This document shows positions 1 through 35,129 of a stretch of DNA of 35,129 nt, piece by piece. Position 1 is the stretch's first letter, and each line of letters opens with the position of its first letter. A program made the position numbers and the translations under genes. The notes beneath the pieces were generated by a model. It worked only from the letters and a program-made list of their open reading frames with translations. It was not told the DNA's origin and ran no database searches. The DNA is from Microcaldota archaeon (GTDB lineage: Archaea > Micrarchaeota > Micrarchaeia > Micrarchaeales > CABMGC01). The stretch spans positions 1-35,129 of the forward strand of contig DAHXKV010000002.1 in assembly GCA_027366155.1 (NCBI GenBank), written 5' to 3'.

Positions 1-1
1 A

Positions 2-2443
2 TTCAACAACTACTGGAACTTCGCAGGAACAAGCCTTCCTACGGGCTGGACCTCGGCAACAACGCCAGGCTCAGGAAACACGGTAACAGTCAGCAACGGC
101 CTGCAGTTATATGTCTCCGGAGGTCCATCAAGCGGCGGAAGTCAGCAACCGGCATACGCCTATACTATGTACACAACTCCAATATCCAACTCAAACACCA
201 TGGTGGAAGAAGCCTCTGGATACCTGAACAACGACTATGTTCCAGGATACGACTATGTTGTCTTCTCTCCAACAGGATACTTCACCGAAACAACCGGAAT
301 CACTACAAGCAATCCCCTCTCCGTATTTGACCAGTACAAAGGACTAACCCTTCAGGAGGTGAGCGGTGGACAGAACTTCTACATGCAGGACAACAGCGGA
401 ACAGTTACTTACCTTTCTGCACCACCATGGATATCCAATCAGAACCCCCCTCTCTCAGTCTATTCAACCGTAATCGAGAACAGCTCGATAACGGGAAGCA
501 GCAGCGACTTTGCATACCTCAATTATACCGAAATCGGCAGCATATCCGCAAGCACGCCAAGCAGCAGCTATGTAGGAACCGGGCTAACCTTGGATTTCGA
601 TAACGGCCCCGCGCAGGAAAACCTTTACTGGATACGCACCAGGGACCTTCCCCCTAACGGCGTGATGCCTGTTGTTATCATAGGCTCCCAGTCTCAAGCC
701 TCAGACGTATTCGACCTAAGCGGACATAATTACACCGGTACTGGAACCTACGTTTCTCTAACTGCAAATCCAAACTCATCAATTTATTTTGGAGGTATTT
801 CAAAGCCGAGCAACAGCGGGAACCAGATCACCTTGAAGCTTCCTACCGGAATATCTTATTTTGTCCCAGTAAACATAATAAACTCCCAATCAATAAGCTC
901 GTCGAATAACTTCCAGCAGATGGTTACTGTCGACAGCGCAGCATACTCGTCGTACGAAGCTTCAAACCTCCAGAACATTGAGTTCTTCTACGCAAACGGC
1001 ATCATAATAAACTCATGGCTCGAGAGCGGCAACTCTAACGCCGCAACCAATACAATATACTGGCTGAAGATAGGCCCGCAGATACCTGCCTCGAACCGCC
1101 TCACAGTATACATGGGCTTCGCCTCTCAGTCAACAAACCTCTTCAACACTGCAACCACCGGCGAAGCACCGGAGCTGACCTGTTCCAACCCCTATGTTAC
1201 GGCAAAATGCTCCAACTATGCAGAGTACGACAACGGAGCAAACGTTTTCAATTTCTACACCAACTTCGCCGGTTCAAGCCTCCCATCCAACTGGAAAGAC
1301 ATCAATGGTGTGCAATACGTTGTAGCCAACGGCATCCAGATTACTGGCTATCCGAATGGCAATTCATACATAAACGCAACAATACCTGCATTCCAGCAGG
1401 GCAATGTAATCGATGCTTTAACTATCTTCTCGCCTTCTTATGATGAAAACTTTGAATTCGGAGGCATAGGCAACGGGGGCATTCAAGGCGGCAACGTGCT
1501 CGGGCTTTACGGGTTTGGCGCAACCGGCGAAGGCTACGAGCCGTTGTTCGCTTCTAGCTCCGCATCTGTTGGAACTAACTATCCATATCCCCCAACTGCA
1601 AATGCCCCACAGGTCTTTTCGGTCGTCTACAATGCAAGCATTGTCAATGACGGCATATACGACACAGTCTCTCTATGGAACTATACGAATCCGTATCCGT
1701 ACCCGGGCCAATATGGAGCCTCATATCTCTATCCTTCCGGAAATCCGATGTTTCCTGCTGTGGCTGGAACCTACTACGGGGCGCAAAATCCAACAGACCA
1801 GAATACTACATGGATAAGGGTGAGGACAAACCCTCCAAAAGGAGTCATGCCCTCTGTCACATTCGGGCCGGTGAGTTCCTACAAGACACTGTCCCTATAT
1901 TCCCTTTCGGGATCTGTCATTTCGCTACCGTCAAACAGCTTTTCCTCCAACTCCATATTCATAGAGCCGCAGAACACTGGCATGACTGCCTCATTGAACT
2001 TCATGATGTCCGAACAGCAGTCCTCCGAGGCTTCAGCAAATGCAGTCATCCTCTCGACAAACAGCAATGCCCTCTGCGGCTACGCGCTCACCATCGCATC
2101 CTCCAATTCGATTGACATGTCGGACAACTGCGGCGATTCCTACATTGGGACATACTCGTTCAAGCCGGATACATGGTACAACCTTGCGGTAACTATCTCT
2201 CCGGGCAGCAATGAACTCGAAACGTATTACGTTGACGGAACCGAGGTCAGCCAGGGGGCAAGCCCCTCATGGAACTCGGGAAACCTCTGGACAACCCTCT
2301 TCATCGGCGGGAACTTTGTCGGAGACATATACGGCATGCAGCTTTACAACTCAAGCCTCTCTCCGCAGCAGGTCTACCAACTGTATTCAGACACTCCGCA
2401 GTCGTACACTATTCAGACTGCCCAGCTCTCAAATGCGCCTTGA
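2..2443 (+). CDS. Large surface/secreted protein with DUF2341-type module(s) and C-terminal LamG/concanavalin-like domain; 5' end outside the window
   Basis: The frame of ORF 167..2443 is open back to base 2 (FNNYWNFAGTSLPTGW..., the same motif as FNFYTNFAGSSLPSNW inside the ORF). Contains FQQMVTVDSAAYSSYEASNLQNIEFFYANGIIINSWLESG, a closing motif WIRVRTNPPKGVMPSVTFG, and a LamG-like C-terminus (TWYNLAVTISPGSNELETYYVDG). Confidence 0.85.
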   Translation, partial: FNNYWNFAGTSLPTGWTSATTPGSGNTVTVSNGLQLYVSGGPSSGGSQQPAYAYTMYTTPISNSNTMVEEASGYLNNDYVPGYDYVVFSPTGYFTETTGITTSNPLSVFDQYKGLTLQEVSGGQNFYMQDNSGTVTYLSAPPWISNQNPPLSVYSTVIENSSITGSSSDFAYLNYTEIGSISASTPSSSYVGTGLTLDFDNGPAQENLYWIRTRDLPPNGVMPVVIIGSQSQASDVFDLSGHNYTGTGTYVSLTANPNSSIYFGGISKPSNSGNQITLKLPTGISYFVPVNIINSQSISSSNNFQQMVTVDSAAYSSYEASNLQNIEFFYANGIIINSWLESGNSNAATNTIYWLKIGPQIPASNRLTVYMGFASQSTNLFNTATTGEAPELTCSNPYVTAKCSNYAEYDNGANVFNFYTNFAGSSLPSNWKDINGVQYVVANGIQITGYPNGNSYINATIPAFQQGNVIDALTIFSPSYDENFEFGGIGNGGIQGGNVLGLYGFGATGEGYEPLFASSSASVGTNYPYPPTANAPQVFSVVYNASIVNDGIYDTVSLWNYTNPYPYPGQYGASYLYPSGNPMFPAVAGTYYGAQNPTDQNTTWIRVRTNPPKGVMPSVTFGPVSSYKTLSLYSLSGSVISLPSNSFSSNSIFIEPQNTGMTASLNFMMSEQQSSEASANAVILSTNSNALCGYALTIASSNSIDMSDNCGDSYIGTYSFKPDTWYNLAVTISPGSNELETYYVDGTEVSQGASPSWNSGNLWTTLFIGGNFVGDIYGMQLYNSSLSPQQVYQLYSDTPQSYTIQTAQLSNAP
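908..1170 (+). repeat. Copy A of ~260 bp near-identical DUF2341-coding segment
   Basis: DNA aacttccagcagatggttactg...gcaaccaccggcgaagc nearly identical to 31546-31808 (+) and to the reverse complement of ~34280-34540. Confidence 0.9.
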
Positions 2444-2451
2444 GCCACTGC

Positions 2452-3333
2452 CTAACTTTTTGGGAGAACAAAGGCGTATCCCAGTGCCATGAATATGAGC
2501 TTGGCAACAAGGTAGTTCGGTGCAACAATCCCTCCAATGGGCAGGAGCTCGGTGAAATCCATGCCTATTGTTTCCTTACGGCTCAGCACCCCTCTCAGTA
2601 TGGAGGTTAGCTCTCCAAAGCGCAGGCCGTCAGGCTCCGGGGTCCCTGTGCTCGGCATCTCGCTTGGGTCCAGCACATCTAAGTCTATTGTAAGGTATAT
2701 TCTATCGCGCGTGTTCCTGCAGATTCTCTCGACTATCTCATCGGTATTCATCGCGCGCATATCCTTCCTGAAGAGCATTCTCCCGCCGAGATTCCTCGCA
2801 TCCTCCATGCTCACGCTTCTGACACCTACGCTGTATACGCTGCCGCAGATCTCCATTGACCTGGCGGTAACGCACGCATGCGAATACCTGCTTCCCATGT
2901 ACTCGTTCCTGGAGTCGGAATGGGCATCGAAATGCAAAACGCTGAACTCCCTTGACTTTTCGGCAAGCGCCATCTGCGCGCCAACTGTTACGGAATGCTC
3001 GCCGCCGATGAGCAGGGGTATTTTCTTGTCGGCAACTATGTTGGAAACCTCCTTCTTTATCCTCAGGATAGTCTCTTCTGCAGAATTTACGTTTGGCTCG
3101 AGCTCGTCGAGCGTGTATATGCCCAGCTCCGTCACGTCGGCGTCAAGCTCCTCGCTGTAGAACTCCATGTTCCTGCTTGCCTCTATGACTGCATGCGGCC
3201 CCTCCCTCGCGCCTGCACGGTAGCATGTGGTGGAATCATAAGGCACAGGCAGCACTGCGACCCGTGCATCCTTGTAATCAAGCCCGCGCACGCCAAAAAG
3301 CGTGTATGGCGGCATTGCATTCAGTATCTCCAT
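2452..3333 (-). CDS. speB: Agmatinase/arginase-family ureohydrolase
   Basis: Motifs GGEHSVT, HFDAHSD, TIDLDVLDPS, TGTPEPDGL. Start chosen at internal ATG (MEILNAMPPYT) because the upstream ORF part covers the promoter-like AT-rich region. Confidence 0.85.
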   Translation of the reverse strand: MEILNAMPPYTLFGVRGLDYKDARVAVLPVPYDSTTCYRAGAREGPHAVIEASRNMEFYSEELDADVTELGIYTLDELEPNVNSAEETILRIKKEVSNIVADKKIPLLIGGEHSVTVGAQMALAEKSREFSVLHFDAHSDSRNEYMGSRYSHACVTARSMEICGSVYSVGVRSVSMEDARNLGGRMLFRKDMRAMNTDEIVERICRNTRDRIYLTIDLDVLDPSEMPSTGTPEPDGLRFGELTSILRGVLSRKETIGMDFTELLPIGGIVAPNYLVAKLIFMALGYAFVLPKS

Positions 3334-3443
3334 TAAAACGATATTATATTGCCGGTCAAGGTCTAAAAAGCTAATGCAGCATCCACGAGCCAATGTTTAT
3401 AATTATGAAGCGCCATAGGATAATCTGTGAATGGGGCATCTCC

Positions 3444-4559
3444 ATGAACGGGAACAACTGCCAACGCAGAAGCATCACGCCAAACAGGCACGGCGCACTC
3501 ATATTCCTAATACTGTCAGTGCTCGTGCTGCCGCTGGCATACGCGCAGGCGGCCACAGCAATACAGTCCCAGATATGCGGCATAATCTCGATAATAAGCT
3601 CGGTAGTAGGCATACTGGCCATATTCCTCTTCGTAGTCGGCGCCCTCCTCTACTCATTAGCGCACATCTTCCCTGCCGCAGGCAACCTCAAGGGCAGCGC
3701 ACAGGGCTGGGGCATCGGTATGATAATAGGCGGGATAATCGGCATAGTCCTATACATACTCTCCTCATTCATAATCTACAGGCTTGCTTCATTCAGTGGC
3801 AACAGCAGCATACCTGCAATCACCCAGGTTGACTGCAACTCGCAGGCAACGACCACTGCCGCATCGTCTGCCCAACAGCCTCCTCCGGTATCGGTACTCT
3901 CTCAAACAAATTCCACCTCAAAGGCCGCCCGGTCTGGTGCTGGGGGCCTATATGCAATAAACAGCAAGAGCACCTCTGCGCCTCTCCAGTCTGCCAGCAT
4001 GCCACGATGCCAATACTACGGCTCCCAGGTAATAAACGGCGACTTCGGCTACGGAAATTATTCGGGATGGACCGAATCGGGCACTGGCTTCGGCTCCTCT
4101 CCTGTTAACCTGAGCGTTGCGGATTCTGAAGGAAATTACTACCTGGGGAAATGGTCCGGATATTCGGGGGCTTACTTTGCGACTACCTTCTCTAAAACGG
4201 CTTCTGAGTCGCCGGCCAGCCTGACTTCAGAGCCCTTCCTTGTGACTGCCCCATACCTCAACTTCAAGATAATCTCCCCGTACAATCTGGGGATATACCT
4301 GGAGGTTCTATCCTCAAACTCCGTCCTGCTCACCATTCACTACAACACGACAAATGGCCAGGGTTCGTATCCTCCTGGCACGTTTGCCAACGCAAGCATA
4401 TACCTGGGATCACTGATGTGCAGAAATGCAAGCATATCCATAGTCTCACAGTCAGCCGGAAGCCCAGGAGGCAGCCAGTTCATAGCCGTTGGCGACTTCC
4501 ATCTGAGCAACTATTCCGACTCAACGCCGGGCATACTCGAAAACAGCACTGTATCATAG
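3444..4559 (+). CDS. Membrane protein: signal/TM N-terminus, two closely spaced hydrophobic helices (VirB2/TrbC-pilin-like topology), extracellular beta-rich domain
   Basis: ALIFLILSVLVLPLAYAQA followed by IISIISSVVGILAIFLFVVGALLYSLAHIFP and GIGMIIGGIIGIVLYILSSFIIY; C-terminal VINGDFGYGNYSGWTESG typical of carbohydrate-binding-like jelly rolls. TATA-like gtttataatta near 3394-3404. Confidence 0.65.
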   Translation: MNGNNCQRRSITPNRHGALIFLILSVLVLPLAYAQAATAIQSQICGIISIISSVVGILAIFLFVVGALLYSLAHIFPAAGNLKGSAQGWGIGMIIGGIIGIVLYILSSFIIYRLASFSGNSSIPAITQVDCNSQATTTAASSAQQPPPVSVLSQTNSTSKAARSGAGGLYAINSKSTSAPLQSASMPRCQYYGSQVINGDFGYGNYSGWTESGTGFGSSPVNLSVADSEGNYYLGKWSGYSGAYFATTFSKTASESPASLTSEPFLVTAPYLNFKIISPYNLGIYLEVLSSNSVLLTIHYNTTNGQGSYPPGTFANASIYLGSLMCRNASISIVSQSAGSPGGSQFIAVGDFHLSNYSDSTPGILENSTVS

Positions 4560-4663
4560 GCAGACGTGCTGCATTCGCATCAAAGCATATGCATGCTTCC
4601 TGCAGATGCCCCGGCTGGCCTACAGGCTTAATGCTTTAAAACCTTACATGCCCTATATAACGC

Positions 4664-5308
4664 ATGGACCTGCTCTCGAAATCTATAATAGCCGCAGCAT
4701 TCATAGTGGCGCTAATCTTCGCAGGCTATTATGTAATAGGTCATGTCTCATTCAGCAGGCAGGTCACAGAGCAGCAGGCAGTCTCACTGGTGATGCACGA
4801 CTTGCAGAACTCCTATCCAAACGCGCTGATAAACATCACAAACGTAACTCCTTCAGAATACCCCGGCAGCTGGCATCTTCTCGCATCAATAATCTTCAAT
4901 TCCACCTCGCCGTGCCCCTCGTACTACATCTATTCATTCGACTATCCAAAATACGGGTTTGTCTCAAGGATGGAAAACACTTATACCTCGGGATGCGAGG
5001 TGCTCGGAAGCTCCGGCGGCGGAAATGCGATCGGATCATACCCTGCCGCGATAACAGTCTCCTACGAGCACAGGAACTACACTGTACTGGGTCCGTTCAT
5101 AGAGAAGTATGGATTTGCCAACGTGACTGCGCACGCCACCTACTACCGATTCATCGATATACCTGGATGGAGCTGCGCAATAAGCGACTGCAACAACGTC
5201 TGGGTGGTGAATTACACTGCAGCAGGCCCTCCACAGCACAGCGTTGAGATATTCCTCTCGCAGGTAAACGGCTCAGTCCTCGCGCAGCTTCCCTCAAACT
5301 CTACCTGA
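4664..5308 (+). CDS. N-terminally membrane-anchored extracytoplasmic protein, unknown function
   Basis: Single N-terminal TM (SIIAAAFIVALIFAGYYVIG), Asn/Ser/Thr-rich ectodomain; upstream TATA-like ctatataac. Confidence 0.7.
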   Translation: MDLLSKSIIAAAFIVALIFAGYYVIGHVSFSRQVTEQQAVSLVMHDLQNSYPNALINITNVTPSEYPGSWHLLASIIFNSTSPCPSYYIYSFDYPKYGFVSRMENTYTSGCEVLGSSGGGNAIGSYPAAITVSYEHRNYTVLGPFIEKYGFANVTAHATYYRFIDIPGWSCAISDCNNVWVVNYTAAGPPQHSVEIFLSQVNGSVLAQLPSNST

Positions 5309-5312
5309 ATCC

Positions 5313-5789
5313 TCAGGCGACAATCCGCCTGTGCATGCGCACCTGCCCGTCTCCCGCGGCTCCCTTCCTTTCCAAGACCTTGAAGCCTTTCCTGTAGAAA
5401 AAAGCCGCGGCACCGGCATTCGAGTCCATGACCTCTGCATAAGCCTCATCAACGCCCATTTTAATTGCCTCTTCGAGAGAGGCCATGAGCAGCATGCTGC
5501 CAATGCCTTTTCTCCTCTCCCCACGCGCAACCAGTATGCCCACAATCCCTCCCGCGGCTCCCTCCTTCACTATCTCGCACTCGCCGATTATCCTGCCGCT
5601 CTCTTCAGCGACAAGATCGACCATCTCTCCAGCCATGATGCCTACCAGCTTTGCCTTGAAAATTTCAGAGAAGCTCTTCCTGTCCTTTATCCTTCCCGGC
5701 ACCAGCGCATCGGGTCTTTCTCCCATCATCTCCTTTACAAGAGAAAAAATACCGTCAGCGTCACCGAAGTCAAGCCTCCGTATCTCCAT
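5313..5789 (-). CDS. GNAT-family N-acetyltransferase
   Basis: Motif GILVARGERRKGIGSMLLMASLEEAIKMG and VMDSNAGAAAFFYRKGFKV. Confidence 0.85.
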   Translation of the reverse strand: MEIRRLDFGDADGIFSLVKEMMGERPDALVPGRIKDRKSFSEIFKAKLVGIMAGEMVDLVAEESGRIIGECEIVKEGAAGGIVGILVARGERRKGIGSMLLMASLEEAIKMGVDEAYAEVMDSNAGAAAFFYRKGFKVLERKGAAGDGQVRMHRRIVA

Positions 5790-5848
5790 CTTACCAGTTC
5801 AGATGATCCAAGACAAGTCTTTTAATCTTATTATTCCTATGCTTCTTC

Positions 5849-6043
5849 ATGGCAATGAATGCCCTGGCTGCAAAGCGTATGCTTAAGGATTCCGGCGCGA
5901 AGAGGGTAAGCGCAGATGCCGCCGAAGAGCTGGCCGAGGCAGTAAACAAGTACGCCTATTCCATAGCTAAAAAGGCGGTGAGCCTCTCTGCACATGCAAA
6001 GCGGCGCACGGTGAAGAAGGCTGACATTGAGCTTGCAAAATAA
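5849..6043 (+). CDS. Archaeal histone (HMf-like)
   Basis: 64-aa histone fold: [53 protein letters not shown]. Confidence 0.93.
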
Positions 6044-6047
6044 GCAG

Positions 6048-6332
6048 CTAAGCTGCAAGCATGCCCATGGCCTTGAGGATGGCCATCGTTCCAACTGCAG
6101 GAAGGCCGAATATCGCCGTTGCTATTATGACTGGAAGTACCAGCGGTATTGCAATGCCGAAGAAATAGTTCAGGGCGAAAATGGCAATGAAGCCCAGTAT
6201 GCTGTTTATGACTATGCCGAAGACCCACTTCAGTATTCCCTTGCCTATCTTGAGTATAAAGTATATGAGCCCTAAGATGACCAGCGCGACAATCGCATAG
6301 GCGACGAGGCTCATCATGCTGGGCAATGCCAT
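6048..6332 (-). CDS. BofA-like small membrane protein
   Basis: Two or three TM helices, C-terminal AIFGLPAVGTMAILKAMGM resembling the pro-sigmaK-processing inhibitor BofA family. Confidence 0.6.
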   Translation of the reverse strand: MALPSMMSLVAYAIVALVILGLIYFILKIGKGILKWVFGIVINSILGFIAIFALNYFFGIAIPLVLPVIIATAIFGLPAVGTMAILKAMGMLAA

Positions 6333-6342
6333 TACATCACAA

Positions 6343-6353
6343 GTATTAAATAG
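6343..6353 (+). promoter_or_regulatory. TATA box for RNase P RNA gene
   Basis: gtattaaatag centred ~26 bp upstream of the first P1 base at 6374, the usual archaeal TATA-to-TSS spacing. Confidence 0.55.
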
Positions 6354-6373
6354 CTGGAAACGATTAATAACCC

Positions 6374-6608
6374 TGTGGTGTGCGGATGGCTTACGGTCAA
6401 CATGACTGAGGAAGCTCTCTCCATGCTAAGGTCGCGAGGCCCAAGGCCCCATTCGGAGCAGAAACGAACCGCTGCGGCAAAACGGCTATGACAATACGAG
6501 CCGCCGGTGCGGATGAAACGTGCCGATGCGCGCCCGATGTGCATGCAAGGCAAAACGCCGCTTAGTCGAATGCCATCTAAAACAGAAGAGGGGCTACGGC
6601 ACACCACA
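6374..6608 (+). ncRNA. rnpB: RNase P RNA
   Basis: P1 tgtggtgtgc (6374-6383) pairs with gcacaccaca (6599-6608). P2 gatggc (6385-6390) pairs with gccatc (6572-6577). P3 hairpin ggtca-aca-tgact. CR-I-like gaggaagctctctc and CR-V-like acagaagaggggctacgg form P4, agc[u]cucuc / gaggggcu, with a bulged U. The P2/P4 pseudoknot order is correct. Confidence 0.88.
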
Positions 6609-6736
6609 CAATTCCGCATCTTCTCCTAGCACTGCATAAGAGCACCAGCAGGCAGCCAATGCCACTAACGCTTAATAACTTTCTCATGGAAATCAATACC
6701 AGCAAGGGCCCTGCACGGGCCTGAAAAGATGATTGT

Positions 6737-7156
6737 ATGGGTTTTGGAGGGATTGGGAGTTTGTTCGAAGAAATAAGCGGTGACGTCCAGCAGGGAAAAT
6801 CGATGCTTGGCGGTGCAGTTCCGGGGGCGAACACTGCCCAATACATGCAGCAGTCCTCGCAGCAGGCATCTTCCCAGCAGAGCGGCTCGGCTTCAACAGA
6901 CCAGCTCATGTTCGCCGCACTAACCGGAGACATAAAGACGATAAAGACCTTCCTTATCAGCAACCCGGACATAAATACAAAGGACAAGTCGGGACGCACA
7001 GCGCTCATATATGCTGCAATAGGCGCGAGCTCCGAGGCAATCTCATTCCTGCTGCAGAACAAGGCAGACCCTTCACTTATGGACAACTATGGGAAGACTG
7101 CGAAGGAGTATGTGCAGTTTATAGTGCCAAACCTGGTCAAGCTCTTTCCTGCCTAG
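6737..7156 (+). CDS. Ankyrin-repeat protein
   Basis: DQLMFAALTGDIKTIKTFLISNPDINTKDKSGRTALIYAAIGASSEAISFLLQNKADPSLMDNYGKTAKEY. Confidence 0.85.
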   Translation: MGFGGIGSLFEEISGDVQQGKSMLGGAVPGANTAQYMQQSSQQASSQQSGSASTDQLMFAALTGDIKTIKTFLISNPDINTKDKSGRTALIYAAIGASSEAISFLLQNKADPSLMDNYGKTAKEYVQFIVPNLVKLFPA

Positions 7157-7159
7157 CCT

Positions 7160-8044
7160 CTACCTGTTCTCCTCCAGCATTCCGAGTATCTGTTCCTTGG
7201 TCGGGTTCCCCTGCTTAACCAGAGGCCCGTTCTTAAGCGTTATGTCCAGCTCCTCGTAAGAAGGCCTGTTGTTCTGGTAGAAAAGCCCTATCGGTATCTT
7301 CTCCCAGTTAGTCTGGAAGTCCTCCACTGCCTTTCCAAGCGCCTTTCCCAGGTCTGAAGGATCATGATTCGACTGGTCAAGCTTGTATATCCTGGGGCGG
7401 AACCAATCGTATGTATTGTCATGGTTGAATGTAACGCATGGGCTGAAAACATCAACCAGCGCAAAGCCCTTGTGCATTATTGCACCCTTTATCATCTCTG
7501 CAAGGTGGACTGTGTCTCCAGAGAAGCCCCTGGCAACGTACGTTGCGCCTGCGCTTATGGCAAGGGCAAGCGGATTGACTGGCATCTCTATGGCGCCGAA
7601 AGGCGTCGACTTGGTCTTGTGGCCCATCATCGCCGTAGGCGAGGTCTGCCCTGTAGTGAGTCCGTACGTCTCGTTATCCATCACTATGTATGTGAGGTTT
7701 ATGTTCCTCCTGGCCGTGTGCACCAGATGGCCTACGCCTATGCCATATCCGTCGCCGTCTCCGCCTGTGCCTATTACTGTGAGGTCATGGTTAGCAAGCT
7801 TCGCGCCGCTTGCTACAGGGAGCAGCCTTCCGTGAAGGCTGTGCATTCCGTATGTGCTGAAAGGCTGCGGCATAGAAGAACTGCACCCTATTCCCGAGAC
7901 TATCATCGCGTTGCTCTTGTCTACCTTAAGGTCCGTAAGGGCCTTCGTTATTGCGGCATATACTCCAAAGTCACCGCATCCCGGGCACCAGATAGGCTTT
8001 ACTCCTGATGAATACACCTGTTTTGTAGTCGCTTCTATTACCAT
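7160..8044 (-). CDS. 2-oxoacid:ferredoxin oxidoreductase, beta subunit
   Basis: CPGCGDFGVYAAI, GIGCSSSMPQPFSTYGMHSLHGRLLPVASGAKLAN and TPP-binding GGDGDGYGIGVGHLVHTARRNINLTYIVMDNETYGLT. Confidence 0.93.
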   Translation of the reverse strand: MVIEATTKQVYSSGVKPIWCPGCGDFGVYAAITKALTDLKVDKSNAMIVSGIGCSSSMPQPFSTYGMHSLHGRLLPVASGAKLANHDLTVIGTGGDGDGYGIGVGHLVHTARRNINLTYIVMDNETYGLTTGQTSPTAMMGHKTKSTPFGAIEMPVNPLALAISAGATYVARGFSGDTVHLAEMIKGAIMHKGFALVDVFSPCVTFNHDNTYDWFRPRIYKLDQSNHDPSDLGKALGKAVEDFQTNWEKIPIGLFYQNNRPSYEELDITLKNGPLVKQGNPTKEQILGMLEENR

Positions 8045-8048
8045 TGCA

Positions 8049-9791
8049 TCACTTCCTGCTTACCAGCGGCACGACGCCATCGGCGATCTCCTTCCCGGTA
8101 AGCGCCTCTCCATCGTACTTCAATATCCTGTCCTTTATCTCTATGCCAGTATTCATCATTATCACCTGCGATAGCTGCGCGGTGTAATTAACCTCTACGT
8201 CTATCAGTTTCCTGCCCTTAAGCATCTCGGCAGTCTTCTCCCTGTCAAGAGGCATGAGGTAGCTGAATGAGATGACACCCGCATTGAATCCCATGCCCTT
8301 CAGTATCTCCACCGCTTCCATTGCGGGCTCAGTGGTTGAGCCGAAAGTGACAAGGAAAAAGTCCGCGCCCTCATTGTATATTCCGGGTGCGAACACCTTC
8401 TCGTTCTTGAGCATTGTGTCTATCTTATCCATTCTCTTCTTCATCATCTTCCTCCTTACCTCGACGTACTTGTCTATTCCTGACAGCGCGTCGCTAACAA
8501 GGTCCCCATACTCATCATGCTCGTCGCTAGGCGCAACGTGCTCGGTGCCCGGAGTCCCGGGAAAAGCCCTCGGCGAGATGCCGTCCGCAGAGTAAAGGTA
8601 TCTCTTGAACCTACCCTGCTCTGGGTTAGACGCCACTACCTTGCCCCTGTCTATAGTTATTGAATTGGTGTCAAAGCCTTCTATGGTCTCCACGTGCTCT
8701 GATATGTAAAGGTCCATCATTATGATGACGGGGCACTGGTACCTGTCGGCCAGATTCAGCGCCTCTGCGGCTATGTAAAAGGATTCCTCAACGCTTCTCG
8801 GCGCTACGACGATCCTGGGGAATTCGCCCTGGGAGGCATGCATGACGAAAAGGAGGTCTCCCTGTTCTGTCTTTGTGGGAAGCCCGGTGCTGGGCCCTGT
8901 CCTCTGCGATTCTACTACCACCAGCGGCGTCTCGAGCATTCCGGCAAGCCCGAGCCCCTCAACCATCAGCGAAAAGCCGCCTCCGCTGGTGCCGCACATT
9001 GCCCTCACCCCGGTATTCGAGGCGCCTATCGCCATGTTTATCGCTGCAATCTCGTCCTCTGTCTGCTTGAAGAAGACGCCGCGGTCCGCATGCGCCGCAA
9101 ACCAGTGGAGAATGCTGCTTGCAGGAGTCATCGGATACGCAGAGTAGAACTTGCAGCCTCCTGCATACGCGCCTATCGCAAGCGCGGTGTTGCCGTCAAG
9201 CACATACCTTGATCTGCCGTCCCCCTTTATCTGGTGTATGGTGCCCAGCCCCTCGATTCCGTATCCCTGCGCCGCTGCCATCACGTTGCTATTGACTACC
9301 TTCTCTCCCTTCCTGGAGAACATGCTTTTTATGACCTCTTCGAATACCTTCATCTCTATTCCGAGCAGTCTGAGCGTGGCGCCTATTGCAACTGTGTTTC
9401 GCATTATCGGATCTCCGCTGACCTGCATTGCTATGTCGAGCATTGGTACTGGGGCAAGCCTGTACTTCGAAGCGTCAAGCGAATCAACCTTTATCTTTGT
9501 AGGGTCGTATATGACCGAGGCGCCCTGCCTGAGGTGCGGTGCCTGGTTTGTTATTGCATCCTGGTTAAGCGCGATAAGCACGTCTATCTGGTCTCCGTGG
9601 CTGTGCAGCTTGTTCTCAGCATCGCTGACCCGCACCTGAAACCAGACATGCCCGCCACGTATTATCGACTGGTAGCCGCGATAGCCGAATGCCTGCATGC
9701 CGTTCTTGGCAGCGACCTTCATTAGCAGTGCACCGCTCGACTCGACTCCGTCCCCATTTGCGCCCGCGATTCTTACAGTAACGTCTGGCAT
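8049..9791 (-). CDS. 2-oxoacid:ferredoxin oxidoreductase, fused gamma-alpha subunit
   Basis: N-terminal gamma domain (VRIAGANGDGVESSGALLMKVAAKNGMQAFGYRGYQSIIRGG), then YPMTPASSILHWFA and MCGTSGGGFSLMVEGLGLAGMLETPLVVVESQRTGPSTGLPTKTEQGDL; adjacent to the beta subunit. Confidence 0.93.
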   Translation of the reverse strand: MPDVTVRIAGANGDGVESSGALLMKVAAKNGMQAFGYRGYQSIIRGGHVWFQVRVSDAENKLHSHGDQIDVLIALNQDAITNQAPHLRQGASVIYDPTKIKVDSLDASKYRLAPVPMLDIAMQVSGDPIMRNTVAIGATLRLLGIEMKVFEEVIKSMFSRKGEKVVNSNVMAAAQGYGIEGLGTIHQIKGDGRSRYVLDGNTALAIGAYAGGCKFYSAYPMTPASSILHWFAAHADRGVFFKQTEDEIAAINMAIGASNTGVRAMCGTSGGGFSLMVEGLGLAGMLETPLVVVESQRTGPSTGLPTKTEQGDLLFVMHASQGEFPRIVVAPRSVEESFYIAAEALNLADRYQCPVIIMMDLYISEHVETIEGFDTNSITIDRGKVVASNPEQGRFKRYLYSADGISPRAFPGTPGTEHVAPSDEHDEYGDLVSDALSGIDKYVEVRRKMMKKRMDKIDTMLKNEKVFAPGIYNEGADFFLVTFGSTTEPAMEAVEILKGMGFNAGVISFSYLMPLDREKTAEMLKGRKLIDVEVNYTAQLSQVIMMNTGIEIKDRILKYDGEALTGKEIADGVVPLVSRK

Positions 9792-10069
9792 TTAATTTAC
9801 CTACTGGCTAAGCATAAGATTAAGTGGTTAGGTTTATAGCCTTATTTATCTGGTTCTGCGTTTGTCGTTTCTCTACATCTGCTGTTTCCCGCAAGTGGCA
9901 TACTTTATTATTTCCCATCCCATCCGCGCTTCATTGACTGCCACTCGAAAGGATGCATGGAGCAGCGCCGCCGCCAAACTGCACCAATTGCGTTTTGTTT
10001 TATTCTGAGTGACGGGCTTGCAGCTAGTATTTAAATACCTGTTGCACTGTTACTCTTTTCGGTGGATTT

Positions 10070-10579
10070 ATGGGGATGATGCAGACGATTGGGAGGGAAA
10101 GGGATTCGGCTGGAAGCGTAAGGCGTTCTAACCGATTCACGCCCGAATTAAGGGAATCCTTGTGCGCAGAAGCGAGAGAGATGCTGGATTCTGGGGTACC
10201 AAGGGCCAATGTAGTAAGGCGGCTTGTCGACCAGCACGACATCTCCATCTCCGCAGCATACAGGGCAACTTCTCCAGATGGCTTTTCCAAAAAGCCCATC
10301 ATTCCGAGAAGGGCCATAATACACAGGCATGCCGAACCTGGGCATGCAGAGATGCAGGTTCCTTCTCTGACTAAAGATCAGCAGCGCCTTGTTTCGGAGT
10401 TTAGGATCATGGCTCCAGGCCTGGTTATTGAAACGCTTAGGTTATGCTATGGCAGCGTTGGATCTGCAAGGGCGACTCTCGAAAGGCTTCGCCACGGGGG
10501 CGGAGCCATGAGTATGCAAGTTAAAGACTGGGCGACTGCAGCGTTAAGGGGCTCCGGCGAGCACAGCCCAAAGAGATGA
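10070..10579 (+). CDS. Uncharacterised small protein, possible HTH-containing
   Basis: TATA box tatttaaatac (10027-10037) ~35 bp upstream of the start; helical segment REMLDSGVPRANVVRRLVDQHDISISAAYRAT. Confidence 0.5.
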   Translation: MGMMQTIGRERDSAGSVRRSNRFTPELRESLCAEAREMLDSGVPRANVVRRLVDQHDISISAAYRATSPDGFSKKPIIPRRAIIHRHAEPGHAEMQVPSLTKDQQRLVSEFRIMAPGLVIETLRLCYGSVGSARATLERLRHGGGAMSMQVKDWATAALRGSGEHSPKR

Positions 10580-10673
10580 GTGCCAAGGCGCGCAGCCACA
10601 TCCATGCACCATGGCTTATGTCTTGTGCTGTCAACAAGTTTATAATGTTTCCTGGCATTAGATTCATGATGGC

Positions 10674-11930
10674 ATGGCCCACTCACCTAAATCTGCAAGA
10701 AGCGGCAGGGAAAGGAAACCTGCGGATGAAACTCCCGGAAGCATTCCGATGCACAGGCTGGAGGAACACTTCTCTCCGGGGGAAGCGGCAGCAAAGAGAC
10801 GGTCAATGATAGAAAAGCTGACGGGTTCCAGCCTAAAATCGGTAGGCTCGTCAGGACTTGATTATTCGGGCATAGTGAACAAGAACGCCGAAAACGTGAT
10901 AGGCTTCATGCAGATGCCTCTGGGGATTGCAGGTCCGATATCCGTCAGGGGCTCATATACGAATGGCGAGTTTTACGTGCCAATGGCCACTACTGAAGGT
11001 GCGCTGATAGCGAGCATAAACCGCGGCATGAAGGCCATAACCCTTTCCGGAGGGGCATACTCTGTTGTCACAAAAGACCTGATGACAAGGGCTCCACTCT
11101 TCGAGTTCAAGAGCGCCGGAGACGCTGTCGAGTTTGTCGCATGGGCAGAAAGTAACTGGAAAGGCATAACTGCAGCCGCAGAATCAACGACAACGCACGG
11201 CAGGCTGAAGGAGATGCTGCCATTTATCATGGGCAACAACGTCTGGCTCCGCCTCGGTTTCAGCACCGGCGATGCGATGGGCATGAACATGGCGACCATG
11301 GCGAGCGAGGCTGCATGCTCCTTCATAGAAGAAAACTTCCCGAAAGGGCATATGGTAACCGTAAGCGGAAACATGTGCTCCGACAAGAAGGAATCAGGAG
11401 TCAACAGCCTCCTGGGCAGGGGCAAGACTGTCATCTCCGAGGCCCTCATAACCGAAAGCGTGCTCGGCAACGTGCTCAAATCCAACGCCCAGGGCCTCCA
11501 CAACCTCAACATGAAGAAGAACTTCCTAGGCAGCGCCAGGGCCCTGAGTGGCAAGTTCAGCGGCCATTCCGCAAATGCGATTGCGGCAATCTTCGCGGCT
11601 ACGGGCCAGGACATAGCCCAGGTTGTCGAGAGCAGCGGATGCTTCACGCTCACCGAGCCGCGCGGCAGTGACCTTTACATCTCCGTGACACTACCCTCTC
11701 TCGAGATTGGAACTGTCGGAGGTGGATCATCGCTTCCGACACAGCGCGAGGCGCTCTCAATAATGGGCGTAAGCGGCGGAGGAAACCCTGCCGGATCAAA
11801 TGCCTCCAAATTCGCAGAGATAATAAGTGCAGCCGTACTTGCCGGAGAGCTTAACCTCCTTGCAGCGCAGTTCTCCAGGGATCTGGGAAAGGCGCACGGG
11901 AGGCTCGGCAGAAATTCAGGAGCGCGCTGA
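10674..11930 (+). CDS. hmgA: Class I HMG-CoA reductase
   Basis: [84 protein letters not shown]; upstream TATA gtttataatg. Confidence 0.93.
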
Positions 11931-11948
11931 GTCAAAAATGTTATTTGT

Positions 11949-11976
11949 AGGGGGCAGCCATGCCGCCCCCCTTTCT
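11949..11976 (+). terminator. Possible terminator hairpin downstream of HMG-CoA reductase
   Basis: ggggggc-type stem: gggggc(agccatgcc)gccccc followed by ctttct. Confidence 0.4.
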
Positions 11977-12013
11977 GGGTGTGCCAAGCCACTCTCGGCT
12001 CTAAATAATTACC

Positions 12014-12093
12014 TATACTAATATATAATCTTTTCTATCTCAGTATCTAATTGTATAGTAAAGTATAAATACTTATACTAAAGTATATGATTG
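12014..12093. repeat. Four phased ~20 bp AT-rich units (candidate operator/iteron array)
   Basis: Units at 12014, 12034, 12054, 12074: tatactaatatata / tctatctcagtatc / tatagtaaagtata / tatactaaagtata. Units 3 and 4 are 13/14 identical, units 1 and 4 are 12/14, unit 2 is degenerate. Confidence 0.6.
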
Positions 12094-12660
12094 CAGAAAA
12101 GCGTTGCCGACGCTATACAAGACGGCAGGGCAGAACAGCCCCTTTTCTGGGTGGTAGGAATGGAAGGAAAACAAAGAGGTGAGCCGAAGGAGGAAATGTT
12201 ATGGGAGGACCTGGAGAACGCACTGCTGCGGGCAGACAGGAGGAAAGCGGCCTACGGCCTGCGCGTGCACAGGAGCATGAAAAAAAGCATCTTCTTGCTT
12301 CTGGAAGCCGCGGGCATGGAGCCTACGCACAAGCTTGCGGAGGATCTCATTGGCTGCGTGTACCTACGGGCAGGGCTGATTCGGGACAGCAGGTATTGGC
12401 AGGAAGGTTTCGGAATAGACAAGGAGTACGAGACCATCGACTATACTGGGAAGGAAGGCATAAGGCTTTCGCAATCCTCAACAAACGAGGCGGTTGTCTC
12501 CCGCCGCCTCGCGGCCCCTCCTTGCGCCGTGCTCTTGGCAAACTCGGGCCCCATTTCCCCCCACCACACACGCCTCAGTGCCTGCCATATGGCACCCTCA
12601 TTATTTATATATCTGGCAAGTGCAATAATAATCAGTCTAAAGCGGCCAGACGTGAGATAG
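12091..12660 (+). CDS. Uncharacterised protein; real start (possibly ATG 12160) and C-terminus uncertain
   Basis: Charged helical core EMLWEDLENALLRADRRKAAYGLRVHRSMKKSIFLLLEAAGMEP. The 3' third overlaps a GC hairpin and a TATA-like element for the next gene, so a frameshift or disrupted end is possible. Confidence 0.4.
   Translation: MQKSVADAIQDGRAEQPLFWVVGMEGKQRGEPKEEMLWEDLENALLRADRRKAAYGLRVHRSMKKSIFLLLEAAGMEPTHKLAEDLIGCVYLRAGLIRDSRYWQEGFGIDKEYETIDYTGKEGIRLSQSSTNEAVVSRRLAAPPCAVLLANSGPISPHHTRLSACHMAPSLFIYLASAIIISLKRPDVR
12486..12511. other. GC-rich hairpin inside the 3' part of ORF 12091..12660
   Basis: cgaggcgg (12486-12493) pairs perfectly with ccgcctcg (12504-12511), 10-nt loop. Confidence 0.6.
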
Positions 12661-12675
12661 ACGCGAGATTTTCAA

Positions 12676-13341
12676 ATGACAAAACAAACCACCTCAAGCA
12701 TGCGGGTTGCAGGGGAGCTTACTGAGGCAATCAGGACAATAGACAGACTTATGCGCGAAAACAATGAGCTTCACAAAGAAAACAATGAGCTTCGCAGGCA
12801 TGCCCATGAGGACGCGCTTACCGGCATCGGAAACAAGAGGGCATTCCTTATCGAGTTTGAAGGGGCAGTGCACGCCTACCGCAGGGATTATCCCGGAACT
12901 GTTCCATTCTCGGTTGTGGTAATAGACGCGAACAACCTCAAGATAATCAACGACGCGCTGGGGCATGCGGCAGGCGACGACCTGCTAAGGGCCATAGCAA
13001 AAGGCATAGTCTCCACAACAAGGACCGGAAAAGACTTCTCCGCAAGGATAGGCGGCGACGAATTTGTGGTGCTGATCAAAGGGCCTGCAGACGCGTTCTC
13101 GATAAGGATACATAAGGTACTCGAGGCCATAGCTGCCAAAAACGGGCTCGGATTCCCCGTAAGCATCTCGTTGGGCAGCGTCTCGATAAATGAGATAGAC
13201 ACTGAAGAAAGGCTCTCATCTCCTACTGAAAAAATCATCAAATCAATGCTTGACATTGCGGATTCGAGGATGTACGAACACAAAGCACGCTCGAAGAACG
13301 GCAGAAATCCAGCTGCGATTGCAAGCGCAATCAGGCCGTAA
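12676..13341 (+). CDS. GGDEF-domain protein (putative diguanylate cyclase) with N-terminal coiled coil
   Basis: EDALTGIGNKRAF, VVIDANNLKIINDALGHAAGDDLL, ARIGGDEFVVL: intact GGDEF, ND..GH..GD and first metal-binding Asp. N-terminal heptads MRENNELHKENNELRRHA. Upstream TATA-like tatttatatatc ~12600. Confidence 0.92.
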   Translation: MTKQTTSSMRVAGELTEAIRTIDRLMRENNELHKENNELRRHAHEDALTGIGNKRAFLIEFEGAVHAYRRDYPGTVPFSVVVIDANNLKIINDALGHAAGDDLLRAIAKGIVSTTRTGKDFSARIGGDEFVVLIKGPADAFSIRIHKVLEAIAAKNGLGFPVSISLGSVSINEIDTEERLSSPTEKIIKSMLDIADSRMYEHKARSKNGRNPAAIASAIRP

Positions 13342-13966
13342 GCTTCGTGCTGCCTGCAAGGCAAAAGGCCTCAGCAACTATATCCTCAAAGAAATAATGT
13401 ATCTTCTCCTCCTCCAGTAGGGCAAAGCCGAGCCGTTCCGCAAAGCTGTTCAGCTTTTCCAAGCTGCTTAGCGAGCTTGCAACCAGGATCGCGACCCCTG
13501 TCCCGGAGAGGTGTACCAATGCCTCCTCGAGGAACCTCATGCTGGTCTCTATGCCTTCATCGCCTCCAGACCACATTGCGTCATCAGTCTCGCCGCCTGA
13601 CCTCAGGTAAGGGGCATTGAAAATGATTATGTCATAAACCTCACCTGCCCCCACCCCTGAGAACAGATCTGTCTGGATGAAGCTGAGGCCTGCAGGCAGC
13701 GAGTGGCAGTTGGCCAAGGCGTTTTTCCTTGCAAGTCCGACTGCATCTGGATTCATGTCGGCAAACGTCACCTCTGAAGCCAGTCCGCTGCACGCGGCGA
13801 ATATCCCCAGTATGCCTGTTGCGGTGCCCATGTCGAGAACCTTGAGCTTCTTGGATGCGCCAAGCCTCTTCAGGTACCTCCCCAGCATTCCTGCCGCGAG
13901 CTCAGAGTCTTCCGAAGGGGCGTATACCCCGTCCCTATTCTCGATGCGTATTGCAGAGTATTCCAT
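13331..13966 (-). CDS. HemK2/Mtq2-like class I SAM methyltransferase (release-factor glutamine methyltransferase family)
   Basis: DGVYAPSEDSELAAG, KVLDMGTATGILGIFAA, FADMNPDAVGLARKNA, IIIFNAPYL (NxPY). Confidence 0.8.
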   Translation of the reverse strand: MEYSAIRIENRDGVYAPSEDSELAAGMLGRYLKRLGASKKLKVLDMGTATGILGIFAACSGLASEVTFADMNPDAVGLARKNALANCHSLPAGLSFIQTDLFSGVGAGEVYDIIIFNAPYLRSGGETDDAMWSGGDEGIETSMRFLEEALVHLSGTGVAILVASSLSSLEKLNSFAERLGFALLEEEKIHYFFEDIVAEAFCLAGSTKLTA

Positions 13967-14022
13967 CGCGCTCCGATAATCAATTCCCTAGATATATATA
14001 ATGTATTTGCAATATTCCTGGC

Positions 14023-14586
14023 ATGGAAGAGATGCCTGCCTGGATGGAATGCGAAGACATCCTCTCAAGGGTTGAGGCAGAGCTCATGTCAGAAGCCTTG
14101 GAGCTGCTGCGGAAGGAGATGGATGCCGGCAGGATAAAGGTAGAAGGGAATGTTGCGGCATCATCCGAACTGACTGCGCAGGCCGAACGCGACCTTTTCA
14201 TAATGGAGAAGCTACTCGCCGACGAGCAAAACATGCGATACAGGTATGAAAACCTGGTCAATGCGGTTGAAGAGGGCCGCGAGACAAACCCGGAGATAGT
14301 ATCAAGGACGGAAGAGGTAAAGAGGTTCCTGCTTGTTGTCTCGCAGATATCCATAACCGTAAAGTATGCAAAGGTATTCTCCCTCTGGTTTCCCGAAGCC
14401 GGGAAGATGATGAAGGGCGGCAGCGCAAAGGAGATACTGCTTGAAACTGCAAGACAGGACAGTGAGCGCCCTGAGGCCGTATCCTTCATACTGAGCAACA
14501 AGGAGTTCAGAAAAAGCGAGGTGCTCGATGCCAGGGAGATTGAGATGCTTGCCGAGATATATAAAAGGTGCACAAATGGTAACTAA
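14023..14586 (+). CDS. Conserved-looking alpha-helical protein of unknown function
   Basis: Promoter-like gatatatataatgtattt just upstream; ends overlapping the start of endonuclease IV, suggesting an operon. Chosen over antisense ORF 13980..14573. Confidence 0.65.
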   Translation: MEEMPAWMECEDILSRVEAELMSEALELLRKEMDAGRIKVEGNVAASSELTAQAERDLFIMEKLLADEQNMRYRYENLVNAVEEGRETNPEIVSRTEEVKRFLLVVSQISITVKYAKVFSLWFPEAGKMMKGGSAKEILLETARQDSERPEAVSFILSNKEFRKSEVLDAREIEMLAEIYKRCTNGN

Positions 14587-15421
14587 CGTGGAAAAGGCAG
14601 GCCAAAGGCTGAGACTCGGATATCATGTCTCGGTAGCCGGAGGCATCTTCAATGCATTCGAGAGGGCTGAGTCATTGGGCTGCAACTCGATGCAGATCTT
14701 TCTGAGCAACCCGCGCGGATGGGATGTAGGCCATCTGCCTCCTGAAGAAATAAGCAGATTTGCGGGGATGCGTGCCAGGCACCCCATAGACCCGGTAGTG
14801 GCGCATATGCCATACCTTCCAAACTTATCCACTTCCGACAGAGCCAAAATGAAAAAGTCAGTAGAATCCCTATCCCGCACCCTCTCACTGGCCGGGTCAC
14901 TCGGGGTAGACTATGTCGTGGCGCATCTGGGAAGCCATGGCGGCGCGGGCACGGAGAAGGGAATCGTGAACGTGATATCTGCAATAAACGCAGTGGAAAT
15001 ACCCGACAATGTGGCACTGCTCCTTGAAAACACTGCCGGAGGAACCAACAGCGTAGGCTCCTCGCTGGAAGAACTCGCGAGGATAAGGGAGGGTGCAGCA
15101 GACCAAAAAAAGATAAGATTCTGCTTAGACACCTGCCACCTCTACGCGGCGGGTTATGACATTGCAGATGCCGCGGTGGCCAACAACATCAAGAAAAAAC
15201 TGGGTCCTGACAGTATAGGCATCATCCATCTCAACGACGCAAAGTTTGAGCTTGACTCAAAGAAAGACCGCCATGCAAACATAGGCCAGGGGTACATAGG
15301 CGAGTCGGGCTTCAGGAAATTCCTTGGAAACGGTTGGGTAAGGTCAATCCCGCTGATACTCGAAACCCCGGAAAACACGCCCGAAGAGATATTGCTTGTC
15401 AGGAGGCTTGCTGGCGGGTAA
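14576..15421 (+). CDS. nfo: Endonuclease IV (AP endonuclease)
   Basis: GYHVSVAGGIFNAFERAESLGCNSMQIFLSNPRGW, VAHLGSHGG, LLENTAGGTNSVGSS, RFCLDTCHLYAAGYD, IIHLNDAKFELDSKKDRHANIGQGYIG, PLILETPEN. Confidence 0.95.
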   Translation: MVTNVEKAGQRLRLGYHVSVAGGIFNAFERAESLGCNSMQIFLSNPRGWDVGHLPPEEISRFAGMRARHPIDPVVAHMPYLPNLSTSDRAKMKKSVESLSRTLSLAGSLGVDYVVAHLGSHGGAGTEKGIVNVISAINAVEIPDNVALLLENTAGGTNSVGSSLEELARIREGAADQKKIRFCLDTCHLYAAGYDIADAAVANNIKKKLGPDSIGIIHLNDAKFELDSKKDRHANIGQGYIGESGFRKFLGNGWVRSIPLILETPENTPEEILLVRRLAGG

Positions 15422-15446
15422 GCATGCATGGCAATATGCCTGCGGT

Positions 15447-16196
15447 TTATTTTCTTTTGGCACTTTTTACACTGAACCAACGTGACCTCTCAAAAGCGTA
15501 GGATTTTAGCCTGTCTGCAAGCTTGCTCAGGCTAAGCTGGCCGTTTCTGGAAATGATAAGTTCTAACAGCCTTGAGCCTTCCTCATGCAGGACCTCTGCA
15601 TCTGTGCCAAGACTCTTCGCTATTGCATCCACGCGCGAATCGAGGAATCTTTCTGGAACATTTCCGTGCTCAAGCAGTGTTATATAATTCTCGCTTACTC
15701 CCGTGGCGAGTGAAAACCTGTGCCTTGTCATTTTAGGGATCCTCTCGCGCCTCAGTCTGGCAGCAATGCCTACCATGACTGCTTTCCTGTAGTTTTCCGG
15801 GGAATTTTCCATGTCCCTGCATAGAGTTTCTACAAGAAACCCGAAACTTCTTCTGGACGCAGGCTCGGAGATCTTGCCTGTGGTTTCTGCCCGTCCGCCT
15901 ATCCTGAAAAGCTCTTTTGCATCAGTTCTTAGCAGCTCGGCAATTCTTTCAAGGTGGCCTGGATTAGTATCTCCAATGAAAAAGAGCCCCACGCGGATGT
16001 AGTTCATTTCCTTCTCGCCGATTCTTGCCATTGAAGCCAGCTTGTGCGAATCTATCCCCAGAAACTCCATCCTGAACTGGATTTCAGCTGAAATAGCAAG
16101 CTCTGCCGGTCTTCTTGTGAAGTATGTCATGAAGAGTCTCTCCACGGAACTCAGCCTCTCCGCTCCATTATGCTGCATTGCAATGCTCGCTCCCAT
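15447..16196 (-). CDS. Tandem XRE-type HTH DNA-binding regulator
   Basis: FLGIDSHKLASMARIGEKEMNYIRVGLFFIGDTNPGHLERIAELLRTDAKELF and MTRHRFSLATGVSENYITLLEHGNVPERFLDSRVDAIAKSLGTDAEVLHEEG. Start at MGAS, ~33 bp from the palindromic TATA box. Confidence 0.75.
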   Translation of the reverse strand: MGASIAMQHNGAERLSSVERLFMTYFTRRPAELAISAEIQFRMEFLGIDSHKLASMARIGEKEMNYIRVGLFFIGDTNPGHLERIAELLRTDAKELFRIGGRAETTGKISEPASRRSFGFLVETLCRDMENSPENYRKAVMVGIAARLRRERIPKMTRHRFSLATGVSENYITLLEHGNVPERFLDSRVDAIAKSLGTDAEVLHEEGSRLLELIISRNGQLSLSKLADRLKSYAFERSRWFSVKSAKRK

Positions 16197-16223
16197 TCTA
16201 TCAAATACCCCTGATTCTCCCTG

Positions 16224-16233
16224 ATATTTAAAT
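16224..16233. promoter_or_regulatory. Shared palindromic TATA box of divergent HTH and HerA-like genes
   Basis: atatttaaat, centre ~16229; ~33 bp to the minus-strand ATG (16196) and ~40 bp to the plus-strand ATG (16270). Confidence 0.55.
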
Positions 16234-16269
16234 TCATGCGTAAAGTGCGCATCTGACCAGGCGAAACAA

Positions 16270-17868
16270 ATGGAATACAAAAATAAAAAAACAGGATCAA
16301 GAGGAACAGCGTATGTCACATCAAGGCTTGTGCTCAAGTCGCCGTTTTTATCCCTTCCGGCATGGCGCTTCCGCAAGCATTTCCTAAAGAGGAGATTCCG
16401 GTTTGGGAAAGGAATGAACCGACATGCCCTGATTGTCGGCGAGAGTGGCAGTGGCAAGTCCAACGCCTGCCTCTCCATTATTTCCTACCTTCATTCCGAA
16501 GGCTGCAGGATCATGGCCCTGGATCCCAATGGCGATTATCTTTCCATCGCGGACATTATTGGTGCAGACGTGTATGACGCGTCAAGGAGGCCTATAAACA
16601 TAATGGAGACATGGGCCGAAGGCCGGCAGGCCGAAGACGAGATATCCTTGATGCTCTCCAAGCGGCTGAGGTTGGGCTATATCCAATCCTCGCTACTCAG
16701 GCGGTGCATAGGGTATTGCTACTGGGCAGGACGCATGCGTGGAAGAAAGCCCACGTTTGACGACCTCATAGCAACGGCGAATGCATTCCGGAAAAAAGCA
16801 CCGCAAGGCGAGTCCAGGATCCTTGATACTATATTGGGAAGGCTCTACCTGATCTCGTCTGGAAGCCAAGCCTGGGCAGTCGACTTCCAGAAAGCTGTCT
16901 CAAGAAACAGCATCTTCGTGCTATCCGAACTGCGGTCTGAGGAGTCGCAGTCGGTATACATGGAAGGGATATTGCGCAAGCTCTATGCCGCAATGCTCTC
17001 CGGCAGGCTGCACAGGCCCACCTGCCTCGTCATAGACGAAGCGAGGAAGGTTGCAGGCAGTCCCGCACTGGGAAGGCTTTTTGCAGAAGGCAGGAAGTAC
17101 GGGCTCGGAATAATAACAGTCTCACAGAGGGCAAGCAATCTCGACGAGAACGTACTAAGCAACTCCTCTCTGCTTCTCGCATTCTACCAGCGCGAGCCGC
17201 GCGAGATGGAATACATCTCGAGATACATCTCCGGAGGCAGCGAGATGGGCAGGATTGCAGAGGTGCGCAGGAGAATAAGGAACCTGCGAAAAGGCGAGGC
17301 TGTAGCCCTGGACTCCCAAGCCGGAGAGCCGTTCACGCTAATGTTCTCCAGGTTCAACGGAAACGCGACGAGCTTGGAGCATCTTATAGGAAAGGTTTCA
17401 CTGTCAGGTTCCACCGAGCCATCCATATACAATCATGCATTAAGGGCAGGTTTCAGTCATGCAGAAACCAAAGCCAGACTGGAATGCCTGCTTGCGGAGG
17501 GAAGAATCGGCAAGCATGAAATAAGATCCGGGAGGCTGAGAGGCACATGGTACGTCTCATACTTCAGAAACAGCCCGGAGCACGATCTTTTCGTGCGCCT
17601 AATAAGCAAAAAACTCACGCTCCTCGGGATAGAGAATGAGGTAGGAAACGGAAGCCGTGGGCCTGATGTGATAGCCAACATCTCCGGAAAGAGCGTAGCC
17701 ATCGAGTATGAGACGGGAAGCAAGAACCCCGAAGACACGATAAGAATGATAGAATCGAGGGTGCGGAGCTATGGTACTGTCATAGTGGTTGCGCCAGAAG
17801 CCGTTCTTGGCAGGTACAAATCCATAAATGGGGTTTCATGCATCTCAGACGCTGAGGCCTTTGAGTAA
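16270..17868 (+). CDS. HerA/DUF87-like ATPase with C-terminal winged-helix and PD-(D/E)xK-like nuclease-fold region
   Basis: Walker A VGESGSGKSNA, DPNGDY, Walker B CLVIDEARKV, GLGIITVSQRASNLDENVLSNSSL; C-terminal GPDVIANISGKSVAIEYETGSKNPEDTIRMIESRVRSYGTVIVVAP. Confidence 0.85.
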   Translation: MEYKNKKTGSRGTAYVTSRLVLKSPFLSLPAWRFRKHFLKRRFRFGKGMNRHALIVGESGSGKSNACLSIISYLHSEGCRIMALDPNGDYLSIADIIGADVYDASRRPINIMETWAEGRQAEDEISLMLSKRLRLGYIQSSLLRRCIGYCYWAGRMRGRKPTFDDLIATANAFRKKAPQGESRILDTILGRLYLISSGSQAWAVDFQKAVSRNSIFVLSELRSEESQSVYMEGILRKLYAAMLSGRLHRPTCLVIDEARKVAGSPALGRLFAEGRKYGLGIITVSQRASNLDENVLSNSSLLLAFYQREPREMEYISRYISGGSEMGRIAEVRRRIRNLRKGEAVALDSQAGEPFTLMFSRFNGNATSLEHLIGKVSLSGSTEPSIYNHALRAGFSHAETKARLECLLAEGRIGKHEIRSGRLRGTWYVSYFRNSPEHDLFVRLISKKLTLLGIENEVGNGSRGPDVIANISGKSVAIEYETGSKNPEDTIRMIESRVRSYGTVIVVAPEAVLGRYKSINGVSCISDAEAFE

Positions 17869-17870
17869 GC

Positions 17871-18353
17871 TCAATGCCCAGGAGGCCTGCCTTTTGCTAT
17901 GTGTGTGAGCCTAACCTCATTCACCTTCTCCATCCTTGCGTCATATACAAATTCCATGCTGAACCTGTATCCCAGGAGGAGAAGCGGGAGCCAATACTTG
18001 TCGTCGTCCCACATCCTCTCGTAAGGAATCTTCTCGTATTGGAACCACCGTACCTCCCCCTCCTCCCCCGAGCTCGGCACGCCACTGAATTTATCAACTA
18101 CAAAAAGATACGCGTCTCCAAACTTCCGTGCCCTGCTCCCCCTGTAAAAGTCTATCCTGCCCCATCTCTCTATGCCGCTCGGCACTATTCCCGATTCCTC
18201 CTTCACTTCCCTAACTGCACTCTCCTCCGGACTCTCGCCCTTCTCTATCTTACCGCCCAAACCATTCCATTTTCCGATGCTTATGCCCCTAGTGGCCAAT
18301 TTCAGGAGCAGCCTCCTACCGGAAACAACCTCGCACAAAGTCCAGAGCACCAT
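17871..18353 (-). CDS. NUDIX hydrolase (MutT/MTH1-like)
   Basis: Perfect Nudix box GKIEKGESPEESAVREVKEESGI preceded by GKWNGLGG. Confidence 0.92.
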   Translation of the reverse strand: MVLWTLCEVVSGRRLLLKLATRGISIGKWNGLGGKIEKGESPEESAVREVKEESGIVPSGIERWGRIDFYRGSRARKFGDAYLFVVDKFSGVPSSGEEGEVRWFQYEKIPYERMWDDDKYWLPLLLLGYRFSMEFVYDARMEKVNEVRLTHIAKGRPPGH

Positions 18354-18411
18354 GCAATTACGATATCCCGAAGAAGGCAGATTTTTTATTACCAATGCAC
18401 TACATCAATAC

Positions 18412-19215
18412 ATGGAATACATGGGGCTTGGGAAAACAGGCGAAAAAATACCAGTAATAGGTATGGGCACATGGAAACTGGCAGGCGGAAAGGAATGCAT
18501 CGAAGCACTCAGAAGGGGTACAGAACTGGGCGGAAATTTCATAGACACTGCAGAAATGTACGGCACTGAAAGCACTGTCGCCCTCGCGCTAAAAGATGGT
18601 GCTGATGCATTTGTGGCTACGAAAGTCTCTCCAAACCATCTCCGCCATGACGAAGTCATAAAGGCCTGCGACCGCAGCCTAAAGGCCCTCGGCATAAAGA
18701 CCATAGACCTTTACCAGATCCACTGGCCCAACCCCAGCATACCCATAAGGGAGACCATCTCGGCAATGGAAACGCTTGTGGCTGCCGGCAAGATACGCCA
18801 CATTGGCGTAAGCAACTTTTCGAGGGAGGAGCTGGCAGAGGCACAGTCGGCCGCAAAGCGCAATGAGATCGTCTCAAACCAAATAGAGTACAGCGTCTTC
18901 GAGAGAAATCCTGAAAAATCCCTTTTTGCCTATTGCAGAAAGGAGAAAATAAGCATTATAGCATACAGTCCTCTGGGCCAGGGACTGCTCTACTCCCAGA
19001 GAAGCAGCGGCGCACTGGAAGCGCTTGCCGAAATAGGCCGGAACCATGGGAAATCGGCAGGGCAGGTCGCGCTCAACTGGCTTATCGGAAAGGGCAACGT
19101 CTTGGCCATACCAAAGTCTGGCAGCAGAGCACACGTCGAAGAGAACATGGGCTCTGCCGGATGGAGGCTCTCCGAGAGCGAGGTAGCTGCGGTTGATCGC
19201 ATATCACAATATTAA
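18412..19215 (+). CDS. Aldo-keto reductase
   Basis: GMGTWKLAG, NFIDTAEMYGTE, FVATKV, IDLYQIHWPNP, IRHIGVSNFSREEL, LAIPKSGSRAHVEEN. Confidence 0.93.
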   Translation: MEYMGLGKTGEKIPVIGMGTWKLAGGKECIEALRRGTELGGNFIDTAEMYGTESTVALALKDGADAFVATKVSPNHLRHDEVIKACDRSLKALGIKTIDLYQIHWPNPSIPIRETISAMETLVAAGKIRHIGVSNFSREELAEAQSAAKRNEIVSNQIEYSVFERNPEKSLFAYCRKEKISIIAYSPLGQGLLYSQRSSGALEALAEIGRNHGKSAGQVALNWLIGKGNVLAIPKSGSRAHVEENMGSAGWRLSESEVAAVDRISQY

Positions 19216-19314
19216 TTGGTGCAGGGACTCACCAGGTACCCCGGCAGCCGCACCGCGCCGCATGCAATCTTTTATAATAATGCTAGTCCAAATAAGTCCA
19301 GAATCTGTGTAAAT

Positions 19315-20070
19315 ATGGCTTCACTCAAACTAAACATACTCGTATACCTGACACTCATTCTCGTCGTGCTTGCCGGAGGCACGATAGGTACCTACTTTAT
19401 CGGCAAATACTACAACGGGTTCAATGTCCCCATACGCACGCCACTCGAGGCCGCATACTTCACTGTGATAACCGTAACCACTGTAGGCTACGGCGACATA
19501 GTTCCCGTATCTAACTCGGCAAGGATATTCGTCATGGCTCTAATACTCTCTGGAATCGGAGTGCTAATCAGCGCCGTAACGCTGATATCCAACGAGTTTG
19601 TCAACGCGAGGGTTGCAAGGATAACCGGAAGCCTGAACCCTTTTGAGAAGCGGATGCTTAAGAACCACATAGTGCTCGTGGGCACCGACTCAGTAAACAT
19701 GTCGCTGATGGTGAAGCTGAAGGAAAAGAATGCAAGGTTCATCGCGCTGAGCTCAAACCAGGAATTTGTCAGCGAGCTCAGGGAATCAGGCATAAAGGCA
19801 TTTTACGTAGACGAGACGAACGAGGAGCAGATGAAGTCGTTTGAGCTTTCCAAGGCCAAATCCATAATAATCGACATGCGCGACAAGTCGCACATGGTCT
19901 ATGCGATACTTCTCATAAGGACGCTTGCAGAGAAATCGAAGATGGTCGTCATAGCACACAACAAGGAGGAAGAGACGCATATGAGGAGCATGGGCGCCGG
20001 GATAGGCATACTCAATCCCTTCGAGATGGCCTCCAACGTGCTCATGCAGAAGCTCGAAGAACTGAAGTAA
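19315..20070 (+). CDS. Two-TM potassium channel with RCK/TrkA-N-like domain
   Basis: Selectivity filter TVITVTTVGYGDIVP between two TM helices; C-terminal KNHIVLVGTDSVNMSLMVKLKEKNARFIALSSNQE. Confidence 0.9.
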   Translation: MASLKLNILVYLTLILVVLAGGTIGTYFIGKYYNGFNVPIRTPLEAAYFTVITVTTVGYGDIVPVSNSARIFVMALILSGIGVLISAVTLISNEFVNARVARITGSLNPFEKRMLKNHIVLVGTDSVNMSLMVKLKEKNARFIALSSNQEFVSELRESGIKAFYVDETNEEQMKSFELSKAKSIIIDMRDKSHMVYAILLIRTLAEKSKMVVIAHNKEEETHMRSMGAGIGILNPFEMASNVLMQKLEELK

Positions 20071-20094
20071 TTCTCAGGCCAGTTAGATGTATAA

Positions 20095-21195
20095 ATGTCT
20101 GTGATAATGCTAAATGTAAATCCAAACCGCCCCGACTTATCAAAGATAAGGCTGGCCGCTAAGGCGATAAAAAGCGGAAAGCTGGTTGTCTTTCCTACTG
20201 AAACCGTTTATGGCATAGGTGCAAACGCGCTTGACGGAAAGGCCTGCATGAAGATATTTCGAGTCAAGGGCAGGCCGCAGGACAACCCACTGATAGTCCA
20301 TGTCTCAAGCATGGAGATGGCCGAGAGGATTGCGGAGATACCTCCAAAGTACAGAAAACAAATAATGGCTTTATGGCCAGGTCCACTTACCCTAATCCTC
20401 AAGGCGAAGGCCGGAATACCTAAAGAAGTCACCGCAGGCCTGCCTACTGTTGCGGTGCGGTTCCCCAGCAACCTCGTCGCGCTTGCACTCATCAAGGCAG
20501 CTGGCGTACCGATAGCCGCACCAAGCGCAAACGTCTCGAAAAGGCCCTCGGCGACCGAGGCTTCCCATGCAGCATCTTACTTCCGCAAGGGTGTTGCCTA
20601 CATAATCGACTCAGGCATCTCCTCGTTCGGCATAGAATCCACGATTCTCGACCTCTCGGGCTTTAGGATACTGCGCCCTGGCGCAATGACTGTTGAGCAG
20701 ATTTCCTCCGCATTCATGAAAAGGCCTATCCTCTCTCCTGAAGCCACCGCGAAGGGCGTTAAAGGAAAGCCGATAAGCCCCGGAATGAAATACCTCCACT
20801 ACTCCCCTGAAAAGCCTCTTTTGCTCTTCACTGGAAACCGTGCTGAGCTTGCCAAGATATTCAAAAGGCACGGCAACGATGCCGCCTTCATTGGCAGTGA
20901 GGAATCCTGCATGGCACTGGGAGACCTCGTGAAAAACAAGCTCGTCCTTGGAAGAAGAAACGACCAGCGAATGGCAGCCAGGAACCTTTTCAGGTACCTG
21001 ATAAAGCTGGACAGCCTGGATGTCAATTTTGGGATAGCCGAAGCCGTGCCGGAGAATGGCCTTGGAACTGCAGTAATGAACAGGCTCAGAAAAGCCTCCG
21101 GCAACAGGGAGTGCGCAAGTGCATATGAGGCGGAAAGGTTCATCCAAAAAATCAAGGCGCCCAAAATGCGTCACAAAGCGAAGTCCAGCCATTGA
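20095..21195 (+). CDS. Threonylcarbamoyl-AMP synthase, Sua5/YrdC family with C-terminal Sua5 domain
   Basis: KLVVFPTETVYGIGANALD, KGRPQDNPLIVHVSS, LWPGPLTLILKA, TVAVRFPSN, PIAAPSANVSKRPSAT; C-terminal SPGMKYLHYSPEKPLLLF. Confidence 0.94.
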   Translation: MSVIMLNVNPNRPDLSKIRLAAKAIKSGKLVVFPTETVYGIGANALDGKACMKIFRVKGRPQDNPLIVHVSSMEMAERIAEIPPKYRKQIMALWPGPLTLILKAKAGIPKEVTAGLPTVAVRFPSNLVALALIKAAGVPIAAPSANVSKRPSATEASHAASYFRKGVAYIIDSGISSFGIESTILDLSGFRILRPGAMTVEQISSAFMKRPILSPEATAKGVKGKPISPGMKYLHYSPEKPLLLFTGNRAELAKIFKRHGNDAAFIGSEESCMALGDLVKNKLVLGRRNDQRMAARNLFRYLIKLDSLDVNFGIAEAVPENGLGTAVMNRLRKASGNRECASAYEAERFIQKIKAPKMRHKAKSSH

Positions 21196-21229
21196 ATATA
21201 AACTCTCGCTTCCCTATCCTCTCGATTTC

Positions 21230-22462
21230 ATGCTCTCGTTTACCAAGAGGAGCGAATACGTAAAAAACCCCATACTGGAGATGGACGCACTTGCGGCGGA
21301 GCTCTCCAGAAAAGGCAGGGACGTGATAAAGCTCAACCGAGGAGACCCTCCATTATACTTCAAGACACCCACTTACATGATAGAGGCATACATAGAGGCG
21401 CTCAAGGAAAACATGACCAATTATTCCAGCGCCTCGGGCACCGCCGAACTCAAGGAAGCAGTCTCCAGGCGCTACAAGCGGATGTACGGCGTAAGCGTCG
21501 ACCATGCAGGCGTAATAGCGACTGCCGGGGTTACGGAGGCCCTCTCATTCATAAACCACTCGATGATAGAAAAAGGCGACTCTGCAATACTCTTCAGGCC
21601 GCACTACCCGCAATACCTGCCCAGGCTCATGTCTGAAAACGGCACACCTGTCTACTGCGACCAGCTGATGGGGCAGGACTGGGACGTGCATCTGGAAGGT
21701 TTCGAACTGAAGATCGCTTCGCTTAAGCGTAGCGGGAGGATAAAGCATGTGAAGTACGTGATTGTAACAAACCCCTGCAATCCCACTGGCAAGACCATTC
21801 CGCGCAAGACGCTTGCGCGCATCGCCGAACTCTCCAACGAGAACAACCTGCTCATAATAAGCGATGAGATATACGACGAGATTGTATACCACGGGGCAAA
21901 GTTCACAAGCATGTCCGAAGCTGCCGTAGGAATACCACACATCCTGCTCAATGGGAGCTCAAAGAACTATGACTCTACTGGTTTCAGGGTAGGCTTTATC
22001 GTCATTCCCGGTGACGACAAAACCTCAATGAGCCTAAAGGAGAAATTCACCGACTACGCCCTTACGCGGCTCTCGATAAACACACCTGCGCAGCATGCGG
22101 TCGCCGAGGGCATAAACAACGTGAAGGAGCACAGGAAAGCAATGAAGGCGATGGTGAAAGGAATGCAGGAGCGCGCCGAAACGACGGTCAGGGCAATACG
22201 CGGGAACAGGCACCTTGACGTGGTCATGCCCGACAGCACCTTCTATGTATTTCCGAGGATCAGGCTCTCCGGGCTGGACTTCAGGACCGGGGACGAGTTC
22301 GTCAAATCCGCGCTTCTCGAGGAAGGGGTGCAGCTGACCCGCGGATCAGCGTTCGGTGCGCCATCCAACTTCCGTATAGTCGCGCTGCCCGGCAAGGAAG
22401 TCCTCGAAGAAGCCATGTCAAGGATAAACCGCATGTGCGCCAGGCACTCCAGAACGCCTTAA
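21230..22462 (+). CDS. Class I/II pyridoxal-phosphate aminotransferase
   Basis: LNRGDPPLYF, NYSSASGTAELKEAV, VIVTNPCNPTGKTIPRKTL, IISDEIYDEIVYHG, LNGSSKNYDSTGFRVGFIV. Confidence 0.92.
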   Translation: MLSFTKRSEYVKNPILEMDALAAELSRKGRDVIKLNRGDPPLYFKTPTYMIEAYIEALKENMTNYSSASGTAELKEAVSRRYKRMYGVSVDHAGVIATAGVTEALSFINHSMIEKGDSAILFRPHYPQYLPRLMSENGTPVYCDQLMGQDWDVHLEGFELKIASLKRSGRIKHVKYVIVTNPCNPTGKTIPRKTLARIAELSNENNLLIISDEIYDEIVYHGAKFTSMSEAAVGIPHILLNGSSKNYDSTGFRVGFIVIPGDDKTSMSLKEKFTDYALTRLSINTPAQHAVAEGINNVKEHRKAMKAMVKGMQERAETTVRAIRGNRHLDVVMPDSTFYVFPRIRLSGLDFRTGDEFVKSALLEEGVQLTRGSAFGAPSNFRIVALPGKEVLEEAMSRINRMCARHSRTP

Positions 22463-22526
22463 CTGCCTCCGGAGGCCACTTATCCAAATTAATATATATC
22501 TGGAAAGGGCCAGTAAAGCTGATAAT

Positions 22527-23516
22527 ATGCCTATTTCCAAAACTCGGAGCGCATCTATTGCTTCCGCTGCAGCAGTTTCTGGATTCCTTCTGATGCATTC
22601 CGAACAGGCAAGGGCAATACCCTGGAACCTCCCCGAACAAGCTGGGTATTTTCAGGCATACAAAAAAATCAAGCCGCTCGAAAGGGACATGCAGAAAAAC
22701 AATTCTACAAAACTAGGCAACCTCGCAAGGCAAAAGGGCTGGCAGAGCATAACACTGGAAATAACGCTGAAGCCAAAGTCCCCTCCATTCTATCCTTACA
22801 ATCTCATAGAAAGGGACATAACTGCAGTAAATGCGCATGGCAAAACGGTAGACGTCAATTATCCCGGGCTGGTATACGACAGAACAACGCCCCTGCTTCC
22901 AAAGGGGTACAGGCTTCCAAAAGCCTCGGGGAGCATAATTGACGCAAGGATATACAAGACATACTGTGCTACTGAAAACAATTACATTATCACGTTGGCC
23001 GCAAGGCTTCCAAAAGACACAAACATGACGGTGCTGGGCATAACTCCTCTGGGAAAGCTTCCAGGAGGCTACACTGCGCTAAGCCCTGGAAACTTCACCA
23101 ATCTCTTTGGCGCAGCTGCCTACAACTACATGCTGCATGCAGACAGTCCGAACGTAGGGCCAAACGGCCTCGGACGGATTCCTGCAGGAGCCAAGTTCTC
23201 CGCAGAAAGATGTGGCGCACCAGAGAAAGCCCAGCCACTCGCAACGCCTATCGTGGAAAGCCATGGCATCGTATCCATTCCTCTTCCTCCAACACAATCA
23301 TCTCCAATCGGCATAGCGCCACCGGCCCCATTGCTCCCGCAGCCGATAAACGGGGCTACGGTGCACAACGAGCAGCTTCCGACGCCGCTGTTCATAACCC
23401 CAATGGAGACGCCCGCACTGCCTTCAACTCCCTCTCCGGTAAACAGGGATCCTTCCAAGGTCGGGCATGCGGTGGACGAAAGGCTTAACTCCATTCTCAA
23501 GGGGCTGGCAAGGTAA
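22527..23516 (+). CDS. Secreted/periplasmic protein of unknown function with Pro-rich C-terminal half
   Basis: Hydrophobic N-terminus IASAAAVSGFLLMHSEQARA; Pro-rich linker PLPPTQSSPIGIAPPAPLLPQP; upstream aattaatatatatctgg promoter-like. Confidence 0.6.
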   Translation: MPISKTRSASIASAAAVSGFLLMHSEQARAIPWNLPEQAGYFQAYKKIKPLERDMQKNNSTKLGNLARQKGWQSITLEITLKPKSPPFYPYNLIERDITAVNAHGKTVDVNYPGLVYDRTTPLLPKGYRLPKASGSIIDARIYKTYCATENNYIITLAARLPKDTNMTVLGITPLGKLPGGYTALSPGNFTNLFGAAAYNYMLHADSPNVGPNGLGRIPAGAKFSAERCGAPEKAQPLATPIVESHGIVSIPLPPTQSSPIGIAPPAPLLPQPINGATVHNEQLPTPLFITPMETPALPSTPSPVNRDPSKVGHAVDERLNSILKGLAR

Positions 23517-23535
23517 TTTAAAGAAGAGTGGTGTA

Positions 23536-24702
23536 TCAGGCCTTCCTGCTTCTCATCAGCAACCATGTCCTTTTCTCAGCCTTCTTTCCTGCGTAAGCCT
23601 CGCTCAGGAGCGCCCTGAACGTAAGATACAATATAATCGCGGCAAAGGCTACGAAGGCAAGTGAGACCTGCCCTATCCCCATTCCCGTTACCAGATAGCC
23701 GATTCCGCCTGCAATGCTTATGAAAGCGAAGAGCGGAGGTATGGCCGGCAGCGGCTTCTTGTATATCTTGAGAAGGAGCATTGTCAGCACTATCCCTAGT
23801 ACTCCCCCAAGGATTATTATCCATGCAAACGTATAATTCGTATAAGTGTAATAGGCGCTTATCGCGGCCATGAGGGGCAGGCTCAGGTCTCCTTCGCCAA
23901 GTGAGACCTGTGAGACCACAGGCAGCTTTCCCTCCTTTATTATCCTGTTGAATTCAGGTTTCTCGGCTTCGTGAGACCTTATAAGGTATTCCTCATAGCT
24001 GTCCTCCTCCTTCTTCCCAAAATAGCCTCGTGGTATGGCCTCTATGTCCGCAACGCTTATCAGAAAGGCTATGTTCATGGAGATGAGCGCCTTGTCGAAG
24101 CTTACTATTACCTTGGTCATGAAAATGCTTATGTAATCGTAAACTGCAACTATGGCAAGTATGGCCATGGCATACAGGAAAGGAAAGCTTATTCCGAGGA
24201 GTATGCCCACGCCTATGCTGGACATCATCGTTGCCAGATCCTTTGCCCGCGGATGCAGTTCCTTGAACGCCATGAGGAATATGGCAGATATTATCGAGAA
24301 TGCATAGACTAGATCTGCGCCTGGAGTCACGGGCAGCGAGATTGCATACCCGACCTTTCCCGGAAGGGAGATCACGCCACCGACGTTTCCCGGTATTATC
24401 AGGTTATAAAACACAAGGAAGACGAAAAACGAGGTGAATCCTACGACGATAAATTCGAGTATCCTGAAGAATACGGTCTTGCTATGGTGCCTCCGCAGTG
24501 CAATCATGAGGAGCGTGCCAAATATCGCCAAATCTATTATATATGCAAAATCGGTAAACTGCGGGCTGAGCAGGCTGCTGTTTATTATGGATACCTTTGA
24601 GGTTACTATTGCCCCATAAGCCATGGAAAATCCGACGCCCATGACTATGCAGAACAGGAGTATTATTTCCGCTATTCCCCTGGTGCTTACTATCTTTATC
24701 AT
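23536..24702 (-). CDS. Presenilin/signal-peptide-peptidase-like GxGD intramembrane aspartyl protease
   Basis: Multi-TM; VYDYISIFMTK (YD motif), SLGEGDLSLPLM (GxGD), KKPLPAIPPLFAF (PALP-like). Confidence 0.85.
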   Translation of the reverse strand: MIKIVSTRGIAEIILLFCIVMGVGFSMAYGAIVTSKVSIINSSLLSPQFTDFAYIIDLAIFGTLLMIALRRHHSKTVFFRILEFIVVGFTSFFVFLVFYNLIIPGNVGGVISLPGKVGYAISLPVTPGADLVYAFSIISAIFLMAFKELHPRAKDLATMMSSIGVGILLGISFPFLYAMAILAIVAVYDYISIFMTKVIVSFDKALISMNIAFLISVADIEAIPRGYFGKKEEDSYEEYLIRSHEAEKPEFNRIIKEGKLPVVSQVSLGEGDLSLPLMAAISAYYTYTNYTFAWIIILGGVLGIVLTMLLLKIYKKPLPAIPPLFAFISIAGGIGYLVTGMGIGQVSLAFVAFAAIILYLTFRALLSEAYAGKKAEKRTWLLMRSRKA

Positions 24703-24773
24703 AGCAAATCCTTCTGCCGCCGATACCTATAGGTTAGCAATGTTTTATAAACTTATATTGTGAGATATAACGC

Positions 24774-24815
24774 AAATGTATCTTTACAAATGCATCTTTA
24801 CAAATGTATTTTTAC
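24774..24815. repeat. Three tandem 14-bp repeats in divergent intergenic region
   Basis: aaatgtatctttac / aaatgcatctttac / aaatgtatttttac. Confidence 0.85.
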
Positions 24816-24856
24816 ATTTCACGTTGCCAATTAATTGTATGAAATAACGGGATTGA

Positions 24857-26509
24857 ATGAATATGAACTTTCGCGTATTGTTTGGAATAGCAATTGTCTC
24901 CGCAGTCATGGTGCCCGGACTCATGGCCTCTTCAAATGCAAGTGTGCTCAGTTCAGCATACGCATATGCAGACTGCAAGGCTGTGTTTGCAACAGGCTAC
25001 GCCTCATACGCTGCTTCTCTGGGGGGCAATCTTTCCACCATCGGAAAAGAAGGCGCCTTCTTGGGGTCAGATGCCTCAGAGCTGGGCAGCATAGCATCAA
25101 GCGGAAATTCATCTGCTTTCTCCGCATACCTTCATGGCAGCTTCGATCCAGAACTCAATTCATTATCCCATAACCTAACTTCTACTGTAAGGTCATCAGA
25201 TCTTAACGCCACGGAGATGGCAAAGCTGCGCGCATACTACAATTCAAGCCTGACTGCATATGCAGCATGTGCATCCAATGCCACAGAAGCATTCGGCTCA
25301 AGGATACTCCTGCGTTACAACAAATCGATAAGCGAGATGTCTGACACCATATCCGCGCTCAATTCAAAGGGGATAAACACAACAAACTTGACTGTTCTGG
25401 TACAGGGTGCAAAGACAGAGATAATTGCGCCTCTCTCTTCCGGCCTTGCCTCTGCCAAAAACCTCTCGCAGGCAAAGACGGTTGTCTCAGAATACTGCCT
25501 CTTCAATGGCTGCGCCAACGGCACAAACATGCACCTGGCCGCAAGGTTCACCCTAGAGAAACTAACGCTGGAGCTCTCATACCTTGAGTCCAAGTCAAAC
25601 TCAAGCTCCACAAACACCGGATTCGCCGAGGCAAGCTCAAACCTCACGATAGCATCACAGGTCCTCGCAAGCGTGGGCACTGCTGCATATTCCGGAAATC
25701 AGAGCGCAGAAATATGGTCAAGCCTAAACCGGGCATCAGCAAGAATGCGCTTCGGAGAGACACGCGAAGCGGCAGAGGTAAAAATCTCGGAAATAGACCA
25801 GAACCTGCACGCATACCACGGAATTGAAGAGTCCCTTGCGGCAAGGGGGCTAAACACCACGCAGATAAATTCCACGCTTGCCGGTGCAGAATCCGAAGTC
25901 ATCGGCCCGCTCTCAGCCACGGTCAATGCCTCCGCCAACGCAAGCCAGATACGCTCTGCATTTGGATCATACTGTATAAGCGACGGATGCCCTGACGGAA
26001 TAAACTTCCACATAACCACAAGGCTGGAGGCTGAAGCCATCAATGCGACGTTTGCAAGGTATATATCAAGGGCCAATTTAAGCGCCATTAATCAGAGCCT
26101 TATTACGTCATTCCATAATTACTATTCTACGGCAGAATCGGAGATAGCCGATGCCGGAACCTCCCAGATACAGGCAAACGAGACAGTCGCAATAAGCGCC
26201 TACCTGAAGAATGCATCCAATGATCTTACCCGGATACAGCATGAGCATGAAGGAAGGGACACCCACACTAACGAGTCTGCAACGGCAGTCAAGCACGAAA
26301 ACGAGTCTGCAACAAATCAGGGCAACGCATCTGCTGTTGGCCCCTCTGCGGTGGCCCATTCAAGCGCCAGACAAAATACGGAAGGGCAGAATGCCAGCAT
26401 TTCTTCAAACTCTAATATCGGGGTAAATACTTCTGTGGTTGGAACAGGAGGCTCGAGCTCGATCTCTGTGGACGGAGAAGCAAAGACCTCGGCCCACAAT
26501 GGCTCTTAA
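24857..26509 (+). CDS. Secreted/surface protein with internal domain duplication
   Basis: Signal-like N-terminus; two related modules with EYCLFNGCANGTNMHLAARFTLEKL and SYCISDGCPDGINFHITTRLEAEAI. Confidence 0.75.
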   Translation: MNMNFRVLFGIAIVSAVMVPGLMASSNASVLSSAYAYADCKAVFATGYASYAASLGGNLSTIGKEGAFLGSDASELGSIASSGNSSAFSAYLHGSFDPELNSLSHNLTSTVRSSDLNATEMAKLRAYYNSSLTAYAACASNATEAFGSRILLRYNKSISEMSDTISALNSKGINTTNLTVLVQGAKTEIIAPLSSGLASAKNLSQAKTVVSEYCLFNGCANGTNMHLAARFTLEKLTLELSYLESKSNSSSTNTGFAEASSNLTIASQVLASVGTAAYSGNQSAEIWSSLNRASARMRFGETREAAEVKISEIDQNLHAYHGIEESLAARGLNTTQINSTLAGAESEVIGPLSATVNASANASQIRSAFGSYCISDGCPDGINFHITTRLEAEAINATFARYISRANLSAINQSLITSFHNYYSTAESEIADAGTSQIQANETVAISAYLKNASNDLTRIQHEHEGRDTHTNESATAVKHENESATNQGNASAVGPSAVAHSSARQNTEGQNASISSNSNIGVNTSVVGTGGSSSISVDGEAKTSAHNGS

Positions 26510-26516
26510 TGGTGTA

Positions 26517-26858
26517 ATGATGAACAAGACGATAATCGCGATAATAATCGTTCTGGCAGTAGCTGCAGTTGCGGCTATATTTGCATTTGGAATAAAACCT
26601 GCTTCACACCAGGTTCCTCCTGCCAATGCAAATAACACCGGGCAGGCAACCACCGTCCCGATAAATTCGGGCTCAACTAAAAATGCAACCCCAGCACAGC
26701 AGAACTACACTTCTCCGGCAAACCAGACATTTAATTCAACATTCAACTCAATATCCAACTCAACGCTTCCAAACCCGCGGTTTAACGGAACACCTGTGGA
26801 GCCTCCTGCACAGAATGCGAGCCTTCTCAGCAATGGAAAAATTCCTGCGCAGCCGTAA
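26517..26858 (+). CDS. Short N-terminally TM-anchored Asn/Ser/Thr/Pro-rich protein
   Basis: MNKTIIAIIIVLAVAAVAAIFAFGI followed by low-complexity N/S/T/P stretch with many NxS/T sequons. Confidence 0.65.
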   Translation: MMNKTIIAIIIVLAVAAVAAIFAFGIKPASHQVPPANANNTGQATTVPINSGSTKNATPAQQNYTSPANQTFNSTFNSISNSTLPNPRFNGTPVEPPAQNASLLSNGKIPAQP

Positions 26859-26982
26859 TTCTGCGCAACACACGCAGGTCTGTAGTCCTTCTCTTTCAGC
26901 TGCAGGCAACACGCCGCCAGATCCTGCAACATGCGGCAGATGGTAAAAGAAGAGATAAAAGGCTTGGCTACAATCTAATAGT

Positions 26983-28299
26983 ATGCTCATCTTCAGGATA
27001 AACTACTTCCTGCTCCCAACAGAGATATGGATAGTTGTCACCACTACAATAGTGATATGGATAACGCGCATATATCTAAATTCATTCCTCGCGCTAAGGA
27101 AGGGCAAAGTGAAAGAGCGCAAGCCTTCAACCGCCGTGCTCCACGGCTCGGAGCCCCTTGTAAGCATAATACTCCCCACGTACAACGAGTCCAGGGTGAT
27201 AGGCAGGCTCCTCTCGGCAGTCACCAAAATAGACTACAGGAACTTCGAGGTTATAGTCGCTGACGACTCTACCGATGGAAAGACAATGGAGGTCCTCGGC
27301 CAATGGCAGGAAAAAGGAATCAGGGTAATACACAGGGACTCGAGGAAGGGCTTCAAGGCAGGCGCGCTGAACAACGCAATGCTCCACATCTCACCCAAAT
27401 CCGAATACATCCTCATATTCGATGCCGACTACGTGCCCCAAAAGGAGATCATCTGGCAGATGCTTGGAGATTTCTCCTCAAAAGAGATAGCTGCGGTACA
27501 GGGCTACACCAAGCACACGCTCAACGCCTCCAAAAACATCTGGACGAAGGCTGTCTCGATAGGCTTCTCGGCATATTCGCTGGTAGACATACCAATACGC
27601 AAGAAGCTAAATGGCTTCATCCCTCTCTTCGGGAGCGTCACCATGGTCTCTCGGCAGGCACTTTCAGAGGTTAACGGCTTCTCCGAGGACTCTATAACAG
27701 AGGATTACGAGCTCGCCTGCAAGCTGGAGGCATGCGGCTACAGTATCATGTTCGATGAAGGCATAGCCGTACCTGCAGAGTGCCCTGACTCGTTCAGGGT
27801 ATTGCTAAAACAGCAGATGCGCTGGGCAGAGGGAATAACACGCGACACTAAGAACCACCTGCGCAGGCTGCTCTCCAGCAAAAAACTCAACCTGATGAAA
27901 AAATTTGACTATGTTTATTACGGATTCAGCTCTCTCAACGGAATAATAGGTACGGCGGCATACTCGCTGACCGCATTTGTCTTCATGGTCCAGCACCACC
28001 TGATACTGCATTCACTAGGGGTAGACAGCACATTCGTCACGGCTCTCGGCCCCTATGGCAACTTCCTGCTCAACGTTGCGCCAGGATATGTTGCGTTGGG
28101 CCTGATATCCATGGTAATTGTGGGTCTGTATCGCGAAGGCAGGCTGCACGATGTGCTCTGGGTTGCATACTTTTATCTTGTAACGCTCCTGCTGGCGCCG
28201 TTTATAGCGATAAGCGGTATACGCGGCCTCCTTCTGAAGAAGGGTTCCTGGTCGCGCACAAAGAAAACCGGGGAAGTCATTCGCGAAGTGCACCCTTAG
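26983..28299 (+). CDS. Processive family 2 glycosyltransferase (cellulose/hyaluronan synthase-like), membrane-bound
   Basis: SIILPTYNESRVIGRLL, VADDSTDGKT, IFDADYVP, SITEDYELACKLEACGY, QQMRWAEG; C-terminal TM helices. Confidence 0.92.
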   Translation: MLIFRINYFLLPTEIWIVVTTTIVIWITRIYLNSFLALRKGKVKERKPSTAVLHGSEPLVSIILPTYNESRVIGRLLSAVTKIDYRNFEVIVADDSTDGKTMEVLGQWQEKGIRVIHRDSRKGFKAGALNNAMLHISPKSEYILIFDADYVPQKEIIWQMLGDFSSKEIAAVQGYTKHTLNASKNIWTKAVSIGFSAYSLVDIPIRKKLNGFIPLFGSVTMVSRQALSEVNGFSEDSITEDYELACKLEACGYSIMFDEGIAVPAECPDSFRVLLKQQMRWAEGITRDTKNHLRRLLSSKKLNLMKKFDYVYYGFSSLNGIIGTAAYSLTAFVFMVQHHLILHSLGVDSTFVTALGPYGNFLLNVAPGYVALGLISMVIVGLYREGRLHDVLWVAYFYLVTLLLAPFIAISGIRGLLLKKGSWSRTKKTGEVIREVHP

Positions 28300-29533
28300 C
28301 CGGATGTCTATTCTGTAAAACCTTCCTTCCAAGCATCGGATAAGCGCTTCTTAGAAGCGCGCCTGTCATCGTCTGATCTACTAAAAAACCAAGCCCGTGT
28401 ATCCTGAAATCCTCTTCGGATACCTTTGATATCCTATTCAGATCCCTAGCGCTTATGCCGAGTTCCGATTCAACAAGCCACCTGGTGGCGCTTCTTGCAA
28501 TCTCAGGGTTTTTGCGGGCGAATTCACTTATCTCCTTCAATTCCCACGGCAGTATGCGGTGCTCCGGAAACGCATCGTTCAGTGCAAGGAAAACGTTCCC
28601 TCCATAATATTCTGAAAACATATCCGCCAAGCACCCTCTGGACAGGTCACTGCTTGATATCCCGAGGACTGACCTCCTATCCGAGACGTCAACCCCGGAG
28701 ACCTCCGCTGCCCATCTTATTGCGCGTCCCCTCTTCTCCTTGGGCTCGAAGAATTCACTGCTTAGGTGCTTCATCTCCCATTCCATTATCTTATATTCGG
28801 GATAGGAAGCATTGACTGCTTCATAAACATTACCACCAAAAAACCGGTATAGCAGTATCCTGTGCCAGCGCCTGAAATGCCTCTCATGCACTGAGAGCAG
28901 TCCTTCTCTTTTCTGCTTCTCTCCGAGTACATATTTGGCCAGCATAAGCCTTATTTCTTTCACAGCATTTTTCCTTTCTTCCAGCACATCCGGCTGGGCA
29001 AGATATTCCTTGACTGTTTCTGGGCTTGCGCTTTCAGTGTCCAAACTCCTTCCTGCGCCTTCTGCATCTGTATTTTCTGCTCCTGCGCTCTTGCTGCCCC
29101 GCAGCGCTGCGTGCATCCTAGCATAATACTCTGCGCTGGCCGGAACAGATTTTCCTCCCTGCGCGGTTGCCATCCTTGAAAACAGCCTGACCATGCTCTT
29201 AGCCGTCTCCATTGGGGACTTCCTTGATTCGCCTTTTATGTTTGTGTGCGCGCCAAAACCCACTGCGAGCTCTAGCATTCCTATCAGCTGCTCTGTCTGC
29301 GGCAGTGTAATCAGGAAGTTTACAAGCTGGAGGTTCTCGTTTTCCCCAAATTTACCATACTTCGCAAGCCATCTATCCTTGCTGAGAATATCTGCAAAGG
29401 CTGCCACATCTTTCCTTCTGGCAGCTTCCTCCACAAGCGCTGCAACAGGGTTCCTGCCTCTAATCCCCTGCCCTGCATTTGCATTTTCGGCTACAATGCC
29501 ACCCATACGATCAAAATTCAATATATCTGCCAT
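28277..29533 (-). CDS. Uncharacterised protein with ankyrin-like N-terminus and repeated GGNVxxAxNxxxPExxIxxWE modules
   Basis: GGNVYEAVNASYPEYKIMEWEMKHL and GGNVFLALNDAFPEHRILPWELKEI; TATA-like tatttttaagta ~37 bp upstream. Confidence 0.7.
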   Translation of the reverse strand: MADILNFDRMGGIVAENANAGQGIRGRNPVAALVEEAARRKDVAAFADILSKDRWLAKYGKFGENENLQLVNFLITLPQTEQLIGMLELAVGFGAHTNIKGESRKSPMETAKSMVRLFSRMATAQGGKSVPASAEYYARMHAALRGSKSAGAENTDAEGAGRSLDTESASPETVKEYLAQPDVLEERKNAVKEIRLMLAKYVLGEKQKREGLLSVHERHFRRWHRILLYRFFGGNVYEAVNASYPEYKIMEWEMKHLSSEFFEPKEKRGRAIRWAAEVSGVDVSDRRSVLGISSSDLSRGCLADMFSEYYGGNVFLALNDAFPEHRILPWELKEISEFARKNPEIARSATRWLVESELGISARDLNRISKVSEEDFRIHGLGFLVDQTMTGALLRSAYPMLGRKVLQNRHPAKGALRE

Positions 29534-29612
29534 GGTATTTAGACATTGGGCTTTTAGGGCATCTACTTAAAAATACAACTGCAATCCCCGGCCTGCAACG
29601 GATTTGTTGAAT

Positions 29613-30560
29613 ATGTGTCTTTTTGAGCTATCTTATCTAACAGACTCGCCTGCAACAAAACTCCTAAATATGAGCAATACAAAACAATCCTATTGTAATG
29701 ATGGTCATTGCATGAAGCTAACCACAATATCTACATGGTCGAGTATTCGGGCTTCAGGAAGCGTAAGCAATCCAGAGCCAAAAGACATAGTAAGAATGAT
29801 AGCCACTGGCGACACAGACTCGCTCAGGTCTCTCGGCCCAGAAATGCTTGGGCACAATTATTCTAAATTTGGTTACGGGAATTCCCTGCTAAAGGTTATA
29901 ATCAGGATATCGCCCCCAGGGTCCATGAATGAAGCTTTGCAGATAGCACTAAAGGCAGGCGCAGAACCTTCCACCGAAGAGATAGTCGCGCTCAATAAGA
30001 AGATTGCATACTTTAGGTCCAAGCGAATTGTGCACACTGCCAAAAACATAGACAGAGAAGGCAATCTGGCAGACAGCGTGCTGGCGCTTAAGCGCGCGAT
30101 GGCAAGCAAACAGTCTGCGGATGCCATCGCCGCAGGAAGCCAGATGCCTGCAACACACACCGAAACGGCCAGAGGAAGCTATGAATCGGCCTCAGGCCTG
30201 CGTATATCCGCAATAAGAAGGGCACTTGACAATGCTGATGTCCAGGGACTATCCCGGGCGCTCTCCACACTCTCCAAGTCAACCGGCACCACAGGCCCAC
30301 TTTCTGCGGATTATGGCGACGGGATGCAAAAAGCCTCCCTGCTAAGCAGGATAGTCGACCTGCACTTCAGAAATGGGCTTGATCCAAGTCCGACAATCAA
30401 ACTTGTTGAGCTGGCGCTGAGCCGTGGAGCAGTTCCTGACTACGACCTCCTCCGCAGAGTGGCTGCAATGAATAACGCCGCGGTCAATTTCAAAGAAGGG
30501 GATCCGGCAAAGATTTTCCCTGAAACCCTTTTCACGGTTCTCCTTCCGATGCGCAAATAA
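29613..30560 (+). CDS. Uncharacterised helical-repeat (ankyrin-like) protein
   Basis: YSKFGYGNSLLKVIIRISPPGSMNEALQIALKAGAEPS resembles the N-terminus of the divergent neighbour; second internal copy RIVDLHFRNGLDPSPTIKLVELALSRGAVPDYDLL. Exact start uncertain. Confidence 0.65.
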   Translation: MCLFELSYLTDSPATKLLNMSNTKQSYCNDGHCMKLTTISTWSSIRASGSVSNPEPKDIVRMIATGDTDSLRSLGPEMLGHNYSKFGYGNSLLKVIIRISPPGSMNEALQIALKAGAEPSTEEIVALNKKIAYFRSKRIVHTAKNIDREGNLADSVLALKRAMASKQSADAIAAGSQMPATHTETARGSYESASGLRISAIRRALDNADVQGLSRALSTLSKSTGTTGPLSADYGDGMQKASLLSRIVDLHFRNGLDPSPTIKLVELALSRGAVPDYDLLRRVAAMNNAAVNFKEGDPAKIFPETLFTVLLPMRK

Positions 30561-30613
30561 TGCCATTTAATATATCTGAACAGGCGCAATATAAGAATTG
30601 AAAGAGTGTTGTA

Positions 30614-31141
30614 ATGCAAACCACAAGAACCAGATCTCCTGAAATGCAGCATGTACCATCGGCTACGGGTTCATTAACCTCAGGCAACCAGTTGACTTCC
30701 AGAAAGCTTCCTTCCTTCATGCTTGTAGGCATGGCTGTTGCAGGGCTTTCACTCAACGGATGCGCACAAAATCTCGGAAACACGACCAAGGTAGATATAG
30801 GCCGGAAAACGATGTACGTGCGTGTACAGAATCCCAGCTACGGGGGCATGAGCTCTTTAAACTTCCACCGGTTTCATTACGAGGTAACTGCAAAACGATT
30901 TGGCTCAACCTGTATCACATACGCCGCTGATTTGGATGCAACTTTCCCCCCAAACCTCGGAGGCAGGGTGCCGTTTGCAATGCCTGAATTCTACTACCCG
31001 AAGGAACTGCGCCGTGCGATAATTGACAATACCGACCAGACAATCGGGATAATCAGCAGGGCATGCAACCTCGGCCAAATATCAGCGCATGTCAAGATTA
31101 CCGGATATCCTGCTGAGCTAATAGGCTTCAAGAGGAACTAG
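30614..31141 (+). CDS. Membrane-anchored or lipoprotein-like protein of unknown function
   Basis: Hydrophobic segment SFMLVGMAVAGLSLNGCAQN then hydrophilic domain. Confidence 0.5.
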   Translation: MQTTRTRSPEMQHVPSATGSLTSGNQLTSRKLPSFMLVGMAVAGLSLNGCAQNLGNTTKVDIGRKTMYVRVQNPSYGGMSSLNFHRFHYEVTAKRFGSTCITYAADLDATFPPNLGGRVPFAMPEFYYPKELRRAIIDNTDQTIGIISRACNLGQISAHVKITGYPAELIGFKRN

Positions 31142-31230
31142 TATCCTCAAGCGTCGCCATGCGGTCTCTGGCCTTGCCTCTGTACTGCCATACGCAAGCC
31201 ATACGTTTTAAGGCGCAATGCCTTTTTACT

Positions 31231-31274
31231 GCTTTTCCGAAAGCGGAGCCAGGGTTTCATGGAAACCGGAAAGC
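31231..31274 (+). terminator. Structured hairpin element, possible terminator
   Basis: gcttttcc (31231-31238) pairs with ggaaagc (31268-31274), inner hairpin ggtttc-atg-gaaacc; followed by tttatt. Confidence 0.35.
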
Positions 31275-31395
31275 TTTATTAATCTTTCTAACCACTACCG
31301 CAAAGGTTTAAATACCTTGCACGAACAACCTTCTTGTTTGTGTGGTTCTGCATGGTTGGAGGCCTTGCAGTGTAGCCCGCAAGCAATGTGATATA

Positions 31396-32427
31396 ATGGG
31401 AAATAGGTCCTACGTTATAGTGTTACTTGGTATGTTGCTGGCACTGATGCCTGTCCTGAACGCAGCAGGAGCGATCGCTCCCTCTGGAATACTCAAGTAC
31501 GTTCCAATCACCATATCCAATGCGCAGTCCTCAGCCACGCCTCTGAACTTCCAGCAGATGGTTACTGTTGACAGCGCAACATACTCGTCGTACGAAGCTT
31601 CAAACCTCCAGAACATTGAGTTCTTCTACGCAAACGGCATTATAATAAACTCATGGCTCGAGAGCGGCAACTCTAACGCCGCCTCAAGTACCTTATATTG
31701 GCTGAACATAGGCCCGCAGATACCTGCCTCAGGCAGCCTTACAGTATACATGGGCTTCGCCTCTCAGTCAACAAACCTCTTCAACACTGCAACCACCGGC
31801 GAGGCCCCGCAGCTCTCGCCCAGCTACGCCGAGTACGACAACGGCGCAGGCGTATTCAATTTCTACGATGACTTTGCAGGGACGACCCTAAGCTCCAAAT
31901 GGACGCCGTCTTCCCAATTATCCTATTATGTGGACAACGGAATAACGGTAAACGGGCAATCCACTACCTTCCCGTCGGGAATAACTACAAATACCCTAAC
32001 AAACCCCTACACATTCAATGCACCTGGCATAGTTGAGTTCTATGGATATGTAGGAATAGACACATATGGGGAGTCGGAAGGTTTTGCAGGGTCACCAACA
32101 GCCTCTATCTTTACATACGAATATGGTGGCGATCAGTGGTATGCCTGCAACACTTCCACCTGTGCGGGCTTCGGCTCTTTTGGAAATGGGGAAGGCTTAT
32201 ACGGGGCTGAAGTAGAAAGCAATGGCAATGTCTTTTATTACGAGAACTACAACACATACACAGCTACCGAGACCTCATACAACGCCGCGCTATCTCCATT
32301 ATGGTTAACGATCGTCGGAGGCGCCGGCAATGGTGGCAACAATGCCGGACCAGTATACTATATGCGCGAGCGTGCATACCCGCCCAACGGCGTCATGCCT
32401 TCGGTCTCATTCGGATCAATCCAATGA
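31396..32427 (+). CDS. Secreted surface protein with single DUF2341-type module
   Basis: Signal peptide MGNRSYVIVLLGMLLALMPVLNAAGA; KYVPITISNAQSSATPLNFQQMVTVDSATYSSYEASNLQN; ends YMRERAYPPNGVMPSVSFGSIQ. TATA tttaaatacc at ~31308. Confidence 0.85.
   Translation: MGNRSYVIVLLGMLLALMPVLNAAGAIAPSGILKYVPITISNAQSSATPLNFQQMVTVDSATYSSYEASNLQNIEFFYANGIIINSWLESGNSNAASSTLYWLNIGPQIPASGSLTVYMGFASQSTNLFNTATTGEAPQLSPSYAEYDNGAGVFNFYDDFAGTTLSSKWTPSSQLSYYVDNGITVNGQSTTFPSGITTNTLTNPYTFNAPGIVEFYGYVGIDTYGESEGFAGSPTASIFTYEYGGDQWYACNTSTCAGFGSFGNGEGLYGAEVESNGNVFYYENYNTYTATETSYNAALSPLWLTIVGGAGNGGNNAGPVYYMRERAYPPNGVMPSVSFGSIQ
31546..31808 (+). repeat. Copy B of near-identical DUF2341-coding segment (direct with A, inverted with C)
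   Basis: Base-by-base comparison with 908-1170 and the reverse complement of ~34280-34540; similarity to C extends to about 31860. Confidence 0.9.
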
Positions 32428-32455
32428 ATATCAGGGACACCTTCCCTCAGGCGCG

Positions 32456-33484
32456 TCATTTGTACATTCCCGCAATCCCTCCGAAGGACTCCAGCTGCTT
32501 TCCGGCTTCATCTTCAGAATTGAATATCTCTATCGCTACTCCGTGCCTGTCCGCATCATTCAGAATTTTTTTTATTTCCTCTGTGTTGAGTTTCGAGTCG
32601 TTTACGAGAATCATCTCTATCTTGTAATCGTTCAGATGCTCGCGTATCTTCTCGACGCCGAGGAGCGCTGACCCACTGCGCATGCCCCTGAAAAGTGCAT
32701 CAAGGAGCTCGAACTCCCTTCTGACGTGCTCTGTTTCAAGCATCTTCGAGACTTCATGGCTGCGCACAGCTTCTCTTATGCCCGACCGCTCCGCATCGCC
32801 CACTGGCACATAGACAAGCCTCTTCCCTGTCTCAATCCCTTTGTATTCTACGTATTTCCTTATATCATCCTTGGTGAACCCCGGCCCTGCAATTATGACG
32901 AGTTCGACGTCCATCCTCTTCACTGAATCTATGATGTCTTTGAAATACTTCTCGCGCTGCGCTTCGAAATCCTTCTCCTTCATCCTTTTGCTCAGGTGTG
33001 AAAACAGCTCTCCGGAGAGGTCTATTCCATATCCCCGTATGTATGCCAAGGTTGCCTTTTCGTCATCCACTGCGATGACTCCCAGCCTCGGCCGTTTGGA
33101 ATCAAGAACTGCCTGTCTTATCCTCCTTATTATGAAATCTCCCCAGCCCTCTGGCTTCTCTATCTCAATCTCGTCCAAAGGCCCGACAGTGAGGGTGTGG
33201 TAGCTGTTTACCTGTATATATTCCTCAGGATGGCCCGAGACTATCTTCCCTATTATGCGTAGCCTTCCTGCCCCTCTGTCAAGTTCAGTTTTTTCAACAA
33301 CCAGCCTTACGAACACCTCCTTCTGCTCGCCTTTGTCTGTCTCGCTGGCCTTGAACCTGCGGTAGCTCTTGGAGGAGACATAATTGTCTTTAGATACCAC
33401 CATTGCAAGAAGGTAAAGATCCTCGAATGACTCAGGGACTAGCTTTACTGTGTTTGTTGAATCATAAAACTTTACTGACTTCAT
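32456..33484 (-). CDS. pelA: aPelota (ribosome rescue, Dom34 family)
   Basis: NTVKLVPESFEDLYLLAMVV, VNSYHTLTVGPLDEIEIEKPEGW, VIIAGPGFTKDD, SGSALLGVEKIREHLNDYKIEMILVNDSKL; TATA cttaaatatcc upstream. Confidence 0.95.
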   Translation of the reverse strand: MKSVKFYDSTNTVKLVPESFEDLYLLAMVVSKDNYVSSKSYRRFKASETDKGEQKEVFVRLVVEKTELDRGAGRLRIIGKIVSGHPEEYIQVNSYHTLTVGPLDEIEIEKPEGWGDFIIRRIRQAVLDSKRPRLGVIAVDDEKATLAYIRGYGIDLSGELFSHLSKRMKEKDFEAQREKYFKDIIDSVKRMDVELVIIAGPGFTKDDIRKYVEYKGIETGKRLVYVPVGDAERSGIREAVRSHEVSKMLETEHVRREFELLDALFRGMRSGSALLGVEKIREHLNDYKIEMILVNDSKLNTEEIKKILNDADRHGVAIEIFNSEDEAGKQLESFGGIAGMYK

Positions 33485-33550
33485 GGCACTCACGCGCTGA
33501 AACTGATGCGTTATGGGGATATTTAAGGGATTGCCATTTAGCCTTTTTAT

Positions 33551-33577
33551 CTGGCGTTCGGTGGCTTGAACGGCCAG
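33551..33577. other. Imperfect hairpin between Pelota and the inverted surface-protein gene
   Basis: ctggcgttc pairs with gaacggccag, 9 bp with one bulged G. Confidence 0.4.
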
Positions 33578-33617
33578 ATGGCGCGGCTATCCTCCGTGAA
33601 AGTATTATACTATAAAC

Positions 33618-35129
33618 TTATCCTATGGCTCCAAACGTGACAGAGGGCATTACGCCATTGGGAGGGTAGGCACGGGTGCGGAGCCATTGAAGATTTGCCG
33701 GATACGGATATGTATATGCCTCAGCATAAGCCCCTGATTCAAATATTGCAGGGTAAAGCGGAAGCGATACGGAAGGCGAGGTGAGAGTGCTCCCCAGCTT
33801 TGCATAGTTTGAATAGTAAGCAGAGCTTGAGGCAGAGATGAATGCCACCGACCATATCTGGTTTGCATTTTGGGCTTGGGTGTCGCCGGTGATGCTGTAT
33901 GCAGTACTCTCTGTCTGCGTGCCTTGGAAGTACCCTCCTGGATAAAAACCAGAGCTACTAAACCCTGTGGACAGTGTCATGCCCTGGTAACCGGCTTGAT
34001 TAACTACCGGAACGGTCATCACTCCTATCCCTGTCCAATATATTGATGACGTTTCGTAGAGATTGCCGTAGCCTTCAATCACATTTCCAGGCTGCAAGGC
34101 TGTGCCATACGAGATGTACCCACTGGCTGCCGTTTTTGTAGCGGTAATTCCGTTGTTCACTGTATATGTTATGCCTGTGTTTGTCCATCCGCTCGGCAGG
34201 CTTGCCCCTGCAAAGTTCCAGTAGTTGCTGAATACGTCTGCGCCGTTGTCGTATTCGGCGTAGCTGGGAGAGAGCTGCGGGGCTTCGCCGGTGGTTGCAG
34301 TGTTGAAGAGGTTTGTTGACTGAGAGGCGAAGCCCATGTATACTGTGAGGCTGCTTGAGGCAGGAATCTGCGGGCCTATGTTCAGCCAGTATAAGGTACT
34401 CGAGGCGGCGTTAGAGTTGCCGCTCTCGAGCCATGAGTTTATTATGATGCCATTTGCGTAGAAGAACTCAATGTTCTGGAGGTTTGAAGCTTCGTACGAC
34501 GAGTATGTTGCACTGTCAACAGTGACCATCTGCTGGAAGTCTGAAGGCGTGTTTGAGGACTGGGAGTTCGTGATTGTTATCGGAACGTATGCGGCGATTC
34601 CGGATGGTGTGTTGATGCTGACCTGAATTATGCTGTTTGAGGTGGTTGTAATCAGCGCTGGCGTTTCCGAGTCTATGACGTTTGCATAGAAAGTGTAATT
34701 GCCAAGGGCAGTCTGTTGGTTAGTGTTTAGGAGATAGTTTGAGGAGGAGGCGCCGGATATCTGGGAGAAGGAGTTAGCGCCGGGCGCCTCCTCGTACCAC
34801 TGGTAGGTGTAGGGCGGCAGACCGCCGGTGCTTCCGAGGTAGATTTCCTGCGTCTGGCCCGATTTTATGGAGGAGAATACGGGAAAGATGTTCGAATTGA
34901 GTGGGACGGGCTTGAATGTAACGGTTTCTGAGGAAGTGCATGAGCCGAAAACCGCAATTATGTTTGCGGATCCCGGAGTATTTGAAGAAGCCGAAGAGAG
35001 GGAATTGCCTGCATAGTTTGAATTGGAGTAGAGGCTCTGGAATTCCACATGTGGATCGTTTGAGGAGAACGCGACAGTGGCGCCCGCGATACTCGTCCCG
35101 AGGATGGATACCTGCGCGGCCAGCGGGTC
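33618..35129 (-). CDS. Surface protein with Ig-like and DUF2341-type modules; 5' end outside the window
   Basis: Frame open from window end (DPLAAQVSILGTSIAGATVAFSSNDPHVEFQSLYS...). GGLPPYTYQWYEEAPG Ig-like domain; SDFQQMVTVDSATYSSYEASNLQN; ends LRTRAYPPNGVMPSVTFGAIG. Confidence 0.85.
   Translation of the reverse strand, partial: DPLAAQVSILGTSIAGATVAFSSNDPHVEFQSLYSNSNYAGNSLSSASSNTPGSANIIAVFGSCTSSETVTFKPVPLNSNIFPVFSSIKSGQTQEIYLGSTGGLPPYTYQWYEEAPGANSFSQISGASSSNYLLNTNQQTALGNYTFYANVIDSETPALITTTSNSIIQVSINTPSGIAAYVPITITNSQSSNTPSDFQQMVTVDSATYSSYEASNLQNIEFFYANGIIINSWLESGNSNAASSTLYWLNIGPQIPASSSLTVYMGFASQSTNLFNTATTGEAPQLSPSYAEYDNGADVFSNYWNFAGASLPSGWTNTGITYTVNNGITATKTAASGYISYGTALQPGNVIEGYGNLYETSSIYWTGIGVMTVPVVNQAGYQGMTLSTGFSSSGFYPGGYFQGTQTESTAYSITGDTQAQNANQIWSVAFISASSSAYYSNYAKLGSTLTSPSVSLPLYPAIFESGAYAEAYTYPYPANLQWLRTRAYPPNGVMPSVTFGAIG
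34200..34540 (-). repeat. Copy C of near-identical DUF2341-coding segment (inverted)
   Basis: Reverse complement begins acttccagcagatggtcactgttgacagtgcaacatactcgtcgtacgaagcttcaaac..., near-identical to copies A and B. Confidence 0.9.

Follow-up and report, generated by a model that had tools for sequence, protein, structure and literature searches.

c-di-GMP is regarded as a bacterial messenger. An open reading frame for a GGDEF protein in the window (the whole stretch of DNA analysed, 35,129 nucleotides of a Micrarchaeota contig) raises the question of whether the gene is truly archaeal and whether its product could work as a diguanylate cyclase. A census of 2018 accepted one archaeal GGDEF, in Methanocella, and doubted those of Micrarchaeum (PMC5847659). 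In 2021, more than 300 archaeal GGDEF BLAST hits were reported, many of them from Asgard and DPANN, and c-di-GMP was not detected in Haloferax or Sulfolobus (PMC8646023). Archaeal GGDEFs are considered to need confirmation (PMC10086821), and diguanylate cyclases are among the genes enriched in sediment-associated ultra-small genomes (PMC9938205). Our literature search found no paper on c-di-GMP signalling in Micrarchaeota.

In our best reading, held with good but not full confidence, the open reading frame encodes a soluble stalk-GGDEF protein, predicted to be a diguanylate cyclase, which is vertically maintained and works with a turnover enzyme and a receptor of unrecognised kinds. The family is already known; this is a well-authenticated new member in an unusual place and not a new kind of enzyme. 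The features on which the analysis was based are shown in Table 1.

Table 1. Features of the GGDEF gene and its surroundings, in positions of the window.
Feature	Position	Strand	Evidence
Archaeal RNase P RNA	6374..6608	+	RF00373 (RNaseP_arch), 97.4 bits vs 84
2-oxoacid:ferredoxin oxidoreductase (POR) beta and gamma/alpha genes, block edge	7160..9791	-	gamma/alpha domains; synteny
HMG-CoA reductase, conserved upstream neighbour	10674..11930	+	PF00368, 408 bits; synteny
GGDEF protein, predicted diguanylate cyclase, 221 aa	12676..13341	+	ATG start, PF00990, TIGR00254, AlphaFold/Foldseek
N-terminal stalk helix (residues 2-44), presumed to dimerise as a coiled coil	12679..12807	+	AlphaFold model; dimerisation presumed
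GGDEF domain, PF00990, residues 43-208	12802..13299	+	profile match
D84, first metal-binding Asp	12925..12927	+	invariant in bacterial alignment; 40/40 in order
N92 D93 ... G96 H97 ... G100 D101, guanine-binding region	12949..12978	+	alignments
R116-T-G-K-D120, I-site-like stretch, one extra residue	13021..13035	+	alignments
GGDEF motif, residues 126-130 (G126-G127-D128-E129-F130)	13051..13065	+	sequence, alignment
K203, phosphate-binding Lys equivalent	13282..13284	+	alignments
HemK2-type methyltransferase, conserved downstream neighbour	13331..13966	-	TIGR00537 hemK_rel_arch above cut-off; synteny
187-aa protein, family unassigned, conserved in block	14023..14586	+	synteny
AP endonuclease/endonuclease IV type TIM barrel, block member	14528..15421	+	PF01261; synteny
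HerA/FtsK-like ATPase, block member	16270..17868	+	PF01935; synteny
K+ channel with TrkA-N domain, two-helix, in block	19216..20070	+	PF07885, PF02254
Threonylcarbamoyl-AMP synthase (Sua5/TsaC), block member in several genomes	20095..21195	+	synteny

Profile searches matched the 221-amino-acid product to the full PF00990 domain (E 7.6e-26; score 91.2 bits, cut-off 23.8) and to TIGR00254 (93.6 bits), and a sequence search found 48 distinct matching PDB sequences, most of them named GGDEF proteins or diguanylate cyclases. The AlphaFold model (mean pLDDT 91.4) consists of one helix at residues 2-44 (pLDDT 88-98) followed by the GGDEF fold. Foldseek analysis of the model revealed 106 PDB matches at E <= 0.001, the top ones being GGDEF structures, including WspR (3bre), SiaD (7e6g), GCN4-WspR (3i5c) and the coiled-coil DgcB (6ttr). 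The original prediction of a soluble protein with a coiled coil as its sole input domain agrees with the model, in which the N-terminus is predicted to be this one long helix, presumably a coiled coil.

Comparison with known systems revealed the WspR GGDEF domain (3bre, 3i5c) to be the best fold match, sharing its catalytic residues with the window protein; in WspR, however, a receiver domain precedes GGDEF and the I-site is a normal RSSD, whereas the window protein has a stalk only and RTGKD. SiaD of P. aeruginosa (7e6g; E 3e-13, TM 0.74 on the query) is built alike, with a soluble stalk helix leading directly into GGDEF, but it is switched on via the stalk by SiaC and is about 21% identical; no SiaC-like gene was identified at the GGDEF locus. 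DgcB of Caulobacter (6ttr, with c-di-GMP) likewise combines a coiled coil with GGDEF, but is bacterial and about 22-24% identical.

The GGDEF motif, the ND..GH..GD substrate residues and the first metal-binding aspartic acid, which had been read from the letters as retained, are all present, and A195-D196 is also found in the alignments. Alignment with 33 bacterial relatives showed D46, T49, N53, D84, K89, N92, D93, G96, H97, D101, R124, G127 and E129 to be invariant. Across the order, the metal-binding aspartic acid is conserved in 40 of 40 rows, the guanine-binding asparagine in 39 of 40, the third and fourth letters of GGDEF in 39 of 39 readable rows and the lysine in 37 of 39. Like this one, most GGDEF proteins of the order consist of a stalk and a GGDEF domain; they are about 26-41% identical to the window protein. 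This usual build, the near-invariance of the catalytic residues at such identities, the PF00990 score and the match of the model to diguanylate cyclases argue for a cyclase.

The allosteric I-site, RxxD five residues before GGDEF, is common in this family but not universal. The shifted I-site (RTGKD instead of RxxD) noticed earlier was seen again: in R116-T-G-K-D120-FSAR-IGGDEF the aspartic acid lies five residues from GG as in WspR (RSSDLAARYGGEEF), and the arginine lies one residue further out than in RxxD. MAFFT aligned RTGKD as a one-residue insertion, and the ungapped HMMER alignment placed threonine at the arginine position. Longer loops are present in relatives too (RHGPD in G047; REESGD in G015 and G037), so the I-site loop is variable in the lineage. 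An RxxD with 5-7 residues to the motif occurs in 25 of the 38 order members and in 10 of the 32 nearest bacterial matches, the bacterial set being chosen by similarity and not a random sample. Such a commoner RxxD in the order is expected if the product is c-di-GMP.

An active cyclase whose product is instead linear pGpG, the 3',3'-cGAMP of Hypr GGDEFs or a further cyclic nucleotide would explain why c-di-GMP partners are missing from the order, and specificity is unreadable from the motif alone; we nevertheless consider it distinctly improbable, as N92 and D101 are the guanine-reading residues of c-di-GMP synthases and RxxD is frequent in the order. Hypr enzymes have serine at the guanine-reading aspartic acid position, and the alignment shows aspartic acid (D101) here.

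The assembly to which the contig belongs (61 contigs totalling 0.78 Mb; completeness 78%, contamination 0.39%) holds one GGDEF above the cut-off by profile search, the one described here. A bin contaminated with bacterial DNA, or a chimeric contig, is suggested by the mainly bacterial occurrence of GGDEFs, by the named database matches of the protein, which are all bacterial (28-42% identity), and by the doubt that the 2018 census raised for Micrarchaeum (PMC5847659). Against this, the same contig carries RNaseP_arch and a HemK2 gene whose score exceeds the cut-off for the archaeal NCBIfam model, as well as HMG-CoA reductase and a fused POR, and is archaeal. Furthermore, the block of genes for POR, HMG-CoA reductase, GGDEF, HemK2, the 187-aa protein, endonuclease IV and the HerA-like ATPase recurs whole or in part in 13 other genomes from six genera of one family (g1, g7, g11, g13, g26 and g27). 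These genomes are G002, G004, G011, G015, G017, G030, G031, G035, G037, G038, G046, G052 and G058, and TsaC is also among the neighbours. The distance from HMG-CoA reductase to the GGDEF gene downstream of it is about 0.7-1.4 kb in the window, in two cases in G002, in one case in G004 and also in G011, which belongs to another genus. Since a contaminant would not turn up at the same position in genomes that come from different species and were binned separately, contamination, which the original prediction had named as a threat to its claim, fails as an explanation, and we give it practically no weight. The synteny settles the contamination question for one archaeal lineage, where the GGDEF is genuine, and together with the active-site residues the archaeal contig supports the original prediction of a catalytically plausible GGDEF protein in an archaeon. 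At 0.49, the GC of the gene falls within that of its surroundings (0.49-0.58).

Several other genes around the locus were considered. HMG-CoA reductase and GGDEF are separated by an open reading frame at 12091-12660, part of which matches a region preceding the GGDEF of G031 at about 60% identity; it was set aside as a GGDEF partner, being shared only in part with one relative and replaced by a different open reading frame in the genus relatives. In other genera, a rhodanese-like gene of 110-127 amino acids (CxHGxxS) lies between GGDEF and HemK2 (L114, L118, L129, L130, L132, L134, L138, L139, L140 and L142); it is absent from the window and its genus, and related copies occur near the GGDEFs of G021 and G027. 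Its candidacy as a receptor was dropped, as it is rhodanese-like (PF00581 at 20.1 bits, just under the cut-off of 22.2) and not in the window. A defence role of the GGDEF locus was also set aside, with no PADLOC match. A protein of 758 amino acids that is probably exposed at the surface, and has a Laminin_G_3/concanavalin-like domain, is encoded at window positions 167-2443.

The occurrence of a GGDEF in an archaeon is thus confirmed, with the refinement that it is not an isolated oddity: 41 of 98 relatives (49 of the 98 being at least 90% complete) have a GGDEF above the cut-off, these 41 spanning both families of the order, and the phylum sample has 58 such genomes among 156. Within the genus it was found in three of six genomes, all six of them incomplete. 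Profile search of four archaeal control genomes found no GGDEF. Outside the order, several GGDEFs are longer, with an N-terminal, probably sensory part and the classical GGEEF ... GRNR end. Analysis of the five close pairs of relatives where dN/dS was computable gave values of 0.12-0.34, and the gene is under purifying selection in these relatives. Some relatives with the block have GADEF or GGDEY, which suggests that selection on catalysis may be relaxed in places. At the conserved locus, five genomes (L132, L137, L139, L140 and L142) have GADEF in its place.

The phylogeny against bacterial GGDEFs that the original prediction called for was run as a quick tree. This tree was star-like, with 43 of 88 inner branches left open for weak support, and it allows no bacterial donor to be named. 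When the 38 order rows were held as one clade, the likelihood was 14 units above that of the free search (AU p 0.70); the GGDEFs of the order are therefore compatible with one clade, which is allowed and not proven, in a tree unrooted against bacteria. Holding the 14 block rows as one clade was 28 units worse (p 0.25), so that a single clade of block GGDEFs is neither rejected nor established. The C-terminal 'ADSRMYEHK' was discarded as an archaeal signature, since nearby bacterial sequences share it and it was itself a search pattern.

Recent arrival as cargo of a mobile element or from a bacterial partner, with no fixed role in the archaeon, would fit the patchy presence of the gene, the strong divergence between copies and the location of other GGDEFs of the order at other loci. 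It is contradicted by the one position between housekeeping genes that is kept across genera, by the purifying selection and by the single clade for the order, which was not rejected. Phage or plasmid cargo was rejected on the matches found, all of which are below 60% identity. Overall, we hold the cargo explanation to be very unlikely and retain the vertically maintained cyclase.

The statement that no EAL, HD-GYP or PilZ partner is in the window holds, and the partners are missing from the whole order too. The proposed whole-genome search for c-di-GMP receptors and phosphodiesterases was run, and profile search found no EAL, PilZ or HD_5 in the whole genome, where diverged members and the missing part of a 78% complete assembly leave room for them. 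Among relatives, EAL above the cut-off was found in 0 of 98, PilZ in 0 of 98 and HD_5 in 0 of 22 GGDEF-positive genomes; MshEN was found in 0 of 156 genomes of the phylum sample. HD_5 was above the cut-off in 11 of these 156, all outside the order, and the two HD proteins of the window genome match only the general HD family. The cyclase reading is weakened by this lack of a known phosphodiesterase or receptor in the order, so that no partner supports a signalling use, and also by the patchiness of the gene in its genus, the altered I-site and the GADEF and GGDEY relatives.

Degenerate GGDEF domains elsewhere serve as binding switches or scaffolds. That the window protein is likewise a GGDEF-fold protein that has ceased to make c-di-GMP, and serves instead as a scaffold for dimerisation or as a switch that binds GTP or c-di-GMP, would agree with the missing phosphodiesterase and receptor and with the GADEF relatives. 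Two wHTH-REC-degenerate GGDEF proteins in the same genome add to this, since they indicate that a non-catalytic use of the fold exists there. Pure binding, however, would not need the complete catalytic residues seen here and kept near-invariant in the order, and we consider this explanation unlikely, though the least so of those weighed against the cyclase.

These two degenerate proteins are of about 390 amino acids (G000:C12:4352-5524, L182; G000:C7:8226-9401, L183). Throughout the order, related proteins match GGDEF weakly; they resemble those of Micrarchaeum that the 2018 census doubted. The weak matches in open reading frames of about 400 amino acids were considered as another palm-domain enzyme, and proved to be wHTH-REC plus degenerate GGDEF. 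The response regulator of Micrarchaeum acidiphilum with REC and an inactivated GGDEF (PMC5847659) is GGDEF-derived like the two proteins of the window genome and probably belongs to the same lineage; it is degenerate, such proteins scoring about 18-26 bits in the order, whereas the window protein is complete and lacks REC. Possession of two proteins of this type points to Micrarchaeota as the most likely phylum of the window genome.

If the preferred reading of an active diguanylate cyclase is followed, the N-terminal helices would pair as a parallel coiled coil, placing two GGDEF domains face to face in a homodimer. Each domain would bind one GTP with Mg2+ at D84 and D128/E129, N92 and D101 would read the guanine and K203 would contact the phosphates; two attacks by 3'-OH groups would then yield c-di-GMP and two pyrophosphates. 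As no sensor domain is fused to the protein, its activity probably depends on expression, on the GTP level or, by analogy with SiaC on SiaD, on a partner docking on the stalk. Since the I-site is shifted by one residue, c-di-GMP probably inhibits its own synthesis only weakly. The c-di-GMP would be read and removed by proteins other than EAL, PilZ, MshEN and HD-GYP, and we infer the existence of such a receptor and phosphodiesterase. We put at somewhat under an even chance the possibility that c-di-GMP from these stalk-GGDEF enzymes serves the order as a second messenger native to archaea, which a dedicated phosphodiesterase and receptor of unrecognised kinds would remove and read. If c-di-GMP is made, an order with the cyclase and with no recognisable EAL, HD-GYP, PilZ or MshEN is a good hunting ground for a new receptor or hydrolase.

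TrkA-N K+ channel genes, such as that of the window, occur near GGDEF genes in several contexts, also outside the block in other genera, and in two families (L115, L120, L122 and L131). In G021, G077 and G078 the channel gene is directly beside GGDEF, in G036 the two are separated by about 2.5 kb, and at locus L180 the channel gene occurs with no GGDEF. The channel may be an effector of the GGDEF protein, a weak lead in which the neighbourhood may be due to chance.

Elsewhere in the phylum sample, G186 (L188/L202, G186:C42) has one 863-aa frame with GGDEF (191 bits) and EAL (238 bits), the only EAL above the cut-off in the 156 genomes, which may be a recent transfer or contamination. G103, from another order of the phylum and with a GGDEF in its genome, encodes a convincing HD-GYP-like protein (L203:88-795; HDIGK...HHE..GSGYYG), one of the 11 HD_5 matches, so that a fuller c-di-GMP pathway may exist in that lineage.
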